This document shows positions 1 through 64,000 of a stretch of DNA of 64,000 nt, piece after piece. This DNA comes from Alphaproteobacteria bacterium (GTDB lineage: Bacteria > Bacteroidota > Bacteroidia > Chitinophagales > Chitinophagaceae). The stretch spans positions 1-64,000 of the forward strand of contig JASGCT010000001.1 of NCBI GenBank assembly GCA_030053915.1, read 5' to 3'. The position numbers and the translations under genes were made by a program. How positions within the stretch are numbered: position 1 is the first letter of the stretch; each line of letters starts with the position of its first letter. A model generated the notes under the pieces. That model made no database searches, had not been told where the DNA came from, and was given only the letters and a program-made list of their open reading frames with translations.

Positions 1-1585
1 TACATATTGGACTTGACCCAAAAACATGGTTTAGTACGGCATCTAAAATAACGGCGATGCCTTTTGAATGACACACATCAATAAAGCGTTTTAATTGATC
101 TTCTGGACCATAATATTTATCCACCGCAAAATGATACGCCACATTATATCCCCAACTTAAATTGCCTTCAAATTCTGTAACGGGTAACAATTCTATGGCA
201 TTGATACCAAGATTTTTAAGATAATTTAAGGTATCGATGAGGGTTTGGTAATTACTTTTTTGTAAAAAATCTCTAATCAATAATTCATACACAACTAATT
301 TATGACGTTCTGGTTTGATAAAATTTGTATTTTGAAACGCATATTTAAATTTACCTGTTTGGAAAACACTGGCAATGCCGTTGGTTTTACCAAAAGGATA
401 TTGAATTAAATTTGGATATGTTTCGGCTGGAATCCATTGGTCGTTCCAAGGGTCCGACACTTTTTCGCACCACAAATCGGCAACAACCAAATTACTATCA
501 ATTAAAAACTGATAAATATATTCTTTTTTAGGAATTAAACCTGTAATGCGTTTCCAATAATAAATACCATCAGGGGTTTTATTCATCAAATATTTTATAT
601 CGTACTGCCAATTACTAAAATCACCAAATACTAACATACTGCCTTTATTGGGCGCATATTGAACTAAAATGACACTGGTATCGCCCGGTTCATAATTAAC
701 GCCTTCTTGCATCCCTTGTGGTAATGGTAGCGTAGCGGCATTTTGACTTAGGTTAAGATAAAATTCAATAGAATCAGACGCAATGCTATTTGAATTGTTA
801 ACGTCTATCGCTGTTACTTTAATTTTATTTCTACCAATTGCATTTAAAACAATGGGTGGCATATTTGTAAAATAATTTGTTGCATTACTAATAATTTGCC
901 CATTATATTCTACAGTAATATGAGACAAATGATTTGAAATAGCCTTAAAAATGTTACCGTTAGACAACGTGTCCCCAAATTTAACATCTGAAGGAAAATA
1001 AAGTGTTTTTGAATATTGAGACTCGAGCTTTGGATTTATATAATCATATTGAAAAGAAGCAGATTTTAAAGGCGAGGCAAATTCAACATATTGAAAGTTA
1101 TCGTCATATATTGGCATATACATATCTGTATTATCACGATTTCTTTGTATAATTGAACCCGAAGAATCTCTAAAAACAAAAGCAATTTTTAAAATTTTTT
1201 CATTAGGGTCCGTTATATTAAAATAGGTTCTTACATTATATAAAGTTCCTTTGCTATCATCTGAAATTGTAAATTTAATGAAGCCATTATTGCCAGTTTC
1301 TCGGGTACATACATACTGCTCGCTATTAACACCCCAATTCGATTTAACATAACGCCAATCTGTTGGCGACACAGACTTATCTGTTATAAGCCCTATATGA
1401 ATATAAACCTTTCCATGATAATTGATTAAGGCTTGATTGCCGTAATTATTGCTAGCAAACACATCATAAAAAGTATTTTGAGTAGTTAAATAATAAGGAG
1501 ATGTTTTTACAACTTGTGAAAATAAAGCATTGTTAATAAAAACTGCATGTAACAAAAAGGCAATTATAAAATATGTGTGTTTCAT
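1..1585 (-). CDS. Secreted alpha-amylase family (GH13) glycoside hydrolase, N-terminal part, cut by window edge
   Basis: The reverse strand is open from an ATG at 1585-1583 to the window edge, about 528 residues. It begins with a signal peptide ending near FSQ. Beta-sandwich sequence follows, and around residue 310 an E-set/CBM48-like stretch (SMLVFGDFSNWQ) of the kind that precedes GH13 barrels. The catalytic barrel starts near residue 430 (VVYELLIRDFL). ELLPVTEF and, at the very edge, DAVLNHVFG are visible; the latter is GH13 conserved region I (DxxxNH). The catalytic Asp/Glu regions and any C-terminal sorting domain lie outside the window. By family it should hydrolyse alpha-1,4-glucans such as starch or glycogen in the periplasm or outside the cell. 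Exact specificity cannot be read. GH13 membership is secure; pullulanase or branching-type activity is not excluded. Confidence 0.9.
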   Translation of the reverse strand, partial: MKHTYFIIAFLLHAVFINNALFSQVVKTSPYYLTTQNTFYDVFASNNYGNQALINYHGKVYIHIGLITDKSVSPTDWRYVKSNWGVNSEQYVCTRETGNNGFIKFTISDDSKGTLYNVRTYFNITDPNEKILKIAFVFRDSSGSIIQRNRDNTDMYMPIYDDNFQYVEFASPLKSASFQYDYINPKLESQYSKTLYFPSDVKFGDTLSNGNIFKAISNHLSHITVEYNGQIISNATNYFTNMPPIVLNAIGRNKIKVTAIDVNNSNSIASDSIEFYLNLSQNAATLPLPQGMQEGVNYEPGDTSVILVQYAPNKGSMLVFGDFSNWQYDIKYLMNKTPDGIYYWKRITGLIPKKEYIYQFLIDSNLVVADLWCEKVSDPWNDQWIPAETYPNLIQYPFGKTNGIASVFQTGKFKYAFQNTNFIKPERHKLVVYELLIRDFLQKSNYQTLIDTLNYLKNLGINAIELLPVTEFEGNLSWGYNVAYHFAVDKYYGPEDQLKRFIDVCHSKGIAVILDAVLNHVFGSSPIC

Positions 1586-1897
1586 AAAAATTATTATTAA
1601 GCAAATTACTCCCTTTTTTGTTAATGTAAAGCCAATAAACAAAGGTTTAACAACCTTATAGTTTTTTAAAATATTTTAACACATTTGTTTTACTACAATA
1701 AATAAATGGTTCTTCCTCATTATACATGGCATTTAAATTTAAAATCATTTTCTAAAGAACAAATTATGGCTAAGAATAATAAAATGCGCTTTAATTACTA
1801 TATTGCAACCTAAGTAGTTATGATTCTTTAATATTTTAATAATATTACAACTGAAAATTGCTTATAAAGATGTAATTTTGCCCCAAATAATCGTATC
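1586..1897. other. AT-rich intergenic region with one short ORF
   Basis: This 312-base gap separates the amylase start from the next broken gene. It is very AT rich. It contains one short open frame at 1706-1813 (+), 35 codons beginning MVLPHYTWHLNLKSF, with no recognisable family. That frame could be a tiny gene or the remnant of a longer one, in keeping with the decay around it. No RNA gene, terminator or repeat was seen. Confidence 0.4.
1873..1880 (+). promoter_or_regulatory. Promoter -7 element for the broken gene at 1898
   Basis: TAATTTTG matches the Bacteroidota TAnnTTTG -7 element. It ends 17 bases before the ATG at 1898, so the disrupted gene still carries a promoter-like sequence. 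Confidence 0.6.
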
Positions 1898-2833
1898 ATG
1901 TCAAATTTTTTGCTTCAATGCTCAGCCCGAAAATTAAGTAATAACGCATGTTATAAATTTCAAAATCTACTGCATAATAAATTTATTAAAAACTTAAACA
2001 ATCAACATGGGATTGCATAAAATCATCCTAAAAATGATGATGACGAACTTGATATAAGTTTTGAAGGTCTCACCACCAAATTTTTATCAGAACAAAATAC
2101 AGCAGACAAGAAGAAATATTGGTTACAGATTATAAACTATTTAGAATTATTTATAAAAAATCTGAATGGTCAATTACAAATTGAACATAAGGATGCTTTT
2201 TTAAGTCTTTCGAAATTAAGAGTTATTAAAATAATTGAATATTACAGAGATAGCAAGACTATTGCAAATTTTGTACCCTTAGATTTTAGTTGTTGCGTTC
2301 CGGCTTATATCCGCTATCTTGGGGATATGTGGTTTTATAAACAAATTTATATTTATTTAACAGGCGATAACAATTTGACAGATTCAGGTTTTAAAAATTA
2401 TATAAAATTTTGGGAACTTGTTAGTAAACAGGGGATTAAAGTATTTATTAGCAGTACTTTATTGGGTTGGGTGGCGTACAATGATTGTATTCCAGATTAT
2501 GCGTTATCGCCGATGCATAAATTAGCCAATTGGAAGGCTGGGCATGGGCTTAATGGGTCGCTTTTTACGGGCGATGTTGCTTTCGAGATTTTATTAACAC
2601 CTAGTACAATCCATCATGTTTATGGTTATTTAGATATGCGAGACTTTAAAAAAGGACAATTAAATATAAAAGAACCCGAAATTAATTTTAGTGCTGGTTT
2701 TGTAGGACTCAAAGAACGGGCTGAGTATTTTGTGAATACTATAATACCCAATGCGGCAGAAAGGGCTACTTATAAAACCCAAAAATTAGATACTACGCAG
2801 AATGATTATCAAGATTTTGAGTTAGATTTATAA
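1898..2833 (+). pseudogene. Unknown protein gene interrupted by one in-frame TAA
   Basis: ATG at 1898 opens a frame that reads 40 residues, meets TAA at 2018-2020, and then stays open in the same frame to TAA at 2831-2833, about 311 codons in all. The segment after the stop has no good start until an ATG at 2327 (MWFYKQIYIY), which would give a 168-residue C-terminal piece. The promoter and the unbroken downstream frame argue that this was one gene and that the stop is recent; a CAA, AAA or other sense codon is one base away. The product is soluble, rich in Asn and Tyr, and I do not recognise the family. It might still make a short C-terminal product from 2327. Neighbours are also decayed, so loss of function is the likeliest reading. 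Confidence 0.65.
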
Positions 2834-2990
2834 AAATCCAATAAAATAAGATATTATTACATTGATTTACAATTATTTATAAATTGTAAGATACTAAATT
2901 ATAGTAAATACTATTGATTTTTGGGTTATTTTAGGTGATCCCCATTTTGAGACAGATTAAAAGAGTATTTTAATTTTATAAGTCACTCTA

Positions 2991-4658
2991 CTATGATATA
3001 CTATTCCAAAATTCTGGCGATTGTTGGTCTAAATCAAGATTTTCATCGTAGTATTCATTTTTATAAATAGACATATATTCCTGGTCTAAATAGCTATCTG
3101 ATATACCGTCTTCATAATTTTCCAAATCTCTTTTAGCTATATCACGATTATTATAAGCCTTTTCATGCTTTGGGTTTAATTCAATGGCTTTGTCGTAGTC
3201 TGCTATAGCGCCTGCATAATCTTGTAAATTAAATTTAGCATAACCACGATTATTATAAGCATTTTCATACTTTGGGTTTAATTCAATGGCTTTGTTGTAG
3301 TCTGCTATAGCGCCTGAATAATCTTTTAAGTTACTTTTAGCATTACCACGATTATAATAAGCTTTTTCATTCTTTGGGTTTAATTCAATGGCTTTGTTGT
3401 AGTCTGCTATAGCGCCTGAATAATCTTTTAAGTTACTTTTAGCATTACCACGATTATAATAAGCTTTTTCATTCTTTGGGTTTAATTCAATGGCTTTGTC
3501 GTAGTCTGCTATAGCGCCTGCATAATCTTTTAAACCTTTAGTGAGACCACGACTATTATAAGCAATTTCATCCTTTGGGTTTAATTCAATGGCTTTGTCG
3601 AAGTCTGCTATAGCTCCAGAATAATCTTGTAAAATAGCTTTAGCAGTACCACGATTATAATAAGCATTTTCATACTTTGGGTTTATTTCAATGGCTTTGT
3701 CGAAGTCTGCTATAGCTCCAGAATAATCTTGTAATTTACTTTTAGCAACAGCATGACTAAAAAAATATGTATCTAACTTATCAACAATCTTTTTGCCAAA
3801 AAATAAATTATACACCATTAAAACTAAATTCTTTATTATATTTATAATCACAAATATCACTAAAATCCACCACCATATCGTGTATGAAATTGTAGAATTT
3901 GGCGCTTTAATATTAATTCCATCAATAAAAAAACTTGCAATCCAATGAGGTAAAAAATTAAAGCCGTGCCAAATCCCTGAATACCAAATGTATGTTTTAT
4001 TAGGAGAAATATTACACACTATTATTGAAAAAAAAGATAAAGATAACACTAAAAAGGCAATTATAAACAAACTCCCAATTAAGTATATTATAGTTATTAT
4101 ATTTATCATTTTTTTTTCTACTAAAAATATCTGATTTATTGATTTAGACCTAATTGTGTAATAAGGAATATTTTTATTAATCCCCAACATATCTAAAATT
4201 TCTAACATATTGTTGTTTTCATGTATTATAAATTTTATACCTGGTGAAATAGACAAAGTTAAAGCAATTGAAATTATCATACAACTAAGATAAATATTAA
4301 GAAACTTAGGTAATGATGCAAAGAGCACATCCATTGTTGTAACTTCTATAGGATATTCAATAAGATTGAATTTTTTAATATAAACAATTGCTAATAATAG
4401 ACTAATTAATAGTATTGTATAAAATGCAAAATATCTATTTGGTGAAATTTTAGCAAATAATCTACTTATAACAAATGAACAAAATAAAAAAATAGCAATT
4501 AAAAATAAAAATAAACCATCCATTAATAGTAAATAAAATCCTGTAAATTTAAATGTTATACTTGTTGCCCATCCAAAAAAAAATATTGAAAAATAATAAA
4601 TTTTATCAATAATTAGAAACATTACTGGTATGAATATTATATATCTTATTGTTTTCAT
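2991..4658 (-). CDS. Multi-pass membrane protein with C-terminal TPR repeats
   Basis: 555 residues. Residues 1 to about 285 are strongly hydrophobic with roughly seven membrane segments. Residues about 300-510 are six 34-residue tetratricopeptide repeats of the type AYYNRGNAKxxLxDYxGAIADYxKAIELNPK, and an acidic tail closes the protein. The TPRs probably form a cytoplasmic protein-binding solenoid anchored in the inner membrane; the partner is unknown. Two adjacent repeats are identical at protein level and almost identical in DNA. The third repeat is one residue short (GLTKGLKDY). The gene stands alone, with a candidate promoter at 4762-4769. No enzymatic motif was seen in the membrane half. 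Confidence 0.85.
   Translation of the reverse strand: MKTIRYIIFIPVMFLIIDKIYYFSIFFFGWATSITFKFTGFYLLLMDGLFLFLIAIFLFCSFVISRLFAKISPNRYFAFYTILLISLLLAIVYIKKFNLIEYPIEVTTMDVLFASLPKFLNIYLSCMIISIALTLSISPGIKFIIHENNNMLEILDMLGINKNIPYYTIRSKSINQIFLVEKKMINIITIIYLIGSLFIIAFLVLSLSFFSIIVCNISPNKTYIWYSGIWHGFNFLPHWIASFFIDGINIKAPNSTISYTIWWWILVIFVIINIIKNLVLMVYNLFFGKKIVDKLDTYFFSHAVAKSKLQDYSGAIADFDKAIEINPKYENAYYNRGTAKAILQDYSGAIADFDKAIELNPKDEIAYNSRGLTKGLKDYAGAIADYDKAIELNPKNEKAYYNRGNAKSNLKDYSGAIADYNKAIELNPKNEKAYYNRGNAKSNLKDYSGAIADYNKAIELNPKYENAYNNRGYAKFNLQDYAGAIADYDKAIELNPKHEKAYNNRDIAKRDLENYEDGISDSYLDQEYMSIYKNEYYDENLDLDQQSPEFWNSIS
3145..3750 (-). repeat. Tandem 102-bp TPR-coding repeats (6 units)
   Basis: A block with the phrase TTTGGGTTTAATTCAATGGC recurs at spacings of 102, 102, 102, 99 and 102 bases. 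Two central units are nearly identical. The 99-base spacing is an in-frame one-codon deletion. The pattern indicates recent unequal crossing-over or slippage inside the gene at 2991-4658. Boundaries are approximate. Confidence 0.85.
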
Positions 4659-4761
4659 TTTTATTTGCAGGGTATTTTAGGTGCGTTCTAAAAATTGATT
4701 TTTGTTATTTTTGAAATTCAAAAACTACCTGAACCCTTTAAGTAATTTCCAAATTTCATTG

Positions 4762-4769
4762 CAAATATA
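4762..4769 (-). promoter_or_regulatory. Candidate -7 element for the TPR membrane gene
   Basis: On the minus strand this reads TATATTTG, a TAnnTTTG match, about 100 bases upstream of the ATG at 4658. It lies in a very AT-rich stretch, so a chance match is possible. Confidence 0.4.
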
Positions 4770-4870
4770 TATATATATTTAAATTTACCAAATATTTTTC
4801 ATTTTTTTTTTGAATTTTAGTGTTTTATACCATTATTAAATAATTTACTATGATATTAAATAAAATGTAA

Positions 4871-4878
4871 TACATTTG
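4871..4878 (+). promoter_or_regulatory. Promoter -7 element for the broken small secreted-protein gene
   Basis: TACATTTG, a TAnnTTTG match, ends 19 bases before the ATG at 4898. The control region looks intact although the gene is broken. Confidence 0.55.
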
Positions 4879-4897
4879 CAACTAAATTGTTATAAAA

Positions 4898-5151
4898 ATG
4901 AATAATTATTTCTTTACACTTTTAATTATTTCACTATCTTTTATATCATTTTCTTAAAACATTAAAATTCAAGAACCTGAGTTTTCTGGTGTGATTTTAT
5001 TAATTAAAGACAGTACTTCTTATGATAAATTAGAAAACAAACTGCATCGTCTAGCTCTAAAGCAAATGTTGGCGCCACACTTTTCGGTATTGGTAAATCC
5101 AAAAGAGTAAATGGAGTTGGCGGGGCTATTAGATGTCCACCATTTTTAAGA
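4898..5151 (+). pseudogene. Small secreted protein, broken by a nonsense codon and a frameshift
   Basis: ATG at 4898 opens a signal peptide (MNNYFFTLLIISLSFISFS) that runs straight into TAA at 4955-4957, where Bacteroidota proteins very often have Gln (FSQ). The frame then continues NIKIQEPEFSGVILLIKD and DKLEN. Near 5033-5041 the sensible reading moves to the next frame: restoring one A in the A-run gives EKQTASSSSKANVGATLFG, followed by GIGKSKRVNGVGGA. That order resembles a common Bacteroidota family of small exported proteins; this rests on memory of the family and was not searched. The 3' end is unclear, because the frame runs into the convergent gene at 5152. Two independent lesions make it a true pseudogene rather than a sequencing slip. 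Confidence 0.75.
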
Positions 5152-5682
5152 CTAACTTACAATCTCGTTTTTTATACAGTCCTTTTTTTTATCATTTACT
5201 ATCTTGTAAATAGTGGTTAAATAATCTAATTGTTTAAGTTTAGACTTTTTATTTTCGTTATTATATTCATCGCTACTTAGATAATTAAGATACTTTTTTA
5301 TACTTTTATTATTATAAATAGTATTTATCTCGTACGTAAAACATTTTAAATCAGCTTTATTAATAAATTTATGCTCATATATTATTCCTATTTTAATTAC
5401 AATTTCTAATAGTTTATCTAGGTTCTTTTCTTTATCTTGACCCAAATCATTTTCTAAGTCAAAATTAAAAGTATTATGTTCAAGTTCGTAGAATAAATTG
5501 TTTACTTGCTTGTCTAAATGCCAATAATCAAAAAATGATATTATAATTTTACAATGTTCTAATTTTCTTGTTCTTACTAAAGCGGTAAATTGATATAAAC
5601 CAATTATAATCCCTACAATAATCCCAATATTTTTAAATATTTCGAATAAGCATAAAATATTTTCATTTAGAATAGTACACAT
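5152..5682 (-). CDS. Hypothetical membrane-anchored protein
   Basis: Starting at the ATG at 5682 the product has 176 residues; a TTG at 5694 is possible but less likely. One membrane segment lies near residues 13-32 (IGIIVGIIIGLYQF). A basic stop-transfer RTRK follows, then a cytoplasmic helical domain rich in Lys, Asn and Tyr. The layout (one N-terminal helix, then a helical domain with paired Tyr/Asn positions) is often met in orphan genes next to mobile elements, but I recognise no family. A promoter match lies at 5702-5709, and the remnant of an IS element begins just beyond it. Codon use is as AT-rich as its neighbours. Confidence 0.6.
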   Translation of the reverse strand: MCTILNENILCLFEIFKNIGIIVGIIIGLYQFTALVRTRKLEHCKIIISFFDYWHLDKQVNNLFYELEHNTFNFDLENDLGQDKEKNLDKLLEIVIKIGIIYEHKFINKADLKCFTYEINTIYNNKSIKKYLNYLSSDEYNNENKKSKLKQLDYLTTIYKIVNDKKKDCIKNEIVS

Positions 5683-5701
5683 TTTCTCATTCAATTTTAA
5701 G

Positions 5702-5709
5702 CAAATATA
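5702..5709 (-). promoter_or_regulatory. Promoter -7 element for the gene ending at 5152
   Basis: TATATTTG on the minus strand, a TAnnTTTG match, about 20 bases upstream of the ATG at 5682. Its closeness favours that ATG as the start. Confidence 0.5.
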
Positions 5710-5720
5710 ATATTTTTTTT

Positions 5721-6245
5721 CACTGTTGTCCGATAAAAATCAAAAACTTCCATTTTTTTTGAATTTTCAATACAAATTTTTGCGATTTTTCACTTTTGAA
5801 AAAAGTAAGCCCCCCCTTTTTTTTAGAAGTCAAATTCTTGTTGTACTATAATTGGAGGCGAGTTTTTATTTTTTGCCATATATTTCGAAAACTCTTTAGC
5901 AAAATTTTCAAAATTATTAAAAAATCGTTCAAAATTCACATAACTAAATAGATGTTTTCTGTATAAACTTACAAAATTTGAATAACTCCATTTTTTGCGT
6001 ATTTTTTTCTGTAGGATTGTGAGTAATAAATTTGCTATCAATACACACCATATTTGAATTTGGATAGCGTTTTCATTGTCGCCATAAAAATATTTAAGAG
6101 GAAAATTTTGCTTCATTTTTTTAAAAAATAACTCAATAGCCCATCTTTTTTTATAAATTTCAGCCATCTTTTCAGCTTCTAAATCTTTGATGTTGGTTAG
6201 AAAATTGAAACATTTTTCTTTTTCAGAATCATAATAGACTACCAT
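5721..6245 (-). mobile_element. IS4-family insertion sequence remnant (3' end of transposase)
   Basis: The frame from 6245 to 5823 encodes about 140 residues matching the C-terminus of an IS4-type DDE transposase. It starts at VVYYDSEKEKCFNFLTNI and contains the IS4 signature Y-(2)-R-(3)-E-(6)-K as YKKRWAIELFFKKMK, including the third catalytic acidic residue (Glu). It continues through FPLKYFYGDNENAIQIQIWC. The N-terminal two thirds, with both catalytic Asp residues, is absent: upstream sequence at about 6246-6400 has stops and no matching frame. CACTGTTGTCCGATAAAA at 5721-5738 could be the surviving terminal inverted repeat, but no partner copy is seen on the other side. The element is therefore a dead, one-ended remnant. 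Confidence 0.8.
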
Positions 6246-6452
6246 TTACAGTTCCGCGTCGTGTTCAACATGTTCTTTTTTTTATTTGAGCTTTATTTGA
6301 CAATCTCTTAGCACTTCTTGTGGCGTAGCATCTAAAATTTCGTTATCTTTTAAAATTATTATCAGAGGATTTTCAAGATTAAATACAAAGAAAAAATAAT
6401 TTAGGATAGGTGGTAATAATTATAAAATTTGGAAATTCAATTAAAAAAGTCG

Positions 6453-6460
6453 TAACTTTG
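6453..6460 (+). promoter_or_regulatory. Promoter -7 element that decides the start at 6479
   Basis: TAACTTTG, a TAnnTTTG match, ends 18 bases before the ATG at 6479. It lies inside the longer GTG-started frame from 6410, so the internal ATG is the better start. Confidence 0.6.
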
Positions 6461-6478
6461 ACAAAAAAAAATCATTTT

Positions 6479-7168
6479 ATGAATCATAAAAATTTATTAG
6501 ATAGTTATCATGTATCAGAAGAGGATTGTCATGAACTTTTTAACCAAATAATAAAGTATCTAAATTCAAAAAATGTCATTGTTAGTTTTATAAATATCGA
6601 ACAAGACCTTAATACAAGTGGGTACGAAAAAAAGAAATCTTTAAAAAATGAAGATAAGCACATCATAACGACCGTATCAAATGGAGGTGAGGTATTTATG
6701 TGTACTGATATTGATTATGTTGGGGGGATTGGGAGTAGATTATTTGATATTTTACATGTTGGGTGTGGACATATATGGCAGTGGAGTGCAAGCGAAGAGA
6801 GTGGCTTAGAGTTTTACGGATTCTACTCTTGGGAAATTGCGACTAAATTTTATTTAAATGCAAATGAAGAGGAATTAAAATTAGTTTGGCGATATGAAAG
6901 AGAAGCGGGCATTTTAGCCATTCAAAATTTAAAAAATATTTTAGAAACATGCCATTTTAATGATGTTTTTAAAAATAATATACTAAGGTATTTAACTGAT
7001 TATACAAATTCAGATTTAAAATACATCTCGGATTTTTACAAAACAGGCATTGTTAAAGGACTTTTAAGTCAATGGCAATTCGATTCAGAAGCTCTTCCGG
7101 AGATACAAATAAATTTTCCATTAAATGTCATCTCTAGGTCTAATACTACTATCCCTTTAATAAAATAA
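6479..7168 (+). CDS. Hypothetical protein with zincin-like H-x4-H and downstream Glu
   Basis: 229 residues from the ATG at 6479, with no signal peptide and no membrane segment. The middle holds DILHVGCGHIWQW, with His93 and His98 spaced as in HExxH-type zinc sites, and then WRYEREAGILAIQNL (Glu140, Glu142) about 40 residues later. This order recalls M48 or ImmA-like peptidases, where a third ligand Glu sits in an E-x-E-A helix. The catalytic Glu after the first His is replaced by Val (H-V-G-C-G-H), so peptidase activity is doubtful. It could be a degenerate zincin, a non-catalytic metal protein, or unrelated. It stands alone beside the IS remnant with its own promoter, and no antitoxin-like partner is visible. 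Confidence 0.6.
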   Translation: MNHKNLLDSYHVSEEDCHELFNQIIKYLNSKNVIVSFINIEQDLNTSGYEKKKSLKNEDKHIITTVSNGGEVFMCTDIDYVGGIGSRLFDILHVGCGHIWQWSASEESGLEFYGFYSWEIATKFYLNANEEELKLVWRYEREAGILAIQNLKNILETCHFNDVFKNNILRYLTDYTNSDLKYISDFYKTGIVKGLLSQWQFDSEALPEIQINFPLNVISRSNTTIPLIK

Positions 7169-7348
7169 AGCTTTTATTTTTCATTTAGTTTATTGAAGTT
7201 AAATAAGTTATTTACTGTAATCTTTAAAAATTTTGGTGGTTCCTTTAAAAATATAAACCAGTTTAAAGTTAAAAATTTAGATAGAAAATTTAATAAATGA
7301 GTGCTGGCGCTTGCGAAAATCTTAAAATTTACTTTTAAGAATTAAGGA

Positions 7349-7699
7349 TTATTCATTTTTATGATTTTGGCTTTGTTTTAAAGAATAGATGCTTACATTA
7401 ATTTCAAAACCCACTAAAAGAAAGTAAGCATTTAAATAAATAAGAAAGAATAAAATCATTAAACCACCAATTGAGCCATACACTTTATCGTATTGGGCGT
7501 AATTTTTAACCCAAAAGCTAAATAGTAAAATTTCTGAAGTGGCAATAATTGAGCCATAAGAGATCATTTTCCATTTTTCACGGACATTGGGGGCAAAGCT
7601 ATAAACAAAAGAAATACAGTAAAATAAAAATAATAGCATACATAGCCAGTAAAAAAAATGGAATGGCATTGACATTTGTAAAAGTTCATACAGATGAAA
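7349..7699 (-). pseudogene. YihY/BrkB-family membrane protein, C-terminal fragment
   Basis: The fragment covers the last 110 or so residues of the family: an aromatic membrane helix, then YSFAPNVREKWK, a further helix, YAQYDKVYGSIGGLM and a final helix ending in LVGFEINVSIY. YxFAPN, the YxxxYGSIGG box and GFE.N are typical of the YihY C-terminus. The full family has about 280-320 residues and six membrane helices. Here everything before the fourth or fifth helix is missing and a TAA stands at 7700-7702. The fragment has no promoter. On the other side of the break, plus-strand coding-like sequence (DUF4116-like) begins, so the junction near 7700 marks a deletion or insertion end. Confidence 0.8.
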
Positions 7700-7780
7700 T
7701 TATTGATGCCGCATTCATACAAAATACAGAAGCTAAAATATTTATCAAAATACAAAGTTGAATTTAATAAAAATAATTAT

Positions 7781-7963
7781 ATGAGTTTAAAAAATTTAAA
7801 TCCTGATGAACAAACAGTTGAAATTTGTCTTGAAGCGGTTAAGCGCGATGGAAGAACTTTAAAATATATTAAAAATCAAACGTTAGAAATTTGCCGTGAG
7901 GCTGTAAAAAATGATAGCGTTGCTAAGAATTATATTAGAGATTCGAAATTAAGCTTCATATAA
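7781..7963 (+). pseudogene. DUF4116-like repeat remnant
   Basis: The 60-residue frame from the ATG at 7781 holds two imperfect repeats of the pattern QTVEICLEAVKRDGRTLKYI and QTLEICREAVKNDSVAKNYI, resembling DUF4116 repeats (hydrophobic-xx-AVK-x-D/N-G-x-AL-x-Y). Proteins of this type normally carry many repeats and are several hundred residues long. The frame is open further upstream to an ATG at 7694, but that part runs across the YihY junction and looks unrelated. No promoter was found. It may be the 3' tail of a truncated gene; a short functional protein cannot be excluded. Confidence 0.5.
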
Positions 7964-7992
7964 AAAATGACATTACTTTAATTTGTTTGAAT

Positions 7993-8000
7993 TAACTTTG
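7993..8000 (+). promoter_or_regulatory. Promoter -7 element of the decayed gene copy
   Basis: TAACTTTG ends 16 bases before the ATG at 8017. The same box at the same distance precedes the intact paralogue at 8235, so the promoter was duplicated with the gene. Confidence 0.55.
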
Positions 8001-8016
8001 TAAATAAATTATTATT

Positions 8017-8184
8017 ATGAAATTTTTTTTTTTAACTATTTAATTTTTATTTGTGGTTCACATCAATGCCAGAAATAACTATGAAAACCCCATGAAGCTT
8101 GGTTTTAATGGATGGGCTTTTGACAACTTTAATTTAAAAAAAATAAATTCGAAATTTAAAAGAATTTTAAAAAATGACATATAA
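8017..8184 (+). pseudogene. Truncated, nonsense-mutated copy of the 8235 gene
   Basis: The frame from the ATG at 8017 reads MKFFFLTI, a TAA at 8041-8043, then FLFVVHINARNNYENPMKL. The intact neighbour begins MKFIFLSISLLFVSHIYAKN and then NYENIKK. Signal peptide, cleavage region and the NNYEN segment align residue for residue; the stop replaces a Ser codon (TCA to TAA). Similarity fades after about 35 codons and the frame ends at 8184, so only the 5' end of the gene and its promoter survive. The rest was lost or never copied. Confidence 0.8.
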
Positions 8185-8210
8185 ATGACATTGATTTAAA
8201 TTGTTTGTAA

Positions 8211-8218
8211 TAACTTTG
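8211..8218 (+). promoter_or_regulatory. Promoter -7 element for the 8235-9962 pair
   Basis: TAACTTTG ends 16 bases before the ATG at 8235. The surrounding bases (AATGACAT, TTGTTTG) match those before the dead copy at 8017. Confidence 0.65.
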
Positions 8219-8234
8219 TTTCTAAATTATTATC

Positions 8235-9248
8235 ATGAAATTTATTTTTTTATCTATTTCATTATTATTTGTGTCTCATATCTATGCCAAAAATAACTAT
8301 GAAAACATTAAGAAACATAGTTTTTATGAGGTGTCTTTAAACAAAATAGATTTAAAAAAAGATTTTTCAAATGCCTTCGGAATTAAAAAAATAAAAATAT
8401 ATAATAGCAGTTTTAATTTCATGAATAAACAGTCTTTAATAAATCCACCCAAAAATTTTAAAAATATACCTCTTGTTAACAATCAAGATTTAAGTTTTTA
8501 TTATTCAAAAGAACAAAATTTTAATCCAACATTAAAATATTCAAATGAATTTATTGGGAATGCATCTAATAAAATAGCTGATAACCAGTATTTTAATTAT
8601 AACGTGAACCTACCTTTAAATTATAAAAATCAGCCATCTCAAAACGAATTTTCTTTTAGTTATAATCCTAACCACGACTATACAAAAATTGATTTAGGTA
8701 TTCAAAAATATCAAAAGCCAAATAAAAAAGTGAATATTCAAGACCTTTACTTAAAAGGCAAAACACTCACATGGGTTGGCGCAGGGTTATTGTCTTTAAC
8801 TTATGTGGGGGCACTATCATATCTTGTTTCTAGTTTTCAAAGTGCTAATAATGAACAATATTTTGAACCTCTTTTTTTTGCCGCCGCGATACCAATTGTG
8901 TTAATTGGCACGGCTTTTGTTGGAGTTGGACAAGGATTAGTTGCTAAAGCCAGAAGACTAACCTACCCGCCCAAACCTCCTAAAATAATTATTCCCAAAC
9001 CCAAAATACCACCCTTAGAAAATTATGGAAACTTAATAAAAGTACATAAAGTGTTAACTGGTGTTGGAATTGGATTATTGTCTATAGGTACTTTAACATT
9101 ACTAGCCGTTATCGCTCAACCAGCTAAATCCGTAAATGTATTACATTATTTAATTTCAGTACCTCCAATTGTTAGTGGATCTTTTCTAATTCACTACGGA
9201 AAACAATTTAAACAGAAAGCCATAAAACTTAAATCGTATAAAAAATAA
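8235..9248 (+). CDS. Secreted or envelope protein with two glycine-rich hydrophobic hairpins
   Basis: 337 residues. A signal peptide (cleavage near IYAKN) precedes an Asn/Tyr/Lys-rich region to about residue 175. A hydrophobic hairpin follows at about 175-240 (LTWVGAGLLSLTYVGAL to VLIGTAFVGVGQGLVAKA). A Pro/Lys linker (PPKPPKIIIPKPKIPP) leads to a second hairpin at about 275-330 (LTGVGIGLLSIGTLTLL to PPIVSGSFLIHYG). The two hairpins share the pattern Gx(G/S)xLxxxG and end in basic helices, so they look internally duplicated. Function is unknown. The next gene, 33 bases on, encodes a shorter relative with one hairpin, and a dead copy lies upstream. Confidence 0.75.
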   Translation: MKFIFLSISLLFVSHIYAKNNYENIKKHSFYEVSLNKIDLKKDFSNAFGIKKIKIYNSSFNFMNKQSLINPPKNFKNIPLVNNQDLSFYYSKEQNFNPTLKYSNEFIGNASNKIADNQYFNYNVNLPLNYKNQPSQNEFSFSYNPNHDYTKIDLGIQKYQKPNKKVNIQDLYLKGKTLTWVGAGLLSLTYVGALSYLVSSFQSANNEQYFEPLFFAAAIPIVLIGTAFVGVGQGLVAKARRLTYPPKPPKIIIPKPKIPPLENYGNLIKVHKVLTGVGIGLLSIGTLTLLAVIAQPAKSVNVLHYLISVPPIVSGSFLIHYGKQFKQKAIKLKSYKK

Positions 9249-9281
9249 TCAACGAACCTATTTAAATAAATCTATAAAAAC

Positions 9282-9962
9282 ATGAAAAAGAAAATATTAT
9301 TTACCCATTTATTTATTTTTATTGTATCATATAACGCATTTTCCACATTGAATAAACTACCAATCCATTTAAATACCAACATAAAACTTAGCTATACTTA
9401 TAATATAGAATTGGCAGGTATTAATAGAACTCCCAATATGCTTTCAAAATTCTCTACCAATAATTACACCGATAAAATAATTTTTACAACAAAATTTCTT
9501 CATCATTTTGAAATAATGAATGCAATTCAACATCAATCCACCTTGCATATAATTAACACATTACAAGTTCAATATAATTCACAAACTAACAAATTATTTA
9601 CCATTAAACCTATAAAACACAATCTGAACATTCCTGATTTCTTAAGTGTTCATTTTGACACAATAAAAACTATCAACAAGGATGCTTTTCTACAATATCC
9701 ATACGATGCCCTTTCTCCACCCCAAAATTTTATTACTCCAAATTCTAAATTTTCCGATATGTTGCGACAAGGTAAACATTTAACATGGTATGGTATTGGT
9801 ACCATGACCATTGGTGTTATTGCTTCTATTTTATTTATAAAATATAAAATTCCTGGATATTTATCGCCTTTATTTATTCCACCACCTTTTGTTACCGGCA
9901 TTTCATTAATCTCTGTAGGACAAGCTTTAATTCATAAAGCCAAGAAATATAAAAATCATTAA
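9282..9962 (+). CDS. Shorter paralogue of the 8235 protein
   Basis: 226 residues: a signal peptide (residues about 1-21), a central Asn/Thr-rich region and a single C-terminal hairpin (GKHLTWYGIGTMTIGVIAS to PPFVTGISLISVGQALIHKA) that aligns with the first hairpin of the upstream protein (GKTLTWVGAGLLSL to GVGQGLVAKA). It lies 33 bases after that gene with no promoter between, so the two are probably co-transcribed. I do not recognise a named family. The hairpin could insert in a membrane after export, or the protein could be an inner-membrane protein with a long periplasmic part. Confidence 0.75.
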   Translation: MKKKILFTHLFIFIVSYNAFSTLNKLPIHLNTNIKLSYTYNIELAGINRTPNMLSKFSTNNYTDKIIFTTKFLHHFEIMNAIQHQSTLHIINTLQVQYNSQTNKLFTIKPIKHNLNIPDFLSVHFDTIKTINKDAFLQYPYDALSPPQNFITPNSKFSDMLRQGKHLTWYGIGTMTIGVIASILFIKYKIPGYLSPLFIPPPFVTGISLISVGQALIHKAKKYKNH

Positions 9963-10084
9963 TATTGTGCTGTAGCGTTTAAAAAAAAATATTCCCTTGA
10001 AAGCCCAATCATTCACTTCGCACAAAAACTAATTCTATTAATAATTATAATTTCTTAATTATAAAATTTCTTAAAATTAATTTG

Positions 10085-10092
10085 TAATATTG
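10085..10092 (+). promoter_or_regulatory. Weak -7 element before the VCBS gene
   Basis: TAATATTG deviates from TAnnTTTG by one base and ends 16 bases before the ATG at 10109, the usual distance in this window. Confidence 0.4.
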
Positions 10093-10108
10093 CCATACAA
10101 ATTTTATT

Positions 10109-13100
10109 ATGAAATTAGGGCTACTAACAGTATTTTTTTTGATGTGTTTTCAAGGTTTTTCGCAAGCCTTATTCACCAAAATACCTTCAGATAGTTCCAA
10201 TCTTAAGTTTATAAATACAATTCCCGAAGACCCTAATTTAAATATCATTACCTACGAATATTATTATAACGGCGGTGGTGTAGCAGCAGCAGATTTTAAT
10301 AACGATGGACTTATCGACTTATATTTTACCGCTAATTGGCTACCCAATCGTTTATTCATAAATAAAGGGAATTTTAAATTTGAAGATATTACCATCGCCT
10401 CCGGAACTGGTGGGCGACCCGGCTGGAAAACTGGCGTTAGCGTGGCTGATGTTAATGGTGATGGCTGGACAGATATCTATGTGTGTTACTCTGGCGACCT
10501 CGACTCTAACCTCAGAGCCAACCAACTCTATATCAATAACGGCAATCTTACGTTTACCGATCAAGCCGCCCATTATGGTATTAACGATAAAGGCTTTTCT
10601 ACCCAAGCCGTTTTTTTCGACTTCGACCAAGATAACGACCTCGACTTGTTTGTCTTAAATCATAACATTAAAGACTTTAGAAATTTTGATGCGGCTTATA
10701 TGAAAAAAATTTACGACCCTTACGCCGGCGACCAATTCTACGAAAACCTTGGCACACATTTTGTTAATATAACTCAACAAGCCGGAATCATCGCTAATCC
10801 TTTAGGGTATGGCTTAGGTATTGTTGCCTGCGATATTAATAACGACGGCTGGCAAGATATCTATGTATCTAATGACTATGTTGAACAAGATTATTACTAC
10901 ATCAATAACCACAATAAAACCTTTACAGAATGTTTAAAATCACAATTCGGGCATGTCTCTAATTTTTCTATGGGCTTAGATATTGCCGACCTCAATAACG
11001 ATGGCTGGAATGATATTTTAACCTTAGATATGCTCCCAGAATCTAACCACCGACAAAAATTATTGTACAATCCTGATAATTATGAATTGTATCAAAATAT
11101 GCTTGATAATGGTTTCTATCACCAACTGATGCGTAATATGCTCCATCTAAATAATAAAAACGGCAGTTTTAGCGAAATAGGCCAATTTGCTAATCTTGAA
11201 CATACCGATTGGAGTTGGTCGGTTTTAATGGCTGATGTGAATCAAGATGGATTTAAAGATGTTTTTATTTCTAATGGCTACGGTCGTGACGTTACCAATA
11301 AAGATTTTGTAAAATTTTATGCCAATGAAAGACTTAAATACTTAAACGGCACGCTTAACGAAAAATATTTTCAAATCTTACAAACTATACAACCTGTTAA
11401 ACTAACTAATTATATCTATCAACAAAATGATAACTTAAAGTTTAAAAATAAAGCCAGCGAGTGGGGGTTAAGCGATTCTACCATTTCTAATGGAGCCGCT
11501 TTTGCCGACCTTGATAATGACGGCGATTTAGATTTAATTGTAAATAATCTCAACCAAGAAACTTTTTTATATAAAAATAATGCCAGCAAACATAATCAAT
11601 ATTCTCGGGTTTTAAAAATAATTTTAAAATCTCATTCTAAAAATTCTGACGCGTTGGGTTCTAAGGTTACGGTATTCGCCAATAACCAACAATATACATT
11701 AGATCATATCGCTGTTCGTGGCTTTCAATCTTCAACAATTACCCCACTCCTTTTCTATATCCCCAATCAATCTTGCGATTCTATTCATATTCAGTGGGCA
11801 AATGGCAATATGAGTAAACTCTATCATCATGTGATGCTCCCTCAATCCTTAACCATTTATGACACCATGTATCTGGTTACTCGGTCACCTCAACCTCTAA
11901 ATGATAAGCTTTACCTATCTCAATCAAACACCTTGCCGGCTTTGCCAAAACATCAAAATTCATCTACCAACGATTTTAAAATTCAACCTTTAATACATAC
12001 CATGTTTTCTAAATCAAATCCTAATATTATTAGTACCGATTTAAATAATGATGGCATATCCGAATTTTATATTTGTCTAGGCGAACATCAAACTAAACAT
12101 ATTTATACTATCGATAATCAACAGAACATTGTGCCCTATAAAGGTTTTAAAGAAAAAAATCCTGATTTTAACGATGTAAATGCTGTTTTTTTTGATGCCG
12201 ATAATGATGGCGACTTAGATTTATACATCGTGTGTGGTGTGTATGCTAACCCTAACCAATTCAATCAACAAGATAGATTTTACGAAAACAGCAATGGCAC
12301 TTTTGTTTATAAACCAAAAGCCATTCCAATAGAAAATTTAAGTGGTTCAAAAGCCATCGCTTACGATTTCGACCAAGATGGCGATGAAGATCTTTTTGTT
12401 GGTTCTAAACTGAGTCCAGAAAACTATCCCGTGATTCCTGAAAGCCTTTTACTACTTAATAATGGAAAGGGTCAATTCAAAAAAGCCGACCCCAATACCT
12501 TTACGGAATTTAGATATATAGGTATGATTGAAGACTTAGCCTTAGAAGACCTCAACCAAGACGGTATTAAAGAACTGATAGTAGCAGGACAATGGATGCC
12601 TCTTAAAATTTATTCCTTTAGTAATAAAATATGGCAAGATGTTACAAACCAATATTTTAGTACTTCAATTTCTGGATGGTGGTCAAAAATAGCTTTGGTT
12701 GATATCGATAACGATCATAACCTCGACATCATTGCCACAAATTGGGGCACCAATTCTTTATTTAAACCCACATTTAAAGAACCTATAAGAATATATTATG
12801 CCGACATCAATAAAGATAGTTTTATGGATCCTATTTATACCCAATACTTTCAGGGGCAAGAGTTTCCAATGGCATCAAAAGATGAATTAACAGACCAACT
12901 TAGTTTTTTACGTCAAAAATTTCCAAATTACACTGCGTATGCTGATGCCCAAATTCAAAATATATTTACTACAGCCCAACTGAATGAATTTAAAATATTG
13001 GAAACCAATTTTTTAGAAACAACACTCTTTGAAAATAGCCATGGAAAATTTTTGCCTAAATCCTTACCACCTCAAGTAAATTATGCACCTATAACTGCAG

Positions 13101-13390
13101 TAGAGATAGCCGATTTAAATAATGATGGCTTTCAAGATATTATTATGGGCGGTAATATTGATAACAATAGAATTCGTATTGGGAAAATTGACGCACTTTA
13201 TGGCTTAATTCTAATTAATGATACTAAAGGTAATTTTGTTGTTTCACCAGCCAACGAATCTGGATTTTTTTTGAAAGGAAATATAAAGACACTTAAAAAA
13301 CTTTACAATAAAAAGCAAGAATTTATTTTGGTTGGAATAAACGATGATTTTTTTAATCTATTTACAATTTTGAATACACATGACAAATAA
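10109..13390 (+). CDS. Secreted VCBS/FG-GAP repeat protein with ASPIC/UnbV domain
   Basis: 1093 residues with a signal peptide ending near QGFSQA. From about residue 55 there are seven or more calcium-binding FG-GAP loops of the form DxNxDGxxD (DFNNDGLIDLYF, DVNGDGWTDIYV, DLDNDGDLDLIV). They fit a seven-bladed beta-propeller. An ASPIC/UnbV-like segment follows at about 495-585 (LGSKVTVFANNQQY to IHIQWANG), then a second propeller to the end (DADNDGDLDLYI, DFDQDGDEDLFV). The architecture matches CRTAC1-like proteins common in Bacteroidota. It lacks an obvious C-terminal sorting domain. The stop overlaps the start of the haloperoxidase-type gene by 11 bases, so translation is probably coupled and the two may act together outside the inner membrane. 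The ligand is unknown. Confidence 0.9.
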   Translation: MKLGLLTVFFLMCFQGFSQALFTKIPSDSSNLKFINTIPEDPNLNIITYEYYYNGGGVAAADFNNDGLIDLYFTANWLPNRLFINKGNFKFEDITIASGTGGRPGWKTGVSVADVNGDGWTDIYVCYSGDLDSNLRANQLYINNGNLTFTDQAAHYGINDKGFSTQAVFFDFDQDNDLDLFVLNHNIKDFRNFDAAYMKKIYDPYAGDQFYENLGTHFVNITQQAGIIANPLGYGLGIVACDINNDGWQDIYVSNDYVEQDYYYINNHNKTFTECLKSQFGHVSNFSMGLDIADLNNDGWNDILTLDMLPESNHRQKLLYNPDNYELYQNMLDNGFYHQLMRNMLHLNNKNGSFSEIGQFANLEHTDWSWSVLMADVNQDGFKDVFISNGYGRDVTNKDFVKFYANERLKYLNGTLNEKYFQILQTIQPVKLTNYIYQQNDNLKFKNKASEWGLSDSTISNGAAFADLDNDGDLDLIVNNLNQETFLYKNNASKHNQYSRVLKIILKSHSKNSDALGSKVTVFANNQQYTLDHIAVRGFQSSTITPLLFYIPNQSCDSIHIQWANGNMSKLYHHVMLPQSLTIYDTMYLVTRSPQPLNDKLYLSQSNTLPALPKHQNSSTNDFKIQPLIHTMFSKSNPNIISTDLNNDGISEFYICLGEHQTKHIYTIDNQQNIVPYKGFKEKNPDFNDVNAVFFDADNDGDLDLYIVCGVYANPNQFNQQDRFYENSNGTFVYKPKAIPIENLSGSKAIAYDFDQDGDEDLFVGSKLSPENYPVIPESLLLLNNGKGQFKKADPNTFTEFRYIGMIEDLALEDLNQDGIKELIVAGQWMPLKIYSFSNKIWQDVTNQYFSTSISGWWSKIALVDIDNDHNLDIIATNWGTNSLFKPTFKEPIRIYYADINKDSFMDPIYTQYFQGQEFPMASKDELTDQLSFLRQKFPNYTAYADAQIQNIFTTAQLNEFKILETNFLETTLFENSHGKFLPKSLPPQVNYAPITAVEIADLNNDGFQDIIMGGNIDNNRIRIGKIDALYGLILINDTKGNFVVSPANESGFFLKGNIKTLKKLYNKKQEFILVGINDDFFNLFTILNTHDK

Positions 13391-14678
13391 ATTAATTTGT
13401 TTTTTTATATTCAATGCAATCCTTTTTTTTACGAAGGCTCAAAATAGAACTCAAGACTATGCTGAGTCTTTAAAAAAAATTACAGATGTGATGGTTTATG
13501 ATGTAACTTCTCCTGTAGCCGCAAGCCGTAATTATGCCTATATCTGTTTGGTAGCTAATGAAATATATAATCTTAATCCTAATAAAACACCTCATCATTT
13601 ATCAAGAAAAATAAATAATTTTCCTATTTATAAACGCACAATTTTAAGTACAGATTCTGTTAATTTTAATTTAGCTGTAATTATTAGTATGTATAAAACA
13701 GCCGCTTTATTATTACCATCTCAAGAACGCTTGCACAACATTTTAGATAGCCTAAAAAATAAGTATGTTATTGCAGGAAAAAGCCAAGAATTTTTTGCAA
13801 GCCAAAATTTGGTAGATTCATTTTTAACTGTGTTTACGGAATATGTAAAATCTGATAGGTTTCAACAATTAAGTAAATATCCACGATATACACCCCATTA
13901 TGGAGCGGGTTACTGGAAGCCCACACCACCTGCTTATATGGCAGCTATCGAACCCTATTGGTGGCAATTAAGACCATTTTTTAATAACAACTTGAAACAC
14001 ATAAAAACGAAACCACCCGCACCTTATTCAAATGATAAAAAAAGTCCATTTTATCAACTTTGTAACGAAGTATTTGAGGTAGTGAATTCAAAAGATACTT
14101 TTAAACAAAACATTGCCGATTTTTGGGATTGTAATCCGTATAAAATGAATCAAATGGGACATGTTGAATTTGGCACCAAAAAAATAACACCTGGCGCACA
14201 CTGGCTTCATATTACCACCATTCTGTGTCTTCAACAAAATCTTGAATTATCACAAATGATTTACATTCATGCCATTGTAGCTTTAACCTTAGCAGATGCA
14301 TTTATAGCAACGTGGTACGAAAAATATTTAACCAACAGAGTGCGTCCAGAAACTGCCATTCGAGCCTTGATGGATCCTCATTGGAAACCCTATTTACAAA
14401 GCCCGCCCTTCCCAGAATATGTTTCTGGTCATAGTGTTATATCACATGCTGCTGCAATTGTTTTACAGCATGTCTTTGGAGATACTATTGGTTTTTATGA
14501 TAATTCGGAAACGGATTATGGACTTCCAATAAAATATTTTAGTTCGATTAGAGCCGCTGCCAATGAAGCCGCTATTTCAAGATTGTACGGGGGAATTCAT
14601 TTTAAAGACGCTATTGAAAACGGTCGTGTTTTAGGTCAAAAAATTTCAAAAAAAATCTTAAAAAAAATAAATTTTTAA
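13380..14678 (+). CDS. Vanadium-dependent haloperoxidase family (PAP2 superfamily) protein
   Basis: 432 residues with a signal peptide ending near FTKAQ. All vanadate-pocket residues known from the family are present and correctly spaced: Lys315 and Arg322 (KYLTNRVRP), Ser349-Gly350-His351 (PEYVSGHSV), and Arg401 and His407 (SRLYGGIHF). In the model fungal enzyme the corresponding spacings are also 7 and 6 residues, and His351 matches the acid-base His. By family it may oxidise halides with peroxide or act as an acid phosphatase; specificity cannot be read. The gene overlaps the VCBS gene by 11 bases and the two are surely co-transcribed. Pairs of this kind are familiar in Bacteroidota genomes, but their role is little understood. 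Confidence 0.9.
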   Translation: MTNKLICFFIFNAILFFTKAQNRTQDYAESLKKITDVMVYDVTSPVAASRNYAYICLVANEIYNLNPNKTPHHLSRKINNFPIYKRTILSTDSVNFNLAVIISMYKTAALLLPSQERLHNILDSLKNKYVIAGKSQEFFASQNLVDSFLTVFTEYVKSDRFQQLSKYPRYTPHYGAGYWKPTPPAYMAAIEPYWWQLRPFFNNNLKHIKTKPPAPYSNDKKSPFYQLCNEVFEVVNSKDTFKQNIADFWDCNPYKMNQMGHVEFGTKKITPGAHWLHITTILCLQQNLELSQMIYIHAIVALTLADAFIATWYEKYLTNRVRPETAIRALMDPHWKPYLQSPPFPEYVSGHSVISHAAAIVLQHVFGDTIGFYDNSETDYGLPIKYFSSIRAAANEAAISRLYGGIHFKDAIENGRVLGQKISKKILKKINF

Positions 14679-14696
14679 AATTAGAAAAATAATCCT

Positions 14697-14704
14697 TAAC
14701 TTAG
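14697..14704 (+). promoter_or_regulatory. Weak -7 element before the Gfo/Idh/MocA gene
   Basis: TAACTTAG differs from TAnnTTTG at one position and ends 14 bases before the ATG at 14719. If used, the gene would have its own transcript despite the 40-base gap from the previous gene. Confidence 0.35.
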
Positions 14705-14718
14705 CAAAAAATTATTTT

Positions 14719-16149
14719 ATGAAAAATAAATCAAATCAATTAAGTCGCCGAAACTTTATCAAAAATGTAGGTTTGGCTGGAACAGCTTTTTATATTGTAC
14801 CCCGACATGTTTTGGGAGGCAAAGGCTTTATTGCCCCCAGCGACAAATTGGTTATAGCGGGCGTAGGCGTTGGTGGAAAAGGCGAAGGTGATATCTATAA
14901 TTTTACTCGAAAAGGCAAAGCTGATATTGCTTTTTTATGCGATGTTGACGAAAGAATGGTTGTAGAAAGTCGTAAACGCTTTCCTAAAGCACCCCTTTAT
15001 AAAGATTATCGCGTTTTATTTGAAAAACATAGTAAAAGTTTTGATGCTGTTTCTGTTTCTACACCCGACCACATGCACGCCCCAATTGCTATGGCAGCTA
15101 TGCAATTAGGTAAACACGTCTATGTTCAAAAACCCTTATCGCACGATATTTACGAAGCCCGCATGATGACCGAAGCCGCTAAAAAATATCAAGTTGTTAC
15201 TCAAATGGGAAACCAAGGTGCCTCTAAATCTGGCGTAAAAATGATGAAAAAATGGTATGATGAAGGTAGAATTGGTGAGATTACTGAAATTTATGCTTTT
15301 ACCGACCGTCCTGTATGGCCTCAAGGCGTGGCATGGCCTAACGATAAACCACTTATCCCCAATGAATTAGATTGGAATCTGTGGTTAGGATCAGCGCCTT
15401 ATAAAGATTATTTCGACAACTTAGTGCCCTTTAATTGGCGCGGCTGGTGGAACTATGGTACCGGTGCCCTCGGCGACATGGGATGTCATAATATGCAACC
15501 CGCTTTTGCCCTACTTGATTTAGGTTATCCTATTGCTGCAGAATGTAGCATTGCCAATCGTTACAGCCAACCATGGGTTAAAATTCAACACCCCGAATCT
15601 GCCCCCATCGCTTCGCATATTACACTCACATTTTTGAAAAACGGCAAAGAAGTAAAACTGCATTGGATGGACGGTGGTATTTTACCTGAAAGACCCGAAA
15701 AACTAGACCCTAACGAAAAATTAGGCGACCAAGATAATAACGGCTGCATTTTTATTGGTACTAAAGGTCAAATGATGTGCGGCACTTATGGCATGTTCCC
15801 TGTAATTTTACCAGATAAAATGAACTTTGAAACACCTAAGGAAGATGAACAAAATGATATCAACCACTATACCGATTGGGTGGACGCCAGTATAGCCGGT
15901 TATCAAAGTAAAGAAGCGAATAGTTTATCTTCTCGCTTTGAACTTGCAGGACCTTTTACCGAAAGTGTGTTAATGGGTAATTTAGCCATTAGAAGTTACG
16001 ATATTAAAGAATTTGATAACAAAGGAAATGCTACCTACCCAGGTAGAAACTTAAAACTATTATGGGACGGACCTAATATGAAAATAACTAATTTTGAACC
16101 AGCCAACCAATTTGTGAAACGCGACTATAGAACTGGATTTGGTTGGTAA
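14719..16149 (+). CDS. Tat-exported Gfo/Idh/MocA family oxidoreductase
   Basis: 476 residues. A twin-arginine signal is present at the N-terminus (SRRNFIKNVGLAG, Arg10-Arg11), so the protein is exported folded with its cofactor. The Rossmann fold begins at LVIAGVGVGGKGEGDI (GxGxxG-like). The family's KPL box follows as GKHVYVQKPLSHDIYEA, whose Lys is normally catalytic, after VSVSTPDHMHAP. The C-terminal domain has the expected alpha/beta layout and ends YRTGFGW. Members oxidise or rearrange sugars using tightly bound NAD(P). In Bacteroidota such periplasmic copies are abundant in carbohydrate-use regions, but no sugar-use locus is evident here, so the substrate is unknown. Confidence 0.9.
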   Translation: MKNKSNQLSRRNFIKNVGLAGTAFYIVPRHVLGGKGFIAPSDKLVIAGVGVGGKGEGDIYNFTRKGKADIAFLCDVDERMVVESRKRFPKAPLYKDYRVLFEKHSKSFDAVSVSTPDHMHAPIAMAAMQLGKHVYVQKPLSHDIYEARMMTEAAKKYQVVTQMGNQGASKSGVKMMKKWYDEGRIGEITEIYAFTDRPVWPQGVAWPNDKPLIPNELDWNLWLGSAPYKDYFDNLVPFNWRGWWNYGTGALGDMGCHNMQPAFALLDLGYPIAAECSIANRYSQPWVKIQHPESAPIASHITLTFLKNGKEVKLHWMDGGILPERPEKLDPNEKLGDQDNNGCIFIGTKGQMMCGTYGMFPVILPDKMNFETPKEDEQNDINHYTDWVDASIAGYQSKEANSLSSRFELAGPFTESVLMGNLAIRSYDIKEFDNKGNATYPGRNLKLLWDGPNMKITNFEPANQFVKRDYRTGFGW

Positions 16150-16170
16150 TCAAATTGGGCTAATAATTCT

Positions 16171-18636
16171 ATGAAGTATCAAAATATACGAGAAGAAGAA
16201 CTTAAAAATAAAGTTGCTCAAGACTATTTTTGGATGTACGATTGCACCAAAATCATTGGCAATGTTGATTTCGCGGTGTGCATACACCAAACACAAGAAG
16301 AGTTAGCAGACCATCAAGCCCTCCTTTGGGCTGAAGTAAAAAAAGGCTCTTCGGATATATATAAATCCATGGTGCAACTGATTCTAACCATTGGCAAAGC
16401 CAGAACTTTTGACAAATATTTACCTCCCAATATGTTAGGCGCTTTTGACAGTGAAAAAATGGCTTTGATACTTTATCATGACATTCATGACATTTTTTAT
16501 ATGAATGATTTTAACTGGAACATAACCCCTTCAAACCATAATACAAAAGAATTTAAACTCATTCACGAAAAAGTTAAAGAAATTATTAATAACAATGCCC
16601 TCCTTTTTAATTTTATGGATGATGAAAAGGAACTTGTTAAATTTATCAAAAATAACTTTATTGCTCAAAATTCCGGGCTCACAAAAACCAAAATTGATAA
16701 GAATAATTTTATGATTATTTACAACAAATGGTTATTGCATGTGAAGCCTACAATTGCTGTCAATTGGGACATTGCTAAAAAATCTAACATTATTGATGGC
16801 GATTTTTATCTTGCCGACATCCTGTCTCACGAAAATAAAACCCTAAAAGATAAATTATATGTGTTATTAAAAAAAGATCATTATGAGCTCGACCGAAAAT
16901 TAAGCGATTCTGGGTTTTTCAGCCATAGCCATACAAACTTTAAAGATAATCAAATTGCCCATAACCAATTTTGGAATAAATACGAACGACCACCCAAAGA
17001 AGAATATTGGGATTATATTGTAGAACGCCGAGACCTACTGGTGCCTCAAGATGTTAGAGAACGTAAAGGTAGTTTTTTTACACCACAAATTTGGGTAGAA
17101 CTTTCTCAGAAATATTTAACAGACGTTTTAGGAGACAATTGGCAAGATGAATATTATGTTTGGGATTGTGCCGCAGGTACAGGTAATTTGCTAGCGGGAC
17201 TAACCAACAAATATCATATTTGGGCATCTACCTTAGATAAACAAGATGTGGATGTTATGCACGATAGAATTGATACCATGAACAAAAATTCGGTACATGG
17301 TAACGGTTCCAGTTTATTAAAAGAGCACGTGTTTCAGTTTGATTTTTTGAATGATGATTTTAGTAAATTACCCAAACCCTTACAAGACATCATTAACAAC
17401 CCTGAAAAACGAAAGAAATTGGTTGTTTATATCAATCCGCCTTATGCGGAAACGGCAAAAAATGACACAAAAAACAAAAATAGAATAAATAAAAGAGGCG
17501 TTTCTTTTACGAAAGTTCAAAAAGAATATAGCGACAAAATAGGAATTGCAACAAAAGAACTATTTGCTCAATTTCTGACTAGGGTTTTTGACAAAATTCC
17601 CAATGCAACACTTGCCCAATTTTCAAAGTTGAAAATTGTCCAAGGTCCAAATTTTTCAAAATTTCGTAATTATTTTAAAGTAAAGTTTAAAAAAGGCTTT
17701 GTTTGCCCATCAAATTCATTTGATAATGTTAATGGTAAATTTCCAATCGGATTTATGATTTGGGAATTAAATAATCAAAAAAATATTCAACACATCAAAT
17801 GTGATATTTTTAATGAAAAAGCAGAGATGAAAGGCAAAAAAAAATTTTATGCTTATGATAAAAATATTTTTATTACAGATTGGTTTAGAAAATTTCATAA
17901 CAGAGTTGACAATACAAGTTGTATTGGATCTATAGCTTTATATGGTAGTGATTTTCAACATAATAACTTTATAAATATCTATAATGTAATAAATCATCCC
18001 AATAGATGGAGCTATATTTCACAACAGAACTTAATTCAAAGCGCCATTTATTTTGCTGTACGTAAATGTATTAAAGCAACTTGGCTCAACGACCGAGACC
18101 AATTCTTGCATCCAAACGACGAGTGGCAAAAAGATCAAGAGTTTCAAAACAATTGCTTGGCTTTTACCTTGTTTAATAATAATATTCAATCAAAATACGG
18201 TACAAATCACTGGATACCTTTTACTGAAAAAGAAGTCAACGCTCAAGAAAAATTTGAAAGTAATTTTATGACCGATTTCATGCACGGAAAACCCAAACCG
18301 CCTTCTAAATTGCCCAGAATGATGAATCTGTTATTTGAAGACCAAAAACCTTATTATACCAGCGAACCTTTAAAATTCTCCAAAGCCGCCACAGTTGTTT
18401 TTGAGGCAGGAAAAGAACTTTGGAAATACTATCATAAACAACCTAACTGTAATGTCAATGCCGCTTTGTACGACATGAGAGACTATTTTCAAGGTAGAAA
18501 CCTTACTGGTAAAATGAACCCTAAAAGTACCAATGAAACCTATATGATTTTGATACATAATTTAAGAGAAGCTTTAAACCAACTTGCCGAAAACATTGAA
18601 CCCAAAGTATATCAATACGAATTTTTGAAACAATGA
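16171..18636 (+). CDS. Type IIG-like restriction-modification fusion (nuclease + adenine methyltransferase)
   Basis: 821 residues in one chain. N-terminally, Asp33 (NVDFAVC) and Glu55-Val-Lys57 (LLWAEVKKG) form a D...ExK set as in PD-(D/E)xK endonucleases. The middle has RKGSFFTPQIWVEL, the usual lead-in to Eco57I/HsdM-type methylases, then SAM motif I at about 329-338 (VWDCAAGTGNLL). The catalytic motif IV is NPPY at 422-425, typical of N6-adenine methylation. The C-terminal 350 residues should hold target recognition. This order fits a single-polypeptide type IIG enzyme that cuts and methylates. It lies 21 bases after the Gfo gene with no separate specificity or nuclease gene. The nuclease call rests on a short motif; a lone methylase with a decayed nuclease is the alternative. 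Confidence 0.8.
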   Translation: MKYQNIREEELKNKVAQDYFWMYDCTKIIGNVDFAVCIHQTQEELADHQALLWAEVKKGSSDIYKSMVQLILTIGKARTFDKYLPPNMLGAFDSEKMALILYHDIHDIFYMNDFNWNITPSNHNTKEFKLIHEKVKEIINNNALLFNFMDDEKELVKFIKNNFIAQNSGLTKTKIDKNNFMIIYNKWLLHVKPTIAVNWDIAKKSNIIDGDFYLADILSHENKTLKDKLYVLLKKDHYELDRKLSDSGFFSHSHTNFKDNQIAHNQFWNKYERPPKEEYWDYIVERRDLLVPQDVRERKGSFFTPQIWVELSQKYLTDVLGDNWQDEYYVWDCAAGTGNLLAGLTNKYHIWASTLDKQDVDVMHDRIDTMNKNSVHGNGSSLLKEHVFQFDFLNDDFSKLPKPLQDIINNPEKRKKLVVYINPPYAETAKNDTKNKNRINKRGVSFTKVQKEYSDKIGIATKELFAQFLTRVFDKIPNATLAQFSKLKIVQGPNFSKFRNYFKVKFKKGFVCPSNSFDNVNGKFPIGFMIWELNNQKNIQHIKCDIFNEKAEMKGKKKFYAYDKNIFITDWFRKFHNRVDNTSCIGSIALYGSDFQHNNFINIYNVINHPNRWSYISQQNLIQSAIYFAVRKCIKATWLNDRDQFLHPNDEWQKDQEFQNNCLAFTLFNNNIQSKYGTNHWIPFTEKEVNAQEKFESNFMTDFMHGKPKPPSKLPRMMNLLFEDQKPYYTSEPLKFSKAATVVFEAGKELWKYYHKQPNCNVNAALYDMRDYFQGRNLTGKMNPKSTNETYMILIHNLREALNQLAENIEPKVYQYEFLKQ

Positions 18637-18789
18637 CACGTGAAAAAATTGCCCAGTAAATTTTAATATGTCATGAAAATAAATTAAAGTAAAAATACCT
18701 GCGTTTCAAAGCTAACCTCATTTTTGATCCTGATTTTTCTTTCTGCCAAAATAGTTTATCTTAGCCCATCAACACCTCTTTTCAAAAAT

Positions 18790-19437
18790 TCACGACACAT
18801 TTATTATCTCAAAACTATCGTTACCAATTTTAGTTCTAACTAATTCTTTTAAGTAGCCCCCAACCCCTAATTGTTCGCCAATATCATGGGCTAAACACCG
18901 GATGTATGTACCACTTGAACAATGCACTTTAAAATACAGTTTGGGAAAGGCAATCTGCGTTATTTGTAAAGATTCTATGTGAACTTGTCTGGGCGCCCTT
19001 TCTAAGGCAATGCCTTGTCGTGCCAGTTTATACAAAGGCTGACCATTTTTTTTTAAGGCTGAAAACATGGGAGGAATTTGTGAAATGTCGCCTTTAAATG
19101 TGTTACAAACCTGTTGAATTTGTTCTGGCGTAATTTTAGAAAAATCTTTAAAAAATTCTGGAATGGTTTCTAAATCGTAACTTGCGGTACATGCCCCCAA
19201 ACAAATAACACCAGTATATTCTTTATCTTGTTTAATAAAATCTGTTAGTAATTTGGTGCCTTTGTCCACCCCAATAATCATTAAACCACTGGCTAAAGGG
19301 TCTAAGGTACCAGCATGCCCTATTTTACATACTTTTAGTTGCTGTTTTAGCTTTTTAATAAATCCAAACGAACTTATTCCCACAGGTTTGTTACATAAAT
19401 AAACAAAGTCTTGTAATTTTTTTAAAGGGTAGGTCAT
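18790..19437 (-). CDS. truB: tRNA pseudouridine(55) synthase
   Basis: Converts U55 of the tRNA T-loop to pseudouridine. The catalytic segment GHAGTLDPLASGLM is intact, with the nucleophilic Asp after TL. KEYTGVICLGACTASYDLET, PPMFSALKKNGQPLYKLAR and CSSGTYIRCLAHDIGEQLG follow in the family's order. The start is placed at the ATG at 19437, giving 215 residues and an N-terminus MTYPLKKLQDFVYLCNKPVG. A longer frame to 19512 would overlap proS by 71 bases and add 25 residues unlike TruB. With this start the gene begins 4 bases after the proS stop, so the two form an operon. Confidence 0.93.
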   Translation of the reverse strand: MTYPLKKLQDFVYLCNKPVGISSFGFIKKLKQQLKVCKIGHAGTLDPLASGLMIIGVDKGTKLLTDFIKQDKEYTGVICLGACTASYDLETIPEFFKDFSKITPEQIQQVCNTFKGDISQIPPMFSALKKNGQPLYKLARQGIALERAPRQVHIESLQITQIAFPKLYFKVHCSSGTYIRCLAHDIGEQLGVGGYLKELVRTKIGNDSFEIINVS

Positions 19438-19441
19438 AAAA

Positions 19442-20920
19442 TTAATAGGCTCTGGCGGCAACAACTCTTTGAGACGAGGGTTTGCCCGAAATAATACAAA
19501 AACCTGATTCATGAATAGGTTCTAAAGGTATGCAACGAATCGTGGCTTTTGTAAGGGTTTGAAGTTTTTCTTCTGATTCTGTAGTGCCATCCCAATGAAT
19601 TAAGGCAAAACCGGGTTCTTGGTCTAAAAATGTGTTCAATTCGTCTAACGTATTAATTTTTTTGGTACGTTGTTGTTGAAATACTTTTGCTTTTTCAAAA
19701 AGATTGGTTTGAATGCCTATCAATAGGTTTGTAATATAAGTAAAAGCATCTTCTACGGGTATTAATGTTTTTTCTTTGGTATCTCGTCTAACAATTTCGA
19801 GGTGATTATTTTGTAACTCTTTGGACCCAATGCTGATGCGGATTGGAACACCTTGTGTTTCATATTCATTGAATTTCCAGCCTGGTCGGGTATTGTCATT
19901 GTTGTCAAGTTTTACTCTAATATGAGATTGTTTTAATTGGTTATATAAGTTTAAACAAACTGTATTCAGGGCTTCCTTGGTATCTTCACCTTTAAAAATT
20001 GGAATGATAACTACTTGGATGGGTGCAATTTTGGGTGGAAGTACCAGACCTTGATCATCGCTATGAGCCATAACAAGGGCGCCTATTAAACGGGTACTTA
20101 CGCCCCAACTGGTTGCCCAAACATATTCTAAGGTATTATCTTTATTGGAGAATTTAACATCAAAGGCTTTAGCAAAATTTTGACCTAAAAAGTGCGAAGT
20201 GCCGGCTTGTAAGGCTTTCCCATCTTGCATCATTGCTTCTATACAATAAGTATCCATGGCGCCAGCAAAGCGTTCTGCAGCAGATTTTTTTCCTTTGATA
20301 ACGGGTAATGCCATCCAATTTTCGGCAAAATCGGTATAAACGTCTAACATTTTTAAGGTTTCATCGATAGCTTCTTGGGCGGTAGCGTGGGCGGTATGCC
20401 CTTCTTGCCACAAAAACTCCGCGGTTCTTAAAAACAGTCGGGTTCGCATTTCCCAGCGAACTACATTGCACCATTGATTTAATAATAATGGTAAATTGCG
20501 ATACGATTGAATCCAATTTTTGAAAGTACTCCAAATAATAGCCTCACTGGTTGGTCGTACAATAAGCTCTTCTTCAAGCTTTGCCTCAGGATCAACCATC
20601 AATTTACCGGGTTTATTGGGGTCAGACTTTAAACGATAATGGGTTACAATAGCGCATTCTTTGGCAAAGCCAGCCGCATTTTGTTCTTCAGCTTCAAATA
20701 AAGACTTTGGAACAAATAAAGGAAAATAGACGTTTGAATGTCCAGTATCTTTAAACATTTTGTCTAATTGCTGCTGCATATTTTCCCATAAAGCAAAACC
20801 ATAAGGTTTTATAATCATACAGCCTCTTACCGCACTATAATCGGCTAAATTACCTATAATTATTAAGTCGTTGTACCATTGTGCATAATCGGTACCTCTT
20901 GGAGTTATTGTTTGTGCCAT
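19442..20920 (-). CDS. proS: Prolyl-tRNA synthetase, type 3 (archaeal/eukaryotic-like)
   Basis: Attaches proline to tRNA-Pro. 492 residues from [19 protein letters not shown]. Class II motif 2 is seen in [20 protein letters not shown]. There is no editing (INS) insertion, and the C-terminal zinc-type extension ends in RVVAARAY with the terminal Tyr expected of the short type-3 enzymes usual in Bacteroidota. An upstream in-frame ATG at 20950 would add 10 residues, but it overlaps the promoter -7 element (20948-20955), so the ATG at 20920 is preferred. truB follows 4 bases downstream. Confidence 0.95.
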
Positions 20921-20947
20921 AGATGTCTGTTTATTAAAAAATTCATG

Positions 20948-20955
20948 CAAAATTA
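20948..20955 (-). promoter_or_regulatory. Promoter -7 element for proS-truB
   Basis: TAATTTTG on the minus strand matches TAnnTTTG. It ends 27 bases before the chosen proS ATG at 20920 and overlaps the alternative ATG at 20950, ruling that start out. Confidence 0.65.
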
Positions 20956-21008
20956 CATTAGAAAATTGTATTTTTACTAAATAATTGTAAATATTTAATA
21001 CAATTTAG

Positions 21009-21016
21009 TACTTTTG
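21009..21016 (+). promoter_or_regulatory. Promoter -7 element before the ogt region
   Basis: TACTTTTG, a TAnnTTTG match, stands 13 bases before the short frame at 21030 and 87 bases before the ogt ATG. Confidence 0.5.
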
Positions 21017-21029
21017 TTAAATTTTATAT

Positions 21030-21107
21030 ATGGACAAAGACCCTAATTTTTTTAATTTAAACCGATGTTATCATGAACAAATAATAATCAATACATATAA
21101 AAAATGA
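21030..21107 (+). other. Short ORF (25 codons) overlapping the ogt start
   Basis: ATG at 21030 opens MDKDPNFFNLNRCYHE and ends with a TGA that overlaps the ogt ATG by the ATGA junction typical of coupled genes. It follows a promoter match closely. It may be a leader peptide, or a relic of an N-terminal domain lost from an Ada-like parent gene. No family is recognisable at this length. Confidence 0.35.
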
Positions 21108-21703
21108 GTCTAAAACCTACTAAGAAACCATTGCCAGAACAGTTCATTAAAATTGAAAGCCTGTTGCCCACCGAAGTATCTCAAGGTGGTTTAAATTTGA
21201 CTATCCGTTATGAATTTAGTCAAAGCCCGTTTGGTAAAATTATGATTGCTTCAACCTCAAAAGGGATTTGTTATCTAGCTTTTGATGACGAGTCTTTTGG
21301 AGCTTTAAACGACATAAAATTAAAATTTCCAAAGGCTATTTTTCTGCCCCAATCATCTCCGTTTCATCAACCAGCACTTTCAATTTTTGATTATCCTTTA
21401 GATATCCCCTCTACCTTAAATTTGCATGTTAAAGGAACAGTTTTTCAGTTACATGTTTGGAGGCAGTTATTAAAAATTCCGTTTGGTCAAGTTTCCAGCT
21501 ATCAGCAACTTGCTCAACGAATCAATTTGCCCAAGGCATCAAGGGCTGTAGGAAATGCCATTGGTAAAAACCCAGTAGCCTTTTTAATACCTTGTCATCG
21601 TGTTATTCAAAGTTCTGGTCGTTTAGGTGGTTATATGTGGGGCATAACCAGAAAATCGCAAATCCTATCTTGGGAAAAAACAACATATGAGATGATGCTT
21701 TAG
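21104..21703 (+). CDS. ogt: Methylated-DNA--[protein]-cysteine S-methyltransferase
   Basis: Repairs O6-alkylguanine by transferring the alkyl group to its own cysteine. 199 residues. The active site IPCHRV holds Cys164, followed by SGRLGGYMWG. The DNA-binding helix-turn-helix region is VWRQLLKIPFGQVSSYQQLA and SRAVGNAIGKNP. The first 35 residues (EQFIKIESLLPTEVSQGGLN) resemble the end of an AraC-type DNA-binding domain in Bacteroidota AraC-Ogt fusions (compare LF-x-x-IE-x-x-TP-x-EY-x-x-GG), but the AraC helices themselves are absent. The gene may therefore derive from a fusion that lost its regulatory half. It faces away from proS. Confidence 0.92.
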   Translation: MSLKPTKKPLPEQFIKIESLLPTEVSQGGLNLTIRYEFSQSPFGKIMIASTSKGICYLAFDDESFGALNDIKLKFPKAIFLPQSSPFHQPALSIFDYPLDIPSTLNLHVKGTVFQLHVWRQLLKIPFGQVSSYQQLAQRINLPKASRAVGNAIGKNPVAFLIPCHRVIQSSGRLGGYMWGITRKSQILSWEKTTYEMML

Positions 21704-21832
21704 ATATAAACATAAAAAAAGAAGATCTACATAAATTTTATTATCAATTAAGACATATTTATTTTCTAAAATGAAAATTCCCTGTATTTTAATAAAATTA
21801 TTTTTTTAAACAAATATATCAATGTTTTTTCA

Positions 21833-21840
21833 TAATTTTG
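21833..21840 (+). promoter_or_regulatory. Promoter -7 element for the glycosyltransferase-queA operon
   Basis: TAATTTTG, a TAnnTTTG match, lies 101 bases before the ATG at 21942 and 25 bases before the short leader ORF at 21866. Confidence 0.6.
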
Positions 21841-21865
21841 CTACAGTTTAACAAAAAAAGTTGAC

Positions 21866-21940
21866 ATGATGCACCATTTGTATTATCCTATGAAGTCTAA
21901 TTGGGCGTTATTTAATAAATTAATTCATAAAGAAAAATAA
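21866..21940 (+). other. Possible leader ORF (24 codons) before the glycosyltransferase gene
   Basis: ATG at 21866 reads MMHHLYYPMKSNWALFNKL to TAA at 21938-21940, one base before the ATG at 21942. It lies just after the promoter and ends at the next start, so termination-reinitiation coupling is possible. It may equally be a chance frame. Confidence 0.3.
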
Positions 21941-21941
21941 T

Positions 21942-24092
21942 ATGTCTAAAAAAAATAAGATCGGAACATTAAAAAGTACAACGTCTAAACCTATACCAAC
22001 ACCCGCTGCAGCTCTGAAATTTAAAAAAACATCTTTATTTGATATAGAACCAGACTCCAATCTTGTTAAGAAACTATTTATTGGATCTTTTATATTTATG
22101 TTTGTGGCAATGTCTTTAATGAGTTTTAATTATGGAATATCAGGTGATGAATTTAGTACCAATGTCTGTGGAAAACTCGCGCTAAATTATTATAAAACTT
22201 TCGGTGCCGATACCTCTATTTTTAATATCCCCAAAAGTATCGACAGAGACAATAATTTAAAGCTCTATGGCGATTTCTTTTTTATGCTTACTGCTGTATT
22301 AAATAAAATAAGTCCTTTAAACGAATTTACCAATGAACACCTTGTTAATAGTTGGGCAGGTTTTTTAATGATTGTTTTTACTTCGTTAATCATTGCAAAA
22401 ATATTAAATAAAAAAGCAGCTATTTTTGGGGCTTGGTTATTATTTTTAAGCCCCTTTGTTTTAGGACATAGTATGAATAACCCTAAAGATATTCCCTTTG
22501 CAACAAGTTTTATAGTTGGTATCTATTTTATTATTAGATTTGTTGAAAATATACATCATTTGAAAATAAAAGATTATGTCTTTATAATTTTGGCGTTTGC
22601 AATGTCAATTGGTTCGCGCGCTGGTGGTTTAATATTAATTCCTTTATTAGTGGTTTATATTGTAATTCAATATCTTTATGCCAAATGGTATTTGAAGCAA
22701 AACTATCAGCTATCAAGCCTTATAATACCTTGTATCATTGTATCGGTACTTGGTTATTTATTATGTGGTTTGTTTTGGCCCTTTGCTTTAGAAAATCCTC
22801 TTGTAAATCCTATAAAGGCTTTAAAATTAATGACCAATTTTGATGTAAGAATTTTACAATTATTTCAAGGCGTAAAAATGTACCCAGAGTCGGATTATTT
22901 AATTCTTAATTTATTATATACCAATAGCCTACCCGTAATATTAGGCGTTTTGTGTGCTATGCCATTTATATGGAAATTTAGGCACTCGCCACAAGCACCT
23001 CTTTTTTATTTTATTATTTTTGCCACAATATTTCCATTAGTATATATAATATATAAAAAATCAGTTGTGTATCATGCTTGGCGGCATATTTTATTTATTG
23101 CTCCTGGTATCATAATTATTGCAACGTTTGGATGGTACGCTCTCAACGATTACCTTCAAAAAAAATTTCAATTAAAAATAAAATATTTAGGGTGGATTTT
23201 GTGTGGTATTTTTTTACTGGAACCCACTTTATTTATTATTCGGTCATTTCCCAATACTGTTACGTATTATAATGCTTTTGTAGGTGGTACCTCCCAAGCC
23301 TATGGTTATTACGAAATGGACTCCTATGGCAACAGCGTTAAACAAGAAGCGGATTGGTTTATAAAAAACGAATTGCCAAAAATAAAACCCACTGAACATA
23401 AAATATTAGTTACCAACTATATCGATTTAGTTCGTGAGTATTTAAAGCCTTACCCTAACATTGAAGTTCAATATATCCGATTTAACGAAAAAAATGACCG
23501 CTATTGGGATTACGCCTTGTTTCATGTAGTTATTAATATGCCTGTTGAACAAATACAAAAAGGAACTTGGATATCTAAAACACCCTTACACATAACTTCT
23601 GTTTTTGGAAAACCACTTTGTGTAACATTTAAACGGGCGTCTTTAGATGATATGAAGGGATTAGACTATTTGAAAAAAAATAATGCAGATTCTGCTTTAT
23701 ACCACTTTAATAAATATCTTGCCCTTGAACCTAAAGATAATAATATTTTAAATAATGCCGCAAATATTTATGTATCACTAAATGATCTGTCAAATGCCAA
23801 TAAATTGGTAGATAGATCATTAGAAATAGATAATACAGACGCCTTTGCTAATTATTTAAAAGGAAATATTTTAGCCCGACAAAACAATACGGTGGCGTCC
23901 AATTTTTATTTAGGAAAATATAATTTCTATATAAGAAATTATCAAGAAGCATATAAATTGTTTTCTAATTGTTTAGGAACCGACTTCGCAGCAGAAGCTG
24001 AAAAATTTATTGCAGATATAGAAAACATCGTAAGGGAAGCTGAAATAGAACAACAACGCCTTCAAGAAAAAGAAGCCGAAAACGCTAATTAG
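21942..24092 (+). CDS. GT-C (GT39-like) membrane glycosyltransferase with C-terminal TPRs
   Basis: 716 residues. One membrane helix lies at about 45-65, then an acidic GDE in the first periplasmic loop (YGISGDEFSTN), where GT-C enzymes hold their catalytic Asp. About ten further helices follow to residue 440 (GLILIPLLVVYIVIQYLYA, WRHILFIAPGIIIIATFGWY). A soluble segment and two or three TPR motifs come next (ALYHFNKYLALEPKDNNILN, ANIYVSLNDLSNANKLVDRS). A charged coiled tail ends the protein. By family it transfers sugar from a polyprenyl-phosphate donor to protein or lipid; acceptor and sugar are unknown. queA begins 27 bases downstream and is probably co-transcribed. Confidence 0.8.
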   Translation: MSKKNKIGTLKSTTSKPIPTPAAALKFKKTSLFDIEPDSNLVKKLFIGSFIFMFVAMSLMSFNYGISGDEFSTNVCGKLALNYYKTFGADTSIFNIPKSIDRDNNLKLYGDFFFMLTAVLNKISPLNEFTNEHLVNSWAGFLMIVFTSLIIAKILNKKAAIFGAWLLFLSPFVLGHSMNNPKDIPFATSFIVGIYFIIRFVENIHHLKIKDYVFIILAFAMSIGSRAGGLILIPLLVVYIVIQYLYAKWYLKQNYQLSSLIIPCIIVSVLGYLLCGLFWPFALENPLVNPIKALKLMTNFDVRILQLFQGVKMYPESDYLILNLLYTNSLPVILGVLCAMPFIWKFRHSPQAPLFYFIIFATIFPLVYIIYKKSVVYHAWRHILFIAPGIIIIATFGWYALNDYLQKKFQLKIKYLGWILCGIFLLEPTLFIIRSFPNTVTYYNAFVGGTSQAYGYYEMDSYGNSVKQEADWFIKNELPKIKPTEHKILVTNYIDLVREYLKPYPNIEVQYIRFNEKNDRYWDYALFHVVINMPVEQIQKGTWISKTPLHITSVFGKPLCVTFKRASLDDMKGLDYLKKNNADSALYHFNKYLALEPKDNNILNNAANIYVSLNDLSNANKLVDRSLEIDNTDAFANYLKGNILARQNNTVASNFYLGKYNFYIRNYQEAYKLFSNCLGTDFAAEAEKFIADIENIVREAEIEQQRLQEKEAENAN

Positions 24093-24119
24093 TTTTTAAT
24101 ATTCAGGTATCATTAAGGC

Positions 24120-25331
24120 ATGTTAATAACAGAACTTTATTACGATTTACCCAATGAAAAAATTGCCCTTTTTCCTTTAGAAAACAGAACAGAAAGCAAA
24201 TTATTAGTATGTAAGAAATCAGGATGTTGTGAAGAGAGTCAATTTAAACATATTGAAACTTTTTTAAAGCCTGAAGCGTTATTGGTTTTAAATAATAGTA
24301 AAGTTATCCCAGCTAGAATTATTATAGAGAACGCTAAGAACAAACCTATAGAAGTTTTTTGTTTAGAGCCAAGCACTGCCGAGCCCAATGGTTACGGGAG
24401 TTTATTAAACAAAGGGTCGGTTTATTGGAATTGTATTTTAGGCAATGCAAAAAAATGGTTGCCCAAAACTACTTTGATAAGCAAGTTTAAAAATAAGGAT
24501 ACCGAGATTGAATTGAGTCTGTTTTTAATTGAGAAGCATTTAAATTATGCTGAATTAAAACTAAGTTGGATACCCGAAAATATGAGGTTTGAAGCCTTAC
24601 TTCAAATGATTGGTAAAATACCACTACCGCCGTATATCAAACGCGCATCTATACCCGAGGATGTAAAAAATTATCAAACTATCTTTTCTGTAGCTCAAGG
24701 TTCGGTAGCGGCACCAACCGCAGGCTTACACTTTACCCAAGCGCTTTTAGAACAACTTTTAGCCAATAATTTTTCAATAGATTATGTTACGCTGCATGTT
24801 GGGGCAGGTACTTTTAAACCAATTCGTGTGCATCAACTTGAAGACCATCTTATGCATCAAGAGCCTCTTGACATTTCAGTTACGACCCTTGAAAATATCA
24901 TAGCACATTTAGGCAATATTGTTGCAGTAGGCACCACATCTTTAAGAACCTTAGAAACCTTATATTGGTTAGGTTTAAAACTTTATAATTTTCCAAATTT
25001 AACTTCTAAAGAACTTGTTTTGAATCAAGATGATACCAAAATGTTATCGAAAATAAAATTGTCAGCTACCGACAGCTTAGCTGTTTTGTTGGCTTATTTA
25101 AAAAGCCATGATTTAGAGACGCTTGTAAGTTCAACGCAACTCTATATTTTACCTGGATATTCCTTTAAAATTGTAAATGGTTTAGTAACCAATTTTCATC
25201 AGCCAGGGTCTAGTTTATTAGGTATCATTTCGGCTATAAATGATTCTTGGCGTAACTTTTACAATTATGCTTTGACGCACGATTTTAGGTTTTTAAGTTT
25301 TGGGGATGTTTGTTATTTTGAATTAGATTGA
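24120..25331 (+). CDS. queA: S-adenosylmethionine:tRNA ribosyltransferase-isomerase
   Basis: Builds epoxyqueuosine on tRNA by moving the ribosyl part of SAM to 7-aminomethyl-7-deazaguanine. 403 residues. Family blocks are intact: LPNEKIALFPLENR, ALLVLNNSKVIPARI, GKIPLPPYIKRA, SVAAPTAGLHFT, VTLHVGAGTFKPI, VAVGTTSLRTLETL and TNFHQPGSSLL. It is somewhat longer than the usual 340-360 residues because of inserts near residues 80-115 and 285-330. No other queuosine gene is nearby. Its 3' end overlaps the convergent amidohydrolase gene by 19 bases. Confidence 0.95.
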   Translation: MLITELYYDLPNEKIALFPLENRTESKLLVCKKSGCCEESQFKHIETFLKPEALLVLNNSKVIPARIIIENAKNKPIEVFCLEPSTAEPNGYGSLLNKGSVYWNCILGNAKKWLPKTTLISKFKNKDTEIELSLFLIEKHLNYAELKLSWIPENMRFEALLQMIGKIPLPPYIKRASIPEDVKNYQTIFSVAQGSVAAPTAGLHFTQALLEQLLANNFSIDYVTLHVGAGTFKPIRVHQLEDHLMHQEPLDISVTTLENIIAHLGNIVAVGTTSLRTLETLYWLGLKLYNFPNLTSKELVLNQDDTKMLSKIKLSATDSLAVLLAYLKSHDLETLVSSTQLYILPGYSFKIVNGLVTNFHQPGSSLLGIISAINDSWRNFYNYALTHDFRFLSFGDVCYFELD

Positions 25332-26866
25332 CTTTTTTTAATAAATTTCCCGCTAAAATTTGGAATGGCGATTTTATTTTTATAGACTATTTTACCATTC
25401 ACCCAAACAATTTCAATACCATCAGACAAGGCTTTGCTATTGTTAATATTGGCATTATCTTGTACTTCTTGAAGGTTAAAAAGAACCAGGTCGGCAGCAT
25501 AACCATTTTTAATGTAACCCATATTAGGCAAACTAAAATAATCGGCCGTTTGTCCTGTCATTTTTCTAATAGCATTTTCTATACTTAGGATTTTATTTTG
25601 AACAACATACTTATGTAGCACTCGTGTAAAAGCACCATAACCTCTGGGATGTCCTCCTCCATTACCATCACTACAAATAACGGTATGTTGCCATTGTAAA
25701 AAATCTATAATATCTTCTTCGCACATCGATTTTCCAGCAATGGCTTCGATGCTACCTTGGTAAAGTGGGTTATTACGTTCAAATATTTCAGCAGTATCAA
25801 CTAAGTATAATAAGGTTTGGGCTGGGGTTTCGTGACGTAACCGAGCAATGTTACTAATGGTTTTACCTTCGTAATCTAAACGAGGTTCAAATCGAACGAG
25901 GTAAGAGGAATCTGGTTCAAAAAGTCGTTCGGTTGCTAGATCAGCACTTTTTAATGATTTAAATTGTTTATCTGGAAACAACACTCTTAAAGTGGAGTTC
26001 CAATAGGTGTAAGGATAAATGTCGGCAGTAATTTTTAGTCCGGTGTTATTTGCCGAATCAAGGGTTGCAAGTATTTTTTTAGCAGTTCGCCAGTTATTTT
26101 TATCGGCAATTTTGATATGAGAAATTTGAACGGGGACTTGGGTTTGTTTTGCAATGTCAATAATTTCTTTAATGGCATCGAGTTCTTGAATATCTTCGCT
26201 ACGAATATGGCTTATATACAGCCCATTATGAGGTTTTAATAGTTTGGTAAGGGCAATAACTTCAGAAGTTGGGGCATAAAATGCGGCTTCATACTCAAGA
26301 CCTGTCGAAAGTCCTAACGAGCCATTTTTTAAGTCTGTATTAAGCAAATTTTTCATGATTTGAATTTGACTATCGGTAGCCGGTAAATGCAAATTTTGAC
26401 TACCTAAGACAATTTCACGTAAACTGGAGTGTCCTGTAAAGCTGGCAACATTTACTGTAAGTGGTTTTTTTTTGATTAAATGTATCAAAGTATCCATTGG
26501 ATAGCTTGAGCCATCTTGTCCTATTACAATAGTGGTAATACCTTGGTTGGTGGCTGAAACGTTGAGTGGGTTTTGTTTCATAACACCTAAATGGTGGCTA
26601 TGGGCATCAATAAATCCTGGTGCTACATACAATCCTGTAGCATTGATAATAGAATCTTTCGGTTGCGGTTTAAACTGTCCTATTTTGTCGATAATACCAT
26701 TTTGAATGCGTACATTAGCTACGTATTTATTTAAACCGCTACCATCAACAATTGTTACATTTTTGATGTAGTAATTTTGACTTTTACTTATCAGCAGCAG
26801 CAAGATAAAAATGATGCAGATGGCGGGTTTCAAGACAAAGGTATTCAAAATAAAGCGTGGTGTCAT
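25313..26866 (-). CDS. N-acyl-D-amino-acid deacylase family amidohydrolase
   Basis: 517 residues. An N-terminal hydrophobic helix at about 8-28 is probably an uncleaved or cleaved export signal. The amidohydrolase metal site is present: GFIDAHSHH with His89 and His91, later SHIKIADKNNW, and CSDGNGGGHPRGYGAFTRVL near the C-terminus with the metal-binding Asp after CS. The final KNGYAADLVLFNL is the usual return of the chain to the small beta domain. Members hydrolyse N-acyl D-amino acids or related dipeptides with one or two zinc ions. Export suggests scavenging in the periplasm. The exact substrate is not readable. Confidence 0.88.
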   Translation of the reverse strand: MTPRFILNTFVLKPAICIIFILLLLISKSQNYYIKNVTIVDGSGLNKYVANVRIQNGIIDKIGQFKPQPKDSIINATGLYVAPGFIDAHSHHLGVMKQNPLNVSATNQGITTIVIGQDGSSYPMDTLIHLIKKKPLTVNVASFTGHSSLREIVLGSQNLHLPATDSQIQIMKNLLNTDLKNGSLGLSTGLEYEAAFYAPTSEVIALTKLLKPHNGLYISHIRSEDIQELDAIKEIIDIAKQTQVPVQISHIKIADKNNWRTAKKILATLDSANNTGLKITADIYPYTYWNSTLRVLFPDKQFKSLKSADLATERLFEPDSSYLVRFEPRLDYEGKTISNIARLRHETPAQTLLYLVDTAEIFERNNPLYQGSIEAIAGKSMCEEDIIDFLQWQHTVICSDGNGGGHPRGYGAFTRVLHKYVVQNKILSIENAIRKMTGQTADYFSLPNMGYIKNGYAADLVLFNLQEVQDNANINNSKALSDGIEIVWVNGKIVYKNKIAIPNFSGKFIKKSQSNSK

Positions 26867-26935
26867 AGTAACTAAATTATTAATGATAAATGATGTTTTT
26901 TGTATTCATAACTCGTGAATAATTTAAATTACTAT

Positions 26936-29215
26936 TTACATACCAATTTGCAGTAAGAATTTTATTTTCATAATTTTAACTTGCTCCCACGTATAGTTAT
27001 AGTCTTGAAGGTTTTGTAAAGCCAAATGAATGGCTGGGTCTTGAGCAGTTTTAAAATAATTAATTAATTCCTCTTGGTCAATTGGTTCTAACCATTCGTT
27101 AATAATATAATCGATGTTAAGCTTGGTGCCGCTTTGCACAATGGTGTCAATTTCTTCTAAGAGGTCGTTAAGGGGTTGGTTATTAGAATTGGCAATGCTT
27201 TCAATACTAATTTTTTTATCAATGTTTTGTATAATTGAAATTTTGTGGGCAGATTTATGCCCAACTGATTTCATTACAAATTCTTCAAAAACTTGAATGT
27301 TATTGTCTTCAACGTGTTGTTTTATTAATGACACAAAAGGAACGCCATATTTTAAAGCCTTCCCTTTACTTACACCATGGCATTTTTCAAGTTTTTCTAG
27401 AGTGGTAGGATAAAAAGTAGCCATATCATGTAATGCATTGTCTGAAAATAAAATATAAGGAGGTAAATTAAGTTTTTTGGCTTCTTTTTGCCTAAGGGTT
27501 TTTAGAAAATCAAAAAGATGTTCGTCTAAGACAGAATTAAAAGCCTCAGATTTATTACTTGAAGTTACAATGTCATCATCGTCATCATCATCGTCATCTG
27601 TTTTATAAAAATGATTTAAAGTGATTTTAAACGAGTGTGGTTTTTGCAAAAATTTTTCTCCTTCGGGTGTTATTTTTAATAGTCCAAACTCTTCGACATC
27701 TTTTTTTAAAATGTTTTTTAGTAAGCAATTTCTAACAACACTTTGCCAAAAATGTTCATCTTTATTGTTTCCGCTTCCAAAAAGAGGATTTTTTTCGCCT
27801 CGGTACATTTTAACTTGAGGTGTTGCTTTGCCTACAAGAATATTTACAATATAATCGCTTATGAATCGCTCTTGAAGATTTTTGATAAGTTTTAAAAGCA
27901 CCACAACTTCTAGTTTGGCTTCGATTTTTTCTTTAGGATTTAAACAATTATCACAATTGTTACAATTTTCGTTAGTCCAGTCCTCACCAAAATAATGCAA
28001 TAAATATTTTCTACGACACACCGAACTTTCGGCATAACCTACAGCATCATCTATAAGTTGGGCGCCAATTTCGCGTTCATTTAAATTTTTATCACGCATA
28101 AGCCCTTCTAATTTTGAAACATCTTTATACGAATAATACAAAATACAATTACCTTCTAAGCCATCTCTACCCGCTCGCCCTGTTTCTTGGTAGTAATTTT
28201 CGATAGATTTGGGAATATTATAATGGATAACAAACCGAATATCTGGTTTATCAATTCCCATTCCAAAAGCAATTGTAGCAATAATTACATGAACTGTTTC
28301 GTTTAAAAATTCGTCTTGACGTTGGGTTCGTATTTTTTGTTCTAATCCAGCATGATAAGCAACAGCTTTGATGCCATTGGCAACTAAAATCTCTGCCAAT
28401 TCCTCCGTAGTTTTTCTATTTAAGGTATAAATGATACCACTTTTCTTTTTTTTACCTGAAATATATTTTACGATACTTTTAATAGTGGCTTCTTTGTTTG
28501 TTTTGGCTTGAATTTCATAATAAAGATTTGGTCGGTTAAAAGACGATATAAAAATATTAGGATTTTCAAGGTCTAAACTTTTAATAATATCGAGACGAAC
28601 TTTTTGGGTAGCCGTAGCAGTAAGGGCGATAATTGGTATATTGCGGTTTATTTTTTGTAACATTTTACGAATGTTGCCGTACTCGGGTCTAAAATCGTGC
28701 CCCCATTCCGAAATACAATGTGCTTCATCCACGGCTAAAAAAGAGATATTTAAACCATTAAAAAATTCTAAATTCTCTTCTTTAGTAAGGGTTTCTGGTG
28801 CTACATACAAAAGTTTCGTAATGCCTTGTTGCACGTCTGCCTGTGCAATTTTGGTTTGCGTTTTATTTAATGACGAGTTTAAAAAATGGGCGATATTTAC
28901 ATTATCACTATAACCCCTTACTAAATCTACTTGATTTTTCATTAATGCAATAAGTGGCGAAACAATGATGGCGCATCCCTCAAAAATTAAGGCCGGTAGT
29001 TGATAACACAAACTTTTACCGCCACCGGTGGGCATGATAACAAACGTGTTCTTTTTATTCAACAAACTTCTAATAACGTCAATTTGAGTCCCTTTAAAAG
29101 AATTAAACCCAAAAAATTGATTTAATTTTTCTTTAAGGTATGCCTCTGTATATAATATTGAAAGACTGTCTTCTGTTTTGACCGTCTTTTTTTTGGGTGC
29201 TTTTGTTGTAGCCAT
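26936..29215 (-). CDS. recQ: ATP-dependent DNA helicase RecQ
   Basis: 3'-5' helicase for recombination and fork repair. 759 residues. Walker A MPTGGGKSLCYQLPAL (63-68), DEAH box in LAVDEAHCISEWGHDFRPEY, motif III ALTATAT and motif VI QETGRAGRDG are intact. The RecQ zinc site follows (CRRKYLLHYF, CNNCDNC), then a winged helix. A run of nine consecutive Asp with one flanking residue lies near residue 545, encoded by a GAT/GAC microsatellite at about 27570-27600. An HRDC domain follows (LRQKEAKKLNLPPYILFSD) and a further C-terminal helical region. The poly-Asp linker sits between RQC and HRDC and could vary in length by slippage. Confidence 0.95.
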   Translation of the reverse strand: MATTKAPKKKTVKTEDSLSILYTEAYLKEKLNQFFGFNSFKGTQIDVIRSLLNKKNTFVIMPTGGGKSLCYQLPALIFEGCAIIVSPLIALMKNQVDLVRGYSDNVNIAHFLNSSLNKTQTKIAQADVQQGITKLLYVAPETLTKEENLEFFNGLNISFLAVDEAHCISEWGHDFRPEYGNIRKMLQKINRNIPIIALTATATQKVRLDIIKSLDLENPNIFISSFNRPNLYYEIQAKTNKEATIKSIVKYISGKKKKSGIIYTLNRKTTEELAEILVANGIKAVAYHAGLEQKIRTQRQDEFLNETVHVIIATIAFGMGIDKPDIRFVIHYNIPKSIENYYQETGRAGRDGLEGNCILYYSYKDVSKLEGLMRDKNLNEREIGAQLIDDAVGYAESSVCRRKYLLHYFGEDWTNENCNNCDNCLNPKEKIEAKLEVVVLLKLIKNLQERFISDYIVNILVGKATPQVKMYRGEKNPLFGSGNNKDEHFWQSVVRNCLLKNILKKDVEEFGLLKITPEGEKFLQKPHSFKITLNHFYKTDDDDDDDDDIVTSSNKSEAFNSVLDEHLFDFLKTLRQKEAKKLNLPPYILFSDNALHDMATFYPTTLEKLEKCHGVSKGKALKYGVPFVSLIKQHVEDNNIQVFEEFVMKSVGHKSAHKISIIQNIDKKISIESIANSNNQPLNDLLEEIDTIVQSGTKLNIDYIINEWLEPIDQEELINYFKTAQDPAIHLALQNLQDYNYTWEQVKIMKIKFLLQIGM

Positions 29216-29295
29216 AATGTGTTTTCTATCCTCAATATTACGTATAATTTTTCATATAAAGAAGTAAATGTTAATTTTTTTTATTTTTTTGATAT

Positions 29296-30351
29296 TTATT
29301 TCATTTCGATGTTCGGGTCTGCCCCCACCCAAATTGGTTTGGACTTTTTAGAAACAACCTTTCCAATTGGTTTTATAAAATCGTTTAGATGGTGGTCTGT
29401 TAAAAACTTTATAATATGGTGCAAAAATGCCTCGTTGACTCCAAAAATAAGACCACCGTTAGTTTGTGGGTCATATAATAACGAAAAAGCTTTTTGAGCA
29501 TCTACTTGGTCTGATACTTCTACGTGATTATTATAACTACTAAAGTTTCTAAAACAAGCATCGGGTTTGTATAACGTAAGATATGGTAATGCTTCAGATA
29601 AAATTGGAATATTGTCAAAATATAATTCTATGCTTAAATTTGATTGTGCAATCATTTCTGTTAAATGTCCTACAATTCCAAATCCTGTAAGATCCGTCAT
29701 AGCTGTAACATAATCTAAGCTACCTATTGTTTCTCCAATCGCATTTAATGTTGTCAAAACACCAATGGTTTCTTGCATATCATTATATGCAATCTTGTTT
29801 TTTTTTAAAGCTTGTAAAGAGATGCCAGAACCTAAGGGTTTTGTAATAAAGAGATAATCGTTTTCGGTTAAAGTATTATTTCGTTTTAAATGGTTTGATG
29901 AACAAAGCCCCGTAACGGCAAGTCCAAAAAAAAGAGATTTGCTTTCAATGGTATGTCCACCACATATATTGATATGCGCCTCGTTACAAATTTTTTTTGC
30001 ACCAGCTAATATTTCTTGAATATCCTCAACACTGTTTAAACTTGTATCATAGCCCAAAACACTTATTGCCATAATAGGTTTGCCACCCATTGCATAGATA
30101 TCACTCAAAGCATTGGCAGCTGCAATTTGTCCAAAATCAAATAAATTTGGAACAACCGGCGTAAAAAAATCTGTTGTAAAAACTAAATAATTATCATTGC
30201 CTAAATTATAAACTGCACAATCTTCATTATGACCATGGCCTAAAATTAAATGATGATCTAATACTTGGTTTTTCAATGGTAACAATATTTTTTCTAATGT
30301 TGATGCAGGTATTTTACAGCTACATCCTCCAAGTTGTTCTAAATTAAGCAT
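29296..30351 (-). CDS. selD: Selenide, water dikinase
   Basis: Makes selenophosphate from selenide and ATP. 351 residues. The active-site loop GGCSCKIP holds two Cys (codons TGT), so this is the cysteine form with no selenocysteine. GHNEDCAVYNLGNDNYLVFTTDFFTPV, NALSDIYAMGGKP, GGHTIESKSLFFGLAVTG and the C-terminal DPQTNGGLIFGV are family blocks. A TTG at 30366 could extend the frame by five codons, but it overlaps the -7 element at 30364-30371, so the ATG at 30351 is chosen. No selenocysteine machinery or tRNA selenouridine synthase gene lies in the window, so the use of the product (tRNA 2-selenouridine or selenoproteins) is open. Confidence 0.94.
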   Translation of the reverse strand: MLNLEQLGGCSCKIPASTLEKILLPLKNQVLDHHLILGHGHNEDCAVYNLGNDNYLVFTTDFFTPVVPNLFDFGQIAAANALSDIYAMGGKPIMAISVLGYDTSLNSVEDIQEILAGAKKICNEAHINICGGHTIESKSLFFGLAVTGLCSSNHLKRNNTLTENDYLFITKPLGSGISLQALKKNKIAYNDMQETIGVLTTLNAIGETIGSLDYVTAMTDLTGFGIVGHLTEMIAQSNLSIELYFDNIPILSEALPYLTLYKPDACFRNFSSYNNHVEVSDQVDAQKAFSLLYDPQTNGGLIFGVNEAFLHHIIKFLTDHHLNDFIKPIGKVVSKKSKPIWVGADPNIEMK

Positions 30352-30363
30352 ATATTTTTTATG

Positions 30364-30371
30364 CAAAAATA
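30364..30371 (-). promoter_or_regulatory. Promoter -7 element for selD
   Basis: TATTTTTG on the minus strand matches TAnnTTTG and ends 12 bases before the ATG at 30351, implying a leader of only a few bases. Confidence 0.55.
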
Positions 30372-30435
30372 ATACAAAAAATAGAATAAACGCCCAAAAT
30401 GATCGTTTAGATTATTATAATTTTTATACAAAATA

Positions 30436-33400
30436 TTATTGCTTAATTAACTTTAATGTGCCCTGGGTAAATTTACCCTGAACTTTGAGGATATAAACAC
30501 CCGAAGGATAGCTTGAAATATCTAACATAACCTGTCTATAATCATCTATTTCAACATGTTTCGTAAATAAATAGTTTCCTTGTTCAGTAATCAAACTAAG
30601 CAGTACATTTAAATCATCCCCACCAATGTTTAGTGTAACTACGTTTGAGGCTGGGTTAGGATATAAAGACATCTTATTGCTTACTAAAATGGTTTCTTCA
30701 TACACCCCTTCACAATCTTTTTCGGTTTTTACTATAATTTTATTAACCCCCGGAATCAGCGGCAACTTAACAATGTTACTGGTTGTTTTAAACGTGTTCC
30801 CATTTATATTAATAACATAACGAGTGCTTCCAGATAAATGTAACGATACTGTTCTACCGCTTTCTTCAACTTGGCTAAAAGCATTTAATTTATCTGGCTG
30901 TTTCAAAATAATATTAAAAGTTCTACTTTGAAAATCGGTATATCTTTGGCTATCAAAAACCACCACCTCATATATAGTATCGGCATATAAATTGTTTATA
31001 ACAAATTGATTCCCTTTTAAATTAAAAGTATCCATTGAATGGCTGACCGTGTTTCGAATAAATAGTTTATTATAAATTGTGGTATCCGTAAAACGTACTG
31101 TAGCAGCCCCTGTTTGCCCATAACAATTGGGATTGGTTACAATAATACTAATACTATTTAAAGAAATAGATCGTGGCTTAAAAGTAACCCTTAAACTACT
31201 ATCGCCTTGGATATTGGTAAATGTATAAATGCTGTCTGTAAAAGATTGATTTATATTATTAACAATCACACTATCAATTAGATAATTTTTATTTGGTGTA
31301 AATGTACATGAAAAACTAGTACCAAAATTAACCGAAATAAGTCCCGCTGGACTTACAAAACCATTATTACCATAACTTATAAATAATTGAAATGTTTTAA
31401 TTTTAAAGGTTGCATAAATGGTTCGGTTTGAATTAAGATTTGTAAATGTAAATTGACTTGCTTTGGGAACCGAAACACCATCTATAAATAAACTATCTAA
31501 ATCATACCCTTCGTCTGGAATAATTGAATAAACTACATTTTTACCGTAACTTACTACGGATGTACCTCTCGGAGATATACTGCCATGAATTGTTGCTAAT
31601 GCTGTAATAGTAAACGTTTTAAGTTTGTAGGTAACCAATATCGATGAATCACCGCGGACATTATTAAAAGTATAACGATTCACCGAATCTAAACCAACAT
31701 ACTTAGTATTAATAAAGATACTATCTAATTCATAACCAATCTTTGGACTATAGGTTATCACAACGTTTTCGTTAAAGTTAATAGACGTTGGCTCACTAAT
31801 TGTACCATTAAGTACTTTGGTATTTATATTCACTAAATTACTATGTGGTAAAATAAAATCGGAGGTATCTGAAGGCGAAGACACCATCCCCCATGCATTA
31901 ACTGCAAAAACAATAAATTGATATGGGGTGTTATTTGTTAAATTTGAAATGATGATAGGGCTTTCTGAACCAAAGGTTTCACCAGACGTATGAGTTGACA
32001 CAACTACATATTTTACAATAGAACCGCCGTTCCAATCCATTGGAGGTTCAAATCTAACTATAGCTTGTCCATTTCCAGCAATTGCTCCTAATAAAACAGG
32101 GGGTGAACTTGCTACAACACGTTTAAAAAAAACCATGATGCTACTATCGCCTGTAACATTTAAAAAACGGTAGCTAAGGCTATCTAAACCAGCGTTTTGC
32201 CCATTTAAATATTGATAAACTAAACGTCCATTTATAACCATACTATCAATAATAAACGTATCTTGTGCTTTAATAATACAGGTAATGTCATTGCCACTAA
32301 GTACCCTATTTTCGCCACCTTCAAAACCTATGTTTCCGCCTTCGTTATTTTGATAGTTTATAAAATATGAATGCCTTTTAAACACAACTCTAATATTTTG
32401 ATTGCTTACAATATTTTTAAATATATATTGTATTTGTTTCGTAACCACAATACCATTCACAAAAACACTATCTATTACATAACCTACATCTGGCAAAAAT
32501 GAATATTCAATACTAGAATCATAGTAAATGGTAGTATCGCCCTGTGGAATAATTCTACCACCTATGCTTGCACTTACTGTAATAGTAAAAGTTTGATTTT
32601 TAAAAGTTGCTCGAATAGTTTGTTTCGATTTGACGCTTTCAAAAGTATAGCGATTACTTGTTGTGGCAAAACTATCATTCACAAAAACGCTATCTATTAA
32701 ATAACCAACATCAGGGATAAAATTAAAGGAGATACTATTTCCATAATTTACGGTTGTTGTACCACTTGGCGATATACTGCCATGCGGTGATGGTAAAGCT
32801 GTAATTAAAAACGTTTTAAGTTTATAGGTAACCAATATCGATGAATCACCGCTGACATTATTAAAAGTATAACGATTCACCGAATCTAAACCAACATATT
32901 TAGTATTAATAAAGATGCTATCTAATTCATAACCAAGCTTTGGACTATAAGTAATTACAATATCCTCGCTAAAATTTATTGAAGTAGGTTCACTAATTGT
33001 GCCATTAATAACTTTGGTATAGATATTCTCTAAATTACTATGAGGTAAAATAAAATCGGTTGTGTCTGATGCTGGTGAGACCATGCCCCATTGGTTTATT
33101 GCAAAAACAATAAATTGATACCGAACATTATTGATTAAATTTTTAATGATTATTGGGCTTTCTGAACCAAAACTATCACGAGAGGCATTAGTTGCAACAA
33201 CTAAATATTTTACAATTGTTCCGCCATTCCAATCTGTAGGTATATCGAACCTAACAATTGCCTGCTTATCACCTGCAAGAGCACCTAATAAAATAGGCGA
33301 TGAACTTGGTGAAACACGTTTAAAATAAACTATGATACTACTATCGCCTGTAACATTTAAAAAACGGTAGCTAAGGCTATCTAAACCAGCGTTTTGCCCA

Positions 33401-36400
33401 TTTAAATATTGATAAACACGTCCATTTATAACCATACTATCAATAATAAACGTATCTTGGGCTTTAATAATACAGGTAATGTCATTGCCGCTAAATACCT
33501 TATTTACGCCACCTTCAAAACCTATGATTCCACCTTCGGTATTTTGATAATTTATAAAATAAGAATGCCTTTTAAACATAACTCTAATATTTTGGTTGCT
33601 TACAATATTATTAAATATATATTGTATTTGTTTGGTAACCACAACACCATTTATTAAAATAGAATCAATGTCATAACCTAAATTGGGCAGAATACTATAA
33701 GTTATATTACTCCCATAATCTAACAATGTATCGCCCTGCGGGCTAATACTACCGCCAATCCCAGCCCTTGCCGTAATAATAAAAATTTTATTCTTAAATG
33801 TTACCCGAATCGTTTGGTTCACCCTTACACTATCAAAACGATAATTAGTGGCAGTTGTGGCAAAAGTATCATTCACAAAAACACTATCTATTAAATATCC
33901 AATATCAGGCGTAAAAACATAAACAATACTTGAATCGTATTTTATAATTGTATCGCCCTGCGGGCTAATACTACCGCCCATACCAGCCCTTGCCGTAATA
34001 ATAAAAATTTTATTCTTAAATGTTACCCGAATCGTTTGGTTCACCCTTACACTATCAAAACGATAATTAGTGGCAGTTGTGGCAAAAGTATCATTCACAA
34101 AAACACTATCTATTAAATATCCAATATCAGGCGTAAAAACATAAACAATACTTGAATCGTATTTTATAATTGTATCGCCCTGCGGGCTAATACTACCGCC
34201 CATACCAGCACTTGCCGTAATAATAAAAGTTTTATTCTTAAATGTTACCCGAATCGTTTGGTTCGCTCTTACACTATCAAAACGATAATTAGTGGCAGTT
34301 GTGGCAAAACTATCATTCACAAAAACACTATCTATTAAATATCCTATATCAGGGACAATATTATATTGAATATTTGAATCGTATTTTATAATTGTATCGC
34401 CCTGCGGGCTAATACTTCCACCCTCTCCAGCCCTTGCCGTAATAGTAAAGGTTTGATTCTTAAATGTTACCCGAATCATTTGGTTCGCTCTTACACTATC
34501 AAAACGATAATTAGTGGCAGATGTGGCAAAACTATCATTCACAAAAACACTATCTATTAAATATCCTATATCAGGGACAATATTATATTGAATATTTGAA
34601 TCGTATTTTATAATTGTATCGCCCTGCGGGCTAATACTTCCACCCTCTCCAGCCCTTGCCGTAATAGTAAAGGTTTGATTTTTAAAAATTACTCGAATCG
34701 ATGAATCACCACGAATTTTTTTAATCGTGTAACTGTTTACAGAATCTATGCCAATATATCTGTTATTTACAAAAATACTATCTAAAACAAAGCCTTTAAC
34801 AGGAGAATAAGTAATTTGCAAAAGACTATTGCTATCTACAACATTACCCATACTAATAGTACCATTAAAAACAGTGGTTGTTACGTTATATGTAGGAATT
34901 ACTCTAAATTTAATCCGAATAGTTTGCGTAGTATCTATATTTTTAAAAGTATAGCCACTTAAAGAGTCTGAAGTAGCATTACGATTATACATGCCATTAA
35001 TAATAACGGAATCTATCGCATAGCCTAAATTTGTTGAATATGTTATCCGAACAGAATCACCAAATTTCACAAAAAAACTATTTGAAATAATACCGCCACT
35101 ATTGGCATTTGTTTTGATACTAAGTCTGTTCATGGCAAAACTAAAATTTGAAGTAGAACTACTACTCATATTAAATACATAGTTTAAATCGTTAGGGATA
35201 CTTGTTTCGCCATTCGAATTATCGCCCCAACCTATTATTTTAGTAGATTGCGGGATATTAGCCTGATTATTGGTTAAAGCTAAAGCATAATTTACACCAG
35301 CTACAATTTGAATAACACTTTTTAAACCTGCTGGCGGGGCTAATCCTCCATTATCGCCCCAGACCACAACGGTGCTATCACTTTTTAAAGCCAAACAATA
35401 ACCATATCCTGAAGCTATTTGTATAACTTTATTCAAGTTCGGCAGATTATGAAGTTGTCCACTACCATTTTCGCCCCAAACTTCAACCGTGCTATCTGCT
35501 TTCAAAGCCATCCCGTGTTTATAACCATTTGCAACTTGTATCACATTATTTAAATTTGCAGGAATGTGAATTAATTGACTACCAGACGCCCCCCAACCAA
35601 CCACAGTGCCATCTGTTTTTAAAGCTAATGAAGCCAACCTTCCAGATGAAATTTGTACTACATTATTTAAATTAGCTGGAAAATTCAGCTGTCCTAAATT
35701 ATTTTCTCCCCAACCTACTAGCGTCCCATCCGATTTTAAGGCTAAAGAAAAAATAGCCCCAGCCGCAATTTGTACCACATCTTTTAAAGTGGAAGGTACG
35801 TTTGTCTGTCCTTCGCCATTATATCCCCAGCCCACAACTTCACCATTTTTTCTAAGCCCAAGTGAAAAGGCGCTACCACCTACAATTTCAATCAAATTTC
35901 TCAATGTAGCAATATTGCGTTGCCCATTTTTATTCAAACCCCAACTTATATTTTCTATACTATCCGTAGCAAAATTGTAAATTCTTAATAACATCGTATT
36001 CGTTGTAAAACTATTCCCTTTTATAAATTGCATTCTATAAATACCCGCTTTCATATTTTCTGGTAAAACAAAAAAATAATTGGTATCCAAAACTTCAACC
36101 CGCCGCTTATATCTATAAGGCAAAATAATCGTATCTTTAAAATGAATCAGTTTCAATGTAGTAACAAAAGGACTTCTTATAAAAAAGGTATCCCCTGTTT
36201 TCACAATTACTTTACTAATAGATTTTAAATAAACCCTGTTGGTAAAAATAACTTTAATAGAATGGGTGGTATCCACATTATTAAACGTATAACCAACTAA
36301 TGAATCGCGGCTGACATCAGCATTATAAACCCCATTAATATAAACGCTATCTAAAGCATAATTGCTGTCTGCTTTATAGGTTATTCTTACGTTTTCACCA

Positions 36401-38802
36401 TATTTTATAAATAATGTACTTCTTATAACACCGCCATTATTTGTGCTTGTTTTAATACTTATTTTGTTCATGGCAAAATTAAAATTTGCAAAAGGACCAC
36501 TACTCATATTTACCACATAATCTAAATGGAGTGGACTATTTATTTGACCATCGGCGTTTGCACCCCAACCAACTATTTTAGTAGTGTATGTATTGTTTAA
36601 GTTATCATTCGTTAAGGCTAACGAATGATATTCACCAGCCACCACTTGAACAATATTTTTTAATCCTACGGGGATGTTTGTTTGTCCAGAGCCATCACTA
36701 CCCCATGCCACAACGGTACTATCGCTTTTTAAAGCCAAGACATGGTCGTACCCTGATGAAATTTGTATAACATTTTTAAGGTTCGATGGTTTGTTGAGCT
36801 TTGGAGGTCTATTAGTTCCCCAAACTTCTACCGTGCTATCGGCTCTTAAAGCTACAGCATGCTGATAACCTGCCGCTATTTGGATAACATTTGTTAAACC
36901 AGACGGAACACGAATAAAAGGCAAACTATTCGCCCCCCAACTTACAACATTTCCATCAGATTTTAAAGCGAGGCAAAAAGAGTTTCCTGTCGCAATTTGT
37001 ATCACGTCTTTTAAACCAGACGGGACATTCAGTTGATGCTCACTATTGCTGCCCCAACCTACTACAGTCCCATCCGATTTTAAAGCTAAAGAAAACAAAG
37101 CCCCAGCCGCAATTTGTACCACATCGTTTAAAGTAGAAGGCACATTTGTTTGACCACTCCCATTATATCCCCATCCAATCACCTTGCCATCTTGTTTCAA
37201 TCCAAGTGAAAACGCTCTACCCCCCACAATGTCAACTAAATTTCTCAACTTCGCAATGTTCCTTTGACCATTGGTATTTAAACCCCAACTTATATTTTCA
37301 ATACTATCCGTAGCAAAATTATAAATCCTTATTAAAAGCGTACTTTTTGTTGTTGTATCACCCCTGACACCTTGAATTTCATAAATTTTCGCTTTTAAAC
37401 AATATGGTATTACAAAAAAATAATTTGTATCAATTAGCGCAATCTTTCGTTTATATCGATAATGTAAACCAAGCGTATCTTTAAAATGGATAAGATTAAT
37501 AGAACTCAAAAATGGGCTTCTAATAATGATAGTATCACCCGTTTTTACAAGTACTTTATTTACCGATTTTATTTTAGCACCATTATTAAATACAACCCTG
37601 ATAGTTTCTACGTCTTGAACATTATTAAAAGTATAACCAAGTAAGGAATCCTTAGTGGCAATTTCATTGTAAACACCATTTATATAAATACTATCCACAT
37701 AATACCCATAGTCACCAAGGTAGCCCACTCTGTAATGATACCCTGATAAAATTGTATGATTGGCACTTATCGAACCATGGCTCACTTGAGTGTTTATTTT
37801 ACTATAAAAGGTATCCGCCGTAAAAACATAACTCCTAAAAATTCTACTCAAATCATTTTTAATTCTAACTTGAACCTCGCCTTGCCTAAAATTTTCTGGT
37901 ATTGTTGCTACCCAATTCGTTTCTATGATTGTTTCTATATTGTACCAGGTAAGTGTACCATCAATACTAAATTGTAGTGTGTCGTACGCTGTTATATTGT
38001 TTGCCAAACTTCCAAATAAAAATTGCCGAGTTGTATCATAAAAATATTGTGCACCTTTATTTTGTTGACTGATAACTATTGCGGAATCCACAATTGCCCC
38101 AACCGCAGTGGAAGCATTCATTAATTTACTAGCATTAGGAATACTTAAACGTTGAAATATGCGGCTTTTATTTAAAGGCAAATAATAAATTAAATTGGGA
38201 CTATTGTTGGTAATTTTCACTCTTAAATTATTTTGAATGTCTTGAACAGACCGTGCAACATTCCATATTCTAAACTCTTGAAACTGCCCTATAGTTGAGG
38301 CATTATTATAGTTTGAAGCCCCAATTTTACATGTCGACAATATAGCAGAGTTGTTAGAAAACCTATATTTATCTATGAACACGCCATCTAAATACGTTAA
38401 AATAGAATCATTTTTTTTAACCATGGCTACATGATGCCAAACATCATCCTGTACCCTATTTAAAGTATCTACACGTCTATCACCATTAACAAATAATAGA
38501 CCGCTTGTACCATCAAATCCAATTGAAAGCACATTATTATTCTGCCCTGTACCAGCTTCAAATATCCGTTGAAAACTTCTTGTCCTATCAACAACCTTAA
38601 ACCAAGTTTCAACGGTAAAATTGCCATTAGCTAAAGAACCCAAACTCGGCAATTGTATATAATCACCATTAGAACCCGTTGCATCCGTAGTGGTTTGAAA
38701 ACTATTATTACTAAAATATAAAATAGAATCACGAGTCTGGGCATTCATGATTAAACCACACATGACAAATAAAATAGAAAAACAACGTATTTTTTTAAAC
38801 AT
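30436..38802 (-). CDS. Giant T9SS-secreted repeat protein (LamG, RCC1, InlB-like repeats, Fn3)
   Basis: 2788 residues. A signal peptide ends near IMNAQ. A concanavalin-type LamG domain covers about 40-210 (GNFTVETWFKVVDR, DVWHHVAMVKKNDSILTYLD). Two modules follow, each an InlB-B-like segment, an IPT-like segment and an RCC1-type propeller (about 500-760 and 945-1205; blades such as VVQIAAGALFSLALKSDGTV and GWG). From about 1280 on come many 70-75-residue bacterial InlB-like repeats (YxIDSVFVND, GGSISPQGDT), five of them nearly identical. Two fibronectin-III-like domains lie near 1820-1930 and 2220-2325. The last 78 residues are a type A T9SS sorting domain (MSLYPNPASNVVTLNI to KLIKQ). It is expected to be displayed on or released from the cell surface. 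The role is probably adhesion or matrix, by inference. Confidence 0.9.
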   Translation of the reverse strand: MFKKIRCFSILFVMCGLIMNAQTRDSILYFSNNSFQTTTDATGSNGDYIQLPSLGSLANGNFTVETWFKVVDRTRSFQRIFEAGTGQNNNVLSIGFDGTSGLLFVNGDRRVDTLNRVQDDVWHHVAMVKKNDSILTYLDGVFIDKYRFSNNSAILSTCKIGASNYNNASTIGQFQEFRIWNVARSVQDIQNNLRVKITNNSPNLIYYLPLNKSRIFQRLSIPNASKLMNASTAVGAIVDSAIVISQQNKGAQYFYDTTRQFLFGSLANNITAYDTLQFSIDGTLTWYNIETIIETNWVATIPENFRQGEVQVRIKNDLSRIFRSYVFTADTFYSKINTQVSHGSISANHTILSGYHYRVGYLGDYGYYVDSIYINGVYNEIATKDSLLGYTFNNVQDVETIRVVFNNGAKIKSVNKVLVKTGDTIIIRSPFLSSINLIHFKDTLGLHYRYKRKIALIDTNYFFVIPYCLKAKIYEIQGVRGDTTTKSTLLIRIYNFATDSIENISWGLNTNGQRNIAKLRNLVDIVGGRAFSLGLKQDGKVIGWGYNGSGQTNVPSTLNDVVQIAAGALFSLALKSDGTVVGWGSNSEHQLNVPSGLKDVIQIATGNSFCLALKSDGNVVSWGANSLPFIRVPSGLTNVIQIAAGYQHAVALRADSTVEVWGTNRPPKLNKPSNLKNVIQISSGYDHVLALKSDSTVVAWGSDGSGQTNIPVGLKNIVQVVAGEYHSLALTNDNLNNTYTTKIVGWGANADGQINSPLHLDYVVNMSSGPFANFNFAMNKISIKTSTNNGGVIRSTLFIKYGENVRITYKADSNYALDSVYINGVYNADVSRDSLVGYTFNNVDTTHSIKVIFTNRVYLKSISKVIVKTGDTFFIRSPFVTTLKLIHFKDTIILPYRYKRRVEVLDTNYFFVLPENMKAGIYRMQFIKGNSFTTNTMLLRIYNFATDSIENISWGLNKNGQRNIATLRNLIEIVGGSAFSLGLRKNGEVVGWGYNGEGQTNVPSTLKDVVQIAAGAIFSLALKSDGTLVGWGENNLGQLNFPANLNNVVQISSGRLASLALKTDGTVVGWGASGSQLIHIPANLNNVIQVANGYKHGMALKADSTVEVWGENGSGQLHNLPNLNKVIQIASGYGYCLALKSDSTVVVWGDNGGLAPPAGLKSVIQIVAGVNYALALTNNQANIPQSTKIIGWGDNSNGETSIPNDLNYVFNMSSSSTSNFSFAMNRLSIKTNANSGGIISNSFFVKFGDSVRITYSTNLGYAIDSVIINGMYNRNATSDSLSGYTFKNIDTTQTIRIKFRVIPTYNVTTTVFNGTISMGNVVDSNSLLQITYSPVKGFVLDSIFVNNRYIGIDSVNSYTIKKIRGDSSIRVIFKNQTFTITARAGEGGSISPQGDTIIKYDSNIQYNIVPDIGYLIDSVFVNDSFATSATNYRFDSVRANQMIRVTFKNQTFTITARAGEGGSISPQGDTIIKYDSNIQYNIVPDIGYLIDSVFVNDSFATTATNYRFDSVRANQTIRVTFKNKTFIITASAGMGGSISPQGDTIIKYDSSIVYVFTPDIGYLIDSVFVNDTFATTATNYRFDSVRVNQTIRVTFKNKIFIITARAGMGGSISPQGDTIIKYDSSIVYVFTPDIGYLIDSVFVNDTFATTATNYRFDSVRVNQTIRVTFKNKIFIITARAGIGGSISPQGDTLLDYGSNITYSILPNLGYDIDSILINGVVVTKQIQYIFNNIVSNQNIRVMFKRHSYFINYQNTEGGIIGFEGGVNKVFSGNDITCIIKAQDTFIIDSMVINGRVYQYLNGQNAGLDSLSYRFLNVTGDSSIIVYFKRVSPSSSPILLGALAGDKQAIVRFDIPTDWNGGTIVKYLVVATNASRDSFGSESPIIIKNLINNVRYQFIVFAINQWGMVSPASDTTDFILPHSNLENIYTKVINGTISEPTSINFSEDIVITYSPKLGYELDSIFINTKYVGLDSVNRYTFNNVSGDSSILVTYKLKTFLITALPSPHGSISPSGTTTVNYGNSISFNFIPDVGYLIDSVFVNDSFATTSNRYTFESVKSKQTIRATFKNQTFTITVSASIGGRIIPQGDTTIYYDSSIEYSFLPDVGYVIDSVFVNGIVVTKQIQYIFKNIVSNQNIRVVFKRHSYFINYQNNEGGNIGFEGGENRVLSGNDITCIIKAQDTFIIDSMVINGRLVYQYLNGQNAGLDSLSYRFLNVTGDSSIMVFFKRVVASSPPVLLGAIAGNGQAIVRFEPPMDWNGGSIVKYVVVSTHTSGETFGSESPIIISNLTNNTPYQFIVFAVNAWGMVSSPSDTSDFILPHSNLVNINTKVLNGTISEPTSINFNENVVITYSPKIGYELDSIFINTKYVGLDSVNRYTFNNVRGDSSILVTYKLKTFTITALATIHGSISPRGTSVVSYGKNVVYSIIPDEGYDLDSLFIDGVSVPKASQFTFTNLNSNRTIYATFKIKTFQLFISYGNNGFVSPAGLISVNFGTSFSCTFTPNKNYLIDSVIVNNINQSFTDSIYTFTNIQGDSSLRVTFKPRSISLNSISIIVTNPNCYGQTGAATVRFTDTTIYNKLFIRNTVSHSMDTFNLKGNQFVINNLYADTIYEVVVFDSQRYTDFQSRTFNIILKQPDKLNAFSQVEESGRTVSLHLSGSTRYVININGNTFKTTSNIVKLPLIPGVNKIIVKTEKDCEGVYEETILVSNKMSLYPNPASNVVTLNIGGDDLNVLLSLITEQGNYLFTKHVEIDDYRQVMLDISSYPSGVYILKVQGKFTQGTLKLIKQ
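33500..34700 (-). repeat. Tandem 222-bp repeats inside the giant surface gene
   Basis: The phrase TCGCCCTGCGGGCTAATACT recurs at 33731, 33953, 34175, 34397 and 34619, exactly 222 bases (74 codons) apart. Adjacent units differ by only a few bases, whereas flanking repeats of the same protein family are far more divergent. This marks recent in-frame amplification. Outer limits are approximate. Confidence 0.92.
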
Positions 38803-38816
38803 ATTTTTTGTTAACG

Positions 38817-38824
38817 CAAAATTA
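38817..38824 (-). promoter_or_regulatory. Promoter -7 element for the giant surface gene
   Basis: TAATTTTG on the minus strand, a TAnnTTTG match, ends 15 bases before the ATG at 38802. Confidence 0.65.
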
Positions 38825-38876
38825 CACTAAAAAATTTAATAATTTTAATAACATGAACAATAACCCAAAATGTTTT

Positions 38877-40442
38877 TTAAATCTTGCTATCACCCGCCAA
38901 CTTACTTAAAAACCTCGTTAAACATAATAAAATAACCCCGGCTAATCCCGATAAAATCATAAATAAAATAAAAAAATCATGGAAGTTGCTGATAGTAAAC
39001 CCCATAAAACTTTTAATAACATTTGATTGTGGGTCGGGATACAAGGCACTTAATTCGCCCGCTAATTTATTTGCCGAAGCATTGCTGGTAAACCATACCG
39101 CCATCAATAATGAACTATATTTTAATGGCGACAATGTATTTACCAACGACATCCCAATGGGCGATAAAAACAATTCGCCACACGTATGCATAAAATAAAT
39201 ACCAATTAACCAAAACATACTTATTTTTAAGGTGGGATTGTTTTCTAAAGATTTTACACCATAAGCAATCCATAAAAAACTTAAAGCCAAAATAAATAAA
39301 CCTATCGACATTTTTGTAAAAGCGTTTGGTCCTTTATTTCCTAGCTTCTGCCAAACCCAAGCAAATATAAAAGCTAAAATGACTATAAATGTGGAATTAA
39401 CCGACTGAAACCAACTAGTTGGCACAAGCCAAGTTTTGCCAAAAAGATGTAAACTACGGTCTGTTTGCTCATCCGCAAAAAATGTTAAAGAAGCCCCTGC
39501 TTGTTCAAAACAACTCCAAAAGAATATTACAAAAAACGACACAATAAAAATAACCAACACTTTCTTTTTTTGAAAAGTATCTAAGGTATTATCAGTAAAT
39601 ATAACGCCTGCTATACTCACCACACACAAAAATAATAAATAAAATAAAAAGTCTATTACCATCGTATCTAAATACAACAATACCATACTTAATATCGAAA
39701 ATCCAATTAATACCAAAAAAGCTATAAAAATAGAATTCATTATTTTAGATGCATCCTTAGGTATTAATCCAAGTGTATTGCCTTCAGGATCTTTAACATA
39801 TTTAGAATGATATTTTATTTGAATTAAAACACTTAAAAGCATCCCAATACCTCCTGCCAAAAAACCCCATCTAAAATCTAAGGGGTTACCAGTATCACCC
39901 ACCAAACCACATATATAAGGTCCTAAAGCCCCGCCTACATTAATACCCATATAAAATAAGGTATAAGCGGCGTTTTTTCTAGAATCATTCGGTACGTATA
40001 ATTGACCTACTAACGACGAAATATTGGCTTTAAAAAATCCATTGCCGCCAATCATAAAGCCTAAACCTATGAAAAACAATAATAAAGGCACCGATATTAT
40101 TATTGATGAATCCCCAGAAACTCGAGAAAAATCGTATTGCGCCGCAAAACTGGCACACATAAACAAAAACAATTGACCAAGTGCCATTACTAAACCACCA
40201 TATATAATAGCTTTTTTATTGCCCCAAAATTTATCAGCCATAAAACCACCAAATAAAGGCGAAAGATAAATTAACGAGGTATAACTACCATAAACATGCG
40301 AGGCTAAGGTTTTATCGAACAGTAATACCTTGGTCATAAATAATACTAATAAGGCTCTAAGACCATAAAAGTTAAAACGCTCCCACATTTCAGTTGTAAA
40401 AAGTACATAGAGCCCCTTAGGATGATTTTGAGAATTTTGCAT
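38877..40442 (-). CDS. POT/PTR2-family proton-coupled peptide transporter
   Basis: Imports di- and tripeptides with protons across the inner membrane. 521 residues, with about 12-14 membrane helices. The helix 1 signature ExxER is present as TEMWERFNFYG (Glu18, Glu21, Arg22). SLIYLSPLFGGFMADKFWG, GNGFFKANISSLVGQLY and FYMGINVGGALGPYICG are the usual PTR2 blocks in helices 2-5. FWSCFEQAGASLTFFAD matches helix 7 and GELFLSPIGMSLV helix 10. The gene is divergent from the lipoprotein at 40560. Substrate within the peptide class cannot be fixed. Confidence 0.93.
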   Translation of the reverse strand: MQNSQNHPKGLYVLFTTEMWERFNFYGLRALLVLFMTKVLLFDKTLASHVYGSYTSLIYLSPLFGGFMADKFWGNKKAIIYGGLVMALGQLFLFMCASFAAQYDFSRVSGDSSIIISVPLLLFFIGLGFMIGGNGFFKANISSLVGQLYVPNDSRKNAAYTLFYMGINVGGALGPYICGLVGDTGNPLDFRWGFLAGGIGMLLSVLIQIKYHSKYVKDPEGNTLGLIPKDASKIMNSIFIAFLVLIGFSILSMVLLYLDTMVIDFLFYLLFLCVVSIAGVIFTDNTLDTFQKKKVLVIFIVSFFVIFFWSCFEQAGASLTFFADEQTDRSLHLFGKTWLVPTSWFQSVNSTFIVILAFIFAWVWQKLGNKGPNAFTKMSIGLFILALSFLWIAYGVKSLENNPTLKISMFWLIGIYFMHTCGELFLSPIGMSLVNTLSPLKYSSLLMAVWFTSNASANKLAGELSALYPDPQSNVIKSFMGFTISNFHDFFILFMILSGLAGVILLCLTRFLSKLAGDSKI

Positions 40443-40467
40443 AATAAATTTTCAGCAATTTAACTAA

Positions 40468-40515
40468 AAAAAATCTTTTTTTTATTTTTTTTATTTTTTT
40501 TTTATTTTTTTCAAA
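40468..40515. promoter_or_regulatory. Long T-tract (possible UP element) between divergent genes
   Basis: Runs of 7-10 T broken by single A's fill this stretch just upstream of the -7 element at 40524. A-tract DNA upstream of strong promoters can bind the RNA polymerase alpha subunit or bend DNA. That role is inferred. Confidence 0.35.
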
Positions 40516-40523
40516 AAATTTAC

Positions 40524-40531
40524 TATCTTTG
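40524..40531 (+). promoter_or_regulatory. Promoter -7 element for the lipoprotein at 40560
   Basis: TATCTTTG, a TAnnTTTG match followed by C, ends 28 bases before the ATG at 40560. Confidence 0.65.
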
Positions 40532-40559
40532 CATTATTAAACAAATTAAAACAAATTTT

Positions 40560-41624
40560 ATGAATAAAAATTTTCGAATTTTATTAGGCTTTATTGCCTT
40601 ACCAATTGTAGTGTTTGTATCAGCTGGATGCGGACCTAAAGGTGGCACTACTACTACCGCAGGTATTACTTGCCCTACACCAGCAAATGTTACAGTAAGC
40701 ACTACACTTACAGCAGGCGTCGCATTAAATGGCGTAACACTTACTTTAAATTATACAGGTGGTAACGGTGGCGAATATGCCGCAACAACATTTACATTAA
40801 ATGGCATTACAGGAACTTTGTCAAAAGGTAATGTAGCAAATGGTAACGGTACAATTACCATCCCTTTAACAGGAACGCCTACAGCCGCTGGTACCTTTTC
40901 AGCATCTTTAACTATTGGTAATACAACTTGTCCAGCTATTTCTTTTACCGTTGTTGCAGCCCCAACACCCATCCCAACCTCACCTGTATTAACTTACCCT
41001 ACAGCCGCTAATGCAAACTGTGTTTCTGTTAATAATACGCTTACATTTACTTGGACACTTGGAGTTAATACTACCAATGTTGATGTATATGTTCGTCAAT
41101 TACCAAATGGCGTTACCACAAAAGTAGGCAATGTCGTTTCAACAGCCACACAACAATTTGCTATACCAACCTCAACAAACGCAACCTCAGCCACAAATCT
41201 TCAAAATGCCCAACCGTATAGAGTATGGGTTGTTTCAAAAAATGCCACGGCTAATACCGCCACTTCTGACACCTCTTCAGCATCTTCCAATAGTAAATTC
41301 TATTTATCAGGACCCGCAAAAACAGCCGCCGTACCATTTCCTGCTGATTTAACCGCACCATTAAACAATGCAACCGCAGTAGCTAATCCAATTAGCTTTA
41401 CTTGGGTAGGTAGCGATGCCGATAATGATATTAGCTATTACGAACTTTGGTTACAATTACCAGGACAAACAGTGTTTAGTAAAAATGGACAAAATATAAC
41501 TGCTTCACCAACAACTTATACCTCAGCCCAAGCCTCTGGTTCAATAATTAAATGGTATATCAGAACTGTTGATGCAGCAGGTAATTCATCTACGTCAGAT
41601 GTAAGATCATTTACTACCCAATAG
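40560..41624 (+). CDS. Putative outer-membrane lipoprotein with Ig/Fn3-like domains
   Basis: 354 residues. A signal peptide ends in a lipobox (FVSAGC), with Cys at about 24 as the lipidation site. A Thr/Gly/Ala-rich beta region follows (about 35-130), then two Fn3-like domains at about 145-245 (NNTLTFTWTLGVNTTNVDVY) and 260-354 (ISFTWVGSDADNDISYYELW, IIKWYIRTVDAAGN). Composition is rich in Thr, Asn and Ala with few charged residues, as in surface-exposed Bacteroidota lipoproteins. It has its own strong-looking promoter and a clear terminator right after it, so it is a single-gene unit, probably well expressed. Function is unknown; binding of carbohydrate or another surface protein is only a guess. 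Confidence 0.8.
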   Translation: MNKNFRILLGFIALPIVVFVSAGCGPKGGTTTTAGITCPTPANVTVSTTLTAGVALNGVTLTLNYTGGNGGEYAATTFTLNGITGTLSKGNVANGNGTITIPLTGTPTAAGTFSASLTIGNTTCPAISFTVVAAPTPIPTSPVLTYPTAANANCVSVNNTLTFTWTLGVNTTNVDVYVRQLPNGVTTKVGNVVSTATQQFAIPTSTNATSATNLQNAQPYRVWVVSKNATANTATSDTSSASSNSKFYLSGPAKTAAVPFPADLTAPLNNATAVANPISFTWVGSDADNDISYYELWLQLPGQTVFSKNGQNITASPTTYTSAQASGSIIKWYIRTVDAAGNSSTSDVRSFTTQ

Positions 41625-41642
41625 TAGGTTTAAATTATTTTT

Positions 41643-41680
41643 AAAAAAAGCCTGTTAATTTCTTAACAGGCTTTTTTTTT
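41643..41680 (+). terminator. Rho-independent terminator after the 40560 gene
   Basis: AGCCTGTTAA and its complement TTAACAGGCT flank a TTTC loop, with A-rich sequence before and a run of nine T after. The perfect hairpin plus T-run starts 18 bases past the stop codon. Confidence 0.92.
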
Positions 41681-41736
41681 AATATGTTTATAAAAAACGG
41701 TTTCTTTTAATTTATACCCTTAATAAATAAATAACT

Positions 41737-44697
41737 ATGATTAAAATAATTCATCTGTTCGTGGTATTATTATTTACTTTGAGTATCAATGCGCAAAACC
41801 CAATAAAAACATACAGCATATTTGTCAAAAACAAAAACCACGAAGCCTTACCCAATGTAGAACTTCATTTTAATAAAAACACCACGATATTAACCGATTC
41901 ACAGGGACTGGCTACCATAAAAATTTCTAAAGGAACCATTCTGTTTACCAAGCATATTGCCTACCAACCCTTACAAATAAAACTTAATAACGACACCTTG
42001 ATAAGCCTTACTCTTACAGAAAGGATAGAAACAATTGATGAGGTCGTGGTTTTAGGCAGTCGCTCATCTGGGTTGTCTAAGTCGCTAACCACCGCCCCTG
42101 TAGATGTTTTCGATCTAAAAAAAATTACCGGTATCGTACCCCAAGCCAGTCTAAACGAAATTTTAAATAATTTAGCACCCTCGTTTACCTCAACGCCTCA
42201 AGTAATTTCAAATGGTACAGATTTTATAGAACCTGCAACTATTAGAGGGTTAAGCCCCGACCAAACCTTAGTTTTAATTAATGGTAAAAGGCGCTATACC
42301 TCGGCTTTAGTTAATGTGAATGGTACTATAGGACGTGGATCGGTAGTAACTGACTTAAACGCTATTCCCGTAAATGCCATTGGCAAAATTGAGCTATTAC
42401 GAGATGGGGCATCAGCCCAATACGGATCAGATGCAATCGCCGGCGTTCTTAATATACAATTAAAAAACCAAATTAATCAAGGTGCGGCTGTAGTTTATTA
42501 TGGACTAAACAACACCAATTTTTTGGCTTATAATCAATTAAATAGCGGTAACTTTCAAACAAATTTAGACCCTGTTTATTTTAAAAATAATATTACAGAT
42601 GGACAAAAACTTCAAACCTCACTCAATTATGGTTGGCAATTGGGAAAACATAAACAAAGTTTTATAAATATAAGTGTGCTTTACGAGTCGCGAAATCCCA
42701 CCAACCGCGCCGGAGAACGTACCGGGTTTCTTGATAATCGCCAACAAACCGATGCCGCAAGTATCGCCTTGCTTAATAATTTAAATATTACTAGAAAGGA
42801 TTTAAAATTAAGAGCCGGACAATCCGAAACCATGAATTATCAATTGGTTACTAACGGACAAATTGCTTTAAGCCCAGATGCGCATCATTTAGTATATTTC
42901 AATGTTATTTTAAGCCAACGATATGGAAATGCTGCCGGTTTTTACCGCCTGCCCTACCAAAATGTAAATATCCCAATCGTATATCCCAAAGGATTTTTAC
43001 CTGAACTTAATAGTAATATCTTCGATAAGGCCATAACCATAGGTCTTAAAGGCATCTTGCCGCAATCTTGGCATTTTGATATTAGCAATGTTTATGGTGG
43101 AAATAGTGTTGGCTTTTTTGTAACCAATTCTATCAACCCTTCAACCTATTATTATGGCGTGCCAAGTTTATTTTATCAATCTAAATTTGATGCTGGTAAA
43201 ACCTTATTTAATCAAAATACAACCAATGTTGATATAACTAAAAAGTTTGATAATAATCTCAACTTAAATCTGGCATTTGGGGCTGAAATTCGTTACGAAA
43301 ATTATGTTCAAATTGAAGGCGAACCTGCTTCTTGGGGAAATTACACCCGTGTAAATTCTAAAGGAATTTTAGATTTAGATAATGGCACACCCCGTTCTTT
43401 TTTATTAGCCGATGGCACCACCGGCATCCCAGCTGGCGGCTCTCAAGTGTTTTCTGGGCTAACTGATAGCAACGCTTCTAATAATTACCGAATTTCAGAA
43501 GGTGTTTATGGAGAATTAGAATTAGCCCCAGTTAAAGGACTTCTTTTAATTGGTGCTTTACGATTTGAAAATTATTCTGATTTTGGTTCAAATTTAAGTG
43601 CCAAATTAGCAGGAAGATATACTATTTTACCTAATTTAAATATTAGAGCTTCAGCGAGTTCTGGTTTTAGAGCCCCTTCCTTACAACAAAAATATTTAGC
43701 TAAAACCTCCTCTATCGTTCAAGGAAGCGTTTTAAACTACGATGTTACTTTGCCCAATAATAGCCTTGCCGCCCAATTGTTAGGCATCCCTAATTTAAAA
43801 CCCGAAATTTCATACAGCAGTGGTATAGGGCTTACATACAAATTACATGATTTTGGTTTTACAATTGATTATTTTTATACTTTGGTTTACGATAAAATTA
43901 TATTAACTGATGCTTTCACGGGTTCAAATGCTTCCACAGCAACCAGCCAAGACCGTGCTATTTATAATATTCTTGCCGCAAACAATGCCACCAGAGCTGT
44001 TTTTATTGCCAATGCTTTAAATTTAAGTGTTGCCGGTTTAGATATTACCACTAACTACAAATATCATTTTAATACCCACACAAGTTTAAATCTTGAACTG
44101 GCAACAAGTTTCTTAAAACGAGACCAAATTGGCAATATAAAATCATCACAACTTCTTAAAGGTAACGAACATATTTTTTTAAGCCCTATAAATAAATCGT
44201 ATATATTTGACGCCAGCCCTAATACAAAAGGCTATGTTGCCGCAACCTTAAAAATTTCTAAACTTTCTGTATTTTCAAGACTTGGTTATTTTGGAGCAGC
44301 TACCCATACCGAACTTGCCACTATTAGTAATGCCGTAGCCAACCAATATGGTGCTAATATTTGGTATTATAAACAAGAACTAAGCGGAAAATTTTTAACC
44401 GATATTACCATTGGGTATCGGTTAAGTAACCTTGTTCATTTAGAACTTGGGGCAAGTAATTTATTTGACATATATCCAGATGTTTTAGTGGCTTCAAAAG
44501 GACAATTTTTGCAGTTGGACATTAACCCAAACAGTCCTACCTACAATACAATTATTAGAAGTTTAAATGCTAAGGATGCTGGACAAACTAATAATGATGC
44601 AACGTCTAATTTTAACCAACTCAATTATTCGCGGCGTGTTTCACAATTTGGTATCAACGGACGATTTATGTTTTTTCGAGCTGAAATTACATTTTAA
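41737..44697 (+). CDS. TonB-dependent outer-membrane receptor (first copy)
   Basis: 986 residues. A signal peptide ends near SINAQ. A carboxypeptidase-regulatory-like domain lies at about 22-100. The plug domain at about 105-240 contains ATIRGLSPDQTLVLINGKRR and ELLRDGASAQYGSDAIAGVL. A 22-stranded barrel is expected to the end, with NIRASASSGFRAPSLQQKYL in the barrel and a C-terminal strand ending in Phe (FFRAEITF). It shares the plug phrases PDQTLVL-NGKR and RDGASAQYGSDAIAG with the receptor at 54505-57348, so they are paralogues of one subfamily. No SusD-like partner lies next to it, which argues against a polysaccharide-use locus; vitamin, siderophore or metal uptake is possible. It ends 7 bases from the convergent Fe-alcohol dehydrogenase gene. 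Confidence 0.92.
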   Translation: MIKIIHLFVVLLFTLSINAQNPIKTYSIFVKNKNHEALPNVELHFNKNTTILTDSQGLATIKISKGTILFTKHIAYQPLQIKLNNDTLISLTLTERIETIDEVVVLGSRSSGLSKSLTTAPVDVFDLKKITGIVPQASLNEILNNLAPSFTSTPQVISNGTDFIEPATIRGLSPDQTLVLINGKRRYTSALVNVNGTIGRGSVVTDLNAIPVNAIGKIELLRDGASAQYGSDAIAGVLNIQLKNQINQGAAVVYYGLNNTNFLAYNQLNSGNFQTNLDPVYFKNNITDGQKLQTSLNYGWQLGKHKQSFINISVLYESRNPTNRAGERTGFLDNRQQTDAASIALLNNLNITRKDLKLRAGQSETMNYQLVTNGQIALSPDAHHLVYFNVILSQRYGNAAGFYRLPYQNVNIPIVYPKGFLPELNSNIFDKAITIGLKGILPQSWHFDISNVYGGNSVGFFVTNSINPSTYYYGVPSLFYQSKFDAGKTLFNQNTTNVDITKKFDNNLNLNLAFGAEIRYENYVQIEGEPASWGNYTRVNSKGILDLDNGTPRSFLLADGTTGIPAGGSQVFSGLTDSNASNNYRISEGVYGELELAPVKGLLLIGALRFENYSDFGSNLSAKLAGRYTILPNLNIRASASSGFRAPSLQQKYLAKTSSIVQGSVLNYDVTLPNNSLAAQLLGIPNLKPEISYSSGIGLTYKLHDFGFTIDYFYTLVYDKIILTDAFTGSNASTATSQDRAIYNILAANNATRAVFIANALNLSVAGLDITTNYKYHFNTHTSLNLELATSFLKRDQIGNIKSSQLLKGNEHIFLSPINKSYIFDASPNTKGYVAATLKISKLSVFSRLGYFGAATHTELATISNAVANQYGANIWYYKQELSGKFLTDITIGYRLSNLVHLELGASNLFDIYPDVLVASKGQFLQLDINPNSPTYNTIIRSLNAKDAGQTNNDATSNFNQLNYSRRVSQFGINGRFMFFRAEITF

Positions 44698-44704
44698 TAC
44701 CCAT

Positions 44705-45793
44705 TTAAAGGCGTCTATATAAAGTTTCAAGTTTAGCTGGCGTCATAATGGATTCCCATTCCTTTCCTAAAGCGTTTTCCCAAAGAGGTTTTAAGCCAAA
44801 AGATACTTGAAGCATCGTTTGAATATCGGCATTTGTTAAATGTGCCGTAATCTGTTGTGGCAAACTAATATGATTATGTTTTAGCATGGCTTTAAATTCT
44901 TGAACGGCGGCTGGATAATATTCCTCTAAATGATTCATAACGATACAATTACCAATACCATGTTTGGTGCCTAATAAATAACTTAATCCATAACTGATAG
45001 CATGCGCTACACCCACTTGACTATAAGCAATGCTCATACCTCCAAAATAAGATGCCATCATCAGTAACTCATCACTTTCGTTATCCCAATGTTTTTTATG
45101 CAAAAATATGTTTTGGCACATGGCTAAGGCTTTTTCGCCATAACTTTTACTAAAAGCGTTTAAAAAATGGCCTTCTAAACTTTCAATGCAATGAATATAA
45201 CAATCCATACCCGTGTAAAAACGCTGGTCGGCTGGTACATTTTTAATCAGTTCGGGGTCTAATATAATTTGGTTAAAAGGGGTAAAATCGCTATTCATGC
45301 CAAGTTTTTTGGTAGGACCCGTAAGTACGGTCGTGCGGCTCACCTCCGAACCCGTGCCGCTTAATGTAGGAATGCCCACTTTATAAACACCCGGTTTTTT
45401 AACCAAATCCCAACCTTGATAATCAACCGCGGAGCCCGGATTAGTAAACATAAGTGATACCGCTTTGGTTAGGTCTAAGGTAGAGCCACCACCAATACCT
45501 ACAATACCACTTATCGACTCAAATTTTTGTTTTAAATCGTTAGCTAATTGGTCAACATAACTCGTTTTAGGTTCGTGGGTAACATCGGCAAAAATAATGG
45601 CATCATGGGCTAATATAGGGAGTCTATTACAAATTTGAACTTGGTCATTTTTTTCAAAAAAATGGTCTATCAAAAAAACAAAAGGTTGGTTAGGTTTTCT
45701 ATGAGTTTTAATAATGTCGCCTAATTGATTAAAACTATTTCTGCCAAAAACAACATAATCAACCATTTTAAAATTTCTAAAATTAGTTATCAT
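44705..45793 (-). CDS. kdnB: Iron-containing alcohol dehydrogenase, KdnB-like
   Basis: 362 residues. The NAD(P)-binding box GIGGGSTLDLTKAV, the PTLSGTGSEVS block and iron ligands (GMDCYIHCIES, GVAHAISYGLSYLLGTKHGIGN) are typical of Fe-ADH. The opening FKMVDYVVFGRNSFNQL and FADVTHEPKTSYVDQL resemble 3-deoxy-manno-octulosonate 8-oxidase (KdnB), which oxidises Kdo at C8 so that KdnA can aminate it to Kdo8N, an LPS sugar that alters antimicrobial-peptide resistance. The expected aminotransferase KdnA is not adjacent, so the KdnB name is likely but unproven. The gene is separated from a tRNA gene by only 13 bases. Confidence 0.7.
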   Translation of the reverse strand: MITNFRNFKMVDYVVFGRNSFNQLGDIIKTHRKPNQPFVFLIDHFFEKNDQVQICNRLPILAHDAIIFADVTHEPKTSYVDQLANDLKQKFESISGIVGIGGGSTLDLTKAVSLMFTNPGSAVDYQGWDLVKKPGVYKVGIPTLSGTGSEVSRTTVLTGPTKKLGMNSDFTPFNQIILDPELIKNVPADQRFYTGMDCYIHCIESLEGHFLNAFSKSYGEKALAMCQNIFLHKKHWDNESDELLMMASYFGGMSIAYSQVGVAHAISYGLSYLLGTKHGIGNCIVMNHLEEYYPAAVQEFKAMLKHNHISLPQQITAHLTNADIQTMLQVSFGLKPLWENALGKEWESIMTPAKLETLYRRL

Positions 45794-45806
45794 GTGGTAA
45801 AATTAG

Positions 45807-45880
45807 TGGACCCAGTTGGGATTGAACCAACGACCCCCTGATTATGAGTCAGGTGCTCTAACCGGCTGAGCTATAGGTCC
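45807..45880 (-). tRNA. tRNA with CAU anticodon, probably tRNA-Ile2 (lysidine-modified)
   Basis: On the minus strand the 74 bases begin GGACCTATAGCTCAG and fold as a cloverleaf. The anticodon stem CTGA/TCAG holds loop CTCATAA with anticodon CAT. The T arm is GGTTCAATCC and the 3' discriminator is A; CCA is not encoded. Acceptor pairs C4-G69 and C5-G68 are those recognised by the lysidine synthase TilS, favouring the AUA-decoding Ile2 tRNA over elongator Met. Confidence 0.85.
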
Positions 45881-46011
45881 GCTTCGTTAAGAAGTTTGCA
45901 AAATTAGTTATTTTTTTTTAATATTTTACAAAACATTAAAAATTAATTTCTGCAAGACCTAAAATAAAACAATTTTATTTTAAAATTTTTACAAAATTGA
46001 GGTAAATGTTA

Positions 46012-46019
46012 TATATTTG
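46012..46019 (+). promoter_or_regulatory. Promoter -7 element for the methyltransferase-HNH pair
   Basis: TATATTTG, a TAnnTTTG match followed by C, ends 24 bases before the ATG at 46044. Confidence 0.6.
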
Positions 46020-46043
46020 CACTTAAATAGTTACAAATAAATT

Positions 46044-46841
46044 ATGAAAAATAACGAACTAATAGATACTGAGAATAAACTAATAGTTGGAGATTGCTCC
46101 AAAGTTATGCAGCATTTTCAAGAAGAAATAATAGACTTAGTGGTTACTTCACCACCTTATGATGATTTAAGAAATTATAATGGTTTCACGTTCGATTTTA
46201 AAACAATTGCAACGCAGTTGTTCAAAATATTAAAAAAAGGAGGTGTTGTTGTTTGGGTTGTAGGGGATAAAATTAACGGTGGTCGTACGCTAACTAGTTT
46301 TAAACAAGCAATTTATTTTCAAGAAATTGGATTTACTATTCACGATGTTATGATATATGCCAAAAAGAATACACCTTTTATGCGTTCAAACGCATATACT
46401 AATTGCTATGAGTATATGTTTGTATTAAGCAAAGGCAAACCAAAAACGTTTAACCCGTTAAAAGAAAAAACAGTAAGAAGTGGATTAGAAATGTTGGTAA
46501 CAAATAAAGGGGCTAATGGGATTAATAATAAAGTTTTAAAAGAATTAAAGGAAGAGAAAACCCTTACTAATATTTGGTATTATGCAGTTGGATTAGGAGG
46601 CACCACTAAAGATAAAGAAGCCTTTAAGCATCCTGCAATGTTCCCTGAAAAATTAGTACTAGACCACATCTTATCTTGGACAAATGAAGGCGATATCGTT
46701 TTAGACCCTATGTGCGGTTCTGGAACTACCTGTAAAATGGCTGCATTAAGCAATAGAAAATATATTGGAATTGATATTAGTGATGACTATATTAAAATTG
46801 CTAAAAAGAGAGTTGCTCAAACTGAAGGTATTTTTGTATGA
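46044..46841 (+). CDS. DNA methyltransferase, beta class (TSPPY type)
   Basis: 265 residues. Catalytic motif IV TSPPY (35-39) comes first and SAM motif I, DPMCGSGTT (221-229) with YIGIDISDDYIKIAKKRV after it, comes last: the permuted beta class. TSPPY is usual in N4-cytosine methylases but also occurs in N6-adenine ones, so the base is not certain. The middle holds the target-recognition region (about 85-190). The stop overlaps the start of the HNH nuclease gene by 4 bases (ATGA), so this is the protecting half of a type II restriction-modification pair. It probably arrived by horizontal transfer between the tRNA and ffh, although its AT content is like its neighbours. Confidence 0.88.
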   Translation: MKNNELIDTENKLIVGDCSKVMQHFQEEIIDLVVTSPPYDDLRNYNGFTFDFKTIATQLFKILKKGGVVVWVVGDKINGGRTLTSFKQAIYFQEIGFTIHDVMIYAKKNTPFMRSNAYTNCYEYMFVLSKGKPKTFNPLKEKTVRSGLEMLVTNKGANGINNKVLKELKEEKTLTNIWYYAVGLGGTTKDKEAFKHPAMFPEKLVLDHILSWTNEGDIVLDPMCGSGTTCKMAALSNRKYIGIDISDDYIKIAKKRVAQTEGIFV

Positions 46842-47413
46842 GAATTAAAGTGAATAGTTTTGTAATTATTACCAAGAACATAGCGGATATTACAATAAAT
46901 TCAGTAGGATTAATAAAAGCAATTAATGGGAAATATGCTATGGTATATTGCATTGGCAAAAACCAAATTATTCGTTTAAATTTTAGTTCAATTCAAGAAT
47001 TAGATGTTGAAAAAACAGGCAAAAAATTTCCTTTTAAGATTTGTAATATTTGTCATGTTTTAAAAGAAACTAATGAATTTGATATTAATCAAACCGATGC
47101 AAAAGGCATAAAAACCACGAGGCCAAGTTGTAAAGATTGTCGTAAAAAAATTGATGGGGCACAACTATTATTAGAAGAAAAGAAAAAAATGGATGAATTA
47201 AAACCACCTTTAAAAAGTGTTTTTGTTTGTCCAATATGTGAAAAAAGAAGCATTGTGGGTATTACAGCTAATTTAGTAAGAGACCACGACCACGAAACTG
47301 GTAAAGCACGAGAATGGATTTGTGATAGTTGTAACACTGGATTAGGTAGATTTAAAGACAATATTGATTTTATAAAAAAAGTTGTAAAATATTTAAAGAA
47401 GTATTCAAGATAA
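46838..47413 (+). CDS. HNH endonuclease (endonuclease VII-like), probable restriction enzyme
   Basis: 191 residues. The C-terminal domain is an HNH/endonuclease VII-type metal finger: Cys131-Pro-Ile-Cys134, then Asp149-His150-Asp151-His152 (RDHDHETGKAREW), Cys162/Cys165 and Asn166 (ICDSCNTGLGRFKDN). A second zinc knuckle lies upstream (CNIC 69-72 and CKDC 98-101). The first 60 residues form a small beta domain. The H and N residues and all zinc Cys are present, so it should be active. Because it overlaps the methyltransferase stop by 4 bases, it is probably translated by coupling after the methylase, which suits a restriction enzyme. No separate control gene was seen. Confidence 0.85.
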   Translation: MRIKVNSFVIITKNIADITINSVGLIKAINGKYAMVYCIGKNQIIRLNFSSIQELDVEKTGKKFPFKICNICHVLKETNEFDINQTDAKGIKTTRPSCKDCRKKIDGAQLLLEEKKKMDELKPPLKSVFVCPICEKRSIVGITANLVRDHDHETGKAREWICDSCNTGLGRFKDNIDFIKKVVKYLKKYSR

Positions 47414-47463
47414 TAAAAAGTCAATAAATTAAAAAATAATTAAAATTAATTGCAATTATTTTG

Positions 47464-47471
47464 TAATTTTG
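47464..47471 (+). promoter_or_regulatory. Promoter -7 element for ffh
   Basis: TAATTTTG, a TAnnTTTG match, ends 13 bases before the ATG at 47485, implying a very short leader. Confidence 0.6.
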
Positions 47472-47484
47472 CACTAAAAAACCT

Positions 47485-48804
47485 ATGTTTGAAAATTTAT
47501 CAGAAAAATTACAAAATGCCTTTAAATTTATAAAAGGACAAACCCATATTACCGAACACAATGTTTCTAATACCATCAAAGACATCCGAAAAGCCCTGTT
47601 AGACGCCGATGTAAACTATAAAATAGCCAAAGAATTTACCGAAAAAGTCAAAGAAAAAGCCATCGGACAAAAAATAATACAATCCATTAACCCCGGACAA
47701 CTCATGGTAAAAATCATGCAAGATGAACTTACCGAATTAATGGGTAGCACCGCCCAAGACCTGGTTTTAAACAAACCCATCAGCGTCGTTCTTGTGGTGG
47801 GTTTACAAGGAAATGGTAAAACAACCTTTTGCGGTAAATTAGCGATGCACTTAAAAAATGAAAAAAAACACCCCCTGTTGGTAGCCGCTGACGTCTATCG
47901 CCCCGCCGCCATTGAACAAATTAAACAACTTGCACAACAAGCCGAAGTGGAAGTATATAGCGAAGATGATAATAAAAATGTGATTCAAATTGCCCAAAAT
48001 GCCATGTCACACGCTAAATTACACAATAAAAATGTGCTTATTGTTGATACAGCCGGGCGCTTAGCCATCGACGAAGTGATGATGAACGAAGTTGCCGAAC
48101 TGAAAAAAGCCTTAGCACCAACCGAAATTTTATTCGTCATCGATGCCATGGTTGGGCAAGATGCTGTGAATACCGCCAAAACTTTTAACGATAGATTAGA
48201 CTTTAGTGGCGTTGTGCTAACAAAATTAGATGGCGATACACGAGGTGGTGCCGCACTCTCTGTTAAATATACCGTTCAAAAACCCATTAAATTTATAAGT
48301 CAAGGCGAAAAGTTATCAGCCTTAGATGTGTTTTATCCAGACCGCTTAGCCCAAAGAATTTTAGGCATGGGAGATATTGTAAGTTTAGTAGAAAAAGCAG
48401 AAAAACAATTTACCCAAGAACAAGCAGAAAAATTAGATAAAAAAATACGTCAAAACAAGTTTGATTACGACGATTTTTTAGAACAATTAGCTCAAATACA
48501 AAAAATGGGTAGTATAAAAGACATTATGAGCATGATACCAGGCATGGGTAAATTAGCAGACGACCCCAATGTTAACGATAAAGCCCTGGATAAAACCAAA
48601 GCCATTATACTTTCAATGACACCACAAGAACGCACGAACCCCGATCTTATGAATCCGTCTCGTAAAAAACGAATCGCTAAAGGTTGCGGTAAATCAATTG
48701 AAGAAATTAATGCTTTTATCAAACAATTCGAACAAATGAAAAACATGATGAAAAACATGCATAAAATGCCTAAAATGCCCGGTTTTAATATGCCAAAATT
48801 TTAA
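47485..48804 (+). CDS. ffh: Signal recognition particle GTPase
   Basis: Binds signal peptides of nascent proteins with 4.5S RNA and delivers them to FtsY at the membrane. 439 residues. The N domain covers about 1-95. The G domain has P-loop GLQGNGKTT (106-114; Asn replaces the usual Ser), DVYRPAAIEQIK, DTAGRLAID and TKLDGDTRGGAALS. The methionine-rich M domain ends in MKNMMKNMHKMPKMPGFNMP. Length is normal. It has its own promoter right after the restriction pair and is followed by rpsL. Confidence 0.96.
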   Translation: MFENLSEKLQNAFKFIKGQTHITEHNVSNTIKDIRKALLDADVNYKIAKEFTEKVKEKAIGQKIIQSINPGQLMVKIMQDELTELMGSTAQDLVLNKPISVVLVVGLQGNGKTTFCGKLAMHLKNEKKHPLLVAADVYRPAAIEQIKQLAQQAEVEVYSEDDNKNVIQIAQNAMSHAKLHNKNVLIVDTAGRLAIDEVMMNEVAELKKALAPTEILFVIDAMVGQDAVNTAKTFNDRLDFSGVVLTKLDGDTRGGAALSVKYTVQKPIKFISQGEKLSALDVFYPDRLAQRILGMGDIVSLVEKAEKQFTQEQAEKLDKKIRQNKFDYDDFLEQLAQIQKMGSIKDIMSMIPGMGKLADDPNVNDKALDKTKAIILSMTPQERTNPDLMNPSRKKRIAKGCGKSIEEINAFIKQFEQMKNMMKNMHKMPKMPGFNMPKF

Positions 48805-48861
48805 AATACAAGAATTTTTCAAAAAAAAATAAAAAAAATAGAAAATATGTGGAAAAGTTTG

Positions 48862-48869
48862 TATCTTTG
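48862..48869 (+). promoter_or_regulatory. Promoter -7 element for rpsL-rpsG
   Basis: TATCTTTG, a TAnnTTTG match followed by C, ends 24 bases before the ATG at 48894. An A-rich tract precedes it, as at other strong promoters here. Confidence 0.65.
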
Positions 48870-48893
48870 CCATCCAATATTAAATAAACTTGC

Positions 48894-49304
48894 ATGCCAA
48901 CTATTCAACAATTAGTACGAAAGGGACGTGAAATTATACGTGCCAATAGTAAATCAAGAGCTTTAGATTCTTGCCCACAACGTCGCGGCGTATGTACCAG
49001 AGTATATACTACAACGCCTAAAAAGCCTAACTCGGCTTTAAGAAAAGTAGCCAAAGTTCGATTAACAAACCGAATTGAAGTGATAGCCTATATTCCAGGC
49101 GAAGGTCATAATCTACAAGAACACTCCATAGTGCTTATAAGAGGCGGAAGGGTTAAAGATTTGCCAGGTGTTCGTTACCATATTGTTCGCGGAAGCCTAG
49201 ATACTGCCGGTGTTAAAGACCGCAAAAAAAGCCGTTCTAAATATGGCACGAAAAAAGAAAAAGCCAAATCAGGTGCCGCCGCCGCTCCAGCTAAAAAAAA
49301 GTAA
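48894..49304 (+). CDS. rpsL: 30S ribosomal protein S12
   Basis: 136 residues; decoding-centre protein. [38 protein letters not shown] and [11 protein letters not shown] are fully conserved. Lys43, the classical streptomycin-resistance site, is wild type. A basic tail rich in Lys and Ala ([10 protein letters not shown]) extends the C-terminus by about 10 residues compared with E. coli, as is common in Bacteroidota. rpsG follows 19 bases downstream. Confidence 0.98.
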
Positions 49305-49323
49305 TTACTTAAAATAATCAATT

Positions 49324-49791
49324 ATGAGAAAAGCCCAAGCCAAAAAAATACCACTTTCACCAGATAGTAAATATAACGATATCTTAGTAACCCGTTTTAT
49401 TAATAACATTATGTTGAGTGGCAAAAAAAGTGTTGCTACTAAACTTTTTTATGAGGCACTTGATAAAGTAACTAAAAAAGCCAGCGAAGACGGCTACGAA
49501 GTTTGGAAAAAAGCCTTAAATAATGTGTCGCCATCTGTAGAAGTAAGAAGCCGTCGTATTGGCGGTGCTACCTTTCAAATCCCCACAGAAGTAAGACCAG
49601 ATCGTAAAATTTCGTTAAGCATTAAATGGATTGTTAGATATAGCCGCGACAGACACGCTAAAACTATGGCAGACCGCTTATGTGATGAAATTATTGCTGC
49701 CAGTAAAGGTGAAGGTGCTTCTTTCAAGAAAAAAGAAGATACGCACAGAATGGCCGAAGCTAATAAAGCGTTCTCGCATTTTAAAATTTAA
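49324..49791 (+). CDS. rpsG: 30S ribosomal protein S7
   Basis: 155 residues; primary 16S rRNA binding protein of the 30S head. It begins MRKAQAKKIPLSPDSKYND and carries the blocks VARSRRIGG-like (VEVRSRRIGGATFQIPTEV), RPDRKISLSIKWIV and KKEDTHRMAEANKAFSHF. It lies 19 bases after rpsL in the usual order. The usual next gene fusA is missing: 229 bases without a gene follow, then frr. Confidence 0.98.
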   Translation: MRKAQAKKIPLSPDSKYNDILVTRFINNIMLSGKKSVATKLFYEALDKVTKKASEDGYEVWKKALNNVSPSVEVRSRRIGGATFQIPTEVRPDRKISLSIKWIVRYSRDRHAKTMADRLCDEIIAASKGEGASFKKKEDTHRMAEANKAFSHFKI

Positions 49792-49997
49792 TTATTTTCT
49801 TCATAACACCTTTAAAGGATTGTAATAATTATAGGGAACTTAGAAAAATTTAAGACAGATGCCATTTAATTTTATAAAATTTCGCTACATGATATTTGGC
49901 TCAAAGATTAGATTGAAAAATTTTAAATCCAAAAAATAAAAAATAAAAATTTTTGAAAAAAAATGCTACTTTAATCTGGCAGTAGTGATTTATTTCT

Positions 49998-50005
49998 TAA
50001 TTTTG
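49998..50005 (+). promoter_or_regulatory. Promoter -7 element for frr
   Basis: TAATTTTG, a TAnnTTTG match, ends 15 bases before the ATG at 50021, so frr has its own promoter. Confidence 0.6.
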
Positions 50006-50020
50006 CTAAAAATATAATTT

Positions 50021-50584
50021 ATGCAAGAAAAAATTGAATCCATAAAGTTAAATTTAAACGAATCTATCAAAAAGTCTTTTGCACACTTCGAAAGCGAGTT
50101 GTCTAAAATAAGAGCCGGTAGAGCTAGTGCCTCTATATTAGATGATGTAAAAGTTGATTATTATGGAAGTCCAACCCCAATGAATCAAGTTGCTAATATA
50201 CAAATATTAGATGCCAGAACAATCTCCATCATCCCATGGGAAAAATCCATGTTAGCACCTATTGAAAAAGCAATCATGGCGGCAAATATTGGTATTACTC
50301 CACAAAACGACGGCAATCAAGTTCGCTTGTATTTACCAATTCTAACCGAAGAAAGACGCAAAGAACTTTCAAAAAAAGTATCTTTTGAAGGCGAACAAGC
50401 TAAAATAGCCGTTAGAAGTTTAAGAAGAGATGCCATTGAAAACATTAAAAAACTTCAAAAAGAAGGCTTAAGCGAAGACCAAATGAATGCCAATGAAACT
50501 GATATTCAAAGTATTATCGATAAAAACATGACGCATATCGACAAATTAGTTTCTATTAAAGAACAAGAAATAATGCACGTCTAA
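50021..50584 (+). CDS. frr: Ribosome recycling factor
   Basis: Splits post-termination ribosomes together with EF-G. 187 residues, normal length. The three-helix bundle and domain II blocks are present: LSKIRAGRASASILD, VDYYGSPTPMNQVANI, DGNQVRLYLPILTEERRKEL and VRSLRRDAIENIKKL. pyrH, the common upstream partner in Bacteroidota, is not here; instead rpsG lies 229 bases upstream. Confidence 0.97.
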   Translation: MQEKIESIKLNLNESIKKSFAHFESELSKIRAGRASASILDDVKVDYYGSPTPMNQVANIQILDARTISIIPWEKSMLAPIEKAIMAANIGITPQNDGNQVRLYLPILTEERRKELSKKVSFEGEQAKIAVRSLRRDAIENIKKLQKEGLSEDQMNANETDIQSIIDKNMTHIDKLVSIKEQEIMHV

Positions 50585-50611
50585 AACGATGTCTTAAACT
50601 ATCACAAGTAG

Positions 50612-52819
50612 TTATTCTTCTAAAAATTTGGCTAAATTTGAAATAGCGGCAGCGGCCTCAAAAATTTGTTGTTGCGCTTCGGTATAATCATTTTGTTCAA
50701 TTGCCTCTCGTATTCCTGGTAAGGTTTTAACACCATATCCCGTATAAAAACCTGGGGCATAAATCGTGTGTTTATACCACGAACGTCTGGGAAGCCCTTC
50801 TTTAGAAAGCAACTTTTTTTCAGCTTGATACAGTTTCATATTTAAGTGTTGCTGTTCTGATGCAGTTAATTTTTCAGGGGTTAATTCAATTTTTTCAACA
50901 GCTAAATTTAATGCGGCAATGGCTTTCATTAAAGGACTAAAATTTAAATATTGATCTGGTTTGTATAAAGTTTTATTAAAAACAAGCTTTTTTTGAGGAT
51001 CAGCGCTCAAGGCTTGAGAATTTTCGTTGATTTTTAGGTTTTCAAGTTGATGTTTGAAGCGTATTTGATTCGCCAAATCTTCAACCTCTTTAATATATGT
51101 TAAAATTGTTTTAGCCGTATTTTTATAATTGAATGGTAATACCTCGGATTCACTGATTCTTAAAATAGTGCGCCCTGTTACTTTTGCTAAAGCGGGACCA
51201 TATATAAAATTAATGTCTTTAAACCGAGCGTATAAATCGTAAGAATCGAATATAGAATGATATTCACCACCACCATCTTCACCACCAAAACCGATATTTA
51301 AAGCTGGAATCCCAAGATGTTGAATAAAAGGAGAATAATCTGAACCCGACCCCACAGCATCAATTTTGTAAAATGGATTATCAATTATTTTTCTACCTTC
51401 TTCTAAGGATTTTGTAGCCGAAAGATTTTTTAATCGATCTCTATCAAACACACTTATATTTGTTTGAGGGTCGGTAACGTTTTTTAAAATTTGTGTTATC
51501 ATATTTTCAAAAGCTTGCGACCCATCTATATTTACAAAACCTCTGCCGTTACCATCCGAATTTATATAAACTACGGCATTTTTATTTAAAATATCGGCAT
51601 TATCTTCTACCCATTCAGTTGACCCCATAAGTCCGGGTTCTTCTGCATCCCACGCGCAATACACTAAAGTTCTTTTGGGTTTCCAACCCAATTTCATCAA
51701 TTTCCCAATAGCATAGGCTTCATCAAGTTCTACAGCTAAACTACTAATAGGGTCTTCAGCCCCATTTACCCAAGCATCATGATGATTACCACGAATAATC
51801 CATTGGTTGGGAAATAAATTGCCTTTTATAGTAGCTATCACATTGTTGGCATAGGTCATTTGCCAATTAAATTTTAATTTAAGATGCACTTGGGTATTAC
51901 CATCACCAAAATGATAAGTAATAGGCAATCCCCCCACCCAATCGCGTGGTACAACTTCCCCAGATAGTTGTTCTAACAAGGGTAATGCATCTCCATAAGA
52001 AATTGGTAAAACAGGAATTTTTAAAAGATTCGTTACTTCAGAACGGTCTAAGCGTTTGGCATTTTCGGTAGCTCCAATATTTGGTGTTAAAGGGTCGCCT
52101 GGATATATAACCATATCCATTACAGAACCACGTTGCACGCCCGTTTCGTTTTTATAAGCGCCTTTTGGATACACATCTCCAGGAACATAACCATCATCAA
52201 TAGGGTCGGAATAAATGATACATCCTATAGCACCGTGTTCCTGAGCCACTTTGGGTTTAATACCACGCCAACTTCTTCCATATTTAGCAATAACAATTTT
52301 ACCTTTAACATCGATACCATATTGTTTCAATATTTCATAATCGCTTGGTAATCCATAATTTACAAATATTAACCCAGCTGTAACATCGCCATCGGCACTC
52401 CAACAATTATAGGTTGGTAATTGTCCTTCTTGCCCGGATGTGGCATCTTCTTTTAAAGATTTTTCTTTTAAACTTGCCACAAATTTAACAGGCGAGGTCA
52501 TTTCTAAAACCCGTTCAACTGGTGTTGGAAACAAAACCTTATAGCTTTTAATTTCGGCATCCCAACCATATTCTATAAATTTTTGCTTGACTTTTTCAGC
52601 CACAAATTTACCACCTTCCGAACCTGTATGATGTGGCACGGAAGATAAAAGTTTTATGGTTTCGCCAATCCGTTGGCTACTTAAAAAACTATCAAATTTT
52701 TTTTCTATTTCTAATTGTTTTTTAACAGCGTTTGGGTTAAAACCAACTAATTGATTTTGTGCAACAGCTACTAATAACCAACAACACAAACCACAAACGA
52801 TACTTAATTTTTTAAACAT
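50612..52819 (-). CDS. Secreted M28-family metallopeptidase (glutamate carboxypeptidase II-like)
   Basis: 735 residues from the ATG at 52819 (MFKKLSIVCGLCCWLLVAVAQ), a clear signal peptide. A longer frame to 52861 starts upstream of the -7 element and is rejected. A PA domain lies in the first third (VNYGLPSDYEILKQYGIDVK, GKIVIAKYGRSWRG). The di-zinc peptidase core shows IRGNHHDAWVNGAEDP, VYCAWDAEEPGLMGSTEW, INSDGN and the final His in GGGEYHSIFDSYD. A transferrin-receptor-like helical dimerisation domain closes the chain. The layout is that of human PSMA/NAALADase. In the periplasm it probably trims peptides ending in Glu or related residues; the true substrate is unknown. Confidence 0.9.
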   Translation of the reverse strand: MFKKLSIVCGLCCWLLVAVAQNQLVGFNPNAVKKQLEIEKKFDSFLSSQRIGETIKLLSSVPHHTGSEGGKFVAEKVKQKFIEYGWDAEIKSYKVLFPTPVERVLEMTSPVKFVASLKEKSLKEDATSGQEGQLPTYNCWSADGDVTAGLIFVNYGLPSDYEILKQYGIDVKGKIVIAKYGRSWRGIKPKVAQEHGAIGCIIYSDPIDDGYVPGDVYPKGAYKNETGVQRGSVMDMVIYPGDPLTPNIGATENAKRLDRSEVTNLLKIPVLPISYGDALPLLEQLSGEVVPRDWVGGLPITYHFGDGNTQVHLKLKFNWQMTYANNVIATIKGNLFPNQWIIRGNHHDAWVNGAEDPISSLAVELDEAYAIGKLMKLGWKPKRTLVYCAWDAEEPGLMGSTEWVEDNADILNKNAVVYINSDGNGRGFVNIDGSQAFENMITQILKNVTDPQTNISVFDRDRLKNLSATKSLEEGRKIIDNPFYKIDAVGSGSDYSPFIQHLGIPALNIGFGGEDGGGEYHSIFDSYDLYARFKDINFIYGPALAKVTGRTILRISESEVLPFNYKNTAKTILTYIKEVEDLANQIRFKHQLENLKINENSQALSADPQKKLVFNKTLYKPDQYLNFSPLMKAIAALNLAVEKIELTPEKLTASEQQHLNMKLYQAEKKLLSKEGLPRRSWYKHTIYAPGFYTGYGVKTLPGIREAIEQNDYTEAQQQIFEAAAAISNLAKFLEE

Positions 52820-52833
52820 ACAGTTGATTTTTA

Positions 52834-52841
52834 CAAATTTA
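52834..52841 (-). promoter_or_regulatory. Promoter -7 element for the M28 peptidase
   Basis: TAAATTTG on the minus strand, a TAnnTTTG match, ends 14 bases before the ATG at 52819 and lies downstream of the alternative start at 52861. Confidence 0.6.
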
Positions 52842-52896
52842 CAAAACATTTTGGTAATCATTGAAACTATTTTTAAAATAAGTTTGAATCGCTTAT

Positions 52897-54429
52897 TTAT
52901 TCTATAAGTCTAAAAAGTCTATTCCAGCGTATATCAAATAAACTTTTATTATAAGAATACCAAATTAAACTTGCCCTACCTACGATATGCGTTTCGGGTA
53001 CAAAACCCCAATACCTACTGTCTTGACTTTGATGTCGATTATCGCCCATCATCCAATAATAATTATAGCGTGGTGTAAATGTATTTGTTTTTTGTCCGTC
53101 AATCATAAAAGTTACAGAATCAATCATTTCTAAACTATGAAGTTCGTAAACTTTTATTAATCGTTCATAAAGAGCATAATTCTTAGCAGTTAAATTAATA
53201 GCTTGTCCTTTTTTGGGAATGATTACAGGACCATAATTGTCGATAGTCCAATTATAATTGTCATAATCAAACGGAAAGGTTCTTCCAACTTCATTATCTA
53301 TATAAGGTGTTATATTTAAAATACTAGACTGCTCTCTTAATTTATCAACGTTTTCGGTAGTTAAATTAATGCGGTATAAGCCTGCATTTTGATTATATAC
53401 TTGTACATCATCCGAACTCACATTTTCTAAATCGATACCGAGTTCATTTAAGAAAAAATCGTAGTCTAAAGGCGCTGCACCATTGGTTTTAACAAAATAC
53501 TGCGTTTGAGATCCTGTAGGATATTTTGAAGGACGACCATTGATTTTTAAACTTCCGTCAATGATTTCTAAAGTATCTCCGGGCACAGCAACGCATCGTT
53601 TTACATAATTGTCAGTTTTATCAATGGGATGAACTAGAATTGGGTAGTCGTTCAATAATTCGTTGCGGTTACCGTCGTAACGAATTCTAAGGACGTCATA
53701 ATATGGATTTTTACTACCAAAATCGGGTAAATTTATCACGGTATCACCATAAGGAAAATTAAAAACCACCACATCGTTTCTTTTAACACTGCTATAAGCT
53801 GGGAGACGGCAATAATCTAACTGAATCCACTTTAAATACGATGGTACAGATTCGCTGAATGGCATTAAATTATGGACAAATGGGAAGAAAAGTGGTGTTT
53901 GTGGTATTCTTGGTCCGTAAGCCAATTTATTAACCGCTAAAAAATCGTGGACTAATAAAGTGCGTTCCATGCTTTCTGAAGGAATTACGTACATTTCAAA
54001 GGTAAATAAGCGTATGATTGTTGCAGCAATAACAGCAAAAATAATGGCATCTACCCATTCCCGAGAAACAGATTTTACGTAACCATCTAAGGCTTTTACC
54101 CCATAAAATTTTTGAGTAGCATCACGAGCTAATTTAGGATAAAAATAAAAAGGTAATACGGTTGCTAATGTATGGTCTGAAAAACTAAAGCGTTTAAAGT
54201 GCATGGTAAACATGATGTTAATCCAAAGGGTAAAAAAAGGTCCTGCAAATGGAATAAACTGTAACCAAAACCAATGCTTTTTTAAACCACAAGCCTCAAC
54301 CATTAAATACGTATTATAAAAAGGAATCCATGCCTTGGATGATTCAAGTCCTGCTTTTTTAAAAACTTTTGATAAACCAAAAAACCACCCTATAAGCCAA
54401 ACAATCGTGATACTAAAAATAATTAACAT
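52897..54429 (-). CDS. lepB: Signal peptidase I, large Bacteroidota form with extra N-terminal membrane domain
   Basis: Cuts signal peptides from exported proteins on the outer face of the inner membrane. 510 residues, about twice the size of small bacterial enzymes. The first 115 residues hold two or three membrane helices (DUF5684-like: SKAWIPFYNTYLMVEACGLK). A further helix at about 126-143 anchors the catalytic part. Catalytic Ser153 lies in IPSESMERTLL and the general-base Lys277 in YVKRCVAVPGDTLEI. The late box GDNRHQSQDSRYWGFVP is intact. A large insert between the Lys box and the GDN box (about 300-440) is usual in Bacteroidota. It sits between the peptidase and a TonB receptor in the same orientation. 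Confidence 0.94.
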   Translation of the reverse strand: MLIIFSITIVWLIGWFFGLSKVFKKAGLESSKAWIPFYNTYLMVEACGLKKHWFWLQFIPFAGPFFTLWINIMFTMHFKRFSFSDHTLATVLPFYFYPKLARDATQKFYGVKALDGYVKSVSREWVDAIIFAVIAATIIRLFTFEMYVIPSESMERTLLVHDFLAVNKLAYGPRIPQTPLFFPFVHNLMPFSESVPSYLKWIQLDYCRLPAYSSVKRNDVVVFNFPYGDTVINLPDFGSKNPYYDVLRIRYDGNRNELLNDYPILVHPIDKTDNYVKRCVAVPGDTLEIIDGSLKINGRPSKYPTGSQTQYFVKTNGAAPLDYDFFLNELGIDLENVSSDDVQVYNQNAGLYRINLTTENVDKLREQSSILNITPYIDNEVGRTFPFDYDNYNWTIDNYGPVIIPKKGQAINLTAKNYALYERLIKVYELHSLEMIDSVTFMIDGQKTNTFTPRYNYYWMMGDNRHQSQDSRYWGFVPETHIVGRASLIWYSYNKSLFDIRWNRLFRLIE

Positions 54430-54504
54430 AGTTATAATTTCAAATGATAGGTTGCAAGATAAAACATTTTTAATGAATCGTCTCTAAAAATTTTATAAAA
54501 GGCA

Positions 54505-57348
54505 TTAAAAGGTTAAAATAAGTTTAGAAAAGATCCTTCTACCATTGTAGCCCATTTGTACCGATTCCCAAGCACCGCCCGATTCACCGTTATAAGCCCA
54601 GCCTTTAGCAAGAGGATTCACAGTAAAATCGGGGTGTGCATTCAACACATTGTCAACACCTGTAAAGAAGGATACCACATTTGAAATTTTCCATTTAAAA
54701 TAAAAATCTAAAACTACTTTAGGCGAATATACATATTGATCGGGCACTAAAACATTTTCATCAGCATCACTGGGTACAACAGGGTTGTTACCGTCGTAAT
54801 TATTGGCATCGCTACCATAACCTTGAGTAACAACTTCACCAAATTGGGTTAATTTAATTCCAAAACCAACTTTACGGATATTATAATCTACATTTAAATT
54901 AAATTTAGAATTAGGTGCTGAGGCTTTTAAAAAGGCTTGTTCGCGGGTAGTAAAAAAAGTATTCACTAAACTTTGGTTACCGCTTAAATTAGCAGGCACA
55001 TTAATTTTATCGATTGTTAAATTTTGGATATTACCCGCTAATAATATTTTTAAATTATTGTTTTTACCAAAGCTTACAAAATAGTCTGCAACAATATCAA
55101 CGCCTCTTGAGGTTGTGTTAATAGCATTGGTAAAAAATTGTACTGTAGAAGCATTGGCATTTTGAATGCCTTCAATCAAAGCGGGCGGTAAGCCTTCGCT
55201 ACTAGCAGAGTATAAACCAGATAGTACGATGCGGTCTTTTAATATAATTTGATAAAAATCGACCGTAATGGTTAAATTTTTAATAGGTTTTAAAGCGACA
55301 CCAAAACTAAAATTGATGGATGTTTCTTGTTTTAATTTTGGGATGCCAGCTAATCGGGCTAAGGGATCGTTATTATTGGCAATACGTGCTTCGGTTAACA
55401 TGCCACCAGCGAAACTAGTGATGGTATTTTGAAAATTAATTTGTTGTAAAGAAGGCGCTCTGAAGCCAGTGCTTGCCGAACCTCTTAAATTAACAATTTT
55501 TGAAAGTTCTAATAATGATGCAATTTTAAAAGTAGAAACCGGTCCAAAGTCGGAATAATTTTCGCCGCGCATGGCAAAATCTAATTGCCATTTTTTAAAT
55601 GGATTCCATTCAATATCTGCATACACAGCTAAGTTGTTGCGGGTAGCTGTTAAATTATCTTTTAATAAAAAACCGGGAAATCCTTGAGAACCACCTGCAA
55701 GTCCAAAATCATTAGGAATTCTAGAATACGACAAGGGTTCGCCGTTATATAATTGATACTGTTCAAAGCGAGCTTCGGCACCAAAGGCTAAGTTGAAATT
55801 TCCAGCTTGGTCTTCCTTACCAAAACTTTTACTGATATCAAAATTATTAGTAAATTGGGTAAAATTAAACCCTCCAGCATCAAAATTATTAGGCGTAATG
55901 CTTCCAACGTTACTGGCATTATAGCTTTTTTCGGTAAAGAAATGAAAATCATTATAACCTAAAGTAGAACTCAGATCCCAAGCCCAATTACTTTTAGTTT
56001 CTCCTTTAAAACCCACCACTTCAGACAGGTCTGTTACAACAGTTTTAATATGGGGATTAAAATAAATGGTTTCACCATCTTTGGTTGAGCGCATGATTGA
56101 GGGGTCGAAAAATAAATCGCCACTGAGCGTTCTTGGGAATCTGCCAGTTGCCCCGCCTTCAATATCGTAGGGATACCAGTTTCTTGAATATGCATAAGCG
56201 TCAGAGGTTTTGGTTGTTCCGCCTCCAAAACTATAAAATTTCAATGTTTCGTGTACTTTGCTAGCGGGTAATTCTAAATTATAAAACAAGCTTTGAGAAG
56301 ATGCAGATGCATCGCCAAAACCACGTCTATACGGATTTTCTGGTAAATCGTTGGCGCCTGCTTGTCGAAAGGTTTTATCTTGATTAACATACTCAAAATC
56401 AACATTTATAAAACCGCCTCTTTTCCCTAAATCCCAGCCATTATTAACACTTAAATTAACATTCAATCCGTCCAAAGGTGATTTGGTTTGTAAATATTGG
56501 TTATTATCGTTATTAAGATTTGAATTAAATTTATTGTCGTAATAAGCACTGGAACCAACTACAACATTCCAATTGCTATTTTTCTTTAAAATGATATTAA
56601 TAACACCTGCAATGGCATCGGAGCCATACTGAGCCGAAGCACCGTCACGCAAAACTTCTATAGTTTCTACCATCGAACTTGGAATTAAACTTAAATCAAC
56701 CCCGCTATTGGCTCTACCTCTTGTACCAAACAAGGCTACAAAAGCCGTAGGATGCTGACGTTTACCATTTAAAAGGACTAAGGTTTGGTCGGGTCCTAAG
56801 CCACGTAAAGTACCAACTTCCATGTGATCGGCACCATCTGAACCAGTTTGCTTATTATAATTAAACGAAGGCACACTATAATTTAAGTTCGTTACAATGT
56901 CTGTTCTGGCGGATGTAAACGCAATTTGAGAATATTTTATGACATCTACTGGTACTGATGTAGATGTTGTAACTCGTTTCACACTTCGTGTACCAAGTGT
57001 AATATGTTCGGCTAATTGTTCTGAGGTTGATTCTAAATAATATTTGGCTTGGTTTGATTCTGCTTTAGCTTGAATTGTAAGATAGCCAATATGTTTAAAC
57101 TCAATAAGGTCTCCAATATTACCTGTAATGGAAAAACTACCATCAGCTTTGGAAGTTGTGTATTTGTTTTTGGTTATATTTTTGATAATAGTACCCTCTA
57201 AACCAATTTGGGTTGTTTTGTCAAAAATGATGCCATTTATTTTTTCAGACTGGGCAAATGTGCTAAAACTAGTAAAACTAGTAAGTATTAACATAATCCA
57301 TAGATTAAAACGAAATCTTTCTAAAAACTGTTTTGTTCTTATTAACAT
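54505..57348 (-). CDS. TonB-dependent outer-membrane receptor (second copy)
   Basis: 947 residues. A signal peptide ends near STFAQ. A carboxypeptidase-regulatory-like domain is followed by a plug at about 110-240 (LRGLGPDQTLVLLNGKRQ, VLRDGASAQYGSDAIAGVIN) and a barrel that includes NLRGSASTGFRAPSLQQINF and ends in RIFSKLILTF with the C-terminal Phe. The plug and the FRAPSLQQ strand match the receptor at 41737-44697, so this is a paralogue with a different barrel. No SusD partner is adjacent. Substrate is unknown. Confidence 0.92.
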   Translation of the reverse strand: MLIRTKQFLERFRFNLWIMLILTSFTSFSTFAQSEKINGIIFDKTTQIGLEGTIIKNITKNKYTTSKADGSFSITGNIGDLIEFKHIGYLTIQAKAESNQAKYYLESTSEQLAEHITLGTRSVKRVTTSTSVPVDVIKYSQIAFTSARTDIVTNLNYSVPSFNYNKQTGSDGADHMEVGTLRGLGPDQTLVLLNGKRQHPTAFVALFGTRGRANSGVDLSLIPSSMVETIEVLRDGASAQYGSDAIAGVINIILKKNSNWNVVVGSSAYYDNKFNSNLNNDNNQYLQTKSPLDGLNVNLSVNNGWDLGKRGGFINVDFEYVNQDKTFRQAGANDLPENPYRRGFGDASASSQSLFYNLELPASKVHETLKFYSFGGGTTKTSDAYAYSRNWYPYDIEGGATGRFPRTLSGDLFFDPSIMRSTKDGETIYFNPHIKTVVTDLSEVVGFKGETKSNWAWDLSSTLGYNDFHFFTEKSYNASNVGSITPNNFDAGGFNFTQFTNNFDISKSFGKEDQAGNFNLAFGAEARFEQYQLYNGEPLSYSRIPNDFGLAGGSQGFPGFLLKDNLTATRNNLAVYADIEWNPFKKWQLDFAMRGENYSDFGPVSTFKIASLLELSKIVNLRGSASTGFRAPSLQQINFQNTITSFAGGMLTEARIANNNDPLARLAGIPKLKQETSINFSFGVALKPIKNLTITVDFYQIILKDRIVLSGLYSASSEGLPPALIEGIQNANASTVQFFTNAINTTSRGVDIVADYFVSFGKNNNLKILLAGNIQNLTIDKINVPANLSGNQSLVNTFFTTREQAFLKASAPNSKFNLNVDYNIRKVGFGIKLTQFGEVVTQGYGSDANNYDGNNPVVPSDADENVLVPDQYVYSPKVVLDFYFKWKISNVVSFFTGVDNVLNAHPDFTVNPLAKGWAYNGESGGAWESVQMGYNGRRIFSKLILTF

Positions 57349-57365
57349 AAATTTATAAATTTTAG

Positions 57366-57373
57366 CAAAAATA
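57366..57373 (-). promoter_or_regulatory. Promoter -7 element for the second TonB receptor
   Basis: TATTTTTG on the minus strand, a TAnnTTTG match, ends 17 bases before the ATG at 57348. Confidence 0.55.
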
Positions 57374-57375
57374 AC

Positions 57376-57432
57376 AAAAAAATTGTTAAAAAATAAAAAA
57401 AAAAATAAAAAAAAAAATTAAATTAAAAAATT
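57376..57432. promoter_or_regulatory. Long A-tract between divergent promoters
   Basis: Repeated runs of 6-11 A separated by single T's fill this stretch, between the -7 elements of the TonB receptor (57366) and the OmpA lipoprotein (57437). It resembles the T-tract before the 40560 gene. An UP-element or DNA-bending role is inferred. Confidence 0.35.
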
Positions 57433-57436
57433 TATG

Positions 57437-57444
57437 TATTTTTG
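57437..57444 (+). promoter_or_regulatory. Promoter -7 element for the OmpA lipoprotein
   Basis: TATTTTTG, a TAnnTTTG match followed by C, ends 22 bases before the ATG at 57467. Confidence 0.6.
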
Positions 57445-57466
57445 CGTTTAAATTAATATTATAAAT

Positions 57467-58387
57467 ATGAAAAAAATTTTTAAAAGCAGCCGAAATGCTC
57501 TTGTTTTATTAGCAATAGTTACAGGTTTATTTGCTTGTGTTAGCAAAAAAAAGTTTAACGAAAAGGTTAAAGAAGACGAAGCCAAATATAATCAATTAAA
57601 TGGCGCTTATTTAGATTTGTTAAAAAAACAAAAAGAATGTGACTCGTTATCGTCTTTAAAAGATTTAAAGGCAACCAGTTTAAATGATGCCAACAAAGTT
57701 TTACAAGACAGAATTAATCAGCTTATGAAAGAAATTGATCTATTAAAACAAAATAATAATCTTGCCGTTGATCAGTTAAAAAATCTTTCCGTAATTTCCA
57801 AAGAGCAATCTGAAAGTATTAAAAAATCTTTAGAAAACATTGGTGCCAAAGATTTATTTATTCAAAATTTACAGCAATCTATCGCGCACAAAGATTCTTT
57901 AAATTTAGCTTTAGTTATGAATTTAAAAGGCGCCATTGGTGATTTAAACGACGATGATATTCAAATAAAAATTGAAAAAGATGTTGTTTTTATTGATATC
58001 TCCGACAAATTATTATTTAAAATTGGTAGTTACGATTTAAGTTCCGAAGCCAAAAAAGTACTTGGTAAAATTGCTAAGGTTTTAATTGCTCAACCCGAAA
58101 TTGAATTTATGGTTGAAGGTCATACCGATAGTTTAAAACAACATAGAACCTCGCAATTAGTTGATAACTGGGATTTAAGTGTGAAGCGTGCTACCTCGGT
58201 TGTTCGTGTTTTGCAAAATGAATATGGTATTAACCCAGCTAGAATTACTGCCGCTGGTAGAAGTCAATACAAACCCATTGATACGAATGCGACCGATGAA
58301 GGCCGGGCAAGAAACAGACGTACTAGAATTGTAATTTTACCTCAATTAGACCAGTTTTTTAACTTATTAGAAAACAAACAACAATAA
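57467..58387 (+). CDS. OmpA-family peptidoglycan-binding lipoprotein
   Basis: 306 residues. A signal peptide ends in a lipobox (LFAC) with Cys at about 24. A long coiled-coil region at about 30-140 (DRINQLMKEIDLLKQNN) precedes an OmpA C-terminal domain at about 165-295. Peptidoglycan-binding residues lie in FMVEGHTDSL, SVKRATSVVRVLQ and DEGRARNRRTRI. It should tether the outer membrane to the cell wall, with the coiled coil as a spacer. A promoter with an A-tract upstream and a strong terminator make it a single-gene unit that is probably highly expressed. Confidence 0.92.
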   Translation: MKKIFKSSRNALVLLAIVTGLFACVSKKKFNEKVKEDEAKYNQLNGAYLDLLKKQKECDSLSSLKDLKATSLNDANKVLQDRINQLMKEIDLLKQNNNLAVDQLKNLSVISKEQSESIKKSLENIGAKDLFIQNLQQSIAHKDSLNLALVMNLKGAIGDLNDDDIQIKIEKDVVFIDISDKLLFKIGSYDLSSEAKKVLGKIAKVLIAQPEIEFMVEGHTDSLKQHRTSQLVDNWDLSVKRATSVVRVLQNEYGINPARITAAGRSQYKPIDTNATDEGRARNRRTRIVILPQLDQFFNLLENKQQ

Positions 58388-58434
58388 TTAGTATTTATGA
58401 ATTGTTAATTCATAATATAATGATAATGACCTTT

Positions 58435-58472
58435 AAAAATACCACCTTTGCATTAAAGGTGGTATTTTTATT
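58435..58472 (+). terminator. Rho-independent terminator after the OmpA lipoprotein
   Basis: A perfect 15-bp stem, AAAAATACCACCTTT with AAAGGTGGTATTTTT, encloses a GCATT loop. The downstream arm and trailing sequence are T-rich. It ends 15 bases before the next gene's ATG. Confidence 0.9.
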
Positions 58473-58487
58473 TTAAATAAACACGTT

Positions 58488-59006
58488 ATGAAAACCATGG
58501 TTATTGAACAAGTAAAAACAGATGCGTACAAAACCGTACGACAACTTGCTTTAGAAACGTTTATAGAATCTTTTGCAACCTATAATACCAAGGAAGATAT
58601 GGATTGTTATGTTGCTGAAAAATTAACCGAGCCACAATTTAAAACAGAATTATTAAATCCCAATTCAACATTTTATTTTGCTAAAAAAGATACAGATATT
58701 TTAGGGTATCTTAAAGTAAATAAAGATAAGCAACCCGAAAACTACCATTTAAACAATACCTTAGAAATTCAAAGAATTTATGTTCGACAGCAATTTCAAA
58801 ATCAACACATTGGAGTTATGTTGCTTAATAAAGCTAAAGAAGTGGCTCTTAAAAACGGTGCATCTTCGATGTGGTTGGGCGTTTGGGAACATAATATAAA
58901 AGCCATCACATTTTATAAAAAGCATGGTTTTAGCATTTTTGGTGAACGGACTTTTGTTTTAGGCACTGCCCATCAAAACGATTTTTTAATGAAACTTGAG
59001 GTGTAA
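58488..59006 (+). CDS. GNAT-family N-acetyltransferase
   Basis: 172 residues covering one GNAT domain. The acetyl-CoA loop is IYVRQQFQNQHIGVMLLNKA (motif A, Q-x-x-x-I-G form). Motif B is MWLGVWEHNIKAITFYKKHG, followed by FSIFGERTFVLG. The central NTLEIQRIYV strand is in place. The family acetylates amines of small molecules, peptides or polyamines; the substrate is not readable. It follows the strong OmpA terminator with only 15 bases between, so its promoter is unclear and it may depend on readthrough. Confidence 0.88.
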   Translation: MKTMVIEQVKTDAYKTVRQLALETFIESFATYNTKEDMDCYVAEKLTEPQFKTELLNPNSTFYFAKKDTDILGYLKVNKDKQPENYHLNNTLEIQRIYVRQQFQNQHIGVMLLNKAKEVALKNGASSMWLGVWEHNIKAITFYKKHGFSIFGERTFVLGTAHQNDFLMKLEV

Positions 59007-59103
59007 TTTATAGCTGAAAAAGAACACCACTGTAACCCTTAATCTTTTAAATAAAGAGGTATGTGATACATTTAACTAGTTTATTATAAAACAGAACTTG
59101 ATA

Positions 59104-59805
59104 TTATTTTAAAAAAGACTGTAATTTGGGGTCGTCTTCGATACGGCGCATTTGATTTAAAATTTGTGGATAACGCCAAGCGACTCGTCTGCTGGTGGGT
59201 TTTACGACTGAAAATTTTTTAGGATTAGGAAAACAAGCCACTATTTTTGCGGCTTCTTCTCGTGATAGGTTTCGGGCAGACTTTTTAAAATATAATTGGG
59301 CGGCGGCTTCAATTCCAAAAACGCCCTTTCCCATTTCGATAACGTTTAAATAGACTTCTAAAATTCTTTTTTTGCTCCAAAATAATTCCATTAAAGGTGT
59401 ATAAATAAATTCTGCCATTTTTCTGATATATTTTAAAACACCGCTCCCCTGCCATAAAAACACGTTTTTAGCGGTTTGTTGGCTAATGGTACTGGCGCCA
59501 CCGCCCCAACTCATTTTTTTTGATTTTCGTTTGGTATTAGGTAACATGCTTTTTTCTAAAGATGTCCAGTCGATACCATAATGATTTAAGAAACCTTGGT
59601 CTTCGCTTGCTAAAACAGCTAATTTTACGTTATCCGAAATATTATTCCAGGTTACATAATCTCTTTTTAAACCATAGCTAAAAAAATCAACAGCTTGCGT
59701 TATGGTAATAGGTGGCATTACCCAACGAAGTATGATAATATAAATAAGTTGTGAGCAAAAAAAAACAAAAGCCCATTTTTTAAAAAAATGCCAACACCCT
59801 TTCAT
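59104..59805 (-). CDS. mtgA: Monofunctional peptidoglycan glycosyltransferase
   Basis: Polymerises lipid II into glycan strands without a transpeptidase domain. 233 residues from the ATG at 59805; a TTG two codons earlier is less likely. One membrane helix lies at about 8-28. The GT51 blocks are intact: ASEDQGFLNHYGIDW with the catalytic Glu, GGASTISQQTAKNVFLW, KKRILEVYLNVIEMGKGVFG (second Glu region), AAQLYFKKSARNLSREEAA and FPNPKKFSV. It begins 2 bases after the stop of the upstream secreted hypothetical gene, so the two are co-transcribed. Confidence 0.95.
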   Translation of the reverse strand: MKGCWHFFKKWAFVFFCSQLIYIIILRWVMPPITITQAVDFFSYGLKRDYVTWNNISDNVKLAVLASEDQGFLNHYGIDWTSLEKSMLPNTKRKSKKMSWGGGASTISQQTAKNVFLWQGSGVLKYIRKMAEFIYTPLMELFWSKKRILEVYLNVIEMGKGVFGIEAAAQLYFKKSARNLSREEAAKIVACFPNPKKFSVVKPTSRRVAWRYPQILNQMRRIEDDPKLQSFLK

Positions 59806-59807
59806 AA

Positions 59808-60353
59808 TCAAAGGGTTTCAAATTTATAACGTTTGCCGAGAGTATATGTGGTTTTGTAAGTAGATTTTAACACTTTACCAATACCCCATACCAATACTCC
59901 GGAAGCTATAAAAATACCATCATATGTTTGGAATGAATTTTGAATAAGAGAATTTATAAGATTTAAACTAACCGCGGCAATACCTAGGGCTTGAAAAAAC
60001 AAGCCAGAACGAAACAAAGCAGATTTTAGTTTGGGTTTAGGTATAGATAGTATTTCACTAAATAAATACGTATCCTTACCATACCAAAATGTATCTGTTC
60101 TATCCAAGCCATAACTATTATAAAAATCTCTCAGTTCAAAGCGCCTTATTTCAATAGAACTATCGTTAATTTTATCGATGCGGGCATTGACATCATTAAA
60201 ATTAATAAGCCTAAAATTAATATCTGAACCTTCGGTCCATGTTTTAAGAATGCGGTCTTTATCTTTTAATACTAATAATTTGGATTGGGAATGGCAGTGT
60301 TGCATTGAAAAAATTATTTTAACAATAAAAAATAAAAAAATAAAAAGTTTCAT
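59808..60353 (-). CDS. Hypothetical secreted/membrane protein in operon with mtgA
   Basis: 181 residues. A signal peptide at about 1-22 ends near HSQ. A beta-rich domain follows (LKTWTEGSDINFRLINFNDV, RIDKINDSSIEIRRFELRDF), then two hydrophobic helices at about 112-158 (LFFQALGIAAVSLNLINS, DGIFIASGVLVWGIGKVLK) and a basic tail. The family is not recognised. The -7 element (60358-60365) lies only 4 bases from the ATG, so the transcript may be leaderless. Its stop is 2 bases before mtgA, so a link to the cell envelope is plausible but not proven. Confidence 0.75.
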   Translation of the reverse strand: MKLFIFLFFIVKIIFSMQHCHSQSKLLVLKDKDRILKTWTEGSDINFRLINFNDVNARIDKINDSSIEIRRFELRDFYNSYGLDRTDTFWYGKDTYLFSEILSIPKPKLKSALFRSGLFFQALGIAAVSLNLINSLIQNSFQTYDGIFIASGVLVWGIGKVLKSTYKTTYTLGKRYKFETL

Positions 60354-60357
60354 AGAG

Positions 60358-60365
60358 CAAAGTTA
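60358..60365 (-). promoter_or_regulatory. Promoter -7 element for the hypothetical-mtgA operon
   Basis: TAACTTTG on the minus strand, a TAnnTTTG match, ends only 4 bases before the ATG at 60353. Transcription would start at or inside the start codon region. Confidence 0.55.
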
Positions 60366-60431
60366 ATCATTTTTAACATATTGTTTATTTTTTTTTAGGA
60401 TAAATTTATCAAAAAACAAAAATAGATACCT

Positions 60432-60439
60432 TAACTTTG
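60432..60439 (+). promoter_or_regulatory. Promoter -7 element for the 60471 gene
   Basis: TAACTTTG, a TAnnTTTG match, ends 31 bases before the ATG at 60471. Confidence 0.6.
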
Positions 60440-60470
60440 AGAAATTTTATAATAAATTAAATTATTTTAT

Positions 60471-61733
60471 ATGAAAACAAAATCAATGACTGTCATAAAA
60501 CAAAGTTTTTGGCTATTAGGATGCTTAAGTTTATTAAATTTTAGTTGCCAAAAATCTAGTAATAGTCCAGACCTTACAACAACATCAAATTTATCTGTGG
60601 CCGACTTAACCAATGTGAGTTTAAGCGCTGCTCAAATTAGCTCAGGTTTTGAATTTAATATTAGTGGTTCTTCCAATCAAGGAAGTGCCGTTAACATTAA
60701 CAATGGTATTGGCTATGAATCTTTTGCATTTAATACGCCACAAACAAGGGTGCCTTTTAGCGATGACCGCGGTACAAATTCTGGTAATTATTATAATAAA
60801 TTTAAATCACGTAGTTTTGCTTTAGATGGCAATAGTTTATTAATTCCTAACGATACATTTGCGGCACTTTATATGTTTGAAAACCTTGATGAACGACTCA
60901 CTGGATTTAATTTTGATTTTTTTGGTCTTGCTAAACCAAGTATTAGAAGCTATTTAAGAGGTGTGGCTATCAATAAATATATTCCTTTTTTAAAACCAGG
61001 TTTTGGTAATAGTTTTGGATTTAAAGCTGATGGCAAACCTGGTGGTTTATATAATTGGTTTCTATTAGATACCATATTAAACCAATTAGATTCTGTTGTT
61101 TTTGATTTTGGGGCAGGCAAAACTTATATTACTAAGTATGGTGATACTTTATTTAGAAGTGGGACTGTTACAATACTTAGAACATCGGAAGCATCGAGCA
61201 ATACAATCTCTAAAACTATCAAGTTCAACAATTTTAATATCAATGGTTATGTTATTAACGGCAATAGGGTTATATCCAGAGCTCGCAATTATAATTTAGT
61301 AGATTCGGTAGCAAGTTTAGCCCTAACATCAACTGCAAGTGGAACCATTACTTTACCTAACGGCAATGTATTTAATATCAGTTCTACTAGAAACAAATCG
61401 TTCAATTTTATTGTAAGAAGGATTTTCACAAGGTATATTTTTGTTGCTTTAAAAGGCAATGTAACTACAACTGTTAATACACAAGTTACTAGAAATGGTG
61501 GCACCTTTTTTAGTTATATAACATCTAGTCCAATTATTGAAGATTTTTCGTGTATAAGTAGAGTTAAACCTAAATCTGGCACAATAGACATTAATTATTT
61601 AACAGATGTTATAAAAGTAGAGTTTTCTGGTGATTGTGGTTCTAGAACCATTTCTTTAACCATCAACGGTGTAACCACTACCAAAACCATTACAAATGCG
61701 GCTGACAATGATGATGATGACCATGATGATTAA
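60471..61733 (+). CDS. Hypothetical lipoprotein with acidic C-terminal tail
   Basis: 420 residues. A signal peptide ends in a lipobox-like LNFSC (Cys at about 26), so it is probably lipid-anchored. The rest is beta-rich with many Asn, Ser and Thr and several Gly-Asn turns, as in surface lipoproteins of Bacteroidota. Two Cys (in DFSCISRV and SGDCGSRT) may form a disulphide in the last 60 residues. The chain ends in DNDDDDHDD, encoded by GAT repeats, which could bind divalent metal. No family is recognised. It has its own promoter and no partner gene. Confidence 0.75.
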   Translation: MKTKSMTVIKQSFWLLGCLSLLNFSCQKSSNSPDLTTTSNLSVADLTNVSLSAAQISSGFEFNISGSSNQGSAVNINNGIGYESFAFNTPQTRVPFSDDRGTNSGNYYNKFKSRSFALDGNSLLIPNDTFAALYMFENLDERLTGFNFDFFGLAKPSIRSYLRGVAINKYIPFLKPGFGNSFGFKADGKPGGLYNWFLLDTILNQLDSVVFDFGAGKTYITKYGDTLFRSGTVTILRTSEASSNTISKTIKFNNFNINGYVINGNRVISRARNYNLVDSVASLALTSTASGTITLPNGNVFNISSTRNKSFNFIVRRIFTRYIFVALKGNVTTTVNTQVTRNGGTFFSYITSSPIIEDFSCISRVKPKSGTIDINYLTDVIKVEFSGDCGSRTISLTINGVTTTKTITNAADNDDDDHDD

Positions 61734-61859
61734 TTGTTAAATTTGGATGTTTATTTTAGTTAAGAATTTAAAAGTCATTTAATTAGAGTCTTTATTAAGT
61801 TCATTATGAGGAAAAAATATAAAAAACAAGGTAATTTTGTTATGGGTGACGCTAAGTTT

Positions 61860-62273
61860 TTATGGTAAGGATTTCCGAGTAGCTTCCACGTCTTCAACCA
61901 AAATTTTTTTTGCTTTGGCTTTTTTATTAGACCATGAATTACGAATATAATTTAAAACATCTGCAATTTCTTGGTTTGAAAGATTGTTGTGAGGTGCCAT
62001 TACATTGCCGTAGTATTTATTATCTAAAGCCACCTTGCCTTTTAAACCCAAAAGCACAACTTTTATAAGATACGCCGTATTGTTGCTTATAACATTAGAA
62101 GCGCCATCGAGGGGCGGATTTAAATTCATAACACCACCACCATCTTCTTGATGACAACTAAGACATGCTTCTTGGTATATTTTTTTTCCTTTGTTATAGG
62201 TTTGTGATCTTAAATGCGAGGTCATTAAAATCAGTAAAAACAATAAAAACAAAGCTCTTTTTGAAAACGTCAT
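61860..62273 (-). CDS. Secreted c-type cytochrome, single haem
   Basis: 137 residues. A signal peptide is at about 1-24. The haem site CLSCH (Cys37, Cys40, His41) and a distal Met92 (GNVMAPHNNLSNQEIADVL) fit a class I cytochrome c. DGGGVMNLNPPLDGAS is the usual loop after the haem. It lies 19 bases downstream of the sugar dehydrogenase gene in the same orientation, so it probably takes electrons from that enzyme toward a terminal oxidase. Confidence 0.92.
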   Translation of the reverse strand: MTFSKRALFLLFLLILMTSHLRSQTYNKGKKIYQEACLSCHQEDGGGVMNLNPPLDGASNVISNNTAYLIKVVLLGLKGKVALDNKYYGNVMAPHNNLSNQEIADVLNYIRNSWSNKKAKAKKILVEDVEATRKSLP

Positions 62274-62292
62274 TATTTTTTATTTTTAATTA

Positions 62293-63531
62293 TTAAGGAT
62301 GTCGATACGATACTTTGTATATAGTACCCATTTTATCGTCGCTAATATAAAGATTCCCTTCTATGTCTTGGGCTAAACCACAAGGGCGATGTTTAGCAAG
62401 ATTGGGAGATTTAGGATTTTTAACCTCAGCAAAACCGTCTGCAAAAATTTCCCAGCTATCTTTTAGAGTTGGTTTACTGTCTTTAAAAGGCACAAAGACT
62501 ACAAAAAAACCTGCTTGTGGTTCTGGGCTTCTGTTCCAGGAGCCGTGAAAGGCAATAAAAGCGCCATTTTTGTATTTTTCAGGGAATAAATTACCGGTAT
62601 AAAAGAGCAAGCCATTGGGTGCTAAATGCGCCGGAAATGCCATAACTGGCTCTTGTGCCACACCTTGATATTCTTTTATTCCATCTCCACCATACGCAGG
62701 TGCTAACATTATTTTTTTTAATTCATAATCGTAATAACTATAAGGCCATCCAGCATTAGTGCCTAATTTCGTATCATATAAACATTCGGCGGGCGTATTA
62801 GCACTTTTAATTTTGGAATAATATTGCGGATAATTATCGGCAAGTTGATCCATACCGTGTTGTGTTACAAAAAGCGAATTGGTTTGGTAATTCCAATCTA
62901 AACCTACTACATTTCGTAAGCCGGTTGCCCAACGGTCGCCTTCTGGATAGGATTGATGCAATGCCTGGCTAGAGAATTTCCAAATACCGCCGGCTTTTTC
63001 TAAAATTGGGCAAGGAAAGAATCCTTTAGATTGTGGGGTTCGGTCTTGTTCTTGACAAGCATTTGAATACGCTCCAATATTAACATATACTTCGTTTTGG
63101 TTATTGACAACAAGCGATTTGGATTCATGTTGCCCTTCGCTTACAAGTTTTTCGATAATCGTATCGGGGTGGTTAGGATTCATAATATTCCATTGCTTAT
63201 CAAATTGGTATTTATAAACGGCTTCATTAGAACTTGCATATAAATAATTACCTTGAATACAGATCCCCGTACCTTCGTAATTTCCAAAATAATATTGGGT
63301 ATATGTTGCGCCATTTTTTTGTAATTTCACAATACCCTTACCGTCTTTTAAATCGTTTAATTTTACATAAATATCCCCATTGGGTGCTACGGTTAAATGC
63401 CTTGCAGACCCTATATTATCGGCAATGATTTCTATTAAAAAATTTTTGGGAACTAAGATTTTTTTATTTTGTTGGGCAAAGCTAGAAATACCCATAAAAA
63501 CAAGAATTAATAAAATAACATGTGACTTCAT
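62293..63531 (-). CDS. PQQ-type sorbosone/glucose dehydrogenase-like periplasmic protein
   Basis: 412 residues from the ATG at 63531 (MKSHVILLILVFMGISSFAQ), a signal peptide. A TTG at 63558 overlaps the -7 element and is rejected. A six-bladed propeller of the GSDH/sorbosone dehydrogenase family is suggested by ARHLTVAPNGDIYVKL, RWATGLRNVVGLDWNYQ, NAGWPYSYYDYELKK, FHGSWNRSPEPQAGF and HRPCGLAQDIEGNLYISD. It should oxidise a sugar or aldose with bound PQQ and pass electrons to the cytochrome c encoded 19 bases downstream. Many relatives have not been shown to bind PQQ, so catalysis is inferred. Confidence 0.88.
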   Translation of the reverse strand: MKSHVILLILVFMGISSFAQQNKKILVPKNFLIEIIADNIGSARHLTVAPNGDIYVKLNDLKDGKGIVKLQKNGATYTQYYFGNYEGTGICIQGNYLYASSNEAVYKYQFDKQWNIMNPNHPDTIIEKLVSEGQHESKSLVVNNQNEVYVNIGAYSNACQEQDRTPQSKGFFPCPILEKAGGIWKFSSQALHQSYPEGDRWATGLRNVVGLDWNYQTNSLFVTQHGMDQLADNYPQYYSKIKSANTPAECLYDTKLGTNAGWPYSYYDYELKKIMLAPAYGGDGIKEYQGVAQEPVMAFPAHLAPNGLLFYTGNLFPEKYKNGAFIAFHGSWNRSPEPQAGFFVVFVPFKDSKPTLKDSWEIFADGFAEVKNPKSPNLAKHRPCGLAQDIEGNLYISDDKMGTIYKVSYRHP

Positions 63532-63555
63532 AACAATAATTAAATTTATAATTTG

Positions 63556-63563
63556 CAAATATA
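63556..63563 (-). promoter_or_regulatory. Promoter -7 element for the dehydrogenase-cytochrome operon
   Basis: TATATTTG on the minus strand, a TAnnTTTG match, ends 24 bases before the ATG at 63531 and excludes the upstream TTG start. Confidence 0.6.
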
Positions 63564-63600
63564 CGAAAATTAATTATAAGTACAATTATTAAAAAATTAC

Positions 63601-63608
63601 TATATTTG
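63601..63608 (+). promoter_or_regulatory. Promoter -7 element for the right-edge gene
   Basis: TATATTTG, a TAnnTTTG match followed by C, ends 13 bases before the ATG at 63622. It is divergent from the element at 63556. Confidence 0.6.
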
Positions 63609-63621
63609 CAAAAATAAACCC

Positions 63622-64000
63622 ATGAACTCGCAACATAATGCCGAAACTATTTTTGTGCTCATAAAATCCTTAGAACCTCACGAAAAAAGGCATTTTAAGC
63701 TTTATATGAAGCGGTTGTCCGACTTTGACAACTTTAAAGTCATTCAACTATTTATGGCAATAGATAGTTCTAAAAACTATAATGAAGTGGATATTTTAAA
63801 AAAAAATCCTCAAATTCAAAAAAAACAAATTTCAAATTTAAAAGCCCATTTATTTCAATCAATTTTAACCTGTTTACGATTGATTAAACAAAAAGAAAAC
63901 ATTGAACTTCAACTGAATGAACAGTTAGATTTTGCCAAAATTGTATATCAAAAAGGAATGTACCTCCAAAGTTTAAAAATGTTAAGTAGGATTAAAGAAC
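63622..64000 (+). CDS. Hypothetical Bacteroidota protein, N-terminal part, cut by window edge
   Basis: ATG at 63622 opens 126 codons to the edge with no stop. It starts MNSQHNAETIFVLIKSLEPH and continues EKRHFKLYMKRL, ILKKNPQIQKKQISNLKAHL, FQSILTCLRLIKQKENIELQ. There is no signal peptide. The LIKSL-x-x-EKR-x-FKL-Y opening recalls a frequent Bacteroidota family of 500-600-residue cytoplasmic helical (TPR-like) proteins of unknown role. That recall is from memory only. Confidence 0.7.
   Translation, partial: MNSQHNAETIFVLIKSLEPHEKRHFKLYMKRLSDFDNFKVIQLFMAIDSSKNYNEVDILKKNPQIQKKQISNLKAHLFQSILTCLRLIKQKENIELQLNEQLDFAKIVYQKGMYLQSLKMLSRIKE

Follow-up and report, generated by a model that had tools for sequence, protein, structure and literature searches.

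Introduction

The closest described relative of the system reported here is Hpy99I, a restriction endonuclease from Helicobacter pylori J99 (PDB 3fc3, 3gox). Its architecture with an extra zinc knuckle has been known since 2009, and the structure is cited and reviewed in PMC4081073. The catalytic residues of Hpy99I are Asp148-His149 and Asn165 (PMC3765158), and in the methylome of H. pylori J99 the m4C modification of CGWCG was assigned to M.Hpy99I (jhp0756), a methylase of the beta class and Type IIP (PMC3936762). The T4 endonuclease VII family resembles the nuclease studied here in that its catalytic domain has the beta-beta-alpha-Me fold and carries a Cys4 zinc site. This similarity is weak, it covers the catalytic C-terminal half alone and leaves the Hpy99I barrel unmatched, and the family is not known to have a methylase partner. 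The HNH protein Gmet_0936 shares the same catalytic residues and a zinc ribbon, as seen by overlay on Hpy99I, but it lacks the N-terminal DNA-binding part of Hpy99I and a methylase neighbour, and it is not a typical restriction enzyme (PMC3765158).

Here we describe a methylase-nuclease pair found in a stretch of 64,000 nucleotides (the window), whose host, unlike that of Hpy99I, almost certainly belongs to Bacteroidota. We consider it very likely that the pair constitutes an Hpy99I-like restriction-modification system of Type IIP, with the mechanism and the horizontal gain that are proposed below.

Organization of the gene pair

The first gene (46044..46841, plus strand) is an open reading frame of 265 amino acids encoding a beta-class (TSPPY) DNA methylase, and the second (46838..47413, plus strand; 191 amino acids) encodes a zinc-containing beta-beta-alpha-Me (HNH) nuclease, a restriction endonuclease of the Hpy99I type. 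Both frames are present as described in an earlier, sequence-only reading of this DNA, and the stop codon of the methylase overlaps the start codon of the nuclease in an ATGA (46838..46841, plus strand), through which the translation of the two genes is likely coupled.

Upstream of the pair we found a match to the Bacteroidota-type -7 promoter motif TAnnTTTG, TATATTTG (46012..46019, plus strand), at 24 bases from the methylase ATG; no good TTG -33 element occurs before the methylase at the usual spacing from it. The promoter scan used the -7 motif as its sole element, and this motif followed by C is enriched in the window (47 occurrences vs 27 expected). Since ffh (motif at 47464) and the tRNA-Met gene (45898, other strand) are each preceded by a -7 motif of their own, as the methylase is, the pair probably has its own promoter, in line with what had been proposed, leaving ffh with its own.

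The pair lies between the tRNA-Met gene upstream (45806-45880, minus strand), whose 3' end is directed away from it, and ffh downstream (47485-48804). The sequence-only reading gave this position correctly and took it for an insertion, a part of the claim that found no support. An insertion into a conserved tRNA-ffh interval was considered and could not be supported, as the ffh neighbourhoods of 29 relatives differ and offer no comparable site: neither the flanking alcohol dehydrogenase nor rpsL was near ffh, nor was a tRNA within its flank, in any of these 29 loci. No attachment-like repeats flank the pair, where just short AT-rich matches were seen.

The nuclease is a full-length homologue of Hpy99I

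Three Pfam families match the nuclease, all far over the cut-off and in the following order: an N-terminal SH3-like beta-barrel (SH3_17, residues 4-52, 46847..46993, plus strand; 2.9e-17), a first beta4-alpha2 repeat (His_Me_b4a2, residues 56-107, 47003..47158, plus strand; 4.1e-27) and a second repeat, which is the catalytic beta-beta-alpha-Me domain (Endonuclease_7, residues 127-188, 47216..47401, plus strand; 2.8e-19). A zinc knuckle is present in the first repeat (C69/C72/C98/C101) and another in the second (C131/C134/C162/C165), and the catalytic Asp149-His150 (codons at 47282..47287, plus strand) and Asn166 (codon at 47333..47335, plus strand) correspond to Asp148-His149 and Asn165 of Hpy99I. 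The two knuckles and the DHDH/N residues that had been read from the sequence are therefore all in place, and the catalytic residues as well as both Cys4 sets are invariant in 36 aligned homologues. In common with Hpy99I, the protein has the N-terminal barrel, two zinc-knuckled beta4-alpha2 repeats, and catalytic residues (Asp-His and Asn) whose positions match.

When the nuclease was searched against PDB sequences, the only strong match was Hpy99I (3fc3/3gox; E = 1.2e-81, residues 3-190/191), with which it shares 63-64% identity over the full length, and chains of T4 endonuclease VII were found at E = 0.09 or worse. The PADLOC type II REase model PDLC03494 spans the whole nuclease with 278 bits. 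An AlphaFold2 model built from 36 homologues (pLDDT 93) was compared with the PDB by Foldseek, which ranked 3fc3 first (E = 7.3e-28, 63% identity, full length, TM 0.84); beyond it, the sole match under 0.001 was the second chain of 3fc3. Pfam, the AlphaFold2 model and Foldseek thus all recover the fold of a barrel plus two beta4-alpha2 repeats, and the nuclease is a full-length homologue of Hpy99I. In this sense, the term endonuclease VII-like HNH, used in the sequence-only reading, suits the catalytic domain and not the rest of the protein, and the suggestion that enzymes with an extra CxxC knuckle are little described has to be dropped, as this is the architecture of Hpy99I, whose structure has been solved and whose site is known.

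The methylase

The methylase matches Pfam N6_N4_Mtase (1.8e-42). Its TSPPY motif (residues 35-39) stands ahead of DPMCGSGTT (residues 221-229), which is the beta order, and both motifs are largely invariant across 44 sequences. Like M.Hpy99I, the methylase is of the beta class and is encoded together with a nuclease of the Hpy99I type. Helicobacter methylases that adjoin Hpy99I-type nucleases are about 71-73% identical to it, and it is via these neighbours, not via the sequence of M.Hpy99I itself, that the tie to M.Hpy99I is drawn. By its partner and its clade, the methylase is predicted to be of the M.Hpy99I type and to form m4C at CGWCG.

Three further methylases, at L125 (genome G006), L126 (G037) and L127 (G048), are 50-54% identical to that of the window and are encoded in genomes or at loci without an Hpy99I-type nuclease; they are possibly orphan or otherwise partnered enzymes of related specificity.

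Linkage, distribution and probable horizontal acquisition

When 84,980 species genomes were scanned for the nuclease, at least 48 loci were found, a lower bound as close relatives alone are detected in this way. At 45 of them a methylase 63-76% identical to that of the window lies directly beside the nuclease, and the three without one (L045, L049, L050) are partial nuclease matches. The survey of linkage that had been suggested thus refutes the idea that the two genes are joined only here, and it indicates that the Hpy99I family extends over many phyla, archaea included, nearly always as a linked pair. Both genes are near full length at 43 other loci, the order-level relative L002 counted in; 17 of these have the methylase and nuclease in tandem, and in the other 26 the genes lie on opposite strands, convergent in all except L020.

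These data also bear on whether the nuclease could be a phage-type endonuclease VII, that is, a Holliday-junction resolvase or a homing enzyme placed by chance next to a methylase. In favour of this, the catalytic domain is matched by endonuclease VII families of both PHROG and Pfam. Against this, T4 endonuclease VII was found at just E = 0.09 and, among the matches listed, phage proteins cover two thirds of the nuclease at most and none reaches 60% identity. Moreover, no full-length relative was found in viral contigs, and the linkage with the methylase is kept across phyla. We regard a phage-type enzyme as extremely improbable, and a restriction endonuclease of the Hpy99I kind remains our reading of this gene.

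In the phylogenetic trees, the tandem loci and the window pair form one side of a branch with support of 100/99 for the nuclease and 100/97 for the methylase. Besides the window, the hosts of the tandem loci are Campylobacterota, Spirochaetota, Poribacteria, Latescibacterota and proteobacterial/myxococcal assemblies, and the tandem order is common to the Helicobacter relatives. The other Bacteroidota loci have the opposed arrangement, unlike the tandem of the window. None of 36 further genomes searched within the family has the nuclease, whose G+C content is 27.6% vs 36-37% for the flanking alcohol dehydrogenase and ffh genes. Plasmids, phage records and viral contigs yielded no homologue of full length, which gives no support to carriage on a mobile element. 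Because of its place in the tandem clade, the absence from these 36 genomes and the low G+C of the nuclease, the pair was probably gained by horizontal transfer from a donor of the tandem-gene clade.

Depletion of CGWCG in the host genome

The site CGWCG (CGACG/CGTCG) was chosen from homology ahead of counting. A maximal-order Markov model predicts 173.8 occurrences in the 461 kb sampled from the host genome, where 90 were counted (ratio 0.52, z -7.9), and no other of the 512 strand-merged 5-mers is as under-represented. CGWCG also ranked first in a disjoint host subset of 214 kb (ratio 0.46). Five genomes of the same family without the nuclease gave ratios of 1.03, 0.91, 1.12, 0.85 and 0.98, two of them with fewer than 20 sites. 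The ratio was 0.56 (z -6.2; 304 kb sample) in G048, the only relative at the order level in which a pair of the Hpy99I type was found. CGWCG has therefore been measurably purged from two host genomes. GTSAC is equally depleted in the host (0.52, z -5.9) and has no assigned restriction-modification system, so the depletion of CGWCG, which is strong but indirect evidence of the site, supports the activity of the pair and does not prove it. In the 304 kb of G048, GTSAC is far more depleted (0.20), and no system that would account for it was found there either.

The depletion method also fits a second system of the host, as words containing GGCC are depleted (GGCCC 0.54, GGCC 0.10) and contig C126 encodes a nuclease of the EcoO109I family. 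This second cluster, at about 106.2-110 kb of the contig (loci L056 and L052), comprises a truncated remnant of a beta-class methylase (103 aa), a 365-aa gene, a MjaI-family nuclease (PF09568), an intact beta-class methylase (279 aa) and the EcoO109I-family nuclease (PF14511, 302 bits).

Because homology, near-universal linkage and depletion of the predicted motif agree, the proposal of a restriction-modification pair is upheld, and the pair most likely forms a Type IIP system specific for CGWCG that is active now or was so recently. Two other explanations within the same family were weighed. According to the first, specificity has drifted and the pair now recognizes a site akin to CGWCG, such as one that is longer or relaxed. 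An identity of 63-64% to Hpy99I leaves room for such a change, and the terminal branch of the window nuclease is long (0.51). However, it is CGWCG that is the most depleted 5-mer of the genome, CGSCG is near normal (CGGCG 0.86), the same depletion occurs in G048, which has a different clade of the family, and residues across both nuclease repeats are invariant, all of which leaves a drifted site with a very slim chance. Should specificity or cutting mode have been altered in the Bacteroidota host, which we consider very unlikely, the pair would represent a new restriction specificity on the Hpy99I scaffold.

According to the second, the pair is decayed or silent, with a methylase kept orphan-like, an inactive nuclease and a depletion that is a relic. 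A disrupted nuclease frame does stand beside an intact methylase in the relatives L042 (Helicobacter mehlei), L039 (Poribacteria) and L046 (Desulfamplus), and these broken Hpy99I-type nucleases are either assembly errors or cases in which a pair has decayed naturally and left the methylase an orphan. In the window, in contrast, the nuclease frame is intact, every invariant catalytic and zinc residue is present, the nuclease has its own start in the ATGA overlap, and there is a -7 motif upstream; decay is very unlikely here.

Proposed mechanism and significance

For a functional CGWCG-specific system, the genes, residues, homology, fold, linkage and motif depletion observed above may be joined into a model in which the exact site, the m4C mark, the dimer, the metal mechanism, the cut position and activity at the present day are carried over from Hpy99I. 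The host would have gained the pair horizontally from a donor of the tandem-gene clade. The methylase would place m4C on CGWCG (CGACG/CGTCG) in both strands of the host chromosome, and the nuclease, translated via the ATGA overlap, would form a homodimer with zinc-stabilised beta-beta-alpha-Me domains that binds unmethylated CGWCG. One metal ion may be bound by Asp149 and Asn166, with His150 as the general base, a proposal based on the one-metal mechanism of Hpy99I (reviewed in PMC4081073). Both strands would then be cut at the edge of CGWCG, and incoming phage or foreign DNA would be destroyed. The structure paper of Hpy99I is said to describe a ring-like dimer around DNA and 5-nt 3' overhangs.

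With this pair, the Hpy99I family gains a tandemly arranged member from Bacteroidota, and no concept is changed; the result may be useful for annotation and enzyme mining.

Other features of the window

In the genome, 24 matches to TIGR04183, a model of type IX secretion tails, were found, 23 of them over the cut-off; together with the enrichment of the -7 motif in the window, they make it almost certain that the host belongs to Bacteroidota. In the window, a minus-strand frame of 2788 amino acids (30436-38802) that ends in such a tail contains 4.4 nearly identical tandem repeats of 222 bp (33727-34700; 95% matches).
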